Of a DNA stretch of 64,000 nt, positions 1 through 64,000 are shown one piece after another (the stretch's first letter is position 1; each line of letters starts with the position of its first letter). The notes under the pieces were generated by a model. That model was given only the letters and a program-made list of their open reading frames with translations. It did not search any database and had not been told where the DNA came from. The stretch covers positions 1 through 64,000 of the forward strand of contig NZ_JACHJJ010000010.1 in NCBI RefSeq assembly GCF_014203605.1, in the 5' to 3' direction. The position numbers were made by a program, and so were the translations under genes. This DNA is from Thiemannella venezuelensis (GTDB lineage: Bacteria; Actinomycetota; Actinomycetes; Streptosporangiales; Streptosporangiaceae).

Positions 1-669
1 CCGCAGGGCGCGGAGCCGTCCACGGTCACGGTGTCCCGCGACGCGGCGGGCCGCTGGTTCGTGTCCCTCCTGGTGGAGGAGACGATCCGCCCGCTCGACC
101 CGGCGAAACAGTCGGTGGGGGTGGATGCGGGGATCACATCCTTGGTCACCCTGTCGACCGGGGAGAAGGTGACCAACCCGAAGCATGAGCGGGCCGACCG
201 GCGCCGCCTGGCCAAGGCCCAGCGCACCCTCGCCCGCAAGGCGAAGGGGTCGAACAACCGGGCCAGGGCCCGGCTGAAGGTCGCGAAGGTCTACGCGCGG
301 ATCACCGACCGGCGCCGGGACTTCCTGCACAAGCTCACCACTCGTCTCGTCCGTGACAACCAAACGGTCGTGATCGAGGACCTCACCGTCCGCAACATGG
401 TGAAGAACCACGCGCTGGCGCGCGCCGTCTCCGATGCCTCCTGGCGAGAGTTGCGCTCGATGCTGGAGTACAAGACGGCCTGGTACGGGCGGGAACTGGT
501 CGTGATCGACCGCTGGTTCCCCTCCTCCACGCTGTGCTCGGCCTGCGGCGCACTGCAAGACAGGATGCCGTTGAACCTCCGGACGTGGGAGTGTGCCTGC
601 GGCGCGGTTCACGACCGGGACGTCAACGCCGCGAAGAACATCCTCGCCGCCGGGCTGGCGGAGAGGTGA
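1..669 (+). CDS. tnpB: TnpB-type RNA-guided nuclease of an IS200/IS605-family element (5' end outside window)
   Basis: C-terminal part of a TnpB/IS1341-type protein. The frame is already open at base 1, so the GTG at 31 is not the true start and about 220 residues are visible. The three RuvC acidic residues can be seen: Asp in VGVDAGI (codon 124-126), Glu in VIEDLTV (376-378) and Asp in HDRDVNAAKN (619-621). The zinc-finger cysteines CSAC and CAC lie between the last two. TnpB proteins are nucleases guided by an RNA made from the element's right end, which follows directly here. No TnpA tyrosine transposase is visible; it could lie upstream or be absent. The visible part has no frameshift, so the protein could be active. 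Confidence 0.9.
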   Translation, partial: PQGAEPSTVTVSRDAAGRWFVSLLVEETIRPLDPAKQSVGVDAGITSLVTLSTGEKVTNPKHERADRRRLAKAQRTLARKAKGSNNRARARLKVAKVYARITDRRRDFLHKLTTRLVRDNQTVVIEDLTVRNMVKNHALARAVSDASWRELRSMLEYKTAWYGRELVVIDRWFPSSTLCSACGALQDRMPLNLRTWECACGAVHDRDVNAAKNILAAGLAER

Positions 670-792
670 AACGCCTGTGGAGCCGGTGTAAGACCTCAAG
701 GGCGAAAGCCCGGCGGGCAACTGGCGGTGAAGCAGGAAACCCGACCCGTGAGGGTTGGAATCCCCCGGCTTCAGCCGTGGGGAGGAAGTCAA
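670..792 (+). ncRNA. Putative omega/re-RNA scaffold and right end of the TnpB element
   Basis: Non-coding tail directly after tnpB. It contains a GGGC-GAAA-GCCC tetraloop hairpin (700-711) and a terminal hairpin CCCC-CGGC-TTCA-GCCG-T-GGGG (762-782), followed by GGAGGAAGTCAA. This is the usual shape of IS605-type right ends, and TCAA (789-792) is a typical cleavage end. In characterised TnpB systems the guide RNA scaffold ends at this boundary and the next bases of host DNA (from 793) form the guide. The 5' limit of the RNA, probably inside tnpB, cannot be read from sequence. Confidence 0.6.
762..782 (+). repeat. Subterminal hairpin of the IS right end
   Basis: Imperfect palindrome with an 8-bp stem (CCCCCGGC/GCCGGGGG-like, one bulged T) and a TTCA loop, 7 bases before the end GTCAA. 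Hairpins like this are recognised as single-stranded DNA by IS200/IS605 TnpA transposases. Confidence 0.65.
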
Positions 793-1406
793 CCCTCCAG
801 CCTCCGCACGAGGTGCGCCCGGGCGGCGGCGTCGCCCGGGCCGCCGCGCTCGGCGAGCCGCTCGGCGGCGTACCGCCGGTGCTCGGCGTCGACGTTGCCG
901 CCGTACTTGAACTTGCCGTCGACCTTCTGGACCGTCAGCCGCAGCCCGCGGATCCCGGCGAAGCGCCGCTCGTGCTCGACGGGGTCGGCCAGCGCGCCCT
1001 CCGGCTCCAGCCGGCCGATCTGCGCCCGGAGGATCTCCGCCTTGCCCTCGGCGTCGGTGACGATCTCGGCACGGCAGACGAGCTGGACGGCCGCGTAGTA
1101 GGTGGTCGGGACGCCCAGCCGCGGATCGCCCTCGCCGGGCAGGACCTTCCACGAGCCCGGGACGTAGGCCCAGTCGCCCGCGACCGACAGCAGCACGGCC
1201 GGGTTCTCCTCGATGGCGGCCCAGATCGGGTTGGGCCGGGCCAGGTGGAGCAGGACCGTGCGGTCGCCCGCGAGCAGGAACTGGGTGGGGACCACGACCG
1301 GGACCTCGCGGTCCCGGCCGGCGGCGATCAGATGGCCGAACTCGTTGGCCCGGACGAAGGCCAGTGCCTCGTCCTCGGTCGCGGCGTCCCATGGATGAAT
1401 CAACAT
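789..1406 (-). CDS. PaiB-like FMN-binding split-barrel protein, 3' end rewritten by the TnpB insertion
   Basis: 205 residues beginning MLIHPWDAATEDEA. The N-terminal pattern FVRANEFGHLIA, the central VPTQFLL and ARPNPIW, and the later GVPTTYYAAVQ fit the PaiB/FMN-binding negative regulator family, a flavin-fold split barrel. I chose the ATG at 1406 because conservation begins there; the open frame runs upstream to 1661 but that part is shadow sequence. There is no clear Shine-Dalgarno, and TATACC lies 10-15 bases upstream, so a leaderless transcript is possible. The stop codon TGA (789-791) and the last base of the final codon belong to the TnpB element's right end, so the native C-terminus was replaced. 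Binding of FMN or F420 and the regulatory role are family inference. Confidence 0.75.
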   Translation of the reverse strand: MLIHPWDAATEDEALAFVRANEFGHLIAAGRDREVPVVVPTQFLLAGDRTVLLHLARPNPIWAAIEENPAVLLSVAGDWAYVPGSWKVLPGEGDPRLGVPTTYYAAVQLVCRAEIVTDAEGKAEILRAQIGRLEPEGALADPVEHERRFAGIRGLRLTVQKVDGKFKYGGNVDAEHRRYAAERLAERGGPGDAAARAHLVRRLEG

Positions 1407-1456
1407 ACGGTAAAGGGTATAGCCATCCAGAAAAGGTGATCGACGCGGCCATGGCA

Positions 1457-1499
1457 CGGCCCCCGTGCGGGCCGGAGAGCGGCGGCCGTACGGGGGCCG
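1457..1499. terminator. Hairpin after the glycosyltransferase gene
   Basis: Perfect 10-bp inverted repeat CGGCCCCCGT (1457-1466) / ACGGGGGCCG (1490-1499) in the short gap after the leftward glycosyltransferase gene. There is no T-run, as is common in high-GC actinomycete terminators. Confidence 0.5.
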
Positions 1500-1521
1500 G
1501 GCGGAGAGGAACGGCGGCGGG

Positions 1522-2679
1522 TCAGCGCTGGGCGGCGAGGGCGTCCTCGTAGACGCGGACGAGCTCCTGGCTGATCCGCTCCCAGGAGTAGCGGGACCGG
1601 ACGCGGTCGGCCGCCGCGAAGCCCAGCGCCGTGCGCCGGGTGGGGTCGGCGAGCAGCTCACGGGCGAGCCGGGCGGTCTGCGCGGGGCGGTCCGGCGCGA
1701 CCAGCAGGCCGGTGACCCCGTCCACGACGGAGTCCAGGTGGGCGCCCACCGCCGAGGCGATGACCGGAACGCCGCAGGCCATGGCCTCCAGCGCGACGAC
1801 GCCCCCGGCGGCCTCGCGGGGCAGCGAGATCACCACGTCGGAGCTGCGGATCAGCTTGGGCATCGAGGCGTGCGGGACCTGCCCCAGGAAGGTGACGCGG
1901 TCGTCGACCCCGAGCTCCTTGGCCAGCAGCCGGGCACGATAGGCGTCGGGGTCGTGCTCCAGGTCCGCCGCGGCGGGACCGCCCGCGACGAGCAGTTCCG
2001 CCTCCGGGATGGCGCTCAGCGCCCGGATCGCGGTCCGCACGCCCCTGGCGTCGGAGAGCGGTCCGGCGTGCAGCAGCCGCGGCCGGGTGCCGCGCGGCGC
2101 GACCGGTCCCTGCCGCCGGAAACGCTCGACGTCCACGCCGCAGGGCACCACGGCGATGTTGCGGCGCGGCACGCCCAGCCGGATGAGCTCCGACTCCTCG
2201 TCCCCGCAGCCGGCGATCACCGCGCTGGCCCGGCGGCCGAGCGCGCGCTGCAGCCGGATCCTCCTGTCGTCGCCGGCGCTCTCGCCCTGCCGGGTGAAGG
2301 TCTGGGTGACCGGCACGTGCAGGCCGCTCGCGCCCGCGATGGCGGCCAGGCCGCCGGTCCAGGAGTGGGCGTGGATGACGTCCGGCCGGTCCTGCCCCCA
2401 GCGGCGCATCAGTTCGCCGCCCAGGTCCGGAAGATAGGGCAGCACGCCGTCCTCGGGCAGGTCCCGGGCCGGCCCCGCGGACAGGTGCTCCATGGTGACG
2501 CCGTGGGCCACGCGGACGCGCGCCTTGCCGCAGTCGGAACCCCGGCGCGTGTAGATGGTGACCTTGTGCTCCCTGCCCAGCTCGCGGGCGACCGCCAGGA
2601 TCTGGGCTCGCTGCGCGGAGAGACCGGACTGGTCCTGGGTGGCGGACAGAGCGTCGGAAGAGACAAATGCAATATTCAC
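1522..2679 (-). CDS. GT-B fold glycosyltransferase (group 1 / GT4-like)
   Basis: 385 residues. The N-terminal Rossmann half begins NIAFVSSDALSA and carries DVIHAHSW, typical of the acceptor half of GT4 enzymes. The C-terminal half has the E-x7-E-type donor-site region around ALEAMACGVPVIAS, with GVTGLLV following. GTG at 2679 is chosen because AGAGGTG precedes it and the fold begins at once. Such enzymes transfer a sugar from a nucleotide-sugar to a glycan, lipid or small molecule; no substrate can be named. The gene is alone on its strand between hairpin 1457-1499 and a SigB-like promoter at 2766-2792. It therefore looks like a stress-regulon gene next to the regulators that follow. Confidence 0.85.
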   Translation of the reverse strand: MNIAFVSSDALSATQDQSGLSAQRAQILAVARELGREHKVTIYTRRGSDCGKARVRVAHGVTMEHLSAGPARDLPEDGVLPYLPDLGGELMRRWGQDRPDVIHAHSWTGGLAAIAGASGLHVPVTQTFTRQGESAGDDRRIRLQRALGRRASAVIAGCGDEESELIRLGVPRRNIAVVPCGVDVERFRRQGPVAPRGTRPRLLHAGPLSDARGVRTAIRALSAIPEAELLVAGGPAAADLEHDPDAYRARLLAKELGVDDRVTFLGQVPHASMPKLIRSSDVVISLPREAAGGVVALEAMACGVPVIASAVGAHLDSVVDGVTGLLVAPDRPAQTARLARELLADPTRRTALGFAAADRVRSRYSWERISQELVRVYEDALAAQR

Positions 2680-2765
2680 GGCACACCTCTGGGGGAGATA
2701 GGCATGGAAAGCCTGGACTTCCAGGGGTGCCTGCGTCTTAGGCACTCATCTGTATGCCTGAAACC

Positions 2766-2792
2766 ATACCCGGATCGTTGCCGCGCGCAAAC
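2766..2792 (-). promoter_or_regulatory. SigB/SigF-type stress promoter of the glycosyltransferase gene
   Basis: Read on the minus strand: GTTTGC (-35), 15 bases, GGGTAT (-10). This matches the GTTT-N-GGGTAT promoters recognised by group 3 SigB/SigF factors in Streptomyces and mycobacteria. It lies about 87 bases upstream of the GTG at 2679, and a SigB/F-type gene is encoded at 7274. Confidence 0.65.
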
Positions 2793-2793
2793 C

Positions 2794-3744
2794 TCAGTAT
2801 TTCCGACTCTGTCGTAATTCTTCCGCGCGGGCACTCGGCACGTGGAGCTGGACCGCGCACCCGCCCCCGTCATGGTGGATGTCCAGCCGGTCGCAGAGCT
2901 GCCGGGCGATCCAGAGCCCGTCGCCCGGCCCGGAGCTGGGGCTCGGCGGGACGAAGCCGGCGAGCGGATCGGTCAGGCCGCCCTCCGGGCGGTGGATCTG
3001 GCAGGTGATCGCGCCGAACCTCTCCCACAGGTGCGCCGTGACCGGAGGGTCCAGGTGCGCGGCGACCTCGTTGACGGCCACCGCCAGCAGGGTCGCCCGA
3101 TCACGGCTCAGCCCGAAGAAGGACGCCTGGTCGGAGACGAAGGAACGCAGCGCCTGCAGGCTCTCCGCGCGCAGGGAGACCGCCTCCACCGGCGGCTCCG
3201 GCAGGGGTACGGCGTCGCACTCCCGGACGAAGTCCACCGGGTCGGTGTACTCCGGGCAGGGCAGCGCCGAGCCGTCCTCCAGCAGCACGGGATGCGTACG
3301 CCGGGCGGACGCCGTCACATGGGGCCCCAGGACCCGCGTGTCGTACGGGCAGACCATCCAGAGGTTGGTCTCCTGCAGCAGCAGGTTCAGGATCGACTCC
3401 ATGCGGTTCCAGGCCCGGATGTCGCGGGGGGAGCGGCCGAGCCACATCGGCTCGGCTATCACCCGGACGTGCCCGCCGTACGGCGCCTCGGGACCGCGCC
3501 GGCGCCAGTAGCGGTGGAAGGCCGTGGTGCGCTGCACCGGCCGGCGGCCCAGGAACGCGGTCTCCGCGTAGTCGACCCGCCTGCCGTCGCGCCCCAGGGC
3601 GTCGCTGAGGAGCTCGAGGTTGGCCGAGGTGGTCGCGACCAGCACCGGATCGCCCTTGGCCAGCCCGTCGGAGATGAAAGGCAGCGCCATCGCCAGGAAC
3701 CGCTCGTCGGAGTCGTAGACCGCCGCTTGGTGGATGGAAGTCAT
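2794..3744 (-). CDS. MEDS-domain sensor with C-terminal anti-sigma (HATPase) domain
   Basis: 316 residues in two parts. Residues about 1-165 look like a MEDS domain (DcmR-type sensory): HQAAVYDSDERFLAMALPFI, ending with WMVCPYDTR. This is linked to an RsbW-like ATPase/kinase domain: about 200-315, with AVNEVAAH as N-box and SGPGDGLWIARQLCD as G-box. In this family the kinase part binds an anti-sigma antagonist or a sigma factor and the MEDS part senses a small ligand. The N-box Asn is present, so ATP binding is expected. ATG 3744 has GGGAG 4 bases upstream. It is transcribed from the same strand as the phosphatase gene at 3878, 133 bases away. Confidence 0.8.
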   Translation of the reverse strand: MTSIHQAAVYDSDERFLAMALPFISDGLAKGDPVLVATTSANLELLSDALGRDGRRVDYAETAFLGRRPVQRTTAFHRYWRRRGPEAPYGGHVRVIAEPMWLGRSPRDIRAWNRMESILNLLLQETNLWMVCPYDTRVLGPHVTASARRTHPVLLEDGSALPCPEYTDPVDFVRECDAVPLPEPPVEAVSLRAESLQALRSFVSDQASFFGLSRDRATLLAVAVNEVAAHLDPPVTAHLWERFGAITCQIHRPEGGLTDPLAGFVPPSPSSGPGDGLWIARQLCDRLDIHHDGGGCAVQLHVPSARAEELRQSRKY

Positions 3745-3877
3745 CGCGCTCCCGTCAGGCGCGGGCCGGGGTGCCGGATCCCGGCCGGTGATCTCGTCGT
3801 CCCGCCTGCACTGCCTCGTCTCCGCGTTCCTCGCCCCGGGCGCGTGCCGGGCGATGAAACGCTAAGTTATACGATCC

Positions 3878-5737
3878 TCACACAACGCGCAGGGCAAGTA
3901 TCACGATCTCGTCCCACACTCTTCCGCCGGAGAACGCGTGCCGGTCGTCCTCGACCGCCTTGACGACGGTGGCCGGAGCCTGCGAGACGCACCGCGCCAG
4001 GACGTCGGCCAGCCGGCCCTCGCCGTACGCCTCGCCCTGCTCGTTGCGCGAGGTCACCAGTCCGTCGGAGTAGAAGAGCAGCGTCTGGCCGGAGGCCATC
4101 GTGATCTCCTCGCCGAACGTCTCCCCGTCGGGGGAGATGCCCAGCGGTACTCCGCCCCCGGCGGTGAAGCGCACCGTGCCGTCGGGCTGGAGCAGCGCCG
4201 CGGGGTGGTGGCCCGCGCTGGCCATCCTGATCCGCCGCCCCTTGACGAACCCGGCGACGGCCATCACGAACATGCCGGTGCGCTGGGCGGCCAGGGCCTG
4301 GTTGAGCTTGCGCAGGGCCTCTCCGGGATCCCCCTCCCAGACGCTGAGCACGCGCAGCCCGTTGCGGACCAGGGCGCTGACGGAGGCGGCCTCCTCGCCC
4401 CTGCCCGCGGCCCCGCCGAGCGCGAAACCCCACCCGCCCGTGACCGGGAAGACGTCGTAGAACTCGGCGCCGACCGGGCTGGAGCCCGCGTGGTAGATGG
4501 CCGCCGCCTCGAACCCGGGGATGTCGGGCAGGGCGCGCGGCACCACGCTGGTACGGAGCGCGTCGGCGGCCTGGGAGCTGTCCTGGAAGCTGCGCCGGGC
4601 CCGCAGCGCCAGCCCGAGGTGGGCGCCGATCTCCTCCATCAGGCCCAGATCGGCCAGGGTCAACGGCTCGCGGTCGCGCGACCGCAGCAGGGTCAGGGAG
4701 CCCGCGGGGCCGCCCTCCCCCTCGATCGGCACGCACAGCACGGAGGCGGCGCCCATCACCCGCAGCAGCGGGGGCCCGTCGGGGACGCGGCCGAGCAGCG
4801 TCTCGTCCTCCAGCATCTCGTGGACCACACCGGAGCTGCCCGTCAGCACGTGGGCGACGAGCGGCGCGGACAGCGGGCCGAGGTTCTCCACCAGGCGGAC
4901 CAGCTCGCCCACCGGCTTGTCCGCGGGACCGATCACGCAGGCCCGCCGGGGTGTCCCGTCGCGGACCACGTCGGCGATCACCCAGTCGGCGAGCTCGGAC
5001 GCCAGCAGCCGCGAGGCCCGGGTGACGGTCACCGGCTGGTGCAGGCTGTCCTCGTCCAGCAGCAGGCGGGTCATCCGGGACAGCAGCTCCTGGCGGCGCG
5101 CGGCGGCGAGGAGCAGGGCGGCGTCGGAGCGGTCGACCGGCCCCGTGGGACCCTCGGTGACCTGCGCCTCCACCGGCAGGATCAGGACCGCGGTCATCTC
5201 GTGCGGTTCGCCCGGCATGGTCAGCCGGGTCAGGGCCAGTTGCACGGTGTGCGCGCGCCCCTGGTGGGCCAGGCGGGTCTGGAAGGTCACCGTCCGGCCG
5301 CCCTGCTGCACGGAGGTGAGATGGGAGCGGAACGCCGCCCGCCGGGAGACGTCGACGAACAGCGCGAACGAACGGCCGATCAGATATCCCGCCGGGCTGC
5401 CCAGCATCCGGGAGGTCTCCGCGCTGATCCGCCGGACCGTCCCCGAGCCGTCCAGCACCGCCACCGGGACCGGGAACGTCTTGAACACCTGCCGCAGCAG
5501 TTTCAGCTCCCGCTGCGAACCGCTCTCCCGCCCGCCCGAGCGCCTGGGCGTCCGGCGCAGCTCGTGCAGGGCGGAGTCCAGCAGCTCGCGGGCGGTGTCC
5601 AGCTCCGCGAGGGCCGCGTCGAGTGTGGAGCGCGGGTCCGCGGGGTAGGCGGAGCGCGTCTCGCGCAGCGAGGAGACCCTGGCGGCCAGCGCACTCAGCG
5701 CCTGTTCCAGGGCCGGAAGGCCAAGGGCTTCGGTCAA
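3878..5737 (-). CDS. PAS-GAF-PP2C (SpoIIE/RsbU-type) serine phosphatase
   Basis: 619 residues. A short coiled N-terminus is followed by a PAS domain (about 85-195, VPVAVLDGSGTVRRI), a GAF-like domain (about 225-395) and a C-terminal SpoIIE phosphatase (about 405-619, with GFALGGAAGRGEEAA, ASAGHHPAAL and LLFYSDGLV). RsbU-type phosphatases dephosphorylate STAS-domain antagonists, which releases a stress sigma factor. Such a STAS protein is encoded at 6699. The first phosphatase aspartate site reads FALGGAAGRGEEA, where active enzymes usually have a metal-binding D (GDVxGxG); the absence of D here could weaken activity. Start is TTG 5737 with GAGG 7 bases upstream. Confidence 0.85.
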   Translation of the reverse strand: MTEALGLPALEQALSALAARVSSLRETRSAYPADPRSTLDAALAELDTARELLDSALHELRRTPRRSGGRESGSQRELKLLRQVFKTFPVPVAVLDGSGTVRRISAETSRMLGSPAGYLIGRSFALFVDVSRRAAFRSHLTSVQQGGRTVTFQTRLAHQGRAHTVQLALTRLTMPGEPHEMTAVLILPVEAQVTEGPTGPVDRSDAALLLAAARRQELLSRMTRLLLDEDSLHQPVTVTRASRLLASELADWVIADVVRDGTPRRACVIGPADKPVGELVRLVENLGPLSAPLVAHVLTGSSGVVHEMLEDETLLGRVPDGPPLLRVMGAASVLCVPIEGEGGPAGSLTLLRSRDREPLTLADLGLMEEIGAHLGLALRARRSFQDSSQAADALRTSVVPRALPDIPGFEAAAIYHAGSSPVGAEFYDVFPVTGGWGFALGGAAGRGEEAASVSALVRNGLRVLSVWEGDPGEALRKLNQALAAQRTGMFVMAVAGFVKGRRIRMASAGHHPAALLQPDGTVRFTAGGGVPLGISPDGETFGEEITMASGQTLLFYSDGLVTSRNEQGEAYGEGRLADVLARCVSQAPATVVKAVEDDRHAFSGGRVWDEIVILALRVV

Positions 5738-5862
5738 TGCTCGTCCTCGTCGCCGGCCGGGAGGGACTGGTCCCGTCGTAGACGCTACGCCACCCGGTGA
5801 AGCTTATCGATGTGCGGTCAGATAGTGATTAAGTTATCCATACGGGGAAGGGATCGCATGAC

Positions 5863-6579
5863 ATGGATATGGTGACGCCCGTTCTCGCCCGTGACCTCGC
5901 GGCCCTCGGCAGGGTCAGCGAGGAGACGTCGAGCGAGAGCGTACTGCGCGGGCTCACCGCCACCCTCGCCGGCGGCGTCCCCGGCTGCGCCGGCGGTACC
6001 GCCGAGCTCTGGCAGCAGGAACGGCTGGTGGTCTCCGCCTCGCACAGCGAGCTCGTCGTCCTCGTCGACAGCGAGAGCGAGCTCGGCGAAGGCCCCTCGG
6101 CGGAGGCCCGGGTCAGCGGCGGCCACGTGATCCTCCCGGACGTGCTGCGGGACCTGCGCTGGCCGGACTACGCGGCCATGGCGGTCCGCTGCGGGGTCCG
6201 CTCGGTCCTGGCGGTACCGATCACGGTCGAGCGCGCGGTCCTGGTCCTCGGCCTGTACGGCGTGCGCCCCGGCGTCTTCGCCGCCCGGGAGGTGCCCTCG
6301 CTGGCCGGCATGCTGGCCGAGCAGGTGACCGTGGCCCTGGAGAACATGTGGGACTACGACGAGGTGCGGACCGACGCGGCCCAGATGCAGGAGGCGCTGG
6401 CCGGCCGGGCCGTCATCGACCAGGCCAAGGGCATCATCATGAAGTCCAGCGGATGCTCCGCTGAGGCCGCCTTCGACGAGCTGCGCCGGATCTCCCAGCA
6501 CCACCAGGTGAAGGTGGCCGACCTGGCCAGGCTCCTGGTCGACGAGCACCAGCGCAACCAGGCCGGGAAGCGGGGCTGA
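5863..6579 (+). CDS. GAF-ANTAR domain RNA-binding antiterminator-like protein
   Basis: 238 residues. The GAF domain (about 5-155) is followed by an ANTAR domain (about 165-225: RAVIDQAKGIIM, CSAEAAFDELRRIS, KVADLARLL), the three-helix RNA-binding module of transcription antiterminators. Actinomycete GAF-ANTAR proteins are usually soluble and orphan of a histidine kinase. A GAF ligand or partner would control ANTAR binding to dual hairpins in target mRNAs. GGGAAGGGA lies 9 bases before ATG 5863. It is divergent from the phosphatase gene and convergent with the STAS gene, so it is a single-gene unit ending at hairpin 6626-6657. Confidence 0.9.
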   Translation: MDMVTPVLARDLAALGRVSEETSSESVLRGLTATLAGGVPGCAGGTAELWQQERLVVSASHSELVVLVDSESELGEGPSAEARVSGGHVILPDVLRDLRWPDYAAMAVRCGVRSVLAVPITVERAVLVLGLYGVRPGVFAAREVPSLAGMLAEQVTVALENMWDYDEVRTDAAQMQEALAGRAVIDQAKGIIMKSSGCSAEAAFDELRRISQHHQVKVADLARLLVDEHQRNQAGKRG

Positions 6580-6625
6580 CCGGCCGCCCGGTGAGGGGGG
6601 AGACCGCTCTTCCGGGCCGGAGGGA

Positions 6626-6657
6626 CACCGGGCGCCGTGTGAAGAGGGCGCCCGGTG
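6626..6657. terminator. Bidirectional hairpin between GAF-ANTAR and STAS genes
   Basis: Perfect 11-bp stem CACCGGGCGCC / GGCGCCCGGTG with a 10-base loop, placed between two convergent genes. Confidence 0.6.
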
Positions 6658-6698
6658 AGGGGAGCGCCGTGTGAGGCGCGAAGAGCCCCCGCGCGGCG

Positions 6699-7103
6699 TC
6701 AGGCCGACCGGTCGAACGCGGCCAGGGCGTCGTCGACCGTGTCGTAGAGCGGCAGCCGCTGCGCCAGGCCGGTGATCCACATCACCCTGGTCTTGGCGTA
6801 CTCCACCCCGGTGAGGGCGAACCTGCCGCCCCCGGCCGTGCTGGCCTGCCACTGGTGGACGATGAGCCCGAGCGCCCGGGAGTCCATGAAGGTGACGCCG
6901 CTGAGGTCCAGGACCATGTCGGGACCGTGCTCGGCGGCCTCCGCCGCCAGGTAGTCGGCGAACTGGTCCCTGGTCGTGGCGTCGAGCAACCCCCTCACCC
7001 GGATCACGCTGACCCCGCCGGCCACCGCCGACTCCAGGGTCAGGGCAGCCGAGCCATCGCCGTTCTCCGACACCGTCACCCAGACCCTCCTCGCCGTCCG
7101 CAT
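6699..7103 (-). CDS. STAS-domain anti-sigma factor antagonist
   Basis: 134 residues, almost all one STAS domain. VSVIRVRGLLDATTRDQF leads to the phosphorylation loop VLDLSGVTFMDSRALGLIV, where the serine of DSRAL is the conserved site. In partner switching the unphosphorylated form binds an RsbW-like kinase and frees sigma; kinases phosphorylate it and PP2C phosphatases reverse this. All three partner types are encoded within 6 kb. I chose ATG 7103 (AAGG 6 bases upstream) over the open frame to 7289 because conservation begins near here. It is divergent from the sigma gene. Confidence 0.85.
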   Translation of the reverse strand: MRTARRVWVTVSENGDGSAALTLESAVAGGVSVIRVRGLLDATTRDQFADYLAAEAAEHGPDMVLDLSGVTFMDSRALGLIVHQWQASTAGGGRFALTGVEYAKTRVMWITGLAQRLPLYDTVDDALAAFDRSA

Positions 7104-7273
7104 AGCAACCTTACTGTTACCTGGCAGGGAGTAATACACCCGGAATCGGGGGAATACTCGATCCGAGGTCCAGCAGAGGGCCTCGCCTCGAAAAGTGGTC
7201 GAGGCGATGCCGTCTGCCCGGAAACTGCTCCGATGGCGCCGGCGCCGCCCGACAGTCATAGCAGGGAGCAGCG

Positions 7274-8050
7274 ATGTCTGTTCAGGCAATCGAACTCAAC
7301 GACATGACCGCCGAGGAACTCCTCGCCGAGATGGTCCTGCCTGAGGTCTCCGAATACCGCGCAGAGCGCCTGCGCGAGCGCATCGTCGAGATGCACCGCC
7401 CGCTGGCCATGGAGATCGCCCGTCGTTACCGCTACCGGGGCGAACCCCTGGAGGACCTCCTCCAGGCCGCGTACGTGGGCCTGATGAAGGCCATCAACGG
7501 CTACGACCCGACCCTCGGCCACGCCTTCCGCGGCTACGCCGTCGTCACCATGACCGGCGAGGTGAAGCGCCACTTCCGCGACCGCACCTGGGCCATCCGG
7601 GTGCCCCGCGTCTACCAGGAGCGCAGGGCCGAGCTGAACCGGCTGGTCTCCGACCTCAGCCAGGACCTCGGCCGCGCTCCGACGGTCGCGGAGCTCGCGG
7701 CGAAGATGAACATCACCGAAGAGGACGTCCTGCTCACCCTCGACGCCTCGGCCGCCTACAGCGCGCTCTCGCTCGACGCGCCGCTCGGCACCGACGACGA
7801 CGCGGCCGCGCTGGGCGACGTCATCCCCGACGAGGACGACACGCTGGCCGTACTGGTGGACCGGGAGGCGGTCAAGCCGCTGATCGACAAGCTCCCGTCC
7901 CGTGAGAAGAACATCCTCCTGCTACGTTTCTTCGGCAACATGACCCAGGCCGAGATCGCGGCCGAGTTCGGCATCTCCCAGATGCACGTCTCCCGCATCC
8001 TCCGCAAGGTGCTCGACCAGCTCCGCGAGGAGCTCGTCGCCGAATGCTGA
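7274..8050 (+). CDS. RNA polymerase sigma factor, SigB/SigF/SigG (group 3) type
   Basis: 258 residues with regions 2, 3 and 4. Region 2 contains LEDLLQAAYVGLMKAI and GHAFRGYAVVTMTGEVKRHFRD, the signature of the SigB/F stress family. Region 3 starts IRVPRVYQ, and region 4 holds the helix-turn-helix TQAEIAAEFGISQMHVSRILRK. GGGAG lies 6 bases before ATG 7274. These factors read GTTT-N-GGGTAT promoters, and one such promoter lies at 2766-2792. The RsbW-like protein just downstream (8170) is the natural anti-sigma candidate. Confidence 0.93.
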   Translation: MSVQAIELNDMTAEELLAEMVLPEVSEYRAERLRERIVEMHRPLAMEIARRYRYRGEPLEDLLQAAYVGLMKAINGYDPTLGHAFRGYAVVTMTGEVKRHFRDRTWAIRVPRVYQERRAELNRLVSDLSQDLGRAPTVAELAAKMNITEEDVLLTLDASAAYSALSLDAPLGTDDDAAALGDVIPDEDDTLAVLVDREAVKPLIDKLPSREKNILLLRFFGNMTQAEIAAEFGISQMHVSRILRKVLDQLREELVAEC

Positions 8051-8169
8051 ATACGCCGCCCGTTATGGGGCATCGGAGTCGGCGGAGTGCTAGGTGGCAT
8101 AGAGTGCGTTTCGATGAGCCCCGGGCGCTCAAGGCGGCGAGGCCGCGGGACAGGGGAGGCGGATCACGG

Positions 8170-8625
8170 GTGAACGAGGACGGTGCTCGTCCGGCTCGCT
8201 CCCGGACGGATGGCGACAGCCCGTCGGTCTCCCCTGTCCGGGGATTCCTGGCCGAGCTCACCTTCTGCCTGCCCGACCTGCCCGACGTGCGTGACTTCGC
8301 GGCCGCCCACGCCCTGCGCGGCGGGATGGCCCAGGAGCGCCTGGCCGACTTCCTCGTCGCCGTCAACGAGGTGGCCACCAACGCCGTCACCCACGGGCAC
8401 GTCACCGCCAAGGCACTGCTGCGCATGTGGACGACCAGCGACTCCCTCGTCGTGGAGGTCCGCGACGAGGGACGCTGGGCCCCGCAGGCCGTCCCCGGGC
8501 AGACGCCGCCCGCTCCCTACGCCACCAGCGGCATGGGGCTCTGGGTGGCCCGGATGGTCAGCTCCGCCATCGACTTCCGGACCGGCATCGACGGGACGGT
8601 CGTCACCATGTCCTTCACGGTCTGA
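8170..8625 (+). CDS. RsbW-like anti-sigma factor serine kinase (HATPase)
   Basis: 151 residues forming a single GHKL ATPase domain. The N-box is AVNEVATNAVTHGH, then VVEVRDEGRW, and the G-box is YATSGMGLWVARMVS. RsbW proteins bind their sigma factor and phosphorylate a STAS antagonist. The GTG at 8170 is chosen because GGGGAGG (8152-8158) precedes it; the open frame extends back to 8044. It lies 119 bases after the sigma gene on the same strand and ends 28 bases before the NADH dehydrogenase gene. Confidence 0.85.
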   Translation: MNEDGARPARSRTDGDSPSVSPVRGFLAELTFCLPDLPDVRDFAAAHALRGGMAQERLADFLVAVNEVATNAVTHGHVTAKALLRMWTTSDSLVVEVRDEGRWAPQAVPGQTPPAPYATSGMGLWVARMVSSAIDFRTGIDGTVVTMSFTV

Positions 8626-8653
8626 GGCGGCTTTTCCGGGTAGGGGCACCCCC

Positions 8654-9979
8654 ATGACCAATCCTCCCCGCATCCTGATCGTCGGCGGCGGCTACGTCGG
8701 CATGTACACGGCCCTGCGGCTCCAGCGCGGGCTCCGCCCCGGAGAGGCCCGCGTCACCGTCATCGACGCCGACTCGTACATGACCTACCAGCCCTTCCTC
8801 CCCGAGGCGGCGGCGGGCAACGTCGAGCCCCGGCACGTCGTCGTCCCCCTGCGCAAGGTCCTGAACAGGTGCGAGATCCTCAACGGCTGGGTGGTCGGCG
8901 TCGACCCGCAGGCCCGCACCGTCGAGATGCGCCCCCACGACGGACCGCCCCGCCTCCTCGGCTACGACCTGCTCGTCCTCGCCCCCGGCTCCGTCTCGCG
9001 GACCCTGCCCATCCCCGGCCTGGCCGAGTGCGGCATCGGCTTCAAAACCGTCGAGGAGGCCATCCACCTGCGCAACCACGTCCTCGCCCAGCTCGACCTG
9101 GCCGCCTCCACCACCGACGAGGCGGTCCGCGCCAGAGCCCTCACCTTCGTCTTCGTCGGCGCGGGCTTCGCCGGGGTCGAGGCCCTGGCCGAGCTGGAGG
9201 ACATGGCCCGCGACGCCTGCCGCTACTTCCCGTCCGTGGACCCCGCGGACATGCGCTGGCTCCTGGTCGAGGCCACCGACCGCATCCTGCCCGAGGTCGG
9301 GCCCGAGATGGGCCGCTGGACACTGGAGCAGCTCCGCGCCCGCGGGATCGACGTGCGCCTCGGCGTGCGCCTCAAGTCCGCCGAGGACGGCCACGTCGTC
9401 CTCGACGACGGCACCGAACTCGACTCCTCGACACTGGTGTGGACCGCCGGGGTCAAGCCGCACCCCCTGGTGAGAGCCAGCGGCCTCCCCCTGGACGACA
9501 GGGGCCGGATCAGGGCCACCGCCGAACTCCTCGTCGAGGGCTCCACCACCGAGTTCACGGCCGGGGACTGCGCCGCCGTACCGGACCTGACCCGGCCCGG
9601 CGAAATGTGCTCGCCCAACGCCCAGCACGCCGTACGGCAGGCCCGCACACTGGCCGCCAACGTGCTGGCCACGCTCAGGGGCACGGAGCGCAGGCCGTAC
9701 CGGCACGCCTACGCCGGCTCGGTCGCCAGCCTCGGCCTGCACCGGGGCGTCGCGCAGATCTACGGCCGCAAACTGCGCGGGCCACTGGCCTGGTTCATGC
9801 ACCGCACCTACCACCTGTCGCGGGTGCCGACCCTGAACCGGAAGGTCCGCGTGCTGGTCGACTGGACCCTCGCGCTGCTCTTCCGCCGCGACATCACCTC
9901 GCTCGGCGCGCTGGCCCACCCCCGCCAGGAGTTCGAGTTCGCGGCCCGGCCCGACCCGGCCCGGCCGGACGCCGGGTGA
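8654..9979 (+). CDS. ndh: Type II NADH dehydrogenase (NDH-2-like NAD(P)/FAD oxidoreductase)
   Basis: 441 residues with two Rossmann motifs. The FAD-binding ILIVGGGYVGMYTALRL is at about residue 7 and the NADH-binding FVFVGAGFAGVEALAEL at about 165. A second FAD contact TAGDCAAVPDL is at about 310. The motif YQPFLPEAAAGN near residue 55 is typical of actinobacterial NDH-2. The enzyme passes electrons from NADH to menaquinone at the inner face of the membrane without pumping protons. The C-terminal 80 residues are basic and could anchor it peripherally. ATG 8654 has AGGGG upstream. With a 28-base gap it probably shares a transcript with the anti-sigma gene, which would link respiration to the stress module. 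Confidence 0.85.
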   Translation: MTNPPRILIVGGGYVGMYTALRLQRGLRPGEARVTVIDADSYMTYQPFLPEAAAGNVEPRHVVVPLRKVLNRCEILNGWVVGVDPQARTVEMRPHDGPPRLLGYDLLVLAPGSVSRTLPIPGLAECGIGFKTVEEAIHLRNHVLAQLDLAASTTDEAVRARALTFVFVGAGFAGVEALAELEDMARDACRYFPSVDPADMRWLLVEATDRILPEVGPEMGRWTLEQLRARGIDVRLGVRLKSAEDGHVVLDDGTELDSSTLVWTAGVKPHPLVRASGLPLDDRGRIRATAELLVEGSTTEFTAGDCAAVPDLTRPGEMCSPNAQHAVRQARTLAANVLATLRGTERRPYRHAYAGSVASLGLHRGVAQIYGRKLRGPLAWFMHRTYHLSRVPTLNRKVRVLVDWTLALLFRRDITSLGALAHPRQEFEFAARPDPARPDAG

Positions 9980-10148
9980 ACCGGACGCACCCCGAGCGGT
10001 GACCCGCGCGCGGTGAGAGGGCCGCGTGCGCGGCGGCGCGGCGCGCACGCGACCCGGACGGCACACCGGCAGCGACGGCACACCGGCCAGCGCACGATCC
10101 GGCCAGCGCATCGCCCGGGCAGACCACGCCAGGTGCACACCACGCCAA

Positions 10149-10178
10149 GGGGGCGCCGCCCTGCCGGGCGGCGCCCCC
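10149..10178. terminator. Strong bidirectional hairpin between convergent genes
   Basis: Perfect 13-bp stem GGGGGCGCCGCCC / GGGCGGCGCCCCC with loop TGCC, between ndh (ends 9979) and the leftward small membrane gene (ends 10214). The rest of 9980-10213 shows no gene. Confidence 0.75.
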
Positions 10179-10213
10179 TGAGGCGGTGGCGGATCGGTCT
10201 CCCGGAGGAGCGA

Positions 10214-10399
10214 TCACCTCCTGCGGCGCCAGTTGCCCCCGCGCCACCCGGCCGTGCCGACGCCCGCCTGGTGCAGGGCGAGCAGGAGCAGTCCGAGAAG
10301 CAGGAAGGTCGTGGCGGAGACACCGGCTCCGAGGCTGGCGTCGAGAAGGTCGAGCAGCAGGCCGAGGCCGAACACGATGGCGGCGGCGATGGCGAGCAT
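10214..10399 (-). CDS. Small two-helix membrane protein
   Basis: 61 residues. Two hydrophobic stretches (about 2-20 and 28-47) flank a short loop, and the tail is basic (RGGNWRRRR). Function unknown. GAAAGAGGTGACC precedes ATG 10399, an excellent ribosome site that overlaps the stop codon of the gene before it (3-base gap), so translation is coupled. It is the last gene of a three-gene leftward operon. Confidence 0.8.
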   Translation of the reverse strand: MLAIAAAIVFGLGLLLDLLDASLGAGVSATTFLLLGLLLLALHQAGVGTAGWRGGNWRRRR

Positions 10400-10402
10400 G
10401 GG

Positions 10403-11149
10403 TCACCTCTTTCCGGTTGACGTGACGGGCAGGCCCAGCAGCTCCTCCAGCGTCGACCGGTAGTCGCGCAGGGCCGTACGGAGCCGCTCGGTGTCGTTGT
10501 CGCCGCCGTCCTTCCAGAGAGCCTGGAGCTCGGCGGCCCGGGTCTCCAGAGCCGTCCGGATCGAGGCCGACAGCTCGTCGAGGAGGGAATGGGCGCGCTC
10601 CACCGCGTCGCGGGGGTCGTCCACGAAGCCCACCTGGACCTCCTGCCAGCGCCGCCGTACGTCCTCGGGATCCCGGTCGAACAGCGGCGTCCGCGCGGCG
10701 TGCTGGGGTGCGGGGTCCGGGACCGCGGCCGGCGGGCCCCCGTGCGCCGGGTCCGACGGGCCGGCCGGGTGTTCCGGCCGGTCGCCGGGGCCGGCGTTCT
10801 CCAGGTCGGCGTGTTCCGGAGCCGAGGGGTCCCGGTCCGCGTGGACCGGTCCGGTCCCCTCCGCGTCCGGAGGCACCGGCCGGTCGTCGAGATCCGCACG
10901 CTGAGGGAAGGAGACCCGATCCGCGTGCTCCTCCGGCACGGGACGGGCGGCCTCGGCGAGGTCCGGGTCGGTCGCGGCGGCCGTCTCCCGGCCGGGCACG
11001 CCACCGGGACGTCCGGACGGCTCCCCGGAGCCGGGGCGCTCCGCGTCGCCGCGCTGCGGCGGGATGTTCGGCTGCGTGTCCTCGCCGGGGGAGCCGTCGC
11101 CCGGATGGGCCGGGCGGCCGTACACCAGCCTGTCGGGTCGGTCGTTCAT
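10403..11149 (-). CDS. Disordered-linker protein with a C-terminal WxEVQxxFVD helical domain
   Basis: 248 residues. The first about 150 are rich in P, G, D and E and look disordered. The last 85 form a predicted helical domain starting DPEDVRRRWQEVQVGFVD and ending YRSTLEELLGL. The same pattern occurs in the preceding gene (WTEVQERFVDAPGFAV and YRALFQELLE), so the two are paralogues sharing one domain, one soluble and one membrane-anchored. I do not know its function. ATG 11149 lies 8 bases past the upstream stop, with coupled translation. Confidence 0.75.
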   Translation of the reverse strand: MNDRPDRLVYGRPAHPGDGSPGEDTQPNIPPQRGDAERPGSGEPSGRPGGVPGRETAAATDPDLAEAARPVPEEHADRVSFPQRADLDDRPVPPDAEGTGPVHADRDPSAPEHADLENAGPGDRPEHPAGPSDPAHGGPPAAVPDPAPQHAARTPLFDRDPEDVRRRWQEVQVGFVDDPRDAVERAHSLLDELSASIRTALETRAAELQALWKDGGDNDTERLRTALRDYRSTLEELLGLPVTSTGKR

Positions 11150-11156
11150 CACCGGG

Positions 11157-11834
11157 TCACCGTCCTCGGGAGTCGCGGGGGGCGTTCCGCTCGTTCTGAC
11201 CGGCCCGCTCGTCCTCTCCCCGCACGGGGCGGGCGTCCTCGCGGCGCGGACCGGCATGCCGCGGGGCGTGGTGGTCGCCGTTCACCGCGTGAGGCTCCTC
11301 CGCCTCCAGCAGCTCCTGGAACAGGGCGCGGTAGTGCACCATGGCCTGCCGGAGCTCCTCGGTGGAGGCCGCCTTGCGCACGGCCCGGCCGCTGATCTCG
11401 TGGGCCTGCCGGTAGTGGTCGAGGGTACGGCCGTGCGCCACCGACAGGTCGGCGATCCGCTGCTCGAAGTCGTCGGTCGGATAACCCCGCTCGGCCATCA
11501 CCGCGGTCACCAGGTGATCGGCTTCCGTCACCGCGAACCCGGGGGCGTCCACGAAGCGCTCCTGGACCTCGGTCCACTTCTTCGCGTAGGCCTCGCGCGT
11601 CTCCGAGTCGAGCGGGCGGATGTCGAGGGAGCTGAAACGCTGCTCGCGGGCGAGGAGCTCCTGCTCCGCCTCGCGCCGGTTCTCGCGTTCCTGCAGGGTG
11701 CGTTCGTATTCGGGGCCGAATCGTTCGCGGAGCCGGTGCCGGCGTCGCTGCTGCAGTACGACGTAGCCGACTGCGATGATCGCCGCCACCGCCACCACGA
11801 TGACGACCACCCAGATCAGGGTCTCGGCGGACAT
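11157..11834 (-). CDS. Single-pass membrane protein with WxEVQxxFVD helical domain
   Basis: 225 residues. An N-terminal transmembrane helix (about 6-28) is followed by a charged helix rich in R and E (29-70), probably a cytoplasmic coiled segment. Then comes a domain (about 75-180) with KKWTEVQERFVDAPGFAVTE and YRALFQELLEAEE. The C-terminal 40 residues are polar and disordered. It is the first gene of the operon with its paralogue at 10403 and the small membrane protein at 10214. Its start at ATG 11834 is supported by GGAGG 6 bases upstream. No enzyme motif is visible; a scaffold or stress-envelope role is only a guess. Confidence 0.75.
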   Translation of the reverse strand: MSAETLIWVVVIVVAVAAIIAVGYVVLQQRRRHRLRERFGPEYERTLQERENRREAEQELLAREQRFSSLDIRPLDSETREAYAKKWTEVQERFVDAPGFAVTEADHLVTAVMAERGYPTDDFEQRIADLSVAHGRTLDHYRQAHEISGRAVRKAASTEELRQAMVHYRALFQELLEAEEPHAVNGDHHAPRHAGPRREDARPVRGEDERAGQNERNAPRDSRGR

Positions 11835-11903
11835 GTGCGCCTCCGGTCGTGTGAGCGGTTGTCACAGCCCGCTGCCCCGGAGAACCATTCCGAAACCGCC
11901 CGC

Positions 11904-12425
11904 TTACTCCGGTATGACCGTGGCCTTGTCCTCCGCGGCCTTGTCCTCCGCGGCCTTGTCCTCCGCGGCCTTGTCCTCCGTGGCCGCGCCCTCCGCGCCC
12001 TCCCTCCCGGCGACGGCGGTCATCGCCTCCGCGAGAACCGCCTCCACCAGGGATCCGCCCGCCGCGGCGGGGACCTCGTGGAACCCGCGCCCGGAGTCGT
12101 AGGCGATGTCCAGCCCCGCCGCGACCAGCCGGCCGGCCCAGCGCAGCGCGGTGTTCAGCTTCTCCGCGGGGATCGCCCGCCCCTGGGCGACGGACGACAG
12201 GTTGCGCAGGTTCGTGGCCGGGCCGGACTGGCTGTGCGCGCGGTCGAGCTTCCACGGGATCGCCCGCGAGTGGTCGAGCATCGGCTTGGACAACCCCGCG
12301 GCCCGCTTGGCCTGCAGGATCCCCGACTCGCTCACCCCGAACCTGGCGGCCAGCTCGGCGTTCGACAACCCCCGCCCGGCCAGCCGCCGCAGCTCCTCCT
12401 GGTCGATCAGCGCCCTGCGCCCCAC
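11904..12425 (-). CDS. Helix-turn-helix protein with acidic/basic pentapeptide tail
   Basis: 173 residues. The N-terminal helix-turn-helix (about 8-45: LRRLAGRGLSNAELAARFGVSESGI) resembles resolvase- or sigma-like DNA-binding segments. The middle (60-130) is unassigned. The tail repeats ATEDK-AAEDK-AAEDK-AAEDK from a 15-bp tandem DNA repeat. GTG 12425 has GAGGG 5 bases upstream. A palindrome ATGATC-AC-GATCAT lies 17 bases upstream, possibly its own operator. I cannot assign a family with certainty. Confidence 0.65.
   Translation of the reverse strand: MGRRALIDQEELRRLAGRGLSNAELAARFGVSESGILQAKRAAGLSKPMLDHSRAIPWKLDRAHSQSGPATNLRNLSSVAQGRAIPAEKLNTALRWAGRLVAAGLDIAYDSGRGFHEVPAAAGGSLVEAVLAEAMTAVAGREGAEGAATEDKAAEDKAAEDKAAEDKATVIPE
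11926..11985. repeat. 15-bp tandem repeat, four copies
   Basis: TTGTCCTCCGCGGCC repeated at 11926, 11941, 11956 and 11971 (the last with one change). It encodes the AAEDK tail of the helix-turn-helix gene. In-frame repeats like this expand and contract easily. Confidence 0.9.
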
Positions 12426-12441
12426 ATGCCCTCGCTTTCAC

Positions 12442-12455
12442 ATGATCACGATCAT
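12442..12455. promoter_or_regulatory. Palindrome upstream of the helix-turn-helix gene
   Basis: Perfect inverted repeat ATGATC-AC-GATCAT just upstream of GTG 12425. Its position suggests an operator, perhaps for autoregulation. No direct evidence. Confidence 0.4.
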
Positions 12456-12552
12456 CCGGCGGGCGTCTCGGCGTGCACATGTCCACCGGATCTGCGCTAA
12501 GGTTATGACGTCCGCCCGAGAGGGGCGGCCCGCAAGGGCCGAACGGACAGAC

Positions 12553-12629
<77 letters not shown>

Positions 12630-12647
12630 GATCATCGCTGGTCGGCA

Positions 12648-12678
12648 GGGGTTTCGGAGGTTCTCCGGAACCCCTTTT
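12648..12678 (+). terminator. Rho-independent terminator after tRNA-Pro
   Basis: GGGGTTTCGGAG / CTCCGGAACCCC hairpin (one mismatch, 3-base loop) followed by TTTT, starting 19 bases after the tRNA. Confidence 0.8.
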
Positions 12679-12760
12679 CCGATCGTCGGGAGCCGAACGG
12701 GAGGCCATTCGGCCGCGTGGTCCCGGACCTGCGGTCGCATCCCTGGGCTCCACCTGCGTA

Positions 12761-12796
12761 CGGTCCGCCCTCCCCGCGGGACGGGCGGACCGTTTT
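12761..12796 (+). terminator. Second terminator hairpin, likely bidirectional
   Basis: Perfect 10-bp stem CGGTCCGCCC / GGGCGGACCG, 12-base loop, followed by TTTT on the plus strand. It lies between the tRNA and the convergent secreted-protein gene ending at 12831. Confidence 0.7.
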
Positions 12797-12830
12797 CCGG
12801 GTGCCGGAGGTCCGGCCCGCAGGTCGGGTG

Positions 12831-13127
12831 TCAGCAGCCTTCCAGGCCCCACCGTCCCATGACGGGGGTGTCCTTCGAGTGCAGGATCCCCGACGTGTAG
12901 GGCTGGACGATCTTGCACCCGCCCCAGGTGCGTTCTATGCCGGTGCCGATCCACGCCCGCATCCTGAACGAGTTCGTGCTGCCGCAGTTGCGGTAGCCGA
13001 CGTACTGCACGCGGTTCGACACCCAGGAGCTCGCACCGCACGGCTCGGCGTGGGCCGCCCCGACCGGGATGGTGAGCGTTCCCGCTACCAGCGCGGCAAC
13101 GGCGACTGCCCGGATGGCTCGTTTCAT
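12831..13127 (-). CDS. Small secreted cysteine-containing protein
   Basis: 98 residues. A Sec signal peptide (MKRAIRAVAVAALVAGTL, cleavage after AHA at about residue 27) precedes a mature part of about 70 residues with four cysteines (EPCG, RNCG, GGCK, final C) that could form two disulfides. The centre RMRAWIGTGIERTWGGCK is rich in aromatic and basic residues. Family unknown. A second secreted four-cysteine protein follows upstream at 13217 on the same strand. GAGAGACC precedes ATG 13127. Confidence 0.8.
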   Translation of the reverse strand: MKRAIRAVAVAALVAGTLTIPVGAAHAEPCGASSWVSNRVQYVGYRNCGSTNSFRMRAWIGTGIERTWGGCKIVQPYTSGILHSKDTPVMGRWGLEGC

Positions 13128-13185
13128 GGTCTCTCCTCACACGCCTGGTGTTCGTCGTCGGTTTCGGCCTCGGCGGTGGCCGGAA

Positions 13186-13211
13186 CCCCTGCCCGGCGGA
13201 CCGGGCAGGGG
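13186..13211 (-). terminator. Terminator of the second secreted-protein gene
   Basis: Perfect 11-bp stem CCCCTGCCCGG / CCGGGCAGGGG with a 4-base loop, 6 bases after the stop codon at 13217. Confidence 0.7.
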
Positions 13212-13216
13212 CCCGG

Positions 13217-13594
13217 TCAGCTGCTCACCTCGATGCTCATGCGCGGACAGGTGTCGAGCCGGCCGTAGTAGCGGTTGGTGAGCCCGGTGACCGTCCAGGT
13301 CCCCGCGCCGGATCCGCGGCGCACGACCTTGCCGTTCGTGGAGTCCACGAGCTTCCATCTGATCTCGCTGGGGTCGCAGATGGGGTTGGCGATATAGGAC
13401 TCGAACGTCCGGACGGTCACCGAGCCGGTGTTCGGGTTGGCCGCGATCGAGTCGGTGGAGCAGGTGGTCCAGCCGTAGAAGACGGTGCACTCGTCGATGC
13501 CGGCGGAGGCCGGGGTCGCCGTGCCCACCGCCAGGAGAACGGCGGCGCTCACGGTGGCGAAGCCGGTCGCGCAGAGTTTTCGTCCGATGCTCAA
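13217..13594 (-). CDS. Small secreted four-cysteine protein
   Basis: 125 residues from a TTG at 13594, chosen because AGGGAGGG lies 5 bases upstream and a signal peptide then begins at once (SIGRKLCATGFATVSAAVLL, cleavage after ASA at about residue 32). The mature part has four cysteines (DECT, TTCS, PICD, DTCP) and looks beta-rich: TGSVTVRTFES, GAGTWTVTGL, MSIEVSS. The alternative is an upstream GTG in the same open frame (to 13726). Function unknown. It is divergent from the STAND-WD40 gene, with a 9-bp inverted repeat between them. Confidence 0.7.
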   Translation of the reverse strand: MSIGRKLCATGFATVSAAVLLAVGTATPASAGIDECTVFYGWTTCSTDSIAANPNTGSVTVRTFESYIANPICDPSEIRWKLVDSTNGKVVRRGSGAGTWTVTGLTNRYYGRLDTCPRMSIEVSS

Positions 13595-13696
13595 AAGAGC
13601 CCTCCCTGCAGAGACGTGGTGGTCGTGGTGTTTTTCGGGCAAGCGCGAGCTTCCGTCTGACTCGCCCGTGTAGCGATATGTGTAGTGCTTGTTGGG

Positions 13697-13740
13697 TTGT
13701 GCGGTTTCGGGGTGACCGGTGCACAATCAACACCGCACAA
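13697..13740. promoter_or_regulatory. Inverted repeat in the divergent intergenic region
   Basis: Perfect 9-bp inverted repeat TTGTGCGGT (13697-13705) / ACCGCACAA (13732-13740), between the leftward secreted-protein gene and the rightward STAND-WD40 gene. It could be a regulator site or an RNA structure. Confidence 0.4.
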
Positions 13741-13785
13741 CTGCGCAGTCGCCCGCGTCGCCCTGGTAGCACCCGGAGGTAGGAG

Positions 13786-16700
13786 ATGCCGCGTCCCGAG
13801 CGTCCGGTCGATCCGGAGGCAGGGGCCCTCCAGCGATTCGCGTGGGAGCTGCGCAAGCTGCGGGAGCAGGCCGGCAACCCGGGGTACCGGGAGCTGTCGC
13901 GACGGGCGCACTACGCGCCGACCACGCTGGCGCAGGCGGCACGCGGGGAGGCGCTGCCCAGCCTGGCGGTGGTGCTGGCCTACGTCCGGGCCTGCGGCGG
14001 GGACGCCGGTCACTGGGAGGAGCGCTGGCGGTGCGTGGCCGAGGAGGCCGGGTTCGCCGCACCGGCCGATGACGGCCGGGACGACCGGTCGCCGTATGTC
14101 GGTCTGGCGGCCTACCAGGCTGAGGACGCCTCCCGCTTCCACGGCCGGGAGAGCCTGGTCGACGACCTGATGGCCCGGCTGGACCGGCGGCGTCTGCTGG
14201 CGGTGTGCGGCGCTTCCGGGGCGGGCAAGTCGTCGCTGCTGCGCGCGGGGCTGCTGCCCCGCGCGTGCGCCCAGGGGTGGCGTCCGGTGCTGATGACCCC
14301 GGGCGCGCATCCGCTGCTGGAGTGGGCGCAGAGCCTGGCCGAGGCGAGCGGCGTCCCGGCGGACGAACTCCACGCCGCGTTGCGAGACGATCCGGCCGGG
14401 CTCCCGGTGCTCCCCGAGCTGCTGCTGATCGTGGACCAGTTCGAGGAGGTCTTCACTCTCTGCCGGGATCGAGGGGAGCGGGCGGCCTTCATCGCGGCAC
14501 TGCCCGCTCTGGCGGGCGCGGGGCGCGTCGTGCTGGGGGTGCGGGCCGACTTCTACGCCCACTGCACCGACCACCCCGAACTGGCCGCGGCGCTGACCGG
14601 GGCCCAGGTGCCGGTCGGGCCGATGACCACTGAGGAGCTCCGGCAGGCCGTCACCCGGCCCGCCCAGGAGGCCGGCTGCGTCGTCGAAGGCTCCCTGCTG
14701 GCCGCGATCATGGCTGATTCGGCCGGCCAGATCGGTGCGCTGCCGCTCATCTCGCACGCTCTGGCGGAGACCTGGCGCCGCCGCCGCGGCACCACCCTGA
14801 CCTTGACCGGCTACCAGGCGGCGGGCGGCGTCCACGGCGCCCTGGCCAAGACCGCCGAGACGGCGTACGAGGCCCTCACCCCGGCCCAGCAGGCCCGCGC
14901 CCGCGAGGTGTTCGTACGGCTGACCGCGTTCGGCGAGGGCACGGACGACACCGGCCGCCCGATCTCCCCCGCCGAGCTGGACCCCCTCGACCTCGACACC
15001 CGTACCGTCCTCGACCACTTCAGCCGGGTCCGCCTGATCACGCTCGGCGCGGACACGGTGCAGATCTCGCACGAGGCGCTGATCAGGGCCTGGCCCCGGC
15101 TGCACCAGTGGCTGACCACCGAGCGGGAGGGCCTGCGCGTGCATCGCGGGCTCACCCAGGCGGCCCAGGCGTGGGCGGAGCTGGAGCACGACCCCGGCGC
15201 GCTGTACCGGGGCGCCCGTCTGGTGATCGCCCGCGAATGGGTGAGCCGCCAGGAGGCCGGGGGCCGGTACGGCGGGGACGCCGGTGCGCGCCGCAGCGTG
15301 CTCAACACGCTGGAACGGGCCTTCCTGCACGCCTCCATCGCGCAGGAGGACACCGAGCACACCAGGGCGGTGCGCCGCAGGCGCCAGTTGCGTGCGCTCG
15401 CGGCCGGCCTGGCGCTGCTGCTGGCGGTCTCCACGGCCACGGGGGTGTTCGCGACCGTGAAGTGGCGCGAGGCCGTCGAGGCGCACCGGGTGGCGCTGTC
15501 GCGCCAGCTCGCCACGCAGGCGCTGTACCTGGCCGGCTCCCGGCCCGACACGGCCATGCCGCTCGCGGTGGAGGCGCACGCCCTGGCGCCGACCACCGAG
15601 GCCCGCAGCGCTCTGCTCAGCATGACGCCGCACCTCGCGCGCCGCGGCACGCTCACCGGCCATGCGGGTGCGGTCTCCCAGGTGCTGTTCACTCCCGACG
15701 GCCGCACTCTCGTCAGCGTCGGCCGCGACAGGAGCGTGCGTTTGTGGGATGTCCGCGGCGGTGCTCTGCTGGCCCGCCTGACCGGCCACGACACCTGGAT
15801 GAAGGCCGCGGCGCTCAGCCCGGACGGCCGCACCCTGGCCACCGGCGGCGAGGACGGCGTCCTGGTGTTGTGGGATGTGCCCGGCCGCGCCCGCATCGCC
15901 GCGCTGCCCGGCCACGACCGGCAGATCCGGGAGATCGCCTTCAGTCCGGACGGGCGCACGCTGGCCACCGCCAGTGACGATCACAGCGTGATGGTGTGGG
16001 ACGCGGCCCGGCATGTGCGCCTGCGCGCCCTCACCGGTCACCGGGCCGCGGTGCGCGGAGTGGCGTTCAGCCCGGACGGCCGTACCCTGGCCAGCGCCGG
16101 CGACGACCGGGCCGTGCTGCTGTGGGACCTGGCCCGGCAGGCGCCGCCGGTGCTGCTGGGCGAGCACCCCGAGACGGCCGCCGCCGTGGCGTTCAGCCCG
16201 GACGGCCGTACGCTGGCCAGCGCCGGCGGACGGGCCAGCGTGCAGCTGTGGGACGTGGCGCGTCGCACCCGGCTGGCCCGGCTCGGCCACGGCGAGGACG
16301 GGCAGGTCATCACGCTCGTCTTCAGCCCGGACGGGCGCACGCTGGCCGGCTCCGGGCACGACCCGACGGTGCTGCTGTGGGATGTGGCGCACCGGACGCT
16401 GCGCGGCCGCCTCACCGGTCACCAGGCCAACGTCTACACGATCGCCTTCGATCCGTCCTCCTCGATGCTGAGCAGCGCCGGCGAGGACGGCACGATCCTG
16501 CTGTGGGACCTCGCCCAGGCGAGCCTGGCGGGTCACGCCACCGCGGTCGCCGATGTCGCCTTCAGCCCGGACGGCCGCACCCTGGCCGGCGCGAGCGGCC
16601 GGCGCACCATGCTGTGGCACAGCGCCGACCGCACCTTGGCGGCCGTCCACGACGACCCCTCGCCGCAGGTGAACGCCCTGGCGTTCAGCCCGGACGGGCG

Positions 16701-17541
16701 CACGCTCGCCACCGCCGGCGGCATCGTCGGGCTGCCGTCCGTCGTCGCCGGCAGCGCGGTGACCCTGTGGCGCGACGGACGCGCCGCCCTCCGGCTCGAC
16801 GGACACACCGGCCCGGTGCTCGATGCGGTCTTCAGCCCGGACGGCCGGCTGCTCGCCACGGGCGGCGTCGATCGCACCGTCATCCTGTGGGACGCCGCCC
16901 GCGGTACGCGCCTGGCCGTGCTCACCGGCCACAGCCTGGCCGTCAACGGCCTGGCCTTCAGCCCGGACGGCCGGATCCTGGCCAGCGCCGGGCACGACCC
17001 CGCGATCATGCTGTGGGATGTGGCCACGCGCAAACCGCTGGCCGCGCCGCTGGTCGGCCACGGCGGGTGGGTGCGCACCGTCGCCTTCAGCCCGGACGGC
17101 CGCACGCTGGCCAGCGCCGGAGCCGATCGCACCGTGATGCTGTGGGATGTGGCGCGGCGCACCCGGCTGGCCACCCTGCCCGATCACGCCGACGCCGTCA
17201 CCGCAGGGGTGGCGTTCAGCCCGGACGGGCGCACCCTCGCCTTCACCAGCGGCAACCACACCATCACCTTGTGGGACCTGAGGGGCCGGCGGCTCTCGGC
17301 CCGTCTGAGCGGCCACACCCAGCCGGTGCAGGCCGTCGCCTTCAGCCCGGACGGCCGCCTGCTGGCCAGCGCCGGAGCCGACCAGGCCGTCATCCTGTGG
17401 CAGACCGACGCCCGGCGCTCGGCCGAGCACATCTGCGCCGTGCTCATCCGCGGCCTGGCCGAGGCGCAGTGGCGGCAGCACATCCCCGAGCGGCCGTATC
17501 CGCACACCTGCCCCCGGCCCGGCCCGGCTTCGACCCGCTGA
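13786..17541 (+). CDS. HTH-STAND NTPase-WD40 repeat protein
   Basis: 1251 residues. An XRE-like helix-turn-helix (about 10-75: LRKLREQAG, RELSRRAHYAPTTLAQAARG) comes first. An nSTAND1-type NTPase follows, with Walker A GASGAGKSS at about 143 and Walker B LLLIVDQFEEVF at about 210. Then comes a winged-helix-like region (HEALIRAWPRL at about 430), a hydrophobic segment (about 535-556) that may be a membrane helix, and 14 WD40 repeats from about 618. The repeats share FSPDGRTLASAG and LWD, enough for two seven-bladed propellers. STAND proteins are ligand-triggered switches that often assemble on binding. GGAGGTAGGAG precedes ATG 13786. No effector domain is visible, so signalling or regulation is more likely than killing. 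The repeats are near-identical DNA and prone to recombination. Confidence 0.88.
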   Translation: MPRPERPVDPEAGALQRFAWELRKLREQAGNPGYRELSRRAHYAPTTLAQAARGEALPSLAVVLAYVRACGGDAGHWEERWRCVAEEAGFAAPADDGRDDRSPYVGLAAYQAEDASRFHGRESLVDDLMARLDRRRLLAVCGASGAGKSSLLRAGLLPRACAQGWRPVLMTPGAHPLLEWAQSLAEASGVPADELHAALRDDPAGLPVLPELLLIVDQFEEVFTLCRDRGERAAFIAALPALAGAGRVVLGVRADFYAHCTDHPELAAALTGAQVPVGPMTTEELRQAVTRPAQEAGCVVEGSLLAAIMADSAGQIGALPLISHALAETWRRRRGTTLTLTGYQAAGGVHGALAKTAETAYEALTPAQQARAREVFVRLTAFGEGTDDTGRPISPAELDPLDLDTRTVLDHFSRVRLITLGADTVQISHEALIRAWPRLHQWLTTEREGLRVHRGLTQAAQAWAELEHDPGALYRGARLVIAREWVSRQEAGGRYGGDAGARRSVLNTLERAFLHASIAQEDTEHTRAVRRRRQLRALAAGLALLLAVSTATGVFATVKWREAVEAHRVALSRQLATQALYLAGSRPDTAMPLAVEAHALAPTTEARSALLSMTPHLARRGTLTGHAGAVSQVLFTPDGRTLVSVGRDRSVRLWDVRGGALLARLTGHDTWMKAAALSPDGRTLATGGEDGVLVLWDVPGRARIAALPGHDRQIREIAFSPDGRTLATASDDHSVMVWDAARHVRLRALTGHRAAVRGVAFSPDGRTLASAGDDRAVLLWDLARQAPPVLLGEHPETAAAVAFSPDGRTLASAGGRASVQLWDVARRTRLARLGHGEDGQVITLVFSPDGRTLAGSGHDPTVLLWDVAHRTLRGRLTGHQANVYTIAFDPSSSMLSSAGEDGTILLWDLAQASLAGHATAVADVAFSPDGRTLAGASGRRTMLWHSADRTLAAVHDDPSPQVNALAFSPDGRTLATAGGIVGLPSVVAGSAVTLWRDGRAALRLDGHTGPVLDAVFSPDGRLLATGGVDRTVILWDAARGTRLAVLTGHSLAVNGLAFSPDGRILASAGHDPAIMLWDVATRKPLAAPLVGHGGWVRTVAFSPDGRTLASAGADRTVMLWDVARRTRLATLPDHADAVTAGVAFSPDGRTLAFTSGNHTITLWDLRGRRLSARLSGHTQPVQAVAFSPDGRLLASAGADQAVILWQTDARRSAEHICAVLIRGLAEAQWRQHIPERPYPHTCPRPGPASTR

Positions 17542-17624
17542 TCAGAAGTCCTCCGGAGCTCCCTCCCCGCTCGCCGAGGGCTTCAGGGCCCTGGCGCACC
17601 GCGTCCGCGAAGCCGGTGCGGTGC

Positions 17625-18569
17625 TCAGCGCTCCGTACGGCGGAAGCCCGCGCGGTAGGCGCTGGGGGTGAGCCCCACCCGGCCGACCAGGTGTTTGCGC
17701 AGGGAGTCGGCGCTGCCCAGCCCGCTCTGCCAGGCGATCTCGTCCATCGGCAGGTCGGTGGTCTCGAGCAGTTCCCGCGCCCGGTCGATGCGCCGGTGCA
17801 GCAGCCACTGCAGAGGGCTGAGCCCGGTCTCGGAGTGGAAGCGGCGGGTCAGCGTGCGCACGCTGGTGCCGGTGTGCGCGGCCAGGTCCTTGAGGGTCAG
17901 CGGGCGGTCCAGGTGCGCCAGCGCCCAGGCCCGGGTCCCGGCCAGCCAGGTGCCGCGCTCGGGCGGCAGCGGCGTGGTGATGAACTGGGCCTGGCCGCCG
18001 GGCCGTACGGGGGAGACGACCGCGGCACGGGCCACGGCGTTGGCCGCGGCCGCCCCGTGGTCGAGCCGCACCAGGTGCAGGCACAGGTCGATGGCGGCGG
18101 CCGCGCCCGCGGAGGTCAGCACCCGGCCGTCGTCGACGTAGAGCACGTCGGGGCGGACCTCGACGGCGGGGTGGCGGGCGGCCAGCGCCTCGGCCAGGGC
18201 CCAGTGGGTGGTCGCCGGGCGGCCGTCCAGCAGGCCCGCCTGCGCCAGTACGAAGGCGCCGGTGCACAGGGAGGCGATGCGCGTCCCGGCGGACGCCGTC
18301 TCCCGCAGTACCCGCAGCACGTCGGGGTGGGCGGGCTCGCCGCCGCTGCCGGCCACGATCACGGTGTCGGCCTCCCGCACCGTCTCCAGGCCGTGCGGGA
18401 CGAACAGGTCGGGGCCGCCGGCCGTGGGCACGATGCCCGGTTCGGCCGTGCACGCCCGGACGGTGTAGCCCGGGACGCCGTCGGCCTCGACCCCGCCGAA
18501 GATCATGTAGGGGATGGAGGCGTCGAAGCTCATGACGGGCGTCACGACGACGAGCACGATGCGATGCAC
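17625..18569 (-). CDS. GlxA-type AraC-family regulator with DJ-1/PfpI domain
   Basis: 314 residues. The N-terminal DJ-1/PfpI-like domain (about 1-185) carries ASLCTGAFVLAQAGLLDGRPATTHW, the nucleophile-elbow cysteine region of the GATase1 fold. The C-terminal AraC DNA-binding pair of helix-turn-helices (about 210-310) includes LTLKDLAAHTGTSVRTLTRRF and MDEIAWQSGLGSADSLRKH. GTG 18569 is chosen because GGAGG lies 9 bases upstream; an ATG at 18596 has no ribosome site. It is divergent from the epimerase-like gene at 18642 with 72 bases between starts, so it probably controls that gene and itself. Confidence 0.85.
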   Translation of the reverse strand: MHRIVLVVVTPVMSFDASIPYMIFGGVEADGVPGYTVRACTAEPGIVPTAGGPDLFVPHGLETVREADTVIVAGSGGEPAHPDVLRVLRETASAGTRIASLCTGAFVLAQAGLLDGRPATTHWALAEALAARHPAVEVRPDVLYVDDGRVLTSAGAAAAIDLCLHLVRLDHGAAAANAVARAAVVSPVRPGGQAQFITTPLPPERGTWLAGTRAWALAHLDRPLTLKDLAAHTGTSVRTLTRRFHSETGLSPLQWLLHRRIDRARELLETTDLPMDEIAWQSGLGSADSLRKHLVGRVGLTPSAYRAGFRRTER

Positions 18570-18641
18570 TGGCTGGATCCTCCGGATAGCTGGCATTCTG
18601 GCCACTGTCGTCAGCCTAGGCGGGTGGTGGACGGTGGGTCC

Positions 18642-19532
18642 ATGACCTTCCACGTGATCATCGGCGCCGGTGCCGCCGCCTCCCGCACCGCCCTGCTGCT
18701 CGCCGCCGACGGCGAGCGCGTCAGGATCGTCAGCCGCAGCGGCGGCGGGCCCGACCACCCCCTGGTCGAGAAGACGGCCGCGGACGCCGCCGACGCCGAC
18801 CGCCTCACCCGGTTGCTGGAGGGCGCGGCCACGCTGTACGGCTGCGCCGCGCCGCCGTACCACCGCTGGCCGCAGGAGTTCCCGGCGCTGGCCGGCGCCG
18901 CTCTGACCGCCGCGGCGCGCACCGGCGCGCGCTACGTCATGCTGGGCAACCTGTACGGCTACGGCCTCGTCACCGGCCCGCTCCACCCGGGGCTGCCGCT
19001 GGAGGCCGCCGGCCCGAAGGGCCGCCTGCGGGCACGCCTGTGGGAGGAGGCCGCGGCCTCGGGCGTTCAGGTCACCGAGGTGCGGGCCGCGCAGTTCTAC
19101 GGCGCCGGCGCGGTGTCGGTCTTCAGCCTCATGGTCCAGCCGCGGGTGCTGGCGGGCGCGCTCGCCCTGGTGCCGCAGGATCTCGACCTGCCGCACAGCT
19201 ACTCCTCCATCGGCGACACGGCCCGCACGCTGGTCGCCGCGGGCCGCGACGAGCGCTCCTGGGGGCGGGCCTGGCACGCGCCGGCCGTCACGCCGTCGGT
19301 GCGCGAGCTGGCCGCGCGGCTGGCCGAGCTGGCCGGGGCGCCCCTGCCGCGGCTGGAGGAGCTGACCGAGCGGGACCTGGCGCTGCTGGCGCTCACCGAC
19401 CCGTTCTGGGCCGAGCTGACCGAGGTGCTGGAGGCCCCCGGCCTGCCGTACGTCTCCGACTTCACCGAGACCGAGAAGCTCCTCGGCGTCACGGCCACGC
19501 CGGTCGAGGAGGTCCTGGCCGAACTGCTCTGA
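18642..19532 (+). CDS. NAD-dependent epimerase/dehydratase-like (extended SDR) protein
   Basis: 296 residues. The N-terminal Rossmann start FHVIIGAGAAASRTALLLA is a variant of the GxxGxxG loop (GAGAAAS), and MLGNLYGYG gives the YG-containing region. The family usually uses a YxxxK active site; here the aligned part reads GPKGRLRARLWEE without a clear tyrosine, so catalysis is uncertain. Related actinobacterial proteins are annotated as NAD-dependent epimerases of unknown substrate. ATG 18642. It is divergent from its likely AraC-type regulator at 17625. Confidence 0.75.
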   Translation: MTFHVIIGAGAAASRTALLLAADGERVRIVSRSGGGPDHPLVEKTAADAADADRLTRLLEGAATLYGCAAPPYHRWPQEFPALAGAALTAAARTGARYVMLGNLYGYGLVTGPLHPGLPLEAAGPKGRLRARLWEEAAASGVQVTEVRAAQFYGAGAVSVFSLMVQPRVLAGALALVPQDLDLPHSYSSIGDTARTLVAAGRDERSWGRAWHAPAVTPSVRELAARLAELAGAPLPRLEELTERDLALLALTDPFWAELTEVLEAPGLPYVSDFTETEKLLGVTATPVEEVLAELL

Positions 19533-19646
19533 GGTCCGGAGCGGCTCCGGGCCGGCGGAGGAGCAGGCCGTCGCCCGCCGGCGGGCTGAACGAGCCGGTC
19601 CGGGCGCCGCGGCGGGCCGCGGGCTCGCGGTGACCGCCGCTGCGCG

Positions 19647-22211
19647 TCACCGCCGGGGGCCCAGGCGGCCGAGGTGCGCGAGCATGGCGGTCTCGCCGGG
19701 GCGGTAGCCGAGGTCCTGGAACAGGGCCAGCGCCCGGATGAAGTGGTCGGCCGCCCGGACGCGGTCGCCCTGCCGCTCGTGGATCAGGCCCAGGTTGCCC
19801 AGGACGGTCGCCTCTCCGGCGCGGATCCCGTGGTCGTGGAAGAGGGCCAGGGCCTGGTCGAGCACCTGGTGGGCGAGGTCGTGCCGGTTCCGGCGGCTGT
19901 GGACCAGGCCCAGGTTGCCCAGGACGATGGCCTCGCCGCGGCGTTCGCCCACCTCGCGGTAGAGGGACAGGGAACGGTCGTAGTCGGCGTGCGCGCGGTC
20001 GATGTCCCCGGCCTCCCAGGCGACGTCGCCGAGGCTGCACAGGGCGCGGGCCTCGGCGTGGCGGTCGCCGGCCAGGCGGGCGAGGTCCAGGGCCCGCGGG
20101 GTGTGGAGGTGGGCCCGGTCGTGGTCGCCCAGCCTGGCGTGCATGACGCCCTGGTTGAGAAGGGCCTGCGCCTGGGCGGACGGGTCCCGGGCGGCGCGGA
20201 CGGCGGCGTCGTAGAGGGGCAGGGCCTCGGCGTGGTGGATGTGGCCGTCCAGGTACGCGTACAGGGCGGCGGCCAGGTCGGTGGTGTGCCGGGGCCGGTC
20301 GGCCGCGGCCTGGACGCCGCAGGCGATGAGGTTGGCGCGTTCGGCGTCCAGCCAGGCGAGCGCGCTGACCGGGTCCTCCGGCGCGGGGCCGTCCGCGGGC
20401 GGCGCGGCCGGCAGCAGGTGCCGCGAGTAGGGGAAGAGCCGGCCGATCGCGACGACCGCGGTGCGCAGGTGGTGGCCGGCCAGGCGGGTCAGGGCGCCGG
20501 AGGCCTCCTCCGGCTCGGCGAGGGAGCGGGCGTGGTCGCGGAGCAGGTCGTGGAAGGTGTACCGGCCGGGCTCGTGCTGGATGAGCATGTGGGCGTCGAG
20601 GAGGTCCTCCAGGATCTCCTCCGCCTCGTAGGGGTCCGTCCCGGCGAGGGCCGCGGCGGCGTACGGGTCGACGTCACGGCCGGGATGGACGCCCAGCAGG
20701 CGGAACGTGCGCCGCCTGTCGGCGGCCAGCTGCCGGTAGGAGAGGGTGAACGCCGCGGCGACCCCCCGCTCGGCGGTGGAGAGCTCGGCGAGCCTGCGGC
20801 GCTCGGCGCGCAGGCGCTCCGCCAGGTAGTCGACCGTCCACTGGGGGCGGTGGTGAAGCCGGGCGGCGGCGATGCGGACGGCCAGGGGAAGGAAACCGCA
20901 CAGCTGCAGGACGTCCAGTACGGCCAGGGGCCGCCGTTCGGCGCGTTCACCGACGATGCCGTTGAACAGGGCGATGGCGTCGGCCGCGGGGAAGACGTCC
21001 ATGGACAGGGCACGGGCGCCGTCCAGGTCGGTGAGGCGGCGCCTGCTGGTGATCAGGGTGAGGCTTCCGGGCGCTCCGGGGAGCAGGTGCCGTACGTGCT
21101 CGGCGCCGGCCGCGTTGTCCAGGACCACCAGGACCCTGCGCCCGGCGAGCTCCGAGCGCCAGAGCGCGCATCTGCCGGCCAGGTCGGCGGGGATGCGGTC
21201 GGCCGGGACGCCGGCCTGGCGCAGCAGGATGTCCAGGGCCGCGGCGGGATCGAGCGGCGGCTGCCCCGCCGTGTGGGCGCGCAGGTCCACGAAGAGCCGG
21301 CCGTCGGGGTACCGGGCGGCGAGCCGGTGGGCGGTGTGCACGGCGAACGCCGTCTTGCCGACGCCGGCCATCCCGTCGATCGTGTAGATCGCGGCCTGGC
21401 CGGCCTGGTGGGTCAGGTGGCCGAGCTCGTTGCCGCGTCCGGCGAAGTCGGGCAGGTCGTAGGGCAGGAACGACCCCTGCCCGGCCGGCTCAGGGGCCGT
21501 GTCGCCGGCCAGGATCGCCTGCTCCAGGGTGGTGAAGGCATGGCCCGGGTCCAGGCCCTGATCGTCGGCGAGCCTGGCGCGGAAGGCGCGGGCGACGGCG
21601 AGCGCGTCGGGCTGGCGCCCGGCGAGGTGGAGGGCGCGCATGAGGTGGCAGGCGAGCTTCTCACGCAGCGGGTGCGCGGCGGCCTGCGCGCTCAGCTCGT
21701 CGATCAGGTGCTCATGGCGGCCGAGGGCGAGTTCGAGCTCGGCGAGCCGCTCGAACGCCGCCAGCCGGCGTTCGGTCAGCCTCGTCCGGGCGTCGGCGAC
21801 GTAGTCGGCGCTGACGTCGGCCAGCGCCTCGCCGCGCCACAGGGCGAGGGCGGCGCGGATCCGCTGCGGGTCCTCGGCGGCCGACAGCGCCCCGGTGAAC
21901 TCGTCGAGGTCGAGCTGCCCGGCCTGCGGAACGATCACATACCCGGCGTCGCGGGTCTGCAGCACCTCCGCGGCCCCGGCCCGGCGCAGCACCCGCCGGA
22001 TCGCGGTGACGGCGGCGTGGATCTGGGAGCGGGCCGTCTCCGGCGGGGCCGGTCCCCACACGGCGTCGATCAGGCGGTCGCGGCCGAGCACGATCCTGGC
22101 GTGGAGCAGCAGGTAGGCCAGCACCGCCCGGTGGCGGGGGGCCAGCCCGTCCAGCCGGGTCCCGTCGGCGGTGACCTCGACCGGGCCGAGGACCGTGAAC
22201 CGCACCCCCAT
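19647..22211 (-). CDS. AfsR/SARP-family regulator with NB-ARC and TPR domains
   Basis: 854 residues. The SARP part is an OmpR-like winged helix (about 1-95: VRFTVLGPVEV, HRAVLAYLLLHA) followed by a BTAD helical domain (about 100-245). An NB-ARC ATPase follows: P-loop GMAGVGKTAFAV at about 285, VLVVLDNA at about 365, LITSRR. The last 250 residues carry TPR-like helices with repeated GEA-VLGNLGL. This is the AfsR layout: the SARP domain activates biosynthetic or morphogenesis promoters and the ATPase/TPR half senses input. It is divergent from an AhpD-like gene (77 bases between starts) and lies 1.7 kb from the end of the NRPS operon, so it is a candidate activator of either. ATG 22211. Confidence 0.92.
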   Translation of the reverse strand: MGVRFTVLGPVEVTADGTRLDGLAPRHRAVLAYLLLHARIVLGRDRLIDAVWGPAPPETARSQIHAAVTAIRRVLRRAGAAEVLQTRDAGYVIVPQAGQLDLDEFTGALSAAEDPQRIRAALALWRGEALADVSADYVADARTRLTERRLAAFERLAELELALGRHEHLIDELSAQAAAHPLREKLACHLMRALHLAGRQPDALAVARAFRARLADDQGLDPGHAFTTLEQAILAGDTAPEPAGQGSFLPYDLPDFAGRGNELGHLTHQAGQAAIYTIDGMAGVGKTAFAVHTAHRLAARYPDGRLFVDLRAHTAGQPPLDPAAALDILLRQAGVPADRIPADLAGRCALWRSELAGRRVLVVLDNAAGAEHVRHLLPGAPGSLTLITSRRRLTDLDGARALSMDVFPAADAIALFNGIVGERAERRPLAVLDVLQLCGFLPLAVRIAAARLHHRPQWTVDYLAERLRAERRRLAELSTAERGVAAAFTLSYRQLAADRRRTFRLLGVHPGRDVDPYAAAALAGTDPYEAEEILEDLLDAHMLIQHEPGRYTFHDLLRDHARSLAEPEEASGALTRLAGHHLRTAVVAIGRLFPYSRHLLPAAPPADGPAPEDPVSALAWLDAERANLIACGVQAAADRPRHTTDLAAALYAYLDGHIHHAEALPLYDAAVRAARDPSAQAQALLNQGVMHARLGDHDRAHLHTPRALDLARLAGDRHAEARALCSLGDVAWEAGDIDRAHADYDRSLSLYREVGERRGEAIVLGNLGLVHSRRNRHDLAHQVLDQALALFHDHGIRAGEATVLGNLGLIHERQGDRVRAADHFIRALALFQDLGYRPGETAMLAHLGRLGPRR

Positions 22212-22287
22212 GCTCGCCCCACTCCGATTCCGCGTGCATCGCCGACGTATCGCGAACCTATCAGTCCCCTTCCGCAGCATTGCGGGC

Positions 22288-22782
22288 ATGGAAGGACTAC
22301 CGCTGATCGACCCGGACACCGCCGCCGGTCCGGTGAGGGCCCAGTTCGCCGCCGCCCGGAGGGTGCTCGGCGTCACGCCCAACCTCGCCAGGGCGATGGC
22401 GCACAGCCCCGTCGTCCTCGCCGGCTACCTGGCCGCCGTGGACGGGCTGCGCGACGGCCGCCTGACGCCGGGGGACCAGGCGGGCATCGCCCTGCTCGCC
22501 GCGCAGCACCTCCGGAGCGAGTACGCGCTGTCGATGCACACGTTCCTGTCGGCGGAGGTCACCGGCCTGAGCGCACCCGAGCTGGCCGCCGCCCGGCGCG
22601 GAGAAGGATCAACCGCCCTGGAGTACGCCGCCGCGCTGCTGCGCGGCGGCACGCCCCGGGCGCACGGACTGTCCCCCGCCGAGGTCACCGAGGTCGTCGC
22701 CCACGTGGCGGTCGGCCTCTTCGTCTCCTGCTTCACCGCCGCGGCGCGCGTCCCCCTCGACTGGCCGCTCGTCACGCTCTGA
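22288..22782 (+). CDS. AhpD/carboxymuconolactone decarboxylase-fold protein lacking the redox cysteines
   Basis: 164 residues with the all-helical AhpD-like fold: FAAARRVLGVTPNLARAMAHSP, then a second helix pair with YALSMHTFLSAEVTGLS. Peroxidase members carry CxxC followed by His (C-E-Y-C-xxx-H). Here the matching stretch reads S-E-Y-A-L-S-M-H, so both cysteines are replaced by Ser and Ala while His is kept. A thiol peroxidase role is therefore unlikely; a decarboxylase-like or binding role is open. ATG 22288, divergent from the SARP gene. Confidence 0.78.
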   Translation: MEGLPLIDPDTAAGPVRAQFAAARRVLGVTPNLARAMAHSPVVLAGYLAAVDGLRDGRLTPGDQAGIALLAAQHLRSEYALSMHTFLSAEVTGLSAPELAAARRGEGSTALEYAAALLRGGTPRAHGLSPAEVTEVVAHVAVGLFVSCFTAAARVPLDWPLVTL

Positions 22783-22909
22783 GAGAGGAGGCACCGGCTG
22801 AGGACGGCACCCGACCGACGCCTTATCTTCGACTGCCGTACCGACCTGTCCTGTTCGACGTGCCTCCCGAGCCCTGAAGGCCCGGGATCCCCAGCATCGA
22901 GGAGCCGAG

Positions 22910-23371
22910 ATGACCCTCCCGGACGCCCGCAGTCCCGAGCAGCGCAAGCTCGACAGCCTGAACCGGCTCGAACACGACGTCGACGCCTGGGTGGCCACGG
23001 CCGGTCCCGGCGGCGGGGAGCCGTACATGGTGCCGCTGTCCTTCCTGTGGGACGGCGCCGCCCTGATCATCGCCACCGCCGCCGCCAGCGTGACCGCCCG
23101 CAACCTGCAGGCGACGGGGAAGGCCCGGATCGCCGTCGGCCCCACGCGCGACGTGACCCTGATCGAGGGTGCGGCGCGGGGGCTGCCCGCCTCCGAGGTC
23201 TCCACCGAGCTGGCGGACGCCTTCGCCGCCAAGACCGGGTTCGACCCGCGCGAGCTGAGCAGCCCGTACCTCTACTTCAGCGTCCTGCCGCAACGCGTCC
23301 AGGCCTGGCGCGAGGTCAACGAGCTCAAGGACCGCGAACTCATGAGCGGCGGCCGCTGGCACGTCTCCTGA
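22910..23371 (+). CDS. Pyridoxamine 5'-phosphate oxidase-like flavin split-barrel protein
   Basis: 153 residues. One split-barrel domain: MVPLSFLWDGAALIIATAAASVTARNLQ, ARIAVGPTRDVTLIEGAA, YLYFSVLPQRVQAWREVNE. This pattern (short barrel, ARNL helix, final W-R-E) is typical of small actinobacterial F420- or FMN-binding split-barrel proteins. Substrate unknown. GAGGAG precedes ATG 22910. It follows the AhpD-like gene on the same strand after 127 bases. Confidence 0.8.
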   Translation: MTLPDARSPEQRKLDSLNRLEHDVDAWVATAGPGGGEPYMVPLSFLWDGAALIIATAAASVTARNLQATGKARIAVGPTRDVTLIEGAARGLPASEVSTELADAFAAKTGFDPRELSSPYLYFSVLPQRVQAWREVNELKDRELMSGGRWHVS

Positions 23372-23463
23372 CCGCCTCGGCCGTCCCGTTCCCGCAGGCG
23401 CCCGGCGCCGTCAGGCGCCGGGCGGTGTCCCGCTCCGGACGGCGGTCTGGGATGCTGTGCGGC

Positions 23464-23793
23464 ATGACCGCCACGCCTTCCGATCTCGCCCAGCGCCAGC
23501 TCGACGCCTACAACGCCCACGACCTCGAAGCCTTCCTCGCGTGCTACGCGGAGGACGTCCTCGTGCTCAGCGGTGAGGAGGTCCAGGGCAAGGGCCACGA
23601 CTACCTGCGCGAACGGTACACGCCGCAGTTCGACGCCAAGTCCTGCCACGCCGACCTGCTGGGCCGGACGGCCGAGGGCGACTGGGTGGTGGACCACGAG
23701 CACGCGGTCGGCACCGCCCGCGGCGACTTCGACCTGCTGGTCTCCTACCGGGTCAGGGACGGCGTGATCGACCGAGTGATCTTCATGGCCTGA
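23464..23793 (+). CDS. SnoaL/NTF2-like small protein
   Basis: 109 residues with the NTF2-like cone fold: QRQLDAYNAHDLEAFLACYAEDV at the start, WVVDHEHAVG in the middle and VSYRVRDGVIDRVIFM at the end. Members are small cyclases, isomerases, dehydratases or ligand-binding proteins. The YNAHDLEAFLACYAEDV pattern is general to the steroid isomerase-like group, so no reaction is assigned. ATG 23464. Confidence 0.75.
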   Translation: MTATPSDLAQRQLDAYNAHDLEAFLACYAEDVLVLSGEEVQGKGHDYLRERYTPQFDAKSCHADLLGRTAEGDWVVDHEHAVGTARGDFDLLVSYRVRDGVIDRVIFMA

Positions 23794-23820
23794 GCCGGGC
23801 GTCCCCGGACCCGCCACGAC

Positions 23821-23845
23821 CGCGCCGCGGACCTCCGGCGGCGCG
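23821..23845. terminator. Bidirectional hairpin at the end of the NRPS operon
   Basis: CGCGCCGC / GCGGCGCG (8-bp perfect stem, 9-base loop) between the SnoaL-like gene and the leftward NRPS operon. Confidence 0.55.
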
Positions 23846-23869
23846 ATCGCGGCGGCAGGCCGTGTCCGC

Positions 23870-26800
23870 TCACGGCGCCCCGCCGAGCAGGGCGACCGCC
23901 TCCTCGTCGGTGAGGCCGGACAGCTCCTCGACCAGGAGGTCCTCCACCGCCGCGGCGAGGGCCGCGACCGTGCGGTGGGCGAACACCATCCGGATCGGCA
24001 CCTCCAGCCCCGTCTCGGCGCGCAACCGGGCCGCGATCCTGGTCGCCAGCAGGGAGTGGCCCCCCAGGGAGAAGAAGTCGTCGAGCGCGCCGACGGCGGT
24101 GACGCCGAGCTGCTCGGACCAGATGGCCGCCACCAGGCGCTCGGCGTCGGTGCGGGGCGGCACGTGCGCCGCCCGCGCCGCGGAGGCCTGCCCCGGATCG
24201 GGCAGGGCGGCACGGTCGATCTTCCCCCGGGTGGTGAGCGGGAGCTCGTCGAGGTGCACCCACAGGGTCGGCACGAGATGGCGGGGGAGCGACCCGCCGA
24301 GGTGGGCGCGGAGCTCGTCGGGAGAGGCCGTGCCGGTGACGTAGGCGACGAGGTCGTCGCCGCGCGCGGCGACGTGGGCCTGGCCCACCGCCGGATGGGC
24401 GAGCAGGTGGCTCTCGACCTCGCCGGGTTCGATCCGGAAGCCGCGGACCTTGACCTGGTCGTCGAAGCGCCCCAGGAACTCCAGCCGCCCGTCGGCGCGC
24501 CATCGTGCCCGGTCCCCGGTGCGGTAGCGGCGCGCGCCGGGCGGGCCGTACGGGTCGGGCACGAAGGAGGCGGCGGTGAGCGCGGGACGGCCGAGGTATC
24601 CGCGGGCCACCCCGGCCCCGCCGACGACGAGTTCCCCCGCGGCGCCCGGCGGCAGGGGTTCGCCCCGCGCGTCGAGCACGTGGACGGAGGCCGCCCCGAC
24701 GGGCACGCCGATCGGCACCCTGCCGGTGCCCGCTCCGGCGCCGGGCCCCGCGAGGTCCGCCGTCGTGGCGATCACCGTGGTCTCGGTCGGGCCGTAGGTG
24801 TTGACGAGCCGGACGCCGTCGCCGAAGCGGGCGCGCCAGCGGTTCACGGCGGCCGAGGCGACCTGCTCCCCGCCGAGGATCACCAGGCGGAGGGCCGGCG
24901 GCCAGGCGACCGTCCCGATCTCCTCCACCATGCGGTGCCAGTAGGCGGTGGGCAGGTCCAGGACGGTGATCCCGGCGCCCGAGGGAGAGGCGAGCAGGTC
25001 GGGCAGGGTCGCGGCGCCGTCGGGCAGCAGCACCAGCGTGGCCCCGGCCGCGAGGGCCGGGAACACCTCCTCGACGTGCGCGTCGAAGCTCAACGACGCG
25101 AACTGCACGACGCGGTCGCCGGGGGCGAGGCCGTACTCCCGCCGCATCCACCGCACGCGGGCGGCCACGCCGCGGTGCTCCACCAGCACGCCCTTGGGCA
25201 CTCCCGTGGAGCCGGAGGTGGAGATGACATAGGCGGCGTCCGCGGGATCGGCGTCCGCGGGATCGGCGGTCTCCGGGACCGGGGCCGTCTCGGCGGGATC
25301 GATCACGACGGCGAAGTCCGGGCCGCCGCCCGGGGCGATGAGGTACGCGGCCCCGTCATCCGTCCGGGCCAGATCCTCCAGGGAGGAGGCGAGCCGCTCG
25401 TCCGGGTCGTCCGGGTCGAGCGGCAGGTAGGCCGCCCCGGCGAGCCAGACCGCGAGCAGCGCGGTGATCGCCTCGACCGAGCGGGGCAGGCGGACGCCGA
25501 CCACGTCGCCGCGCCGCACCCCGCGCAGGCGCAGGGCGGCGGCGAGCCCCTCCGCCCCCGCGTGGAGTTCGCGGTAGGTGACGGACCGGTCGCCGCAGAC
25601 CACCGCGACGGCGTCGGGGGCGAGCCGCACGGCGGCGGCGATCATCCCGGGCACCGAGGGGCCGGGCTCCGCCGCGCCGTCCCCGGCCAGCTCCCGGATC
25701 GCGGCGTGGTCGTCGCCGGTCCAGATCCGCAGCTGCGCGATCGGCACGGCGGGGTCGGCCGCGATCGACTCCAGCAGCAGGCCGAAGCGGTCGGCCAGCC
25801 GGTGGACGGTCGCGGGCGCGACCATGCCGGGGTCGTGGCAGAACGACACGATCAGCTCGTCGCCCTCCCACCACGCCTCGGTGAGCAGGTCGCCCTTGAC
25901 CTGCCGGTAGCCGTCGGCGAACCCCGACACCGCCAGGTCGCCGAAGGGCGGGGACGCGCCGCCGTTCTGGTTGTGCAGGATGAACATGGTCGGCATCAGC
26001 GAACCCAGCGGGTGGTCGATCCGCTCGAAGGGCACCCCGGGCCGGCCGAGCGCCTCCAGGGCCTCGCCCCGGGTCCGGCCGAGCAGCTCGGTGAACGGGG
26101 GGTCGCCGCTGAGGTCGCCGCGCAGGACGACGGTCTGGGCGACGTACCCGACCAGCGGCTCCAGCTCGACCCGGTCGCGGCCCGCGACCGCCGTGCCGAC
26201 CAGGAGGTCCTCCTGACCGGTGTGCCGGAACAGCAGCACCTGGTAGGCCGCCATCAGCACCGCGAACAGCGTGGTCCGCCGCTCCCTGGCCAGGCGGTCC
26301 AGCTCGCGCGTCACCGCGGCGCCCACCCGGATGTGGTGGAACGCGCCGTGCCCCGGCCTGAGGTCCTCACGGAGCCGGTCGAAGGGCAGGTCGGGGGGCG
26401 GCGGGTCGGCCAGCTTCTCCTGCCAGTACGGCACCGCCCGCTCGACCCTGCGGCGCTGCCAGCGCGCGTAGTCGCTCGGCTGGACGGGCAGCGGGCGCAA
26501 CCGCGGCTCCCGGCCCCGGACGCGGGCCGTGTAGCAGGCGGCCAGGTCGTCGAAGAGCACGTTCAGCGACGACCCGTCGGCGACGATGTGGTGGAGTGTG
26601 AAGCAGAGCACGTGGTCGTCGCCGGCGATCCTGATCAGGGCGACCCGCGCGGGCGCCCCCGCCGCCAGGTCGAAGGGCGCGTTGACCCGCTCGGCCACCA
26701 GCCGCTCGGCCTCCTCCGGCCCGTCGGCCGCCAGCCGTTCGAGGGCCGGCGACCCCGGCGGTCCCGCGGCGCCGGCGGGCTCCGCGACCGCCCACGGCAC

Positions 26801-26995
26801 GCCCTCCACCTCCACGAAGCGGGTGCGCAGGCTCTCATGCCGGGCCACCAGGTCGGCGAGGGCTCCGCGCAGCGCGTCCTCGTCGAGCGGGCCGTGCAGC
26901 CGCCGTACGAGGAACACGGCGTAGGAGGCGTCGTCGGGATCCATGCGGTGCAGGAGCCAGAGCCGCTCCTGCGCGGGGGAGAGCGGCGCCCTCAT
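23870..26995 (-). CDS. NRPS module C-A-T, last gene of the operon
   Basis: 1041 residues. The condensation domain (about 1-430) has HHIVADG at about 134. The adenylation domain (about 440-940) has STSGSTGVPKG at about 592 and NTYGPTETT. The carrier has LGGHSLLAT at about 980, with the phosphopantetheine serine present. The pocket positions read, by my alignment with GrsA, D-A-E-D-I-G-T-V-I-K; Glu239 and Asp278 suggest a basic side chain such as Lys, Orn or beta-Lys, but this is a hand reading. The gene has no thioesterase. ATG 26995 overlaps the preceding stop as ATGA, so translation is coupled. Confidence 0.92.
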   Translation of the reverse strand: MRAPLSPAQERLWLLHRMDPDDASYAVFLVRRLHGPLDEDALRGALADLVARHESLRTRFVEVEGVPWAVAEPAGAAGPPGSPALERLAADGPEEAERLVAERVNAPFDLAAGAPARVALIRIAGDDHVLCFTLHHIVADGSSLNVLFDDLAACYTARVRGREPRLRPLPVQPSDYARWQRRRVERAVPYWQEKLADPPPPDLPFDRLREDLRPGHGAFHHIRVGAAVTRELDRLARERRTTLFAVLMAAYQVLLFRHTGQEDLLVGTAVAGRDRVELEPLVGYVAQTVVLRGDLSGDPPFTELLGRTRGEALEALGRPGVPFERIDHPLGSLMPTMFILHNQNGGASPPFGDLAVSGFADGYRQVKGDLLTEAWWEGDELIVSFCHDPGMVAPATVHRLADRFGLLLESIAADPAVPIAQLRIWTGDDHAAIRELAGDGAAEPGPSVPGMIAAAVRLAPDAVAVVCGDRSVTYRELHAGAEGLAAALRLRGVRRGDVVGVRLPRSVEAITALLAVWLAGAAYLPLDPDDPDERLASSLEDLARTDDGAAYLIAPGGGPDFAVVIDPAETAPVPETADPADADPADAAYVISTSGSTGVPKGVLVEHRGVAARVRWMRREYGLAPGDRVVQFASLSFDAHVEEVFPALAAGATLVLLPDGAATLPDLLASPSGAGITVLDLPTAYWHRMVEEIGTVAWPPALRLVILGGEQVASAAVNRWRARFGDGVRLVNTYGPTETTVIATTADLAGPGAGAGTGRVPIGVPVGAASVHVLDARGEPLPPGAAGELVVGGAGVARGYLGRPALTAASFVPDPYGPPGARRYRTGDRARWRADGRLEFLGRFDDQVKVRGFRIEPGEVESHLLAHPAVGQAHVAARGDDLVAYVTGTASPDELRAHLGGSLPRHLVPTLWVHLDELPLTTRGKIDRAALPDPGQASAARAAHVPPRTDAERLVAAIWSEQLGVTAVGALDDFFSLGGHSLLATRIAARLRAETGLEVPIRMVFAHRTVAALAAAVEDLLVEELSGLTDEEAVALLGGAP

Positions 26996-28863
26996 GCGCC
27001 CGGCGCCAGTTCGTCGAAGAGGGCCTCCAGGTCCTCGGCGCTGAGGCCGTCCAACTGGTCGCGGAGCGCGGCGACCTCGGCCAGGTCCAGGTCGTCGGGG
27101 TCCAGGCGGTCCATCTCCCGGGCGAGCCCGGCGACGGTGGGGTGCTCGAAGAGCAGCGCGATCGGCACCGTGACCGCGAAGCGCTCCTGGATCCTGGCGA
27201 TGATCTGGGTGGCGGTCAGCGAGTGCCCGCCGAGGTCGAAGAAGTCGTCGTCGGCGCCGACCGGCTCGGTGACGCCGAGCACCTCGGCCCACATGGCGGC
27301 TAAGTCGGACTCCAGGGCGCCCTGCGGCTCCCGGTAGGCGGCGGTCGCGGTCCGGGTCCACCTGGGCCGGGGCAGCGCCGCCCGGTCGAGCTTGCCGTTG
27401 GGCGTGAGCGGCAGGGACTCCAGCACGGTCAGGTGGGCGGGGACCATGTACTCGGGCAGGCGCCTGCGCAACCGTCCGCGCAGCTCGGGCCAGAGCCCGC
27501 CGGGCATGGGGAAGGTCTCGGGGACGATGTTGGCCACCAGGCGGGGCAGCCCGTCCGGGCCCTCGCACGCGCTGACGGCGGCCTGCCGTACGCCGGGCAG
27601 GGAGCGCAGGACGGTCTCGATCTCGCCGAGCTCGATCCGGAACCCCCGGATCTTCACCTGCTGGTCGGCGCGGCCGAGGTACTCCAGGCGGCCGCCGGGC
27701 GTGGTCCGGACCAGGTCGCCGGTGGCGTACATGCGGGCCCCGGGCCGGTCGGAGAAGGGGTCCGGGAGGAAACGGCCGGCGGTCAGCTCGGGCATGCCGT
27801 GGTAGCCCCGGGCCACCCCGGCTCCGCCGATGTGCAGCTCGCCCACCTGCCCGGCGGGCACCGGCAGGCCGTCGGGGCCCAGGACGTGCAGCCGGGTGCG
27901 CGCGATGGGCTCGCCCAGGTCGACGGCCGCGGGCGACGGCGCGACGAGGCCCGCCGAGGACCACACGGTCGTCTCCGTCGGCCCGTAGACGTTCCACAGC
28001 CGGACCCCGTCTCCGAGCAGGGCGTCGGCCAGGTCGCGGGGGAGCGCCTCGCCGCCGCACAGGCGGGTGCCGATCCCCTCCGGGACCCCGCCGGATTCCA
28101 CCAGGATCCGCCAGCTCGCCGGGGTGGCCTGCATGACCGTGACGCCCTCGGCGATCGCGTGCTCCCGCAGGGCGCGGCCGTCCGCGGTCTTCACCGCGGA
28201 GGCGACGACCACGCGCGCGCCGCAGGCCAGGGGGAGGAGCAGTTCCAGGACCGAGATGTCGAAGGACAGGGTGGTCACCGCGAACCAGGCGTCTTCGGGG
28301 GTCAGCTCCAGGCGGGCCGCGAAGGACTCCAGCAGGTTGACCACCGCGCCGTGCGGGACCGCCACGCCCTTGGGCCGGCCGGTGGACCCCGAGGTGTACA
28401 TCAGGTAGGCCAGGTCGCCCGCGGCGGGGGAGACCGGGGCCGCGCCGGCGGCGGAGGCCGTACCGGCGGGGAGGGAGGCGACGCCGCCGGGGGAGAGCTC
28501 GACCACCTCGGGCACGCCCTCCAGCAGGGCGCGGTCCACCCCGGGCTGGGTCAGCACCAGGCCGACGCCCGCGTCCTCGCGCGTCAGCGTGAGCCGGTCG
28601 GCGGGGAAGGCGGGGTCGAGCGGGACGTACGCGCCGCCCGCGGCCCAGACGGCCAGCACCGCGACGAGCATCCCGCCGGTGCGCTCCAGGCAGAGCCCCA
28701 CGGGGGTCTCGGGCCCCACGCCCCGCTCCCGCAGCACCGCCGCCAGCTCCTCCGCCCGCCGCCACAGCGCGCCGTAGGTCAGCTCGCCGTCGGGCGCGCG
28801 TACGGCGACCGCCTCGGGCGTGCGCTCGCACCACTGCCGGATCAGGTCCAGTGTCGTCCCCAT
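26992..28863 (-). CDS. NRPS adenylation-carrier didomain, predicted glycine
   Basis: 623 residues. The adenylation domain (about 5-500) has YTSGSTGRPKG at about 156, NVYGPTETT and GYLGxx-type motifs, and ends with NGKLDRAALP. The carrier has LGGHSLTAT at about 548. My reading of the ten pocket positions is D-I-L-Q-L-G-V-V-W-K, very close to the published glycine code DILQLGLIWK, so glycine is the best guess. No condensation domain is attached; the preceding gene supplies one. ATG 28863 has GAAAGGTGA 8 bases upstream; an in-frame GTG at 28875 is the alternative. It starts 4 bases after the upstream stop. Confidence 0.9.
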   Translation of the reverse strand: MGTTLDLIRQWCERTPEAVAVRAPDGELTYGALWRRAEELAAVLRERGVGPETPVGLCLERTGGMLVAVLAVWAAGGAYVPLDPAFPADRLTLTREDAGVGLVLTQPGVDRALLEGVPEVVELSPGGVASLPAGTASAAGAAPVSPAAGDLAYLMYTSGSTGRPKGVAVPHGAVVNLLESFAARLELTPEDAWFAVTTLSFDISVLELLLPLACGARVVVASAVKTADGRALREHAIAEGVTVMQATPASWRILVESGGVPEGIGTRLCGGEALPRDLADALLGDGVRLWNVYGPTETTVWSSAGLVAPSPAAVDLGEPIARTRLHVLGPDGLPVPAGQVGELHIGGAGVARGYHGMPELTAGRFLPDPFSDRPGARMYATGDLVRTTPGGRLEYLGRADQQVKIRGFRIELGEIETVLRSLPGVRQAAVSACEGPDGLPRLVANIVPETFPMPGGLWPELRGRLRRRLPEYMVPAHLTVLESLPLTPNGKLDRAALPRPRWTRTATAAYREPQGALESDLAAMWAEVLGVTEPVGADDDFFDLGGHSLTATQIIARIQERFAVTVPIALLFEHPTVAGLAREMDRLDPDDLDLAEVAALRDQLDGLSAEDLEALFDELAPGA

Positions 28864-28867
28864 GTGG

Positions 28868-30397
28868 TCATTCACCTTTCAGTCCGGAAAGACCGGAAAG
28901 TTCAGAAAGTCGCAGGTCCGGGTCGGCCCCGGCGCGCGTCACCAGGCCGGTGAAGGCGGCGGCCACGCGCCGCGCGGTCCCGGCCGAGAGCAGGTCGCTG
29001 CCGTATTCGAGGGACCCGCCCAGTCCCTCCGGCCCCCGGTACAGGTCCACCGAGATCTCGGCCCTGGTCCGGCCGGTCTCCGGCGGCGGGTGGACCTCCA
29101 CGCCGAGATCGCCCATCGCCGTGCGCAGCAGGTCGTCCTTGGGCAGGTTGTGCGTCAGGTTGAACATCGCCTGGCACAGCGGCGGCCTGCTCAGGTCGCG
29201 CGGGAGCCGCAGCGCGCCGAGGATCCGGTCGAAGGGCTCCTCGGCGTGCTGCAGCGCCCGCAGGGTCGCCGGGCGGACCCGGCCGAGCAGCTCGCGGAAG
29301 GAGGGGTCGCCCGACAGGTCGGCGCGGAGCGCGATGGTGTTGGAGAAGTAGCCGATCAGCGGCTCGAACTCGGTACGGCTCCGCCCCACGACCGGCACGC
29401 CCACGCAGAAGTCGTCCTGCCCCGCCACGGCGCCGAGGGTCGCCTGGAAGGCGGCCAGCAGCGCCATGAACAGGGTGCTCCGCTGCTGCCTGGCCGCCTG
29501 CTCGAAGCGGGTGGTCTCCGCGTCCGGCACGCGCAGCTCCACCCGCCCGCCGCGGCCCGTCCAGCGGGGCGGGCGCGGGTGGTCGGCCGGCAGGTCGAGG
29601 ACGGGCACGCCCGCCAGCCGCTCGGTCCAGAACGCGAGCCTGGCCGGTCCCGCCCGCTCGGCCTGGCCGCGTTCCCAGGTCACGAAGTCGGCGTACCGCG
29701 CCGGCAGCTCCTCCAGCTCGGGCCGCCTGCCCTCCCGGTGGGCCGCGTAGCACTCGCCCAGCTCCCGCATGAGGACGTTCAGCGACCAGCCGTCCGCGGC
29801 GATGTGGTGCAGCACGATGCACAGCAGCGCGTGCCGTTCCCCCAGCTCGATCAGCGCCACCCGCATGGGGGGATCGCGCTCCAGGTCGAAGGGCCGGTCG
29901 AACAGGGCGAGCACGGCCGCGTCGGGGCCGGCGCCGCCCGCCGTGTCCTCCGGGACGACCGGGAGCTCCAGGACGACCGGCTCCGGCGGAGGCACGACCT
30001 GGACCGGCCGGTCGCCGTCCATGCGGTACCGCGCGCGCAGCACCTCGTGCCGCCCGGCGACCGCGGTGAAGGCGGCGGCCAGCCCGCCGGGGTCGATCGG
30101 GCCGCGCAGCCGGAGGCACCACAGGATGTGGTTGCTGCTGTCGGCCGGGTCGAACCGGTTGAGGAACCAGAGCCGCTCCTGGCCCGAGGAGAGCGGCAGG
30201 CCGGGGGCGGCCGGCGCTGCGGTCATCGTGCGGCGCAGGGCCTCGCGGCGGGCGGGCGGCAGGGCGGCCAGGCGCCGCAGCAGCGCCTGGCGCCGCTCCT
30301 CGGCCGATGCGCCCTGCCCGCCCGATGCGCCCTGCCCGCCCGGGGAGGGCAGCCCGCCGGGAGGGTCCTGCCCGGTCAGGGTGTTCTGTCCGGTCAA
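28868..30397 (-). CDS. Stand-alone NRPS condensation domain protein
   Basis: 509 residues. An N-terminal helix rich in R and A (about 20-50: ALLRRLAALPPARREALRR) could be a docking helix. Then comes a complete condensation domain with HHIAADG at about 197, SRTEFEPLIGYFSNTI and the ending typical of this fold. It probably serves the A-T protein translated next. I chose TTG 30397, which overlaps the stop of mbtH as TTGA; the weak ribosome site suggests coupled reinitiation. A later ATG (about 85 residues in) is possible but would drop the docking helix. Confidence 0.88.
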   Translation of the reverse strand: MTGQNTLTGQDPPGGLPSPGGQGASGGQGASAEERRQALLRRLAALPPARREALRRTMTAAPAAPGLPLSSGQERLWFLNRFDPADSSNHILWCLRLRGPIDPGGLAAAFTAVAGRHEVLRARYRMDGDRPVQVVPPPEPVVLELPVVPEDTAGGAGPDAAVLALFDRPFDLERDPPMRVALIELGERHALLCIVLHHIAADGWSLNVLMRELGECYAAHREGRRPELEELPARYADFVTWERGQAERAGPARLAFWTERLAGVPVLDLPADHPRPPRWTGRGGRVELRVPDAETTRFEQAARQQRSTLFMALLAAFQATLGAVAGQDDFCVGVPVVGRSRTEFEPLIGYFSNTIALRADLSGDPSFRELLGRVRPATLRALQHAEEPFDRILGALRLPRDLSRPPLCQAMFNLTHNLPKDDLLRTAMGDLGVEVHPPPETGRTRAEISVDLYRGPEGLGGSLEYGSDLLSAGTARRVAAAFTGLVTRAGADPDLRLSELSGLSGLKGE

Positions 30398-30582
30398 AGC
30401 GCCCGGTTCCTGACGCTGAGCGGCCGCATGTCCGTCCACACCGCCGCGATGTGGTCCAGGCACTCCTGCCGGGAGCCCTCGAACCCGGTGGCGGTCCATC
30501 CCGGCGGCAGGTCCCGGTCCGGCCACCAGACGGAGTACTGCTCTTCGTCGTTGACGACCACGCGCATGGGACCGTCGGTCAT
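30394..30582 (-). CDS. mbtH: MbtH-family NRPS accessory protein
   Basis: 62 residues with the family features: NDEEQYSVWW near the start, PPGW, and RQECLDHIAAVWTDMRPLSVR near the end. The conserved tryptophans are present. MbtH proteins bind adenylation domains and are often essential for their folding and activity, so this one probably serves the three NRPS A-domains of the operon. GAGGAGATGAG precedes ATG 30582, which overlaps the stop of the upstream gene as ATGA. Confidence 0.97.
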   Translation of the reverse strand: MTDGPMRVVVNDEEQYSVWWPDRDLPPGWTATGFEGSRQECLDHIAAVWTDMRPLSVRNRAL

Positions 30583-31973
30583 CTCATCTCCTCGGGTAGG
30601 GTGCCGGCGAGGCCGCAGATCTCGGCGACCCGGCCGAGCGGCACGTCCTCGGCCAGGCAGCGCACCAGCAGCGTCTCCACGCCCCGCAGCAGCGCGTAGG
30701 CGGTGGAACGCGGCAGGTAGGCGGTGTCGGTCAGCAGGTAGAGCTGGCAGGTGTGGGTGGCGGGCCCGGTGGCGAAGAACACCTTCGCGTCCACCTCGGC
30801 CCAGGCGCCCACGAAGAAGGTCTTCGTCCGCCCGGTGAGCGCGGCCGGGTCCCGGACCGCCTGGGCGGGCAGGTTCGGCCAGGCGGGGACGGTACGCACG
30901 TCGTTGAAGTAGGCCGACAGGTCGGCGGGCCCGGTCTCCTCGCGCAGCGCCATCATCGCGTACGGCTCGTAGTGCGCGTGCCGGTAGGTGACCAGCGCCT
31001 GCCGGTGCCCGGCCCGGGCGGCGTCGGCGAACGTGCCGTCCGGCAGGTCGAGCACGAACAACCCGTCCTGTACGGCGGTGCCCACCATGTCGCGGAGCCG
31101 CGGGTCGTGCCGGTTGCCCACGATGAACTGCATGACCGCCGTCCCCCGGCCGGTCAGCGCGGTCAGCAGCACGGCGCTCGCCGTCAGCAGCACGCTGGTG
31201 GTGCTGACCGTCCAGCGCTCCGCCAGCACCCGGGCGGCGGCGGCGACGGCGGCCGACTCCATGCCGACCCTGACGAAGCGCGGATCCTCCGGCGTGCCGG
31301 GCGGGTGGTCGAACAGCGCCGCCGGCGCCCGCTCCAGCGCCGCCCGCCAGTGGCGCAGGGCCCGCTCGCCGCGCTCCGCGCCCTTGCCCGACCGCTCGAA
31401 GGCGGCCTGGTCCATCGGCTGCCACGCGGGCGGCGGCAGTTCCTCCCCGGCCAGCAGCCGCCGCCACTCGGCGGCGAGCAGGTCGAGCGCCCAGGCGTCG
31501 ACGGCCAGGTGGGACAGGGCCATGGCCAGCGCCCTCGGCCGCCCGTCCGCCGTCACGACGGCGCACCGCAGCGGCGGCTCGGCGGCGTAGTCGAAGCCCT
31601 TGGCGGCGAGCTCGTCGGCGAGCTCCGCCGCGGCCTGCCGGGGTGCGGCGTCCACCGCGTCGAATATCTCGACGGTCAGCCGCCCGCCGGCCGCGATCCG
31701 CTGGACGGGCCCGTCCGGGGTCTCCCGGCAGGTGGTCCTGAGGGACTCGTGCCGCTCGACGAGCGTTCCCAGCGCCCGCAGCACGGTGTCGAGGTCCGGC
31801 CTGCCGGGGACGGGGAGCACCCACGGCGTGTTGAAGTAGGGGTCGCCGTCCTCCAGCCACCGGGTGATGCGCCAGATCGACCGCTGCCCCCAGGTCAGCG
31901 GGGCCTCGCCGCCGCGTTCCCCGGTGAACTCCACCGTCGCCGAGCGCTGCCAGGCGAAGGGGCGCCCGGTCAT
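30579..31973 (-). CDS. Degenerate condensation-fold protein (SHxxxDA in place of HHxxxDG)
   Basis: 464 residues with the condensation-domain fold: WGQRSIWRI near the start, RHESLRTTCRE, LSHLAVDAWAL at about 153, then GNRHDPRLRDMVGTAVQ. The catalytic HHxxxDG is SHLAVDA: the first His is Ser and the final Gly is Ala, while the second His and the Asp are kept. Classic condensation catalysis needs the second His, so activity is possible. The protein could also act as a recruitment platform or a cyclisation or esterification enzyme. It is encoded between a lone carrier and MbtH and overlaps both as ATGA. Confidence 0.85.
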   Translation of the reverse strand: MTGRPFAWQRSATVEFTGERGGEAPLTWGQRSIWRITRWLEDGDPYFNTPWVLPVPGRPDLDTVLRALGTLVERHESLRTTCRETPDGPVQRIAAGGRLTVEIFDAVDAAPRQAAAELADELAAKGFDYAAEPPLRCAVVTADGRPRALAMALSHLAVDAWALDLLAAEWRRLLAGEELPPPAWQPMDQAAFERSGKGAERGERALRHWRAALERAPAALFDHPPGTPEDPRFVRVGMESAAVAAAARVLAERWTVSTTSVLLTASAVLLTALTGRGTAVMQFIVGNRHDPRLRDMVGTAVQDGLFVLDLPDGTFADAARAGHRQALVTYRHAHYEPYAMMALREETGPADLSAYFNDVRTVPAWPNLPAQAVRDPAALTGRTKTFFVGAWAEVDAKVFFATGPATHTCQLYLLTDTAYLPRSTAYALLRGVETLLVRCLAEDVPLGRVAEICGLAGTLPEEMR

Positions 31974-32209
31974 CGCGGTGCCGCCTGCCGGTCGGCGATG
32001 CAGGCGGCCATCCCGTCCAGGGTGTCGAGGACGGCCGGGCCGTCCAGCTCGACCCCGAACTCCTCCTCCACCGCGTCGATCAGCCGCAGGTAGGTGAGGG
32101 AGGTGACGCCCAGGGCGGTCAGCGAGCCGGAGGCCGCCATGATCTCCTCCACGTCGAGGTCGCCGTCGCTCGCGCGGGAGACCAGCTCGGCCAGGCGCCG
32201 CCTCAGCAC
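31970..32209 (-). CDS. Stand-alone acyl/peptidyl carrier protein
   Basis: 79 residues from GTG 32209, which lies just behind the GGAGGAGG at the end of the preceding gene. The carrier motif LGVTSLTYLRLIDAVEEEFGVEL contains the phosphopantetheine serine (TSL). It is closer to stand-alone ACPs than to the LGGHS carriers of the modules. A likely job is to hold the starter activated by the acyl-AMP ligase at 33770. Its stop overlaps the next start. Confidence 0.88.
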   Translation of the reverse strand: MLRRRLAELVSRASDGDLDVEEIMAASGSLTALGVTSLTYLRLIDAVEEEFGVELDGPAVLDTLDGMAACIADRQAAPR

Positions 32210-33765
32210 GCCTCCTCCCGCAGCCGGTCGACGTCGGCGGCGACGCCCGCGGCGGTCGGGGTGTCGATGAACACCTCGAAGGAGAGCTCCACGCCCATCC
32301 GGTCGCGTACCTTGGCGATGATCTGCGTGATGGACAACGAGTGGCCGCCGAGGTCGAACAGGTCGTCGTCGGGACCGATGTCGTCCATGCCGAGGACCTC
32401 CCGCCAGATCTCCACGACCTCGTCCACCACGCGGGACCCGCCCGCGGCGGACCCGGAGGCGGGCCCGGCGGTGGGGACGGGCTCCGGTGCGGCGGCCGTC
32501 CGCTGCCGGGGCGGGAGAGGCAGTTCGGCGATCGGCGTGCCGGGGAGGGCGGCGACGGCGCGCAGCAGGGCCGTCAGGTGCCCGGCGACGACCTCGCAGG
32601 AGGAGCGGTCCAGGCAGCCGGGGTCGAACCGGAGGTGGGCGGTGATCCCGTCCGGGGCCTCCACGGCCTGCAGGTGCAGCGTCCCCCTGACCGCGTTGCC
32701 GGACATCGTCCACTCGACGCGGGAGCCGAGGCCGGGGAAGAGGGGGCCCTCGCCGCGCCTGCGGTAGCTCAGCGAGACCGGGGTGAGCGAGGCGCGGGGC
32801 GAGACGCCGCCCAGGGCCCGCGCGACCGGCACCTCCCTGAACCGGTACGCCGCGCGCAGCTCGTCGCGGACCGACCGGGCGAAGGCGGCGAACGTCCCGT
32901 CCGGTGAGGCGGTCACCGGGAGCTCGTTGACGAACGCCCCCACGTGGTCCCGCGTCCGCTCGGTCCGCGTCGAGACGTCCACGGACACGGTGGCCGGGGC
33001 GTTGCCGTAGCCGTGCAGCAGGGTGTGCACGGCGGCCAGCAGCAGCTCGAAGCGGGTGACGCCGATCCGCTCGGCGGCCCGGCCGAGGGCGGAGCCGAGC
33101 TCGGGGCCGAGGGCGAGGTCCACCATGTCGCCGGGGGCGGCCCGCAGCGACACGCGCCGCAGTCCGGGGAGCAGCAGCCCGCCCGCGTCGTTCCAGCGGG
33201 ACCGCCAGAACTCCGCCGCGGCCTCCAGCTTCGCCGCCACGCGGTCGTGCTCGGCGGCCGCGGCCTCGCCGTAGGAGGTCTCCAGCGCGGCCAGGGGCGA
33301 GCCGCCGTAGGCGGCGGCGAGGTCGTGCAGGAGGAGGTCCTTCGACATGCCGTCGAAGGCGGCGTGGTGGGCGACGACCAGCAGGAGGTGCCGCTTGGCC
33401 TCCAGACGGAACAGCGTGAACCGCACGAGCGGCCCCGCGGACAGGTCGAAGGGGCGGGCCGCCTCCTTGTCGAGGGCGGCGGGCATGTCGTCCTCGGCCG
33501 CGTCCTGCACGGTGAAGGGCGGCCCGGCCGTGCCGGGGACGAGGTGCAGCTCCCCGTCCTCCTCCACCAGGGCGGAGGCGAGGACGGGGTGGCGGGCGGC
33601 GACGGCGGCGCAGGCCGCCCGGAGCGCGTCCTCGTCCAGAGGCCCTTCCAGATGTACGGCGAGCGGCATGTGGTGCGCGGCGCCCCCGCCCGCGCCCGTC
33701 CGCTCGGTGAGCCACATCCCGTGCTGGGCGAGGGAGGCCCGGCTCCCGGTTACCGATGATCGCAT
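32203..33765 (-). CDS. NRPS condensation-carrier didomain
   Basis: 520 residues. The condensation domain (about 1-420) has HHAAFDG at about 131, and the carrier domain (about 445-515) has LGGHSLSIT with its serine at about 474. There is no adenylation domain, so the carrier must be loaded in trans by the ligase or by another A-domain. ATG 33765 has GGAAGG 8 bases upstream and lies 4 bases after the ligase stop. The carrier linker PEPVPTAGPASGSAAGG is proline-rich and flexible, as between NRPS domains. Confidence 0.88.
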   Translation of the reverse strand: MRSSVTGSRASLAQHGMWLTERTGAGGGAAHHMPLAVHLEGPLDEDALRAACAAVAARHPVLASALVEEDGELHLVPGTAGPPFTVQDAAEDDMPAALDKEAARPFDLSAGPLVRFTLFRLEAKRHLLLVVAHHAAFDGMSKDLLLHDLAAAYGGSPLAALETSYGEAAAAEHDRVAAKLEAAAEFWRSRWNDAGGLLLPGLRRVSLRAAPGDMVDLALGPELGSALGRAAERIGVTRFELLLAAVHTLLHGYGNAPATVSVDVSTRTERTRDHVGAFVNELPVTASPDGTFAAFARSVRDELRAAYRFREVPVARALGGVSPRASLTPVSLSYRRRGEGPLFPGLGSRVEWTMSGNAVRGTLHLQAVEAPDGITAHLRFDPGCLDRSSCEVVAGHLTALLRAVAALPGTPIAELPLPPRQRTAAAPEPVPTAGPASGSAAGGSRVVDEVVEIWREVLGMDDIGPDDDLFDLGGHSLSITQIIAKVRDRMGVELSFEVFIDTPTAAGVAADVDRLREEAC

Positions 33766-33769
33766 GGCG

Positions 33770-35278
33770 TCACGCGCCTTCCGTTCGTGCCTGGGCCGCG
33801 GGAGCGTCGAGCAGTTCCCGCAGATGCCCCTTGATGACTTTTCCCGACTGGTTTCTGGGCAGGGCGTCCATGACCAGCACCCGTTCGGGCAGCTCGTGCC
33901 GGGCCAGCCGGTCCATCAGGAAGGCGCGCAGCTCTCCGGTGGACAGGTCCGGGGAGCGCGGCACGACCGCGGCGGCGAGCACGGTGCCCAGCACCGGGTG
34001 CGCGACGCCGACCACGGCCGCCTCCTTGATCTGCGGGTGCTCGTACAGCGCGGCCTCCACCTGGAGCGTCGAGACCTTGAAGGCGCCGGTCTTCACCACG
34101 TCGCTCTCCCGGTCGTCCAGGTAGAGGTAGCCGTCGGCGTCGAGGTGCCCGACGTCTCCCATCCGCACCCAGCCGTCCCGGAACGTGTCGGCGCTGGCCT
34201 GGTCGTCGCCGTAGTAGCTGCGGGTGGCGGCGGGGGAGCGCAGCCAGATCTCGCCCGTCTCGCCGGGCGGCAGCGGGCGGCCCTCGCGGTCGGCGACGCG
34301 CAGGGCGCCGCCGGAGGCCGGGCGGCCCAGCGCGGCGGGCCGGGCCGGGTTGTAGATCATGATCGTCTGGGCGGGGGCCGCCTCGGTGGAGGTGTAGTAG
34401 TTCGTCACCGTGGCGTTGGGGAAGGCGGCGGCCAGCCGCGCGGACAGCGCCGGGGGGAGGGCCGCCGCCGAGGAGCCGAGGAGCACGACACTCGACAGGT
34501 CGTGGCGCTCGTGCAGGCCCGCGTTGAGCAGCTCGATCACCATCGCGGGCACGACGAACACGGTTCCGGCCCGGTACGACTCGATCAGCCGGGCGAACCT
34601 GCCCGGGGTGAACCCGCCGAGCGTCAGGACCGTGGGATGCGCGTCCAGGGCGTTCATCAGCATCGTCTGGCCGGCGTTGGTGCCGATCGGGAAGGCGTGC
34701 AGCAGGTGCTCGGAGTGCCGGAAGCGGCGCCGGTTCGGCCGGGTCTCGCAGCCGTGGACGAGGTTGGCGTGGACGGCGCCCACGCCCTTGGGGCGCCCGG
34801 TGGTGCCCGAGGTGTAGAGGATCTGGGCCAGGTCGCCCGAGCGGACCCGGACGCCGGTGGGTCCTTCGCCGCCGCCCTCCAGCCGGGCGGCGGGCACGGC
34901 CGGGTACGGCCCGGCGGGCGGGGTCAGTCCCTCGGCGTGCAGCACGACGGAGGCCGAGCAGTGCTCGAGCATGTACCCGGCCTCCGGCGCGGCGAGGCGG
35001 TCGGACAGCGGCACGGCCACCGCCCCGGCCTTCTGCGCGGCGCAGCAGGCGACGGCGAAGCCGGTCCAGTCCCCGCTCCCGAACAGCAGCCCGACCCGGT
35101 CGCCGGGGCGCACCCCCAGGCCGAGCAGACCGTGGGCGACCGCGTCCGAGCGCCGATCCCAGTCCGCGAAGGTGAGGGCGTCCCCGCCCGCCACCTCGAT
35201 CGCGATCCGCGCCGGGTCCTGGGCGGCGCGCAGCCGCAGCAGGTCCGGCACGGTCCGCACGACCGGCGTGTCCGTCAT
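33770..35278 (-). CDS. Acyl-AMP ligase / class I adenylate-forming enzyme
   Basis: 502 residues. The ANL-family motifs are LYTSGTTGRPKG at about 154, a YYTSTEA region, YLYLDDRESDVVKTGAFKVS and the C-terminal NQSGKVIKG with the catalytic lysine. It has no carrier domain. The lack of an NRPS-type code and the presence of a free carrier nearby suggest that it activates a carboxylic acid (fatty, aryl or hydroxy acid) to start the peptide. Substrate unknown. ATG 35278 overlaps the stop of the NRPS-MFS gene (ATGA). Confidence 0.88.
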   Translation of the reverse strand: MTDTPVVRTVPDLLRLRAAQDPARIAIEVAGGDALTFADWDRRSDAVAHGLLGLGVRPGDRVGLLFGSGDWTGFAVACCAAQKAGAVAVPLSDRLAAPEAGYMLEHCSASVVLHAEGLTPPAGPYPAVPAARLEGGGEGPTGVRVRSGDLAQILYTSGTTGRPKGVGAVHANLVHGCETRPNRRRFRHSEHLLHAFPIGTNAGQTMLMNALDAHPTVLTLGGFTPGRFARLIESYRAGTVFVVPAMVIELLNAGLHERHDLSSVVLLGSSAAALPPALSARLAAAFPNATVTNYYTSTEAAPAQTIMIYNPARPAALGRPASGGALRVADREGRPLPPGETGEIWLRSPAATRSYYGDDQASADTFRDGWVRMGDVGHLDADGYLYLDDRESDVVKTGAFKVSTLQVEAALYEHPQIKEAAVVGVAHPVLGTVLAAAVVPRSPDLSTGELRAFLMDRLARHELPERVLVMDALPRNQSGKVIKGHLRELLDAPAAQARTEGA

Positions 35279-38200
35279 CGCAGCCCCCTCTCCGGGCGCG
35301 GGTCGCGCCCGCCCGCGCCGCCGTTCACATGGCCGCCGTTCACGCCGGGGCCGCTCCCGCCGCCGTTCGCACCGGGATCACCTGTGCCGCCGTCACCTGT
35401 GCCGCCGTCACCTGTGCCGCCGTCACCCGTGCCGCCCGCCCGGTCCCGGCGGACCAGCGCGGCGGATCCGACCACGTCGTCGGGCAGGGAGTCCGTCGTC
35501 TCCCGGTCGAAGCGGGCCAGCGAGCGCAGGCGCAGCGCCGTACCGGCGACCACCACGATCATCACGGCGCAGATCAGGTACATCAGCCCGATGCCCCGCC
35601 CGGGGCCGGTGCCCAGGAGCGCCCCCAGGGTCGGGGCGAGCGGTCCGTCCGGCGTCATGAGCGGCTCCAGTACGGCCGACGCGTACGGCGCGACCAGACC
35701 GAACCCGATCGGCATGGTGGACCACGCGATCATCGTGTTGAGCGCGAACACCCGTCCGTGGAACCGCTGCGGCACCTTGACCTGGACGACGGTGGCGTAG
35801 ATCCCGTTCAGCAGGGTGAGCGCCATGCCCATGCCGAACGCCCCCGCCCCGATGACGAGCAGGTCCTCCCGCATCCCCGTGACCAGGCAGCACAGGCCCA
35901 GGGCGAGGGTGAACAGCAGCATGCCGCGCACCCGCAGCCGCCGCGGCCCGCCCCAGACGCTCATCACCAGGCCGCCGAGGAACACGCCCAGCCCCGAGGC
36001 GAACGAGACCCGCCCCACGTCGTCGAGCGTCCCGAACGACAGCACCAGCGGAGAGATCATCAGGAACAGCGGGGCGAGGAAGACGTTGAGGACGGCGAAG
36101 AAGAGCAGCATGCTCCGGAATCCGCGGTGCCCCCAGGAGTAGCGGAAGCCCTCGACGATCTCGGCGGTCACCGTCTCCCTGCGCCGGTGGGCCATGGTCC
36201 GGGGGAAGCGCACGGCCAGCAGCACGCCGATGGCGAACAGGTAGCTCACCACGTCCAGGATGAGGATGCCCTCCAGGCCGATGCCCGCCACCAGCCCGGC
36301 GGCGACCAGCGGCACGAACAGCTGGGAGACGCCGGTGACCATCTGGTTGACCCCGTTGGCGTGGCCCAGGTACCGCTTGGGCACCAGCTGCGGGATGGCC
36401 GAGGCGTAGGCCAGGCGCTGGAAGGTCAGCGCGACGGACAGGCAGACCAGGAGCGGGTAGATGTGCCAGGTCTGCAGGTTCCCCGTCCAGAGCAGGCCGC
36501 CGAGGACGAGCTGGGTGCCGAAGGCCGCGATGTCGCCGCCGAGCATGACCTTCCTGCGGCTGACCCGGTCGACCACCGCCCCCGCGAGCGGTGCGACCAG
36601 CAGGCCTGGGACCAGGCCGAGCACCGCGAACAGGGCGAAGTCGACCACGGAACGGGTCGTCAGGAAGACCCAGAGCGGGACGGCGAACTCGGTGAGCGCT
36701 GAACCGGTGATCGAGACGAGCTGGCCGGAGGCGACCGCGAGGAACCGCCTCATGCTGGGCTCCGGTCCCGAGGCCTCCTCGGACCGGACGGCCTCGGGCG
36801 ACCGCGAGACGCCCTCCAGCCACCAGGTCGCGCCGTCCTCCTCGCGCGGCGGCGCCGGTTCCCCGGCCGGTCCGGCGCCCGGTTCCGCGGCCGGTTCCGC
36901 AGTGGGCCCCGCCGCCGGTCCCTCCGCGGCGCGGTGCGCGGTGGTGATGATCGCGGCCAGTTCCCCGGCGCGGTAGCGGACGAAGAAGTGGCCCGCCTCC
37001 TTCAGCACCACCAGGACGCTGGTCGGGGTCAGGAAGTGCCACTCGCGGTAGCGCTCCTCGTGGTACTCGGTGGCCGGGTCGCGCTCTCCGGTGATCGTGA
37101 CCAGCGGGGCCCGCAGCCGCGCGGTCCCGCCGTCGAGCAGCCCGGTGAAGTACCGCTCGGCGTGCTCGGCCTCGGCGCGCATGGTGCGCACGATGTGCAG
37201 GGCCTGCTCGGGGGTGAGCTCGCTGAGGTCCACGCCCATGGAGGCCAGCCAGTTGCCGTAGGCCCGGTCGGAGGCGACGGCGGAGGCCCGCGCCAGGCGG
37301 GACAGCGCGTTCATCACCCGGCCGCGGGGCCGTGCGAACGGGAAGGCCGCCCCGATGTAGACCGCCTCCGGCACCCGGTCCGCCGCCTCCAGCCGCCGGG
37401 CGACCTCCACGGCGAGGGCCGAGCCCACGCTGCTGTGGCCATAGACCACCACGGGGCCCGTCACCCGTTGCAGGATCTCGGCCACGCAGCGGGCGGCGAG
37501 CTCGTCGAAGGGCAGCGGGTCCTCGGCCAGGCCCACGTCGTGTCCCGGCACGGCCAGTGAGAGCAGCCGGTACCCCTCGGGCAGGGCGTCGGCCAGCGGC
37601 TGGTAGACCACCGCGCTGCCGCCGCCGTACGGGACGCAGACGTAGGTGAGCACGCACCGGTCCTGCGGGAGCGGCGGGGTGAGCTCGTGCAGCAGGCGGC
37701 CGGACCGCCGGTCCCCGGCGGGGGTGTCGGCGAGGGCGGCGAGCTCGCGGACGGTGGGCTGCCGGAACAGGTCCATCAGCGAGACGCCCGCGCCGAGCGC
37801 GCGCCGCATCCTGGCGATGACCTGGGTGGCCAGCAGGGAGTGACCGCCCAGCTCGAAGAAGTCGTCCTCGGCGCCGACCCGTTCGACGCCGAGGACCTGC
37901 GCCCAGATCTCGGCGATCGCCTGCTCGGTGGGTGTCGCGGGCGCGACGTGGCCGCCGCCGCCGCCGAACTCGGGGGCGGGCAGCGCGGCCCGGTCCAGCT
38001 TGCCGTTGGGCGTCAGCGGCAGGCGGTCCACGACCGTCACGGCGGCGGGCACCATGTGGGCGGGGAGGACCCGGGCGGCGTGCTCGCGCAGCTCCGGCCC
38101 CGTCCCGGCGCCGGCCGCCGGGCCGTCCGTCGTCAGGGTGCCGGCCGCCGGGACCACGTAGGCCAGCAGGTTGCCCCGCTCGGCGAAGACCACGGCCTGG

Positions 38201-40989
38201 GCGACCGAGGGGTGCGCCAGCAGGCAGGACTCGATCTCCCCGGGCTCGATCCGGTATCCGCGCACCTTGACCTGGTCGTCGGCGCGGCCGAGGAACTCCA
38301 GCTCCCCGTCGGGCCGCCAGCGGGCGCGGTCGCCGCTGCGGTAGAGGCGGCCGCCGCCGTACGGGTCGGGGACGAACCGCTCGGCGGTGAGGCCGGGCCG
38401 GCCGAGGTAGCCGCGGGCCAGCCCGGCCCCGCCGATGTACAGCTCGCCCGGGATCCCGACGGGGGCGAGCCGCCGCCGCTCGTCCAGCACATAGAGGGAG
38501 GTGGCCGCGATGGGCCTGCCGATCGGCGGGCGCCGGTCGCCCGCGCGCAGCTCGGCGGCGCTGGCGATGATCGTGGCCTCGGTGGGGCCGTAGGTGTTCA
38601 TCAGGCGCACCCGGCCGCCGAAGTGCCGGTGCCACGCCGTCACGGCCGCGGCCTGCGCCTGGTCGGCGCCGAGGATCGTCAGCCGCAGGCCGGGCGGCCA
38701 GTCCACGGTGTCCAGGTCGGTGACGAGCTCGTGCCAGTAGGGGGTGGGCAGGTCCAGCACGGTCAGGTCCCTGGCGTACGGCGTGGCCAGGAAGTCGGGC
38801 AGGAACTCCCCGCCCCCGGGCAGCAGCACGAGCGCGGCCCCGGAGGTCAGGCAGGGGTAGATCTCCTCGGCGTGGGTGTCGAAGCTGACCGTGGCGAACT
38901 GGAGCACCCGGTCGTCCGGGGTGAGGCCGTAGGCCTCCCGCATCCAGCCCACCCGGGCCGCCAGCGCCGCGTGCTCGACCACGACGCCCTTGGGCCGTCC
39001 GGTGGAGCCGGAGGTGTAGATCACGTAGGCGGCGCGGCCGGGGTCGGGGGCGGGCAGCGGGTCCGATGCGCCCAGGTCCGATGCGCCCGGGGGGAGCCCG
39101 TCGTCCACGCAGAGCACCCGGTACGGCCCGTCCGGCAGGCGCCCGCGCAGCGCCGCGGTGGTGAGCACCACCCGTGCTCCGCTGTCGTCGAGCATGGCGG
39201 CCTGCCGTGTCCGCGGGTAGGCGGGGTCGAGCGGCAGATACGCGCCGCCGGCCTTCCAGACGGCCAGCAGGGCGGCAGGCAGGTCGGGGGAGCGGTTCAT
39301 CGCGACGGCGACCACCGACTCCGGGCCGGCCCCCGCCGCGCGCAGCGCCCGGGCCAGGGCGTCGGCGCGCGCGTCCAGCTCGGCGTAGGTGAGCGTCCGG
39401 CCGGCGCAGGTCACCGCGGGGGCCCCGGGGCGGGCCGCCACCGCGGCGGCGAACAGTTCGGGGACCGTGTCCGCGCAGGGCGGCGCGGCGTTGACGCTCC
39501 ACTCCAGGATCCGCCGGCGTTCCTCCCCGGACAGCAGGTCGATCTCCGACAGCCTCAGCCCGGGATCGGCGGCGACGGCGGCGAGCAGCCGGGTGAAGCG
39601 GTCGGCGAGGGCGGCGACGGTGCCGCGGTCGAACAGGTCGGTGGCGTACCCGAACAGCAGGTTCAGCCCGTCCGGGGTCCGCCAGGCGTCGAGGGACAGG
39701 TCGAACTTGGCCGCGGTGTACCCGGTGTCGAACCCGGTGATCTCCTCGAGCCCGCGGAGCCGGGGGGCCGCGGGGACCGCGGGCCGCTGCCGGAGGTCGT
39801 TCTGGGTGTGCAGGACGAACATCGTCTGGAAGAGCGCCGAGCGGCTGAGGTCGCGTTCGACGCGCAGCTCGCCCATGACCTGCTCGAAGGGGATGTCCTG
39901 GTGGTCGAAGGCGTCGAGCACCGCGGTGCGGGTGCGGTCGAGGAGCTCGCGGAACGTCGGGTCCCCGGACAGGTCGCCGCGGAGCACCAGCGTGTTGAGG
40001 AAGAAGCCGATGAGGGGCTCCAGCTCCACCCGGTCCCGGCCCGCGGTGGGGGATCCGACGCAGACGTCCTCCTGCCCGGTGTGCCGTGCGAGCAGTGCCT
40101 GGTAGGCCGCGAGCAGGACCATGAACAGCGTCGCGCCGTGCCGTCCGGCCAGCTCCTCCAGGGCCGCGGCGGGCTCCGCGCCGAGCGCGGCCGCGACGAC
40201 GTCGCCGCGGGAGGAGTGCACGGCCGGCCGGGGCCGGTCGGCGGGCAGCTCCAGCACGGGAGGGTCGGCCAGGCGCGTGGTCCAGTACGCCAGGGACCGC
40301 CCGGCGGCCTCCTCGGTCAGGTGCTCCCGCTGCCAGGCGGCGAAGTCGGGGTACTGCACGGGAAGCGGGGGCGGTTCGTACGCCGGGCCCGCGCCGTACC
40401 GGGAGGTCAGTTCGTCGGCGAAGATGTTCAGCGACACCCCGTCGGCCACGATGTGGTGGCAGACCACGCAGACCACGTGGTCCTCCTCGCCCAGGCGCAG
40501 CACGCTCACCCGCAGCAGCGGCGCCGCGGTCAGGTCGAACGGGGTGCCGGTGCGCTCGGCGACCGCCGCGCGCGCCCACTCCTCGGGCGGCGGCGCGCCC
40601 GGTCCGGCCTCGGCGTGGTCGAGGAACTCGACCGGTACGGCGGCCTCCGGGACGACCTCCTGCACCGGCGTGCCGTCGACGTCCCGGAACCGGGTGCGCA
40701 GGCTCTCGTGCCGCTCGACGAGGGCCGCCACGGCGCCGCGCAGCGCGTCCGGGTCCAGCACCCCCCGCCACCGCTGCGCCAGGCACATGTTGAACGCCGC
40801 GTCACCGGGGTCGAGCTGGTCGAGGAACCAGATCCTCTCCTGGCCGAACGTCAGCGGAGCGGGGGCGCCGGCGGGGCGGCGCGGGATCGGCGCGGTCGCC
40901 GCGCCCGCGCCGCCGCGCAGCCGCTGGAGCAGCAGGGCGCGCTTGGCGGGACTCAACGTGGCAACGCGTGAGTCCTGCTCATCGAGCAT
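35275..40989 (-). CDS. NRPS-exporter fusion: C-A-T-TE-MFS
   Basis: 1904 residues. An N-terminal docking-like helix (LSPAKRALLLQRL) precedes a condensation domain (HHIVADG at about 178), then adenylation (YTSGSTGRPKG at about 658, NTYGPTEAT). The carrier (LGGHSLLAT at about 1048) is followed by a thioesterase-like alpha/beta hydrolase, GHSSVG with Ser at about 1184, and GERD and AGHF for Asp and His. An EntS-like MFS transporter with about 12 helices follows from about 1413, with DRVSRRKV as the family motif. The pocket reads D-T-E-D-I-G-T-I-I-K, suggesting a basic amino acid, possibly beta-Lys. The enzyme part could release its product straight into the attached exporter. ATG 40989 has GAGGGAG upstream. 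Confidence 0.93.
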   Translation of the reverse strand: MLDEQDSRVATLSPAKRALLLQRLRGGAGAATAPIPRRPAGAPAPLTFGQERIWFLDQLDPGDAAFNMCLAQRWRGVLDPDALRGAVAALVERHESLRTRFRDVDGTPVQEVVPEAAVPVEFLDHAEAGPGAPPPEEWARAAVAERTGTPFDLTAAPLLRVSVLRLGEEDHVVCVVCHHIVADGVSLNIFADELTSRYGAGPAYEPPPLPVQYPDFAAWQREHLTEEAAGRSLAYWTTRLADPPVLELPADRPRPAVHSSRGDVVAAALGAEPAAALEELAGRHGATLFMVLLAAYQALLARHTGQEDVCVGSPTAGRDRVELEPLIGFFLNTLVLRGDLSGDPTFRELLDRTRTAVLDAFDHQDIPFEQVMGELRVERDLSRSALFQTMFVLHTQNDLRQRPAVPAAPRLRGLEEITGFDTGYTAAKFDLSLDAWRTPDGLNLLFGYATDLFDRGTVAALADRFTRLLAAVAADPGLRLSEIDLLSGEERRRILEWSVNAAPPCADTVPELFAAAVAARPGAPAVTCAGRTLTYAELDARADALARALRAAGAGPESVVAVAMNRSPDLPAALLAVWKAGGAYLPLDPAYPRTRQAAMLDDSGARVVLTTAALRGRLPDGPYRVLCVDDGLPPGASDLGASDPLPAPDPGRAAYVIYTSGSTGRPKGVVVEHAALAARVGWMREAYGLTPDDRVLQFATVSFDTHAEEIYPCLTSGAALVLLPGGGEFLPDFLATPYARDLTVLDLPTPYWHELVTDLDTVDWPPGLRLTILGADQAQAAAVTAWHRHFGGRVRLMNTYGPTEATIIASAAELRAGDRRPPIGRPIAATSLYVLDERRRLAPVGIPGELYIGGAGLARGYLGRPGLTAERFVPDPYGGGRLYRSGDRARWRPDGELEFLGRADDQVKVRGYRIEPGEIESCLLAHPSVAQAVVFAERGNLLAYVVPAAGTLTTDGPAAGAGTGPELREHAARVLPAHMVPAAVTVVDRLPLTPNGKLDRAALPAPEFGGGGGHVAPATPTEQAIAEIWAQVLGVERVGAEDDFFELGGHSLLATQVIARMRRALGAGVSLMDLFRQPTVRELAALADTPAGDRRSGRLLHELTPPLPQDRCVLTYVCVPYGGGSAVVYQPLADALPEGYRLLSLAVPGHDVGLAEDPLPFDELAARCVAEILQRVTGPVVVYGHSSVGSALAVEVARRLEAADRVPEAVYIGAAFPFARPRGRVMNALSRLARASAVASDRAYGNWLASMGVDLSELTPEQALHIVRTMRAEAEHAERYFTGLLDGGTARLRAPLVTITGERDPATEYHEERYREWHFLTPTSVLVVLKEAGHFFVRYRAGELAAIITTAHRAAEGPAAGPTAEPAAEPGAGPAGEPAPPREEDGATWWLEGVSRSPEAVRSEEASGPEPSMRRFLAVASGQLVSITGSALTEFAVPLWVFLTTRSVVDFALFAVLGLVPGLLVAPLAGAVVDRVSRRKVMLGGDIAAFGTQLVLGGLLWTGNLQTWHIYPLLVCLSVALTFQRLAYASAIPQLVPKRYLGHANGVNQMVTGVSQLFVPLVAAGLVAGIGLEGILILDVVSYLFAIGVLLAVRFPRTMAHRRRETVTAEIVEGFRYSWGHRGFRSMLLFFAVLNVFLAPLFLMISPLVLSFGTLDDVGRVSFASGLGVFLGGLVMSVWGGPRRLRVRGMLLFTLALGLCCLVTGMREDLLVIGAGAFGMGMALTLLNGIYATVVQVKVPQRFHGRVFALNTMIAWSTMPIGFGLVAPYASAVLEPLMTPDGPLAPTLGALLGTGPGRGIGLMYLICAVMIVVVAGTALRLRSLARFDRETTDSLPDDVVGSAALVRRDRAGGTGDGGTGDGGTGDGGTGDPGANGGGSGPGVNGGHVNGGAGGRDPRPERGLR
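35378..35437. repeat. 15-bp tandem repeat, four copies, in the NRPS-MFS tail
   Basis: TCACCTGTGCCGCCG at 35378, 35393, 35408 and a diverged fourth copy at 35423. It encodes a GTGDG-rich tail after the last membrane helix. In-frame length variation is likely harmless. Confidence 0.9.
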
Positions 40990-41079
40990 GGTTTTCTCCC
41001 TCGCATCGGGATGAACCCGCCGGGGACGAGGCGGTCGGGGATGGCGGACGTCTCTGTGTCGAGGAGCCGCCGGAAAGCG

Positions 41080-41093
41080 TGGGAACGCTCCCA
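41080..41093. promoter_or_regulatory. CebR/CelR-type LacI-family operator box 1
   Basis: TGGGAACGCTCCCA, a perfect palindrome apart from the centre (extended GTGGGAACGCTCCCAC, 41079-41094). It differs by one base from the cellulose-regulator box TGGGAGCGCTCCCA of Streptomyces CebR and Thermobifida CelR. It lies 10 bases downstream of the leftward -10 at 41103-41108, where binding would block transcription of the NRPS operon. Confidence 0.75.
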
Positions 41094-41102
41094 CTGCGGA
41101 GC

Positions 41103-41132
41103 AGGGTAGGTAGCCATGATCTAGGGCGTCAA
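41103..41132 (-). promoter_or_regulatory. Leftward promoter of the NRPS operon
   Basis: Minus strand: TTGACG (41132-41127), 18 bases, TACCCT (41108-41103). This resembles a housekeeping promoter. The start would fall near 41096, next to box 1, about 110 bases before ATG 40989. Confidence 0.55.
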
Positions 41133-41236
41133 GGCGTTACTTTGGCATTACCTGTTCGTCGCCCGTCTGGCCTGGTGTTTCTTGAGGATTACGCCGAGGG
41201 CTGCAGCAGATCGGGATACGGAGCCTTCCCGATTCC

Positions 41237-41265
41237 TTGACACCCCTCCCCCTCCTGCCTAGTTT
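41237..41265 (+). promoter_or_regulatory. Rightward promoter of unknown target
   Basis: TTGACA (41237-41242), 17 bases, TAGTTT (41260-41265), a good SigA/HrdB-type match pointing away from the NRPS operon. The second LacI-type box follows 21 bases downstream. The first rightward gene is at 41650 and encodes a membrane protein. Confidence 0.5.
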
Positions 41266-41286
41266 TAGGGGCGTTTTCAGGGGCTG

Positions 41287-41300
41287 TGGGAGCGCTCCCG
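41287..41300. promoter_or_regulatory. CebR/CelR-type operator box 2
   Basis: TGGGAGCGCTCCCG, identical to the published CebR/CelR consensus except the last base. It lies about 21 bases after the -10 of the rightward promoter. The two boxes are 207 bases apart, close enough for repression loops. Confidence 0.75.
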
Positions 41301-41649
41301 TGACGGTTTCTGCACCATTTGCTGCCTTATGGCCAGCTTTTATCCGTACTGTCCTACGACAGGAAGACCTGCCATTCCCATGACCAGCGCCAGCCTCCGA
41401 TGACCGGCTTCACTCCGGATCGGGCGCGGACCGGCTCTTCCCCGCCCGCGGCGGAAGGTCTGGAGCGCCCGCTCCTCGTCCGGACCCCTGCCGCGGAGGA
41501 CGCGGTGCCGTTCCCCGGGACGCCGTTCCCCGGGACGCCGCCTCGCTCCGGGGCCGTCCCGCTCCACTGCCGATCCTCGGGCGTGAGTCTCCACCGTATT
41601 CTCACATTCCCTGCGCCCGGCCGTCACAGGAGTCTGTTTTGATCGGGCC
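41301..41649. other. Gene-free stretch between the divergent region and the membrane protein gene
   Basis: About 350 bases without a convincing gene. It holds a 15-bp direct repeat CCGTTCCCCGGGACG x2 (41508-41537). The small rightward open frame 41319-41642 lacks a clear ribosome site and recognisable domains. It may be a long leader or decayed sequence. Confidence 0.5.
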
Positions 41650-42081
41650 GTGACGGAGAGAAACGCGCCGGGAACCGGTGACGTGCCCTGGGCCGCGGGC
41701 TGCGGGGTGATGGCGGTCGTCGCACTGATCTGCGCAATGCTCGGGGCGTTTCTCGACATCGTCCTCGTGGTCCGGGCGCAGCGCCACTGCCTCGGCGAGC
41801 TGGACGCCGGGGAGGGACTCGCCGGGTTCGTCTGGGCGGCGAGCCGGCTCGTCGTCCTCCCGGTCGTCGCGTGCGGCTCGGCCCTCGCCTCCCTGCCGAT
41901 CAGCCTGATCGCCCACCTGCCGCGGTTCGCGGGACACGGCTGGCTCAAGGCCGTTCTGCTGGCTCCCGCCGTCCTCGTCGCGGTGGCCGGTCCGGCGGCG
42001 GCGGTCCTCTACGACGTCGCCTCCGGCGGAGGCGCGGGTGGTTGCGTCCCGCCCTGCCGGCCCGCCTGGCCGCCGCTGTGA
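41650..42081 (+). CDS. Small multi-pass membrane protein of unknown function
   Basis: 143 residues. Hydrophobic segments are at about 15-40, 57-90 (probably two helices) and 97-122, with a C-terminal cysteine-containing tail GGCVPPCRP. No known domain is recognised. GTG 41650 has only a weak ribosome site (AGGAGT is 18 bases away). It could be the target of the rightward promoter at 41237, which would place it under the same LacI-type box as the NRPS operon. Confidence 0.6.
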   Translation: MTERNAPGTGDVPWAAGCGVMAVVALICAMLGAFLDIVLVVRAQRHCLGELDAGEGLAGFVWAASRLVVLPVVACGSALASLPISLIAHLPRFAGHGWLKAVLLAPAVLVAVAGPAAAVLYDVASGGGAGGCVPPCRPAWPPL

Positions 42082-42171
42082 CGCGGTTCGGAGTGCCGCG
42101 CACCGCGGAATCCGCCACCGCCCGCCGCTCCCGGGCGGCGGGTGCGGGCTCCGCTCTCCCGGCGGGGGCCT

Positions 42172-43233
42172 CTACCCGGAGGCGCCCCTCTTGCGCCACA
42201 ACCGCAGCGCGGTGCGCACGGCCGTGATGACCGCCGAGCCCACGGCGCCCACCAGCGGCTCGCGCTCCTCCTCGGCGGTGGGGCCGGGGTCGGGCCCGCA
42301 GGGGGTGGAGTCGCCGGCCCGGCACGCTTCCAGCTGGGCGGCGAAGGCCAGGCCCAGGAAGAGGGCCATGGAGCTGAGGAAGGACCACAGCAGCAGCGCC
42401 ATCACGGCGGTGAGCGGGCCGTAGGTGGCGCCGAAGGTTCCGCTGCTCTCGGTGTACAGGGCCAGCAGCAGGGTGAAGCCCGTCCACAGGACCAGGGCGA
42501 CCAGGGCCCCGAAGGCCAGCCAGGTATGGCCGGGCTGCCTGCGGCGCGGGGCGGCGCGGAACAGCACGGAGGTGGACAGCAGGGCGAGCAGGAAACCGAC
42601 CGGCCAGCGCACCAGTGCGAAGGCGCTGCGGGTGCCCTCGTCCCAGAGGTAGACCTCGGCCAGGGCGCGGCCGATCGCGCCGCCGCCGACCATCGCGACG
42701 AAGCCCGCCGTCATGAAGGAGCCCGCGGTCAGTGCCATCAGCAGGGCCCGGCCGTACTTGCGGTGGAACGGGCGGTCCCGCTCGACGCCGTAGATGCGGT
42801 TGGCGCCGCGCTCGACCTGCGCCATGGCGCTGGTCAGCGAGGCCAGCGCGGTGGCCAGGCCGAGCCACAGGGCGAGGGTGCCGCCGGTCCTGCCGGCCTG
42901 CCGGTGGCTGTCTCCCAGCACGTCCCGGACGGCCTCGACGCCGGGACCGGGGGCCAGGTGGCTCAGCGTCAGCTCCAGGACCTGGCCCAGGCGCTCCTGG
43001 TCGATCACCGAGCTCAGCCCGACCAGGGCGATGGCGCCGGGAATGACCGACAGGCAGACCTGGAAGGCCAGCGCGCGGGAGTTGGTGAGGCCGTCGCCGT
43101 ACCGGAACCTGGTGTAGGAGTCGCGTGCCAGGTGCCAGCGGCCGTAGGCCCGCAGCGTCTCCCAGGCATGGTCGGCGGAGAGCTCGTCGCCGTTCATGCT
43201 CCGCGTCTGCGGCACTCTTGTCGCGGTTCCCAT
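42172..43233 (-). CDS. YihY/virulence factor BrkB-family membrane protein
   Basis: 353 residues. Actinomycete members of this family typically begin MGTATRVPQTRSM, as here, which supports ATG 43233 although its ribosome site is weak. Six hydrophobic segments fall within the family region (about 55-330): FQVCLSVIPGAIALVG, GTLALWLGLATALASL, TAGSFMTAGFVAMVGGG and others. The C-terminus is charged. BrkB/YihY proteins have unproven biochemical roles; the older RNase BN name is wrong. It is divergent from the SDR gene. Confidence 0.85.
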   Translation of the reverse strand: MGTATRVPQTRSMNGDELSADHAWETLRAYGRWHLARDSYTRFRYGDGLTNSRALAFQVCLSVIPGAIALVGLSSVIDQERLGQVLELTLSHLAPGPGVEAVRDVLGDSHRQAGRTGGTLALWLGLATALASLTSAMAQVERGANRIYGVERDRPFHRKYGRALLMALTAGSFMTAGFVAMVGGGAIGRALAEVYLWDEGTRSAFALVRWPVGFLLALLSTSVLFRAAPRRRQPGHTWLAFGALVALVLWTGFTLLLALYTESSGTFGATYGPLTAVMALLLWSFLSSMALFLGLAFAAQLEACRAGDSTPCGPDPGPTAEEEREPLVGAVGSAVITAVRTALRLWRKRGASG

Positions 43234-43431
43234 ACCGGTGAGAAGAATGCCGGAAAAGTAACCTCCTGGCCAGTCGGCGGGGCCGTCCTCTCCTGAACCT
43301 ACCGCTTGCTTGGTTAAGGGACTACTCTCGACGTGAGTCCCACGCAGGGGAACCGCGGGCGGGCCCCTGCTCCGCACGCACCCGGACGGACGGACGGCGC
43401 CGCCGCCGTCGGCGACCGACCAGGAGGCCCC

Positions 43432-44259
43432 ATGGCAGGCACCACCCCGCTGGCCGGCACGGCGGCGCTGATCACCGGTGGCGGCAGCGGCATCGGGCTG
43501 GCATGCGCGCGCCGCCTGGCCGCCGACGGCGCCGCGGTCACCATCTGCGGCCGGACCGAGTCACGGCTGAAGGAGGCCGCCGGGACGATCGGCGCGCGCT
43601 ACGTCGTCGCCGACGTCACCGACGAGGAGCAGATCGCGGCGGCGGTGCGGTTCGCCGCCGCGCCCGCACCGCTGCGCGCCGTCGTGCACAGCGCGGGCGG
43701 TTCCACCTCGATCGGCCCCCTGCCGCGACTGGACGCCGACGCCTGGCGGGCCACGCTGGAGCTGAACGCCACCGGCACGATGCTCACCCTCAAGCACGCC
43801 GCCCGCGCCATGGCCCGCAACGACCCCCGGGGCGGCGCGTTCGTGGCGATCTCGTCGATCGCGGCCTCCACCACCCACCGCTGGTTCGGCGCGTACGGGG
43901 TGTCGAAGGCGGCCGTGGACCACCTGGTGAAGCTGGGCGCCGACGAGCTGGGGCCGGTGGGCGTACGCGTCAACGGCATCCGGCCCGGCCTGGTCCGCAC
44001 CGAGCTGGTCGCGGGCATCACCGACCCCGGTCCCGTTCTGGACGACTACCTGGCCTGCATGCCGCTGGGCAGGATCGGCGAGCCCGGCGACATCGCCGAG
44101 GCCGCCCGGTTCCTGGCCGGGCCCGAGTCGTCGTGGATCACCGGCCAGGTGGTCGACGCGGACGGCGGCCACCATCTGCGCCGCGGTCCCGACTACCGCG
44201 CGATCTTCGAGCCCATGTTCGGCGCCGACGCGCTGCACGGAGCGCCCCCCGAGGAGTGA
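43432..44259 (+). CDS. Short-chain dehydrogenase/reductase
   Basis: 275 residues of classical SDR. The cofactor loop is TGGGSGIGLACA at about 15, NAG-like HSAGGS is at about 88, and the catalytic SSIAAS-YGVSK pair (Ser about 143, YxxxK about 156-160) is present. Asp-free CGRTESR after beta-2 suggests NADP(H) preference, an inference. The tail ...GQVVDADGGHHLRRG resembles mycofactocin- or acyl-associated actinomycete SDRs. AGGAGG precedes ATG 43432. The acyl-CoA synthetase gene follows after 33 bases, so both probably act in one catabolic route on an alcohol, aldehyde or acid. Confidence 0.88.
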   Translation: MAGTTPLAGTAALITGGGSGIGLACARRLAADGAAVTICGRTESRLKEAAGTIGARYVVADVTDEEQIAAAVRFAAAPAPLRAVVHSAGGSTSIGPLPRLDADAWRATLELNATGTMLTLKHAARAMARNDPRGGAFVAISSIAASTTHRWFGAYGVSKAAVDHLVKLGADELGPVGVRVNGIRPGLVRTELVAGITDPGPVLDDYLACMPLGRIGEPGDIAEAARFLAGPESSWITGQVVDADGGHHLRRGPDYRAIFEPMFGADALHGAPPEE

Positions 44260-44292
44260 GCCCATGAGGAACCCGCGTTCCGGGAGTACGGC

Positions 44293-45885
44293 ATGGTGAG
44301 AGACGCGCCCGCGGCAGGGCGCTCGTTCAACCTGGCCGACCTGTTCGAGGTGGTGGCCGACGCCTGCCCCGACCGGCCGGCGCTGGTCGCCTCCGGAGGG
44401 CCGCCCGAGCGGCGGCTGACCTACGCCGAGCTGGACGCGCGCGCCAACCGGGTCGCCCACCACCTGGCCGCGGCCGGGGTGGGACCCGGCGACCACGTGG
44501 GCGTCCTCGCCTACAACCGGGCCGAGTGGGTCGAGACGATGATCGGCTGCTTCAAGCTGCGCGCCGTCCCGGTCAACGTCAACTACCGCTATGTCACCGG
44601 CGAGCTGACGTACCTGCTCGGCAACGCCCGCTGCGTCGCGCTCGTCGCCGAACACTCGCTGCTGCCGGGCGTCGACCGCGACCGGCTCCCGGGGCTGCGC
44701 CACGTCCTGACCGTCGGCGGCGACACCGTCGGCGGCGCCGACGACTACGAGGACGCGCTGGCGGCGGCGTCGCCGGAGCGCGGCTTCGGGCCGCGCTCTT
44801 CGGACGACCCGTACCTGCTCTACACCGGCGGCACCACGGGTCTGCCCAAGGGGGTGATGTGGCGGTGCGAGGACATCTTCGTCGCCGCCATGGGCGGCGG
44901 GAACTACGGGGGGCCGCCGGTGTCCGCGCCGGAGGAACTGGCGGCGTGCGCCGCCCGCGACCCGCTGCGGGCGCAGGTGCACGCGCCGCTCATGCACGGC
45001 GGCGGCCAGTGGATCACCTGGATCACCCTCACCACCGGCGGCACGGTGGTGCTGTGGACCGGCCGGCACTTCGACGCCCGTCTCGCCCTCGGCCTCGCGA
45101 TACGCGAGCGCTCCCAGATCCTCATGCTGGTCGGCGACGGCATGGCCCGCCCGGTCGTCCGGGAGCTGGAGGGCGGCGAGTATCCCGGGCTCGAGCTGTT
45201 CGCGTTCGGATCGGGCGGTGCGCCGCTGTCCGACGACGTCAAGGAACGGCTGACGGCGGCGGTGCCCGGCGCGTACGTCTCCGACAACCTCGGCGGTTCG
45301 GAGACCGGCGCCATGGGGCCCTCGCTCGGTGACGGGCGCTTCCGGCTGGGCCCGGAGTTCGCGGTGCTGGGCCCGGATCTCACACCGGTCGGCCCCGGGC
45401 AGGAGGGAGTGGTGGCGAGGACCGGCCACATCCCCCTCGCCTACTGGGACGACCCGGTCAAGACGGAGGAGACCTTCGTGACCGGGCCGGACGGGCGGCG
45501 CTGGGCGCTGCAGGGCGACCATGCCCGCGTCGAGGACGACGGATCGGTCACCCTGCTGGGCCGCGGCTCCCTGGTCATCAACACCGGCGGGGAGAAGGTG
45601 TTCGCCGAAGAGGTCGAGACCGCGTTGCGCGCCCACCCCGCCGTGACCGACACCATCGTCGTCGGCGTCCCGGACGCGCGGCTCGGCCGGCGCGTCACCG
45701 CCGTGGTGGTGCCCGCCGGACCGGTGACCGAGGAGGTGCTGGCCGCGCACTGCCGGACCCGGCTGGCCGGGTACAAGACACCGCGCGCCTTCCACTTCGT
45801 GGAGCACATCGAGCGCACGCCCGTCGGCAAACCCGACTACGCCTGGGCCCGTTCGGTGGCCACCGGAGGAGACGGAACCGGGTGA
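44293..45885 (+). CDS. Acyl-CoA synthetase (ANL superfamily)
   Basis: 530 residues. Motifs: LYTGGTTGLPKGVMWR at about 178, SGGAPLSD at about 312, LGGSETGAMG, GRGSLVINTGGEKVF and the C-terminal RTPVGKPDYAWA, which holds the catalytic Lys region. The P-loop YTGGTTGLPKG and the following MWR are typical of the FadD3/FadD19-like group of actinobacterial acyl-CoA synthetases that act on steroid or branched acids; this substrate is inference. It is paired with the SDR gene at 43432. ATG 44293 has GGGAG upstream; an adjacent GTG at 44296 is the alternative. Confidence 0.88.
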   Translation: MVRDAPAAGRSFNLADLFEVVADACPDRPALVASGGPPERRLTYAELDARANRVAHHLAAAGVGPGDHVGVLAYNRAEWVETMIGCFKLRAVPVNVNYRYVTGELTYLLGNARCVALVAEHSLLPGVDRDRLPGLRHVLTVGGDTVGGADDYEDALAAASPERGFGPRSSDDPYLLYTGGTTGLPKGVMWRCEDIFVAAMGGGNYGGPPVSAPEELAACAARDPLRAQVHAPLMHGGGQWITWITLTTGGTVVLWTGRHFDARLALGLAIRERSQILMLVGDGMARPVVRELEGGEYPGLELFAFGSGGAPLSDDVKERLTAAVPGAYVSDNLGGSETGAMGPSLGDGRFRLGPEFAVLGPDLTPVGPGQEGVVARTGHIPLAYWDDPVKTEETFVTGPDGRRWALQGDHARVEDDGSVTLLGRGSLVINTGGEKVFAEEVETALRAHPAVTDTIVVGVPDARLGRRVTAVVVPAGPVTEEVLAAHCRTRLAGYKTPRAFHFVEHIERTPVGKPDYAWARSVATGGDGTG

Positions 45886-45963
45886 CCCGCCGAGGCAGCC
45901 GGCCGGGGCGGAGAGGCCGCCGGACCGCTGGACATCCTCCGGCGGGCGGCGCACCCTGGACCT

Positions 45964-46173
45964 ATGACCCCACGTGGCACCGGCCGTCCCGGGCACCGCG
46001 GCTCGGGCGGCACGAGCAGCCTGCCTCTCCGGATACTGGAGGAGATGGACGGAGGGCTGCTGCGGAAACTGCTCGACGCGCGCATACCCCGCTCCTGGAC
46101 GCTCCAGCCCTGCAGCGGGTTCGACCCGCCGCCCGACCTGGACGAGCGGAAGGCGCGCGTCCGCCGGAGGTGA
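45964..46173 (+). CDS. Possible small protein, unrecognised
   Basis: 69 residues. High third-position GC and a regular amphipathic middle (LRILEEMDGGLLRKLLDAR) suggest it may be real, but the ribosome site is weak and no domain is recognised. It lies alone between the acyl-CoA synthetase and the lipoprotein. Treat as a candidate only. Confidence 0.35.
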   Translation: MTPRGTGRPGHRGSGGTSSLPLRILEEMDGGLLRKLLDARIPRSWTLQPCSGFDPPPDLDERKARVRRR

Positions 46174-46274
46174 CGGCTGCCGGCGCTCCCCGCCGTCCGG
46201 CCGGAAACCGCCGTGCCGTTCCTGAACGGCGCCCGCGAAGGCGCGGCCCGGCGCCGCGCGGACGGGAGCGGAAG

Positions 46275-46727
46275 GTGAACCGGACGGGCAAGGGCTGCGT
46301 ATCCCGGGACGTGAAGACGTATCCGTGCATCGCCGTCCTCGCTCTCGCGGCCGCCCTCTCCGCGGCCTGCTCGTCCGCACGGGACGCGCCGGCCGGAGGG
46401 TACGGCCAGGCCGCGCCCGGGGGGAGGCCGCCCACCGTCGAGGAACTGGCCGCCAAGGTCGGCTGCGAGCCGAAGATCCAGATCGAGGCGGCCGAGTTGC
46501 GGCAGGGGCACTGCAGGACATCGGCGGGGGAGTTCTTCCTCACCACGTTCGCCACCCAGCAGGGCAAGGACGAGTGGATGGACGCCGCTCCCGAGTACAA
46601 CCCGCACCTGGTCGGGAACCTGTGGACCGCGCTGTCCAGCCGCGCGGTGCTGGAGCGCGTCCGGCAGAAGCTGGGCGGCGACCTGCACCTGAAGGACCAC
46701 AGGACCGGGACGCCCGCCCCCGGCTGA
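46275..46727 (+). CDS. Putative lipoprotein
   Basis: 150 residues from GTG 46275 (GGGAG 6 bases upstream). A type II signal peptide has hydrophobic core CIAVLALAAALSAAC with lipobox LSAAC at about residues 28-32. The mature part (about 118 residues) begins SSARDAPAGGYG and contains VEELAAKVGCEP and HCRTSAGEFFLTTFATQQGKD, suggesting a small disulfide-linked fold with two cysteines. No family recognised. The alternative start is GTG 46311, which would shorten the n-region. It is expected on the outer face of the membrane. Confidence 0.75.
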   Translation: MNRTGKGCVSRDVKTYPCIAVLALAAALSAACSSARDAPAGGYGQAAPGGRPPTVEELAAKVGCEPKIQIEAAELRQGHCRTSAGEFFLTTFATQQGKDEWMDAAPEYNPHLVGNLWTALSSRAVLERVRQKLGGDLHLKDHRTGTPAPG

Positions 46728-46845
46728 CCCGCCTCCGCGCCCGCCGCCCCGCGCGGAGCCGGGTCGGCGAGATCAACAGCCTCGGACGAGCCCAACGGCC
46801 GGGGCGACGCCGAGCTCACCGCCCTGCTGCGGTACGGCGGGCAGG

Positions 46846-48105
46846 TCAGTACGGCAGGTAGTAGGTGAGCACGTCGGCGGTGAGCGGCGGGAACAGCGTG
46901 CGGAACAGCTCCTCGTCGGGGCCGGGATAGACGTCGGGACGGATCCGGGAGAGCCCGTCGATCCCGTGCGGGCCCAGCAGCAGCGCCGGCAGGTGGTCGG
47001 GCGCCACCCCCGCGCCGCCCGCGGCTCCGGGCCCCTGCATCGCGCCGCCGACGGCGACCGCCCCCAGACCGTCGGCGCCGACCGGTATCCGGTAGTGGGA
47101 GCCGAAGGCGGAGATGACGATGTCACGGCCGGTACGGTCGATCCCGGCCGCCAGGAGGCGGTCCCACAGCACCGGCCGGAGCCGGTCCAGGAACGCCGCC
47201 ATGTCCGGGACACGGATGTAGTACTGCTCGGCCTGGGTCCGCCGCCCACCGGTGAGGAGGCCGCTCCACGCCGCCGCGGTCACCGTGCCCGCCCGCTCGA
47301 CGGCCCGGACCTGCCCGCCGGGTACGAGGGCGGACACGCCGCGGAGCAGGTCCAGCGCCGCCGCCTCGTCGAGCGCGGCGGCCTCGGCCAGGAGCACCTC
47401 GTCGTCGTCCGGCGGCGTGGCGCGCCCGACGGCGGCGACGCCGCCGCCGCGCTCCACCACCCAGAGCGTGCTCGCCTCGTGGGCCAGCAGCCACCGCCAC
47501 CGCGCCGCCGGGTGCGGCACGGCCACGTCGAACCCGCTCTGCGCCGCGTCCTGCAGAGCCGCCATCGCCGGGACGTCCGACGGCCGGGCGGCCCGGAACA
47601 CCGACGCACCGCCGGGCGCACCATCACCGGTCCCGCCGGCCGGCCACGAGCGCAGGACCGGCGCGGGCGGGATGTCGACGGCGTACTCGTAGCCGAACAG
47701 GCGGTAGAAGTACGGGATCCCGATCATCACCTGCAGCACGTGGCCCCGGGCGGCGGAACGCTCGTGCGCCCACCGCATCAGCGCCCGCACGAGCCCGCGC
47801 CCCTCGTACTCCCGGTCCGTGGCGACCAGCTCGACCTGGCCCGCGGGAAGCCGTACGTCGGCGACGCGCAGTTCCTCGTCGAGGAGCGTCGCGGTGGACA
47901 CGACCCGGTCGCCGTCGACCACCACGGCGCAGGCGGGCCATCCGGCGTCGGGATCCGTCACGACCAGCCGGTGGTCGAGGGCGTCGGCGGGCTCGCCGCG
48001 CTCGGCGAGGAGCGCGCCGATCTGGTCGAGGTCCTCGGGGCGGGCCTGCCTCAGGACGAGACCGTCGGCCAGGGTGATGGGCGGGGGTGCGGCAGTCGCG
48101 GTCAC
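46846..48105 (-). CDS. GNAT acetyltransferase, Eis-like two-domain
   Basis: 419 residues. The N-terminal GNAT domain (about 10-160) has VELVATDREYEGRGLVRALMRWAH, the acetyl-CoA loop (V-x-x-x-Y-x-G-x-G-L), then a second GNAT-like half and a sterol carrier-like tail. Eis-type enzymes acetylate amines of aminoglycosides or proteins. The domain arrangement fits, but substrate is unknown. GTG 48105 has no strong ribosome site. The reading frame is clean and long for the strand. Confidence 0.82.
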   Translation of the reverse strand: MTATAAPPPITLADGLVLRQARPEDLDQIGALLAERGEPADALDHRLVVTDPDAGWPACAVVVDGDRVVSTATLLDEELRVADVRLPAGQVELVATDREYEGRGLVRALMRWAHERSAARGHVLQVMIGIPYFYRLFGYEYAVDIPPAPVLRSWPAGGTGDGAPGGASVFRAARPSDVPAMAALQDAAQSGFDVAVPHPAARWRWLLAHEASTLWVVERGGGVAAVGRATPPDDDEVLLAEAAALDEAAALDLLRGVSALVPGGQVRAVERAGTVTAAAWSGLLTGGRRTQAEQYYIRVPDMAAFLDRLRPVLWDRLLAAGIDRTGRDIVISAFGSHYRIPVGADGLGAVAVGGAMQGPGAAGGAGVAPDHLPALLLGPHGIDGLSRIRPDVYPGPDEELFRTLFPPLTADVLTYYLPY

Positions 48106-48248
48106 GGCGGGAACTATCCCACCGCCCGGCCGGCCCGTCCATCGGTTTTCGCAGCGGCCCGCGGGCGCGTCCCGGCGGCGTACGCGGCGCCGCCGGCGTA
48201 CGCGGCGGCCGGTGCGGGCATCCGGTGCGGCGCCGGGGATCCACAGGC

Positions 48249-48530
48249 GGTGTTCATCCGCGCGTCCACGCCCCGCACGAGCTGCACATCCGGCGGCTCG
48301 CCGTCTCCCTCACCACCGAGCCGGTACGGCAGGCCGGGCTCGAACTGACCTACGAGGCGCTCGTCGCGGATCCGGAGCGCGAGCTGCGCCGGATCCGCGC
48401 GTTCCTCGGCATCGGCTTCGACCCCGGCATGCTCAGGTACGGCGAGCACGACCACGGCGCGTTCGAGAAGGGCATCGGGGACTGGCGGGACAAGATCCGC
48501 GGCGGGCGGGGTTCCCCGGCCGCCCGCCGC
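48249..48530 (+). pseudogene. C-terminal remnant of a sulfotransferase gene
   Basis: In one frame the sequence reads LTYEALVADPERELRRI, FLGIGFDPGML and HDHGAFEKGIGDWRDKI, the C-terminal signature of sulfotransferases of the Stf0/PAPS type. The N-terminal PAPS-binding loop is missing and the frame runs into the opposing permease gene without a proper end. It looks like a truncated relic at the edge of the transporter locus. Its limits are approximate. Confidence 0.6.
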
Positions 48531-48538
48531 GGAGCCGG

Positions 48539-49798
48539 TCAGCCGGCCTGGGCGCCGGCGCGGCGCTTGGCCCAGACGTCGAGGGCGACGGCGGCCAGCA
48601 GGACGAGGCCCTTGAAGAGCATGACCTGCTCGCTCGGCGCGCCGATGAGGGACATGCCGTTGTTGATCACGGCCATGATGAGGCCGCCGGTGATCGCGCC
48701 GACCACCTTGCCGACGCCGCCCTGGACGGCGGCGCCGCCGATGAACGCCGCCGCGATGGCGTCGAGCTCGAAGCTGTTGCCGGCCGTGGGGCCCGCCTGG
48801 TTGAGGCGCCCGGCGAAGATGATCCCGGCGATCGCGGAGAGCACGCCCATGTTCACGAAGAGCCAGAACGTGACGGACTTGACGTTGATGCCGGACAGGC
48901 GAGCGGCGTGCAGGTTGCCGCCGATGGCGTAGATGTGCCGGCCGAAGACGGCGCGGTTGGTGACCAGGGTGTAGCCCACGACGAGGAAGGCCAGGAGGAC
49001 CAGGACCCAGGGGAGGTTCTTGAACCGGGCCAGCTGCACGATCACCACCAGCACCACGGCGGAGGCGGCGGCCATCTTGAGGGCGAACAGGAGCGGCGAG
49101 TCGACCGGCTGCCGGTAGCCGATGCGCCCCTGGCGGGCGCGCCACTGGCTGCCGACGATCGCGGCCACGGCGGCGAGGCCGACGAGGAGGGTGATCAGGT
49201 CGGCGCCGCCGAGCGGGCCCAGGCCGACGTTGCCGAGGTAGCCCTCGACGAAGCCGTTGGAGAGGGTGCGGACCTCGTCGGGGAAGGGGCCGATGCCCTG
49301 GTTGCCGAGCACGGTCAGCGTCAGCGCCCGGAACACCAGCATCCCGGCGAGGGTGACGATGAAGGCGGGGATGCCGAAATAGGCGACCCAGTAGCCCTGC
49401 CAGGCGCCGATCAGCGCGCCGGCGATGAGCGTGATGAGCAGGGCCAGCGGCCACGCGACGTCCATCTCGACCATCAGGACCGCCGAGATCGCGCCGCTGA
49501 GCGCCACCACCGATCCCACGGACAGGTCGATGTGACCGGCGATGATGATCAGGATCATGCCGATCGCCAGGACCAGGATGTAGGAGTTCTGCACCATGAT
49601 GTTCGAGATGTTCTGCGGACTGAGCAGTTCACCCTCGGTCAGGATGGAGAACAGAACGATGATCAGCGCGAAGGCGATGTAGATGCCGCTCTGCCGCAGG
49701 TTGACGGAGAAACGGCCGGCGGACGCCTTCGCGGCCGGGGGCGGGGGAGATCCGCCGCCCGGCAGGGTTTCCACCGAGGCCTTCTCGACGCTCGTCAT
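48539..49798 (-). CDS. gguB: Sugar ABC transporter permease (MmsB/GguB/XylH-type)
   Basis: 419 residues with about ten hydrophobic segments. The permease signature is GHIDLSVGSVVALSGAIS at about 95, and ELDAIAAAFIGGAAVQGGVG is near the end. The substrate-binding and ATPase genes of the same type lie upstream on the same strand, so the three make one carbohydrate uptake system, probably for arabinose or xylose given the araBAD genes and shared operators. ATG 49798 has AAGGAATAACGGCC upstream and starts 5 bases after the ATPase stop. The small N-terminal extension (about 30 residues) is poorly conserved. Confidence 0.9.
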   Translation of the reverse strand: MTSVEKASVETLPGGGSPPPPAAKASAGRFSVNLRQSGIYIAFALIIVLFSILTEGELLSPQNISNIMVQNSYILVLAIGMILIIIAGHIDLSVGSVVALSGAISAVLMVEMDVAWPLALLITLIAGALIGAWQGYWVAYFGIPAFIVTLAGMLVFRALTLTVLGNQGIGPFPDEVRTLSNGFVEGYLGNVGLGPLGGADLITLLVGLAAVAAIVGSQWRARQGRIGYRQPVDSPLLFALKMAAASAVVLVVIVQLARFKNLPWVLVLLAFLVVGYTLVTNRAVFGRHIYAIGGNLHAARLSGINVKSVTFWLFVNMGVLSAIAGIIFAGRLNQAGPTAGNSFELDAIAAAFIGGAAVQGGVGKVVGAITGGLIMAVINNGMSLIGAPSEQVMLFKGLVLLAAVALDVWAKRRAGAQAG

Positions 49799-49803
49799 GG
49801 CCG

Positions 49804-51333
49804 TTATTCCTTTTCCCTCGTCATGAATTGCATGAGCCGTTCCTGGGTCGCCTCGGCCCGCGGCAGCTCACCGGTGATCCGCCCGGCCGACATGGCGTAG
49901 ATGCGGTCGCAGAGACCGAGCAGCTCGGGGAGTTCCGAGGAGATCACCAGGATGGCCTTCCCCTGGTCGGCCAGCTCGTTGATGATGGTGTAGATCTCGT
50001 ACTTGGCGCCCACGTCGATGCCGCGGGTGGGCTCGTCGAGGATCAGCACGTCGGGGTCAGTGAAGATCCACTTCGACAGCACCACCTTCTGCTGGTTGCC
50101 GCCGCTGAGCTGCCCGGTGATCGACGAGACGCTCGGGGCCTTGATGTTCATGCTCGCCCGGAAGCCGTCGGCGACCTCGTGCTCCTCGTTGCCGTTGATC
50201 CAGCCGCCCTTGGCGAGCTTCTTCAGCGCCGCGGCCGAGACGTTGCGCTTGATGTCCTCGATGAGGTTGAGCCCGTACCGCTTGCGGTCCTCGGTGGCGT
50301 AGGCGATGCCGTGGGCGATCGCCTCGCGGACCGAGCCGATCCGGATCTCCCGGCCGTCCTTGTACACGCGCCCGGAGACGTCCACCCCGTAGCTCCGGCC
50401 GAACAGGCTCATCGCCAGCTCGGTGCGGCCGGCGCCCATCAGGCCGGCCAGGCCGACGATCTCGCCGCGGCGCAGGGTCAGGCCGGCGCCGGAGACGACG
50501 GCGCGGTCGTGCTGGACGGGACTGTGCACCGTCCAGTCCTCGATCCGCAGCACCTCCTCGCCGATCGTCGGCTCGTGCGGCGGGTAGCGGTGCTCCAGGT
50601 CGCGCCCGACCATGCCGGAGATGATCCGGTCCTCGGTGACGTGGTCGGCCCTCATGTCGAGGGTCTCGATCGTCCGCCCGTCCCGGATGATGGTCGTGGA
50701 GTCGGCGACGGCCGCGATCTCGTTGAGCTTGTGCGAGATGATCACCGAGGTGATGCCCTCGTCGCGCAGCCCCCGCAGCAGGTTGAGCAGGTGCGCGGAG
50801 TCCTCGTCGTTGAGCGCGGCGGTCGGCTCGTCGAGGATGAGCAGGCGGACCTTCTTGGACAGGGCCTTGGCGATCTCGACCAGCTGCTGCTTGCCCACCC
50901 CGATGTCCATCGCGGCCGTCACCGGGTTCTCCCGCAGCCCGACCCGCTCCAGCAGCGCCGCGGCCTCGGCGTTGGTGCGGTTCCAGTCGATCAGTCCGCG
51001 GCGGGTCCGCTCGTTGCCGAGGAAGATGTTCTCGGCGATCGACAGGTAGGGGCTCAGCGCGAGTTCCTGGTGGATGATGACGATGCCGTGCCGCTCGCTG
51101 TCCCTGATGCCGGAGAAGCGGCACGGTTCCCCGTCGAAGTGGATCTCGCCCTCGTAGGTCCCGTGGGGGTAGACACCGGACAGGACCTTCATCAGCGTCG
51201 ACTTGCCGGCGCCGTTCTCCCCGCAGATGGCGTGTATCTCGCCTCTCCGGACCGCGAGGTTGACGTCCTGGAGGGCCTTGACGCCCGGGAAGGTCTTGGT
51301 GATCCCGCGCATCTGAAGTATGTGGTCGGTCAT
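49804..51333 (-). CDS. gguA: Sugar ABC transporter ATPase (MmsA/GguA/XylG-type, two domains)
   Basis: 509 residues with two nucleotide-binding domains. Domain 1 has Walker [10 protein letters not shown] at about 38 and DEPTAAL; domain 2 has a modified P-loop (GLMGAGRTE), LSGGNQQKV and [10 protein letters not shown]. This is the CUT2 layout for monosaccharides. ATG 51333 is chosen over the open frame to 51402 because [15 protein letters not shown] is where the domain begins and GGAG lies 10 bases upstream. A hairpin (51368-51397) separates it from the substrate-binding gene and may limit ATPase expression. Confidence 0.92.
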
Positions 51334-51367
51334 CGCGTCCGTCTCCGCGTCGCTCTTCTCGCCGGGA

Positions 51368-51397
51368 CGGGTCCCCGGCCTGCCGGCCGGGGACCCG
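51368..51397. terminator. Hairpin between the substrate-binding and ATPase genes
   Basis: Perfect 13-bp stem CGGGTCCCCGGCC / GGCCGGGGACCCG with loop TGCC. Such intergenic hairpins commonly stabilise the 3' end of the abundant binding-protein mRNA and let only part of transcription pass on. Confidence 0.6.
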
Positions 51398-51416
51398 AAC
51401 ACGGGGTGCCGGTCTG

Positions 51417-52544
51417 CTACTTGAGCTGGTCCTCGGTGTAGTAGCCGGTGTCGACGAGGGCCTGCTTGTAGTTGTCCTTGTAGACGATGACGGGCTCGAG
51501 CAGGTAGGACGGGACGACCTTGTTGCCGTTGTCGTAGTCCTCGGTGTTGTTCACCTCGGGCTTGGCGCCCTTGAGCAGGGCGTCGGCCATCTTGACGGTC
51601 ACCTCGGCCAGCTGGCGGGTGTCCTTGTAGATCGTGGCGTACTGCTCGCCGGCGATGATCGACTTGACCGAGGCGACCTCGGCGTCCTGGCCGGTGACGA
51701 CCGGGTAGGGCTGGTCGGCGGTGCCGTACCCGCTGCTCTTGAGGGCCGACAGGATGCCGATGGACAGGCCGTCGTACGGCGAGAGCACGCCCTGGACCTT
51801 GGCGTCGGAGTAGGCCTTGGTGATCAGGTCCTCCATGCGCTTCTGCGCGGTGGCCGGGTCCCAGCGGAGGATGGCGACGGTCTTGAAGTCGGTCTCGCCG
51901 CTCTTGACGACCAGGGTGCCCTTGTCGATGTAGGGCTTGAGGGTGTCCATCGCGCCGTTGTAGAAGAACGTCGCGTTGTTGTCGTCCGGGGAGCCGGCGA
52001 AGATCTCGACGTTGAACGGGCCCTTGGCGTCGCCCTCGGAGCCGTCCTGCTTCTTCAGCCCGAGGCCCACCAGCAGCGAGGTCGCCTGCTGCACGCCGAC
52101 CTTGTAGTTGTCGAAGGTGGCGTAGTAGTCGACGTTCGGGGAGTTGCGGATGAGGCGGTCGTAGGCGATCACGGGGATCTTCTTGTCGGCCGCCTGCTGG
52201 AGCTGGGTGGTGATCGCGGTGCCGTCGATCGAGGCGACGATCAGGACCTTGGCGCCCTTGGTGATCTGGTTCTCGATCTGGTTGACCTGGGTGGGGATGT
52301 CGTTCTCCGCGTACTGCAGGTCGACCTTGTAGCCCAGCTTCTCGAGGGAGCTCTTGACGTTCTCGCCGTCGTGGATCCAGCGCTCGGAGGACTTGGTCGG
52401 CATGGTGACGCCCACCAGGGCGCCTGCCGAGGATCCGCCCGCGCTCTGCTCCTGGTCGACGGTCTTGGTGGCGGAGCCGCAGGCGGTCATCACCATCGCG
52501 AGAGCCAGTCCCACGGGGACGGCGGCCAGCTTGGAGAACCTCAT
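51417..52544 (-). CDS. chvE: ChvE-type sugar-binding lipoprotein
   Basis: 375 residues. The lipoprotein signal ([18 protein letters not shown] with lipobox MTAC at residues 19-22) precedes a periplasmic-binding fold of the monosaccharide group: [42 protein letters not shown] and [10 protein letters not shown]. This is the ChvE/MglB/XylF class. It binds a monosaccharide and delivers it to the GguAB-type transporter. L-arabinose, D-xylose or galactose are candidates. AAGGGCAGAAC precedes ATG 52544. Expression is probably controlled by operators 52701 and 52752. Confidence 0.93.
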
Positions 52545-52700
52545 GTTCTGCCCTTCATAGGAACGCGGTATCGATCTGGGGGTGGTGCCGGCCTCGTCGC
52601 CTGCGGTCGGCGGCCCGGAAGCCGCCCGTAGGCCTCCGGGAACGTTCCGATGCGGCGGCGCCCGAGCGGCTGTGATCCGGCGCTCCGGCCCGTCCGCCCT

Positions 52701-52714
52701 TGTTAACGCTCACA
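52701..52714. promoter_or_regulatory. LacI-type operator, chvE promoter region
   Basis: TGTTAACGCTCACA. One of five near-identical sites around the two transporter units and araB. It lies downstream of the chvE promoter (52762-52790) in the leader. Confidence 0.85.
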
Positions 52715-52751
52715 ACATCGTTCTCACACCCGTCTGCCGAGCTGGTTGGGG

Positions 52752-52765
52752 TGTGAGCGCTATCA
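52752..52765. promoter_or_regulatory. LacI-type operator overlapping the chvE -10
   Basis: Reads TGATAGCGCTCACA on the minus strand and matches the TGTTARCGYTCACA consensus with one change. It overlaps the -10 of the leftward promoter (52762-52767), so bound repressor would block polymerase. Confidence 0.8.
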
Positions 52766-52790
52766 AATGCGGGCTCCGGATGCCTGTCAA
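52762..52790 (-). promoter_or_regulatory. Leftward chvE promoter
   Basis: Minus strand: TTGACA (52790-52785), 17 bases, TTTGAT (52767-52762). It lies about 220 bases upstream of ATG 52544 with two LacI-type operators at or after the -10. Confidence 0.65.
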
Positions 52791-53119
52791 GGTTCGTAAC
52801 AGCAACGTGACATCGAGGTTAACCGGTCAGAAGGGTACAAAGTCACTCTCGAAAAACCCCCTCGCGGTCCCCGGCGGGACGGGGAAGCCCTGGAGAAACC
52901 GGGGGAGGCGGTCCGGCTCGCCGCCGGCGGGAGGGCGGCGCCGCCCGGAGGGGCGCCGGGGCGGAGTGACCGAGGTCCCGGGCGACCGGTGACCTTCGCC
53001 CGCCGCACCGGAGTGCGGGGAGTCGCCGGGAGTGCATGTTTCGGGCAGATCAGGAGCGGGCGGTCGGGACGGGCGCCCGTGACCGCACTGTAATGGAAGA
53101 GCCCCTTGACGGTGAGGGA

Positions 53120-53133
53120 TGTTAACGCTCACA
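53120..53133. promoter_or_regulatory. LacI-type operator upstream of the repressor gene
   Basis: TGTTAACGCTCACA, identical to the site at 52701, ending 28 bases before the GTG of the LacI gene. It implies autoregulation and coordinates the two divergent units. Confidence 0.85.
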
Positions 53134-53161
53134 GTCTCCTCAGACGAGGAAAGGAGCACCG

Positions 53162-54187
53162 GTGAGCTCTATCAGCCGAGGGCGCCGCTCTCCGGTGATG
53201 GCCGACGTGGCCAAGGTGGCCGGAGTGTCGCACCAGACGGTCTCGCGTGTGCTCAACGACCATCCTAACGTCCGCGCCGAGACCCGTACCCGGGTTCTGG
53301 CGGCGATCGACCAGCTCGGCTACCGCCGCAACCTGGTCGCCCGCGCCCTCGTCACCCGCCACTCCCGCACGCTCGGCGTGGTGAGTTTCGACACCACGCT
53401 GTACGGCCCGGCCAGCACGGTCTACGGCATCGAGCAGGCCGCCAGGGAGGCGGGATACTTCGTCAGCATCGTCAGCCTGCGGACCATCGACCGGGCCGGG
53501 GTGCACGACGCGCTGGACTACCTGGCCGAACAGGGCGTCGACGGCATCGTCGTGGTCGCCCCGCAGCGGTCGGCGGCCCGCGCGCTGGCCGACCTGCCGG
53601 CGGACGTGCCCATGGTGGCCGTCGAGGGCGACCACGCCGGAGACGTCTCCGTGGTCAGCGTCGACCAGGTCGAGGGGGCCAGGCTGGCCACCGAGCACCT
53701 GATCGGCCTGGGCCACGAGACCGTCTGGCACGTCAGCGGCCCGTCGGACTGGCTGGAGGCCGAGGGCCGCATCGCGGGCTGGCGAGGGGTGCTGGCCGCC
53801 CACGGCAGGGCGGTCCCCGAGATCCTGCCCGGCGACTGGAGTCCCCGCTCCGGGTACCAGGCGGGTCAGAGGCTGGCGCAGATGGAGGAGGTCACGGCGG
53901 TGTTCGTGGCCAACGACCAGATGGCGCTGGGGGTGCTGAGGGCGTTCGCCGAGGCGGGCGTCGAGGTGCCCGGGCGGGTCAGCGTCGTCGGCTTCGACGA
54001 CGTGCCCGAGTCGGAGTTCTTCTCCCCGCCGCTCACCACGGTCCGCCAGGACTTCGGGGCGGTGGGCCGCAACAGCATCGGGATACTGCTCCGGCAGATC
54101 GAGGCGGGGCAGGACCGCTCACGCGAGAGGCTGGTGGTTCCGCCGCTGTTCAAGGTCAGGGCCAGCACCGCTCCGGTCCGGCGGTAG
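53162..54187 (+). CDS. LacI-family repressor of the arabinose regulon
   Basis: 341 residues. The N-terminal LacI helix-turn-helix is at about 13-60 (MADVAKVAGVSHQTVSRVLNDH), followed by the hinge helix (YRRNLVARALVT) and a periplasmic-binding-like sensor domain. The gene stands between two divergent sugar transporters. All nearby operators share one consensus, so I infer that this protein reads them and is relieved by arabinose or a related sugar. Start is GTG 53162 with GGAGCACC upstream. The TGTTARCGYTCACA operators fit the LacI/GalR CG-centred palindromes. Confidence 0.92.
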   Translation: MSSISRGRRSPVMADVAKVAGVSHQTVSRVLNDHPNVRAETRTRVLAAIDQLGYRRNLVARALVTRHSRTLGVVSFDTTLYGPASTVYGIEQAAREAGYFVSIVSLRTIDRAGVHDALDYLAEQGVDGIVVVAPQRSAARALADLPADVPMVAVEGDHAGDVSVVSVDQVEGARLATEHLIGLGHETVWHVSGPSDWLEAEGRIAGWRGVLAAHGRAVPEILPGDWSPRSGYQAGQRLAQMEEVTAVFVANDQMALGVLRAFAEAGVEVPGRVSVVGFDDVPESEFFSPPLTTVRQDFGAVGRNSIGILLRQIEAGQDRSRERLVVPPLFKVRASTAPVRR

Positions 54188-54268
54188 CCGTACCGCGCGG
54201 CGCACAGCCGCACGACGGCCCCCCCCGGGGCCGCATGAAGATGACAGGGCGCAGCCCTCGGGCAACGA

Positions 54269-54282
54269 TGTTAGCGCTCACA
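54269..54282. promoter_or_regulatory. LacI-type operator upstream of ytfQ-like gene
   Basis: TGTTAGCGCTCACA, ending 19 bases before GTG 54302. The gap from the repressor gene (stop 54187) is 115 bases, so the transporter has its own regulated promoter or an internal block. Confidence 0.85.
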
Positions 54283-54301
54283 TAACGAAAGGACCCCCCA
54301 C

Positions 54302-55294
54302 GTGTTCAAGAGGATGTCGGCGCTGCTGCTTGTCGGCGCCACCGTGATGACGATGGCCGGCTGCGGGAGCGGCGGGACGACGTCGGCGTCGCAAGCGGGA
54401 CCGGGCGGTGGTGACGACAAGATCACCATGGGCTTCTCCCAGGTCGGCGCGGAGAGCGGCTGGCGTACCGCCAACACCAAGTCCGTCCAGGAGTCGGCCG
54501 AGTCGGCCGGGATCGACCTGAAGTTCTCCGACGCGCAGCAGAAGCAGGAGAACCAGATCAAGGCGATCCGCTCGTTCATCCAGCAGAAGGTCGACGTGAT
54601 CGCCTTCTCGCCGGTCGTCGAGTCCGGCTGGGACACCGTGCTCAAGGAGGCCAAGAACGCCAAGATCCCGGTGATCCTCACCGACCGGGCCGTCGACTCG
54701 CAGGACACCAGCCTCTACAAGACCTTCCTCGGCTCCGACTTCGTCGAGGAGGGCAAGAAGGCCGGCCAGTGGCTGGTGGAGGAGTACAAGGACTCCACCG
54801 ACACGGTGAACATCGTCGAGCTGCAGGGCACCACCGGCTCGGCTCCCGCCAACGACCGCAAGGCCGGTTTCGCCGAGGTCATCGGGGCCGACCCCAAGTT
54901 CAAGGTGATCGCCTCGCAGACCGGTGACTTCACCCGGGCCAAGGGCAAGGAGGTCATGGAGGCCTTCCTGAAGTCCAACCCGGACATCGACGTGCTCTAC
55001 GCCCACAACGACGACATGGGCCTGGGCGCCATCGAGGCGATCGAGGGCGCGGGCAAGGTCCCGGGCAAGGACATCAAGATCATCACGGTCGACGCCGTCA
55101 AGGACGGCATGCAGGCGCTGGCCGACGGGAAGATCAACTACATCGTCGAGTGCAGCCCGCTGCTCGGCCCGCAACTGATGGACCTCGCCCAGAAGGTCGT
55201 CAAGGGCGAGCAGGTGCCCGCCCGGGTCGTGACCGAGGAGACGACGTTCACCCAGGAGCAGGCGAAGGAAGCCCTGCCCACCCGCCAGTACTGA
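54302..55294 (+). CDS. ytfQ: YtfQ-type sugar-binding lipoprotein
   Basis: 330 residues. The lipoprotein signal (lipobox MAGC, residues 18-21) is followed by the galactofuranose-binding (YtfQ-like) fold: MGFSQVGAESGWRTANTKS, VIAFSPVVESGW, IPVILTDRAV, ELQGTTGSAPANDRKAGF and IKIITVDAVKDG. In Escherichia coli YtfQ binds galactofuranose; with araBAD downstream here, L-arabinofuranose or a related furanose is the likely ligand. This is inference. GTG 54302 has AAAGGA upstream. Two hairpins follow (55306-55376), likely to raise its level over the transporter subunits. Confidence 0.92.
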   Translation: MFKRMSALLLVGATVMTMAGCGSGGTTSASQAGPGGGDDKITMGFSQVGAESGWRTANTKSVQESAESAGIDLKFSDAQQKQENQIKAIRSFIQQKVDVIAFSPVVESGWDTVLKEAKNAKIPVILTDRAVDSQDTSLYKTFLGSDFVEEGKKAGQWLVEEYKDSTDTVNIVELQGTTGSAPANDRKAGFAEVIGADPKFKVIASQTGDFTRAKGKEVMEAFLKSNPDIDVLYAHNDDMGLGAIEAIEGAGKVPGKDIKIITVDAVKDGMQALADGKINYIVECSPLLGPQLMDLAQKVVKGEQVPARVVTEETTFTQEQAKEALPTRQY

Positions 55295-55305
55295 CGCGGG
55301 CGGGT

Positions 55306-55330
55306 CGCTCCGGACTCGCACTCCGGAGCG
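55306..55330. terminator. First hairpin after the ytfQ-like gene
   Basis: CGCTCCGGA / TCCGGAGCG, 9-bp perfect stem. With the next hairpin it forms a double structure in the gap before the ATPase gene, a likely attenuator or RNA-stabilising element. Confidence 0.6.
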
Positions 55331-55344
55331 CCCCGTCGCGGGAA

Positions 55345-55376
55345 CCCGCCGGCCCGGTGAGATCCGGGCCGGCGGG
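55345..55376. terminator. Second hairpin after the ytfQ-like gene
   Basis: CCCGCCGGCCCGG / CCGGGCCGGCGGG, 13-bp perfect stem with a 6-base loop, the same pattern as the hairpin after chvE. Confidence 0.65.
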
Positions 55377-55453
55377 CGCGGCGGACCACGTGAACCCGGT
55401 GAATCGGGAAACCCACGGACCAGAGGACCAGTTGAAGAGGAGAGGGACGCCGC

Positions 55454-56976
<1,523 letters not shown>

Positions 56977-56980
<4 letters not shown>

Positions 56981-58059
56981 ACGCCCGCGAGCGGGGGCCG
57001 CGCGTGAGCGCCGCTGCCGTGATCAGGCACCGGCTCTTCTGGCCGGCGGCCGTGCTCGTCCTGCTGCTGCTGGCCAACGTGTTCTTCACGCCGGGCTTCC
57101 TGTCCGTCGAGCTGAAGGACGGCCACCTCTACGGCAGCCTGATCGACATCGCCCGGTTCGGCGCGCCGCTGATCCTCGTCGCGATCGGCATGACCCTCGT
57201 CATCGCCACCGGCGGGATCGACCTGTCGGTCGGCTCGGTGGTGGCGATCTCCGGGGCCCTGTCCTGTCTCTGGATCACCGGCCTGGAGGACCAGCAGAGC
57301 GTGACCGGCGTGCTCACGGCCGTCGGCGTGGCCCTGGGACTCGCGCTGTTCCTGGGGCTGTGCAACGGGGTCCTGGTCGCCGGGATCGGCATCCAGCCGA
57401 TCATCGCCACGCTCATCCTCATGGTGGCGGGCCGCGGTCTCGCCCAGTTGATCACCGACGGGCAGATCCTCACCGTCAACAGCGCCCCCTACAAGCTCAT
57501 CGGCGGCGGCTACTGGCTCACCCTGCCGTTCGGCGTGCTGATCGTGCTGGCCGTGCTCGGGATCACCGCGTTCCTCACCCGGCGGATGGCCCTGGGGCTG
57601 CTCATCGAGTCCGTCGGCGGCAACGCGGTGGCGAGCCGGCTGGCGGGCATCCGCTCGCGGGGGCTGATCGTGGCGGTCTACGCCTTCTGCGCGCTCTGCG
57701 CGGGCATCGCGGGACTGATGATCAGCTCGAACGTCTCCAGTGCCGACGGCAACAACGCCGGTCTCTGGATCGAGCTCGACGCCATCCTCGCCGTCGTGAT
57801 CGGCGGCACGTCCCTGGCGGGCGGCCGCTTCTCCCTCGGCGGCACCGTGCTCGGCGCGCTCGTCATCCAGACGCTGACCACCACGATCTACTCCATCGGC
57901 ATCCCGCCGGAGACGACGCTGCTGTTCAAGGCGCTCGTCGTGACCGCGGTGTGCCTGCTGCAGTCCCCCGCCTTCCGCGAGAAGGCCCTCAACCGCCGCC
58001 GCCGCCGTCCCCAGGCGGCGCCGGCGAGCGCCGACCCGAAGGTGAAGGTGCCGGCATGA
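56977..58059 (+). CDS. ytfT: YtfT-type sugar ABC transporter permease
   Basis: 360 residues, about nine membrane helices. The signature MTLVIATGGIDLSVGSVVAISGALS lies at about 68, ELDAILAVVIGGTSLAGGRFSL at about 267. ATG 56977 overlaps the ATPase stop (ATGA) and the stop overlaps the next gene, so translation of the three is coupled. It forms the membrane channel with YjfF. Confidence 0.92.
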
Positions 58060-59051
58060 GCTCGGACGTCCTGACCGCCGGCCCTTCCGCGTCGCTGCGC
58101 GGCCGGCAGCGCTACCTCCCCGTCATGGTGACGGCGGGCCTGCTGGTGGCCATGTTCACGGTCGGCGGCCTGCGGTACGAGGCCTTCGCCTCCGGCCAGG
58201 TCGTGCTCAACGTCTTCATCGACAACGCGTTCCTGCTGGTCGTCGCGGTCGGCATGACCTTCGTGATCCTCACCGGGGGCATCGACCTGTCGGTCGGCGC
58301 GGTGGTCGCGCTCTCCACGATGGTCACGGCGACCCTCATGACGGACCACGGCTGGTCACCGCTGGCGGTGGTCCCGCTGGTGCTGCTCATCGGCTCGGCG
58401 CTGGGCCTGGTGATGGGCTGCATGATCCACTATTTCGACATCCAGCCGTTCATCGTCACGCTGGCGGGCATGTTCCTGGCCCGGGGCCTGTGCTACGTCA
58501 TCGGGACCGACTCGATCTCGATCACGGAGGAGGGCTACACGGCCGTCGCCCAGACGCAGATCGCCCTGCCCGGCGAGATGTACGTCTCGGTGAGCGTCGT
58601 CATCGCCCTGGCGGTAGTTCTCGTTGCGGCATATATGCTGCATTACACCCGGTTGGGGCGAAATGTCTACGCCATCGGGGGCAGCGAGCAGTCGGCGCTT
58701 CTCATGGGTCTGCCCGTGGCCCGGACGAAGATCGCGGTCTACACGATCAGTGGCTTCTGCTCCGCGCTCGGCGGCGTGCTGTTCTCGCTCTACACGCTCT
58801 CCGGGTACGGCCTCAACGCGCTCGGCATGGAGCTGGATGCGATCGCGGCGGTCGTCATCGGTGGGACGCTGCTCACCGGCGGGTCGGGCTATCTGCTCGG
58901 CACCGTCCTCGGCGTGCTCGTCCTCGGCCTGATCCAGACGATCATCAGTTTCGAGGGAACCCTCAGCTCCTGGTGGACCAAGATCTTCATTGGCCTGCTG
59001 CTGTTCGTCTTCATCCTGCTGCAGCGCCTGATCTCGGCGCGGCGGTCCTGA
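58056..59051 (+). CDS. yjfF: YjfF-type sugar ABC transporter permease
   Basis: 331 residues, about nine helices. Signature MTFVILTGGIDLSVGAVVALSTMVT at about 68; ELDAIAAVVIGGTLLTGGSGYLL near the end. The paired permease of the YtfQRT-YjfF transporter. ATG 58056 overlaps the preceding stop as ATGA. The next gene, araB, starts 47 bases later and has its own operator. Confidence 0.92.
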   Translation: MSSDVLTAGPSASLRGRQRYLPVMVTAGLLVAMFTVGGLRYEAFASGQVVLNVFIDNAFLLVVAVGMTFVILTGGIDLSVGAVVALSTMVTATLMTDHGWSPLAVVPLVLLIGSALGLVMGCMIHYFDIQPFIVTLAGMFLARGLCYVIGTDSISITEEGYTAVAQTQIALPGEMYVSVSVVIALAVVLVAAYMLHYTRLGRNVYAIGGSEQSALLMGLPVARTKIAVYTISGFCSALGGVLFSLYTLSGYGLNALGMELDAIAAVVIGGTLLTGGSGYLLGTVLGVLVLGLIQTIISFEGTLSSWWTKIFIGLLLFVFILLQRLISARRS

Positions 59052-59097
59052 CGCGAAATGGAGTCGCCCTCTATGTCCCTTCTGATTCGGGGAAGAA

Positions 59098-59111
59098 TGT
59101 GAACGCTAACA
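59098..59111. promoter_or_regulatory. LacI-type operator at the araB start
   Basis: TGTGAACGCTAACA, which reads TGTTAGCGTTCACA on the minus strand and matches the consensus. It includes the araB GTG start codon (59099-59101), so bound repressor would block elongation or initiation of araBDA separately from the transporter. Confidence 0.8.
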
Positions 59112-60784
59112 ACGATCACTATGTGATCGGCGTCGACTTCGGCACCCTGTCCGGACGCGCCGTCGTGGTCCGGGTGTCCGACGGCGCCGAGGTAGGCAGC
59201 GCCGTACACGAGTACGCCCACCGCGTGATCGAGGACCGGCTGCCCGGCACGGACGTGAAGCTGGGGCCGGACTGGGCGCTGCAGTCGCCGGAGGACTGGC
59301 GCGAGGTGCTGCGCACCGCGGTGCCCGAGGCGGTGGCCGCCTCCGGCATCTCCCCTTCGCAGGTCGTCGGGCTGGGCACCGACTTCACCGCCTGCACGGT
59401 GCTGCCCGCCACCGCCGGCGGCACGCCCCTGTGCGAGGCCGAAGGGCTGGCGGAGCGGCCCCACGCGTGGCCCAAGCTCTGGAAGCACCACTCCGCGCAG
59501 CCGCACGCCGACCGGATCAACGCCCTCGCCGCCGAGCGGGGCGAGTCCTGGCTGCCCCGCTACGGCGGGAAGATCTCCTCGGAGTGGCAGTTCGCCAAGG
59601 CCCTCCAGGTGCTGGAGGAGGACCCCGAGGTGTACGGCCGCGCCGAGCGCTGGATCGAGGCCGCAGACTGGATCATCTGGCAGCTCACCGGCGTGGAGAC
59701 CCGCAACACCTGCACCGCCGGGTACAAGGGCATCCACCAGGACGGCTCCTACCCGTCCGACGACTTCCTGGCCGGGCTGAATCCCGCCCTCGCCGGTTTC
59801 ACCGGCAAGCTCGGCCGGGAACTGGCTCCACTCGGCGGCCTGGCGGGCCGCCTGACGGCCGAGGCCGCCGAGTGGACCAAGCTTCCCGAGGGGATCGCGA
59901 TCGCGGTCGGCAACGTCGACGCCCACGTCACCGCGGCCGCCGCCGACGCCGTGCGGCCCGGCCAGATGGTCGCCATCATGGGCACCTCCACCTGCCACGT
60001 CATGTCCTCCGACGCCCTCGCCGAGGTGCCCGGCATGTGCGGTGTGGTGCGCGACGGGATCGTGCCGGGGCTGTGGGGCTACGAGGCCGGCCAGTCCGGC
60101 GTCGGCGACATCTTCGGCTGGTTCGTCGACACCTGCGTGCCCGCCTCCTACGAGCGCGAGGCCGAGCGGCTCGGCCGCAGCGTGCACGAGCACCTCACCG
60201 AGCTGGCCGCCGCGCAGAAGGTCGGCGAGCACGGCCTGGTCGCGCTCGACTGGCACAACGGCAACCGCTCCGTCCTCGTCGACCACGACCTGTCCGCCGT
60301 GATCGTCGGCCAGACCCTCGCGACCCGGCCCGAGCACACCTACCGGGCGCTCATCGAGGCCACCGCGTTCGGCGCCCGCATGATCGTCGAGACGTTCGAG
60401 AACGCGGGGGTGCGGGTCGAGGAGTTCGTCGCCGCCGGCGGCCTGCTGAAGAACCGCTTCCTCATGCAGGTCTACGCCGACGTGCTGCGCCGCCCCATCT
60501 CGGTGATCGGCTCCGAGCAGGGCCCGGCCCTCGGCTCGGCGATCCACGCCGCCGTCGCCGCCGGGGCCTACCCCGACATCGCCGCCGCCGCCGCGGCCAT
60601 GGGCAAGCGCACCGAGGCCGCCTACACGCCCGACACCGGGCGCGCCGATGCCTACGACCGGCTGTACGCCGAGTACCGCCGCCTGCACGACCACTTCGGG
60701 CGAGGAGAGCACCGCCATGACGACCCCGCCGGAAACGACGTCCTGCACCGCCTGCGCGCCCTGCGGAACGAGGTGACCGCGTGA
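59099..60784 (+). CDS. araB: L-ribulokinase
   Basis: 561 residues, an FGGY-family kinase of the ribulokinase size. The ATP-binding start is VIGVDFGTLSGRAVVV and the substrate loop TDFTACTVLPA; MGTSTCHVM and the C-terminal GGLLKNRFLMQVYADVLRRPI complete the fold. It phosphorylates L-ribulose, the product of AraA. GTG 59099 is chosen (GGGGA 5 bases upstream); it lies in a LacI-type operator. The last codons overlap araD as GTGA. The gene order araB-araD-araA is unusual compared with araBAD of enterics. Confidence 0.95.
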   Translation: MNANNDHYVIGVDFGTLSGRAVVVRVSDGAEVGSAVHEYAHRVIEDRLPGTDVKLGPDWALQSPEDWREVLRTAVPEAVAASGISPSQVVGLGTDFTACTVLPATAGGTPLCEAEGLAERPHAWPKLWKHHSAQPHADRINALAAERGESWLPRYGGKISSEWQFAKALQVLEEDPEVYGRAERWIEAADWIIWQLTGVETRNTCTAGYKGIHQDGSYPSDDFLAGLNPALAGFTGKLGRELAPLGGLAGRLTAEAAEWTKLPEGIAIAVGNVDAHVTAAAADAVRPGQMVAIMGTSTCHVMSSDALAEVPGMCGVVRDGIVPGLWGYEAGQSGVGDIFGWFVDTCVPASYEREAERLGRSVHEHLTELAAAQKVGEHGLVALDWHNGNRSVLVDHDLSAVIVGQTLATRPEHTYRALIEATAFGARMIVETFENAGVRVEEFVAAGGLLKNRFLMQVYADVLRRPISVIGSEQGPALGSAIHAAVAAGAYPDIAAAAAAMGKRTEAAYTPDTGRADAYDRLYAEYRRLHDHFGRGEHRHDDPAGNDVLHRLRALRNEVTA

Positions 60785-61449
60785 ACCCCCGCGTGCGTGA
60801 ACTGCAGGAGACCGTCTGCGCCCTCCACGCCGAGCTGGTCCGCTACGACCTGGTCGCCTGGACCGCCGGGAACGTCTCGGGCCGGGTGCCGGGCGAGGAC
60901 CTGTTCGTCATCAAGCCGAGCGGCGTCTCCTACGACGACCTGACCCCCGAGGCGATCGTCGTGTGCGACCTGGACGGCAACCTGGTCGAGGGCGACTACG
61001 CCCCCTCCAGCGACACCGCCGCCCACGCCTACGTCTACCGGGCCATGCCGCACGTCGGCGGCGTGGTGCACACCCACTCCACCTACGCCTCGGCCTGGGC
61101 GGCGCGCGGCGAGGCGATCCCGTGCGTGCTCACCGCCATGGCCGACGAGTTCGGCGGCGAGATCCCGGTCGGGCCGTTCGCGCTGATCGGCGGCGACGAC
61201 ATCGGCAAGGGCGTCGTCGCGACGCTGGAGGGCCACCGCTCCCCGGCGGTCCTGATGCAGAACCACGGGGTCTTCACCATCGGCGCCTCCGCCAAGGCGG
61301 CGGTCAAGGCCGCCGTGATGTGCGAGGACGTCGCCCGCACGGTGCACGTCTCCCGGCAGCTCGGCACGCCGCTGCCCATCGCGCAGGCCGACATCGACAG
61401 CCTGTACGACCGCTACCAGAACGTCTACGGACAGAGGAGCCCCCGTTGA
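60781..61449 (+). CDS. araD: L-ribulose-5-phosphate 4-epimerase
   Basis: 222 residues, class II aldolase fold. Zinc ligands [10 protein letters not shown] at about 97-99 and NHGVF at about 162; [11 protein letters not shown] is the family motif near residue 42, and NVSGR is at about 30. Converts L-ribulose 5-phosphate to D-xylulose 5-phosphate. GTG 60781 overlaps the araB stop (GTGA). The stop overlaps the araA start (TTGA). Size matches the usual about 230. Confidence 0.95.
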
Positions 61450-62942
61450 ACACCGAAGCGCGCGAGATCTGGTTCCTGACCGGGAGCCAGGGGCTGTACG
61501 GCGAGGACACGCTGCACCAGGTGGCCGAGCAGTCCCGGCGCATCGCCGAGGCGCTGGACGGGGCGCTGCCGTTCTCCGTGGTGTGGAAGCCCGTGCTGAC
61601 CGACGCCGGGGCGATCCGGCGGATCTGCCTGGAGGCCAACGCCGCGGACGCGTGCGTCGGCGTGATCGCGTGGATGCACACCTTCTCCCCGGCGAAGATG
61701 TGGATCGCCGGGCTGGACGCGCTGCGCACCCCGCTGCTGCACCTGCACACCCAGGCGAACATGGCGCTGCCGTGGGGCTCCATCGACATGGACTTCATGA
61801 ACCTGAACCAGGCCGCCCACGGCGACCGCGAGTTCGGCCACATCCAGTCCCGGCTCGGAGTGCCCCGCAAGACCGTCGCCGGCCACGTGGAGGACCCGTC
61901 GGTGGCCGCGCGCATCGGCGCCTGGGCCCGTGCCGCCGCCGGGCGCGCCGAGGTCGGCTCGCTGAAGCTGGCCCGGTTCGGCGACAACATGCGCGACGTG
62001 GCCGTCACCGAGGGCGACAAGGTCGAGGCGCAGCTGCGCTTCGGGGTCTCGGTCAACACCTACGGGGTCAACGACCTGGTCGCCGCCGTCGACGCCGCGG
62101 CGGACACCGAGGTGGACGCGCTCGTCCAGGAGTACGAGGACGCCTACAAGATGGCGCCCGAGCTGCGCGCGGGGGGCGAGCGGCACGACTCGCTGCGCTA
62201 CGCCGCCCGCATCGAGCTGGGCCTGCGCGGCTTCCTGGAGGCCGGCGGCTTCGGCGCGTTCACCACGAACTTCGAGGACCTCGGCGGCCTGCGGCAGCTC
62301 CCCGGCCTGGCCGTGCAGCGGCTCATGGCCGACGGGTACGGCTTCGGCGGCGAGGGCGACTGGAAGACCTCCGTGCTGCTGCGCACCCTGAAGGTGATGT
62401 CCGCCGGGCTGCCCGGTGGCACGTCGTTCATGGAGGACTACACCTACCACCTGGTGCCCGGCCAGGAGCTCATCCTCGGCGCGCACATGCTGGAGGTCTG
62501 CCCGACCATCGCCGCCGGCACCCCCTCGTGCGAGATCCACCCCTTGAGCATCGGCGGCCGGGAGGACCCGGTCCGGCTCGTCTTCGACGCCCAGCCCGGA
62601 CCGGCCGTGGTCGTCGGCCTGGCGGACATGGGCGAGCGGTTCCGGCTGGTCGCCAACGAGATCGACGTCGTGACCCCGGCCGAGCCGCTGCCCAACCTCC
62701 CCGTGGCCCGCGCGGTGTGGAAGCCCCGCCCCGACATGCGCACCTCCGCCGAGGCGTGGCTGACCGCCGGAGCCCCGCACCACACCGTGCTCTCGGCGGC
62801 GGTCGGGACCGAGGAGCTGACCGACTTCGCCGACATGCTCGGCGTCGAGCTGCTGGTCATCGACGCCGACACCACGACCCGCCAGTTCACCAAGGAGATC
62901 CGCTGGAACCAGGCCTACTACCGCCTGGCCCAGGGGTTCTAG
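61446..62942 (+). CDS. araA: L-arabinose isomerase
   Basis: 498 residues, the usual length. Motifs: [14 protein letters not shown] at about 11, [13 protein letters not shown] at about 76, [14 protein letters not shown] at about 120, [21 protein letters not shown] at about 328 (Mn site Glu and His). The enzyme isomerises L-arabinose to L-ribulose. The start is TTG 61446, overlapping araD stop as TTGA, with GAGGAG upstream; translation is thus coupled. The organism uses an arabinose isomerase pathway, not an oxidative one. Confidence 0.96.
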
Positions 62943-62955
62943 TACGGCGCGGGTG

Positions 62956-63000
62956 GCCGTACGGCGCGCACCCGGGCTGAAAAAGCGGCGCCGGTACGGC
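62956..63000 (+). terminator. Possible terminator after araA
   Basis: GCCGTACGGCGC (62956-62967) pairs with GCGCCGGTACGGC (62988-63000) with one bulged base, 14 bases after the araA stop. A run of five A precedes the 3' arm rather than T, so efficiency is uncertain. Confidence 0.4.
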
Positions 63001-63084
63001 GAGCCGTGGGGCGGCGTGATCCGGCGCCGCCCGTACGGTGCGCGATCCGGGCCCCGGGGAGGCTGCCCGGTCATCCAGCCCTTC

Positions 63085-64000
63085 TCAGCCGTCCGCGCGA
63101 TAGGTGGTGAGATCGCCGTAGGCCGACAGCGGCGCGGCCGGGTCCGCCGGGTCGTCCCGCAGTACGGCGTCCAGGAACGCGACGCTGGCGGCCGCGGTGA
63201 TGCGCGGCCCCTCGGTGCGGCCCAGAGAGCCTGCGAGCGCGGGCACGGGCGGCAGGTAGAGCGGTGCGTCGGTGAAAGTCAGATGCTCCGAGCCGGGGAC
63301 GGTGAGCCGGTAGTTCGTCGCGGTGCCGAGTTCCAGGACGCGGGTGAGGCCGGGGATGTAGTCCGGGTCGGTGTCCGGGCCGATGGCCTGGGTGAGGGCG
63401 AGCGCCGGCTGGTGGAAGGGCCGCGGGTCGGGGTCGTGGGGGAAGCCGTCCAGGTCGATGACGGCCGCGAACCGGGGGTCCTGGTGGGCGGCCTGCAAGG
63501 CCGCGCCTCCGCCGAGGGAGTGCCCGGTCGCCGCGGCCCGGCGGGTGTCGAGGCGTCCGGTCAGCGGGCCGGGGGTCTCTCCCCGGTCCAGGCTGCCGAG
63601 CCGGGTCAGGACGAAACTGAGGTCGGCGGCCCGTACCGCGGTCCAGCGGGCCGACCGCCTGCCGTCCTCGGCCTGGTCGCCGGTCGCCGCGACCCGCGTG
63701 CGGACCGTACGGCCGTCGGCGAGGACGACGGCGGCCGAGTCGTAGGGATGGTCGAGGGCCGCGACCACGTAACCCTGGGAGGCCAGCTCCTCAGCCCAGG
63801 CGGTGTTCTGGGTGCGCACCCCGCCCAGCCCGGGGGAGAACAGCACGAGGGGGAACCGCTCGTTCCCTTCGGCCACCGCCGCGCCGGGCACCGCGTTGGT
63901 GCGGGCGCGCGGGAGGTGGTCGAGCACGAAGCCGGGAGCGCCGAGGTAGGCGGCGAGGCCGCGGGAGACCGTACGCGCCTCCCGCTCGGTGCGGCCGAGG
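63085..64000 (-). CDS. Alpha/beta hydrolase, PAF-acetylhydrolase/PETase-like (5' end outside window)
   Basis: The frame stays open to base 64000, so the true start lies beyond the window (the GTG at 63927 is internal). About 305 residues are visible. The fold shows VLFSPGLGG, YVVAALDHPYDSA, the nucleophile elbow TGHSLGGGAAL and later VIDLDGFP and PGSEHLTF, giving Ser-Asp-His. It resembles PAF-acetylhydrolase-like or plastic/lipid esterases of actinomycetes. No lid domain is visible. Substrate unknown. Confidence 0.8.
   Translation of the reverse strand, partial: LGRTEREARTVSRGLAAYLGAPGFVLDHLPRARTNAVPGAAVAEGNERFPLVLFSPGLGGVRTQNTAWAEELASQGYVVAALDHPYDSAAVVLADGRTVRTRVAATGDQAEDGRRSARWTAVRAADLSFVLTRLGSLDRGETPGPLTGRLDTRRAAATGHSLGGGAALQAAHQDPRFAAVIDLDGFPHDPDPRPFHQPALALTQAIGPDTDPDYIPGLTRVLELGTATNYRLTVPGSEHLTFTDAPLYLPPVPALAGSLGRTEGPRITAAASVAFLDAVLRDDPADPAAPLSAYGDLTTYRADG

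Follow-up and report, generated by a model that had tools for sequence, protein, structure and literature searches.

The genes P1, P2 and P3 form a real and conserved operon, and it is probably a SigB/SigH-group stress operon, built from a protein family that lies outside the libraries searched here. What is newly found is its regulatory side, that is, the SigB/SigH-type promoter in front of P1. The window in which it sits is the whole stretch of DNA that was analysed, 64 kb in length. Our explanation is that this is a general-stress operon whose products may build a membrane-attached, protective assembly on the cytoplasmic face, and we hold that explanation, taken as a whole, to be somewhat better than even.

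The three genes run from 11834 to 10214 on the minus strand with near-zero intergenic space. P1 (ORF 11157-11834, minus strand) encodes a membrane-anchored paralogue of 225 aa, with an N-terminal membrane helix, a charged helix that includes RFGPEY, a helical domain at about residues 77-177, and a disordered tail. P2 (ORF 10403-11149, minus strand) encodes a soluble paralogue of 248 aa. Its acidic arm, about 150 residues long, has much Pro, Gly, Asp and Glu and is predicted from the sequence to be disordered; after the arm comes the same domain in a shortened form with three helices. Starting P2 instead at an ATG further upstream (11257) would give a protein of 284 aa. P3 (ORF 10214-10399, minus strand) is a peptide of 61 aa whose two helices are hydrophobic and whose C-terminus is basic. 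The P2 ATG is 7 nt past the P1 stop, and the P3 ATG is 3 nt past the P2 stop. The spacing at the first junction is general: the first P2 start codon, counted from 30 nt before the P1 stop, is at most 30 nt from that stop in 78 of the 80 relatives. An earlier note on this DNA had described this layout, an operon of two larger proteins, one membrane-anchored and one with a long arm, and a last gene for a two-helix peptide, and all of it holds.

To look at conservation, 171 stretches were confirmed to encode relatives, and 80 of these were kept for locus counts. The 80 loci come from Planomonospora, Planobispora, Streptosporangium, Nonomuraea, Microbispora and related genera, with Planomonospora sp. 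ID67723 (90 % identity) as the closest named relative. P1 is followed by a P2 in the same orientation in all 80, and P3 follows P2 on the same strand in 79 by tblastn and is found in all 80 by profile, so that the gene order of the proposed operon is kept among the relatives. Whole-genome searches find P1 in 59 of 197 genomes of the class and in 53 of 296 of the phylum sample. In the family, sampled as one genome per genus (n = 41), P1 is present in 29 genomes and P2 in 26: both genes occur together in 26, P1 occurs alone in 3, P2 never occurs alone, and 12 genomes have neither. Co-occurrence, which the earlier note had put forward as a check, thus comes out in its favour.

Farther away, we collected 26 further loci (20 genome loci and 6 from plasmid records), two of which (L116 and L141) come from the same family as the window. 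An adjacent P2 is present in 19 of the 26 and absent in L112, L144, L145, L146, L149, L150 and L152; L146 has two P1-type genes in tandem, and L112, a plasmid of the alphaproteobacterium Qipengyuania citrea, carries P1 without P2. This plasmid is the only case of P1 that we met outside the phylum, and it means that P1 is not restricted to actinobacteria. The P3 profile has a match in only one of the 26 loci, L116 (Nonomuraea gerenzanensis), and P3 is therefore limited to closer relatives, while the P1-P2 pair is the wider unit, one that reaches actinobacteria well beyond the family. The annotated copies in the plasmid records examined are labelled 'hypothetical protein'. The narrower spread of P3, the stress-sigma promoter, and the sigma, anti-sigma and phosphatase neighbours were all missing from the earlier note.

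Upstream of P1, a motif scan finds a SigB/SigH-type promoter, GTTTCG-N13-GGGCAG, at 11872-11896 on the minus strand, with 37 nt separating its last base from the P1 ATG. The P1 upstream region thus has, near the operon, the pattern GNNT/GTTT, 12-15 nt, GGGWA/GGGYA. We used two forms of the motif. The strict form, GTTTNN-N12-14-GGG[TCA]A, provides a control that is independent of shuffling: searching the 64-kb window on both strands gives a single match, the one at 11872-11896, and in the 1.89 Mb that the 80 loci make up over both strands, 56 loci have it in front of P1, with 21 further matches elsewhere. The loose form, G..T-N14-18-GGG[TC]A, was scanned in 81 upstream regions (the window and the 80 loci) and is present in 80 of them, where 100 shuffles gave 12.3 on average and 21 at most. 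These counts are to be read with the caution that sites in the 80 loci are not independent because the loci are close relatives. The one exception to the loose form (L051) has GGGAAG instead.

C was admitted at the fourth -10 position on account of the window's own site, which was known before the pattern was drawn up. In the B. subtilis SigB consensus this position is A or T (PMC8346170). The mapped promoters of the Streptomyces coelicolor SigB homologues have the same build as ours, several of them with GGGCA- as the -10: SCO2026p reads GTTTCG-N14-GGGCAT, and rrnEp2 has GGGCAC (PMC8346170, Table 2). The sigma-H motifs are given as GTTT[AC]-14.6-GGGTA in Actinoplanes and GTTT[CG][CG]-14.2-GGG[TC]A in Streptomyces (PMC11205660).

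Outside the family we took 26 P1 genes of 24 loci, leaving out L116 and L141. GTTT-N14-18-GGG[ATC]A precedes 8 of these 26 genes (0.2 on average in shuffles, at most 2), and 15 have the loose form with GGG[ATC]A upstream (5.3 on average in shuffles, at most 10). The remaining 11, Qipengyuania included, do not have even the loose motif upstream of their start codons, several of which are uncertain. Taken from the sequences, stress control of the operon is a well-supported prediction.

Among the known systems that come close is the SigB/SigH-group general stress regulon of actinomycetes (PMC8346170, PMC11205660). The P1 operon is alike in promoter type and spacing, and in one genome or another it has BrkB/YihY, holin-X, DUF4235, CsbD and CBS-domain genes as companions. 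One genome of the class (L136) has BrkB, holin-X and DUF4235 genes at up to about 3 kb from P1-P2, and in Actinoplanes expressing sigma-H all three families have members among the most strongly raised genes (PMC11205660, Table 1). Streptomyces sp. NBC_00984 has the gene order DUF6131, P1, P2, CsbD, and in another locus (L137) a gene with a sub-threshold DUF5670 match precedes P1-P2. The difference is that the P1 and P2 families match no gene named in those parts of PMC8346170 and PMC11205660 that were available to us, and the control we propose comes from sequence. Moreover, in the window's genome GTTTYG-N12-14-GGGYA has 5 matches versus 3 for the reversed control; the GTTTYG form is nearly as rare as its reversed control, and this counts against the regulon argument. 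Of the four sites other than that at P1, one is followed after 69 nt by a BrkB/YihY gene and another after 35 nt by a CBS-domain gene, while the last two do not lead into a clear gene. If it is right, placing P1-P2 in a SigB/SigH-type regulon gives the pair a testable role together with the companions BrkB, CBS, CsbD and DUF4235.

Close to the operon, and convergent with it, is a gene for a SigB/SigF/SigG-family sigma factor (7274-8050, plus strand; TIGR02980, 275.3 bits, cut-off 234.35). It is followed by a gene for an anti-sigma-like ATPase of the HATPase_c_2 type (8044-8625, plus strand; PF13581, 70.8 bits, cut-off 27.4), whose product the NCBIfam RsbA and spIIAB models match only below their cut-offs. 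Each of these two genes is near the operon in 64 of the 80 loci. The 16 loci without the sigma gene in the sequence covered are 3 with less than 3.2 kb downstream and 13 with at least 6.4 kb. There is also a PAS-GAF-SpoIIE phosphatase-type gene (3878-5488, minus strand; 56 of 80 loci) and a GAF-ANTAR regulator (5863-6579, plus strand; 63 of 80 loci). That the neighbouring sigma gene might be autoregulated through this promoter type was considered and dropped, as the strict motif has no match upstream of the gene at 7274-8050. A neighbouring position cannot name the sigma factor responsible, as the promoters used by the nine SigB homologues of S. coelicolor overlap (PMC8346170).

With such neighbours, one could think that P1-P2 is itself part of the signalling pathway that governs the neighbouring sigma factor: P1 would sense the state of the membrane, P2 would relay it to the anti-sigma or to the SpoIIE phosphatase, and the operon would be under sigma feedback. 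It speaks for such a pathway that the sigma, anti-sigma-like ATPase, SpoIIE phosphatase and GAF-ANTAR genes are found within a few kb in 56-64 of the 80 loci, and that the operon promoter belongs to that sigma class. We nevertheless find it unlikely, since P1-P2 has different surroundings elsewhere in actinobacteria (as judged by eye), P1 stands without P2 in 7 of the 26 further loci, one of them the Qipengyuania citrea plasmid, and neither STAS nor HATPase nor any other partner-switch domain was matched by P1, P2 or P3.

Where, then, would the P1-P2 assembly be? The earlier note thought a small envelope complex plausible, and the membrane helices of P1 and P3, as well as the conservation of the operon, go along with a complex at the cell envelope. 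The association with the membrane stands. An outward-facing arrangement, on the other hand, which the note's wording suggests, is quite improbable: the side after the P1 membrane helix is more positive than the side before it in 76 of 76 usable relatives (4 of the 80 were unusable), which by the positive-inside rule places the P1 domain in the cytoplasm, and a signal peptide is not apparent in P2 (by eye). The shared helical domain of P1 should then be cytoplasmic, and instead of an envelope complex one should probably speak of an assembly that forms under stress at the cytoplasmic side of the membrane.

Our preferred explanation, a stress-induced protective assembly, would work as follows. 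A stress signal would free a SigB-type factor from its anti-sigma, and P1-P2-P3 would be transcribed by a SigB/SigH-group sigma factor, which may well be the adjacent SigB/F/G-type one with its anti-sigma-like ATPase; for these two steps we draw on the sequence evidence and on known partner-switch stress systems. P1 and P3 would enter the membrane, where the N-terminal helix of P1 would serve as its anchor while the P1 domain stays in the cytoplasm. The soluble P2 would dock on P1 via the common domain, and the putative docking would lay the long acidic, hydrophilic arm against the membrane's inner face. P3, as the two-helix membrane peptide of the closer relatives, may help to anchor or seal the assembly. 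The putative outcome is a stress-induced scaffold or cushion that would shield the membrane or its proteins in osmotic, drying or envelope stress. We favour docking and protection because P2 depends one-way on P1 in the 41 family genomes.

Hydrophilins are defined by a glycine content above 6 % and a hydrophilicity index above 1. The arm in the window has 11.6 % glycine and an index of 1.2, above both numbers, and the same is true for the arms of 60 of the 80 relatives (20 fall short). Across the 80, the arm varies in length from 91 to 345 residues, and it is net negative in every one. P2 is in this respect like the hydrophilins and LEA-like stress proteins, but it differs from them in ending in a folded helical domain and in pairing with a membrane-anchored paralogue. 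Such a design, one anchored and one soluble paralogue with a hydrophilin-like arm, suggests a simple route by which a disordered protective polymer could be brought to a stressed membrane.

The domain itself was called unfamiliar in the earlier note, and so it remains: a search of curated families found no credible match, hence none to a well-known family with a different role, the result that the note had named against itself. P1, P2 and P3 have nothing above cut-off in Pfam, NCBIfam, PHROGs or PADLOC. No Pfam family matches more than 2 of 21 diverse P1 members, and the commonest Pfam match of 38 P2 domains is Apolipoprotein, found in 8, at 17.5 bits for the window member with a cut-off of 90. 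We rejected that sub-cut-off match for P2, as well as the Tom20 model TIGR00985 for P1 (E 0.00028, 20.7 bits versus a cut-off of 163.55); both resemble charged-helix composition. Sequence searches of the PDB gave best E-values of 0.59 for P1 and 0.47 for the P1 profile, neither convincing, and Foldseek against the PDB gave best E-values of 1.0 for P1 and 4.0 for the P2 domain. These searches support the view that the P1-P2 domain lies outside the curated libraries searched. A literature search on the RFGPEY/FGPEYE/FGPEYD motif found no report.

The AlphaFold2 model of P1 has a mean pLDDT of 83.4 and seven helices (3-39, 41-68, 77-96, 98-116, 123-130, 135-152 and 158-177); that of the P2 domain, a stretch of 103 residues, has a mean pLDDT of 81.4 and three helices (16-30, 34-68 and 75-93). 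In VIA-align the top row for P1 is 3mfn, of unknown function (Z 10.4, rmsd 2.8, 105 aligned), followed by HEPN folds, designed bundles and others, all within the range (Z below about 13) in which helical bundles may reflect only a common arrangement.

The recurrence of HEPN folds in these rows (2hsb, Z 8.6, rmsd 3.3, 108 aligned; 7ae9, Z 7.7, rmsd 3.8, 111 aligned) raises another scenario, in which P1 would be a membrane-tethered HEPN-type ribonuclease and P2 its inactive, regulating paralogue, that is, the active and inactive halves of a stress-controlled HEPN-like RNase pair at the membrane, cutting RNA in stress. The active-site motif of HEPN and HepT proteins is Rx4-6H. P1 has R162-x4-H167, with the H in 104 of the 108 loci read (some of these being the same genome twice) and D or E at the matching P2 position in 87 of 94; R162 is invariant in 21 of 21 diverse P1 members. 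Yet H167 is kept in just 13 of those 21, Pfam reports no HEPN match, the structural scores may mean arrangement only, and the Rx4H of P1 is in its last predicted helix, whereas in the HepT sequences compared a long stretch, helical by eye, comes after it. Comparing P1 with HEPN/HepT by hhalign found nothing, yet the HEPN-HepT positive control failed as well, and two or more of the HEPN/HepT frames chosen for it seem to be incorrect. On balance, we consider a ribonuclease pair of this kind very improbable.

The earlier note had based the relationship of P1 and P2 on two motifs. The first, W-x-E-V-Q-x-x-F-V-D-x-P-x-x-A-V, is indeed present in both proteins; the shared-motif segment is WTEVQERFVDAPGFAV in P1 and WQEVQVGFVDDPRDAV in P2. 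The second had been given as YR-x-L-x-x-E-L-L, and here the YR and the ELL hold but the internal L is not common, because P1 has YRALFQELL and P2 has YRSTLEELL; the common form is YRxxxxELL.

Going beyond single sequences, hhalign aligns the P1 and P2 orthologue alignments at 97.9 % (E 3.5e-13, 85 columns). Its inputs were 36 P1 rows and 38 P2 rows, the window's own included in each: the P1 alignment is a subset of 35 of the 80 with less than 85 % mutual identity plus the window P1, and the P2 domain alignment has 37 of the 45 picked at 80 % from the 80, plus the window P2; AlphaFold2 was run on the same two alignments. Two blocks are in register between the profiles, W..(V)Q..FVD.P..(A/S)V..AD.L and TE.LR...(H/D/E)YR; P2 is without the middle part of P1, RGYP..DFE.R..DLSV.H...YR.AH. 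That the similarity should be mere shared amphipathic-helix composition with no common descent is barely credible, for although the direct comparison of P1 and P2 is marginal (E ~1e-2, single-sequence tblastn at the window's own locus) and helical proteins commonly draw chance matches, the profile-profile alignment keeps both blocks in register and the profile of either family recovers members of the other in distant genomes. The likeness is beyond chance on these comparisons, which support P1 and P2 as a true pair of paralogues, as the earlier note had read them.

Other known systems share parts of this design. In phage-shock type systems, the cytoplasmic, helical PspA is recruited by the small, membrane-anchored PspB/PspC. 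The idea in common is that of a cytoplasmic helical protein with a small membrane-anchored partner; P1/P2 differ by the arrangement in which the two partners share a domain, and no Psp family is among the Pfam matches listed for P1/P2. P3 can be compared with DUF6131, DUF5670 and similar small hydrophobic proteins, as it too is a very small membrane protein with two helices, encoded downstream of a stress-type promoter, and also with SCO6509, a SigB-dependent 'hydrophobic protein' (PMC8346170, Table 1). Unlike DUF6131 and DUF5670, neither of whose models it matches, P3 comes after P2 rather than before P1.

Two minor features flank the operon. Upstream of P1, on the same strand, a gene at 11904-12425 (minus strand) is present in 79 of the 80 loci; Pfam and NCBIfam gave no match for its product, and its start is helix-turn-helix-like in our own reading. 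At the other end, where P3 and an NDH2-type gene converge, the sequence and its RNA fold give a GC-rich hairpin (10149-10178) with perfect pairing; it has no T-run and is a possible terminator.

The gene upstream of P1, the membrane-anchored member of the P1-P2 paralogue pair, is kept at that place in 79 of the 80 related loci encoding P1 relatives. It lies at 11904-12425 on the minus strand of the window, encodes an unnamed protein with a helix-turn-helix-like N-terminus, and its stop is separated from the P1 promoter by 7 nt. An NDH2-type flavoprotein gene (8657-9979, plus strand; Pyr_redox_2 and NDH2_C domains) sits between the sigma/anti-sigma genes and P3, the last gene of the operon, and has a counterpart in 34 of these loci.

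The sole tRNA that ARAGORN reports in the 64-kb window, a tRNA-Pro(ggg) at 12553-12629 (plus strand), is a possible insertion site, and it adjoins non-conserved small genes. These two genes (12831-13127 and 13217-13726, both minus strand) are placed between the tRNA and a STAND gene, and by eye each product has a signal-peptide-like stretch. Because neither protein has a match in a Pfam search or a relative in any of the 80 loci, they are apparently recent arrivals. The STAND gene (13786-17541, plus strand) encodes a large protein in which Pfam finds an nSTAND1 NTPase domain together with an extended WD40-repeat array; tblastn matches it in just 2 of the 80 loci. Its PADLOC match covers the WD40 repeats only, and the protein possibly has a signalling or defence role.

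In L146, a P1 locus from another genome of the same phylum, two tandem P1-type genes (4992-5753 and 5813-6628) replace the P1-P2 pair, and it looks as though duplication of P1 gave rise to that pair.

The rare promoter form of P1, GTTTYG-N12-14-GGGYA, recurs elsewhere in the window's genome, 69 nt ahead of a BrkB/YihY gene (stretch L156, 1594-2592) and 35 nt ahead of a CBS-domain gene (stretch L157, 1052-1465).
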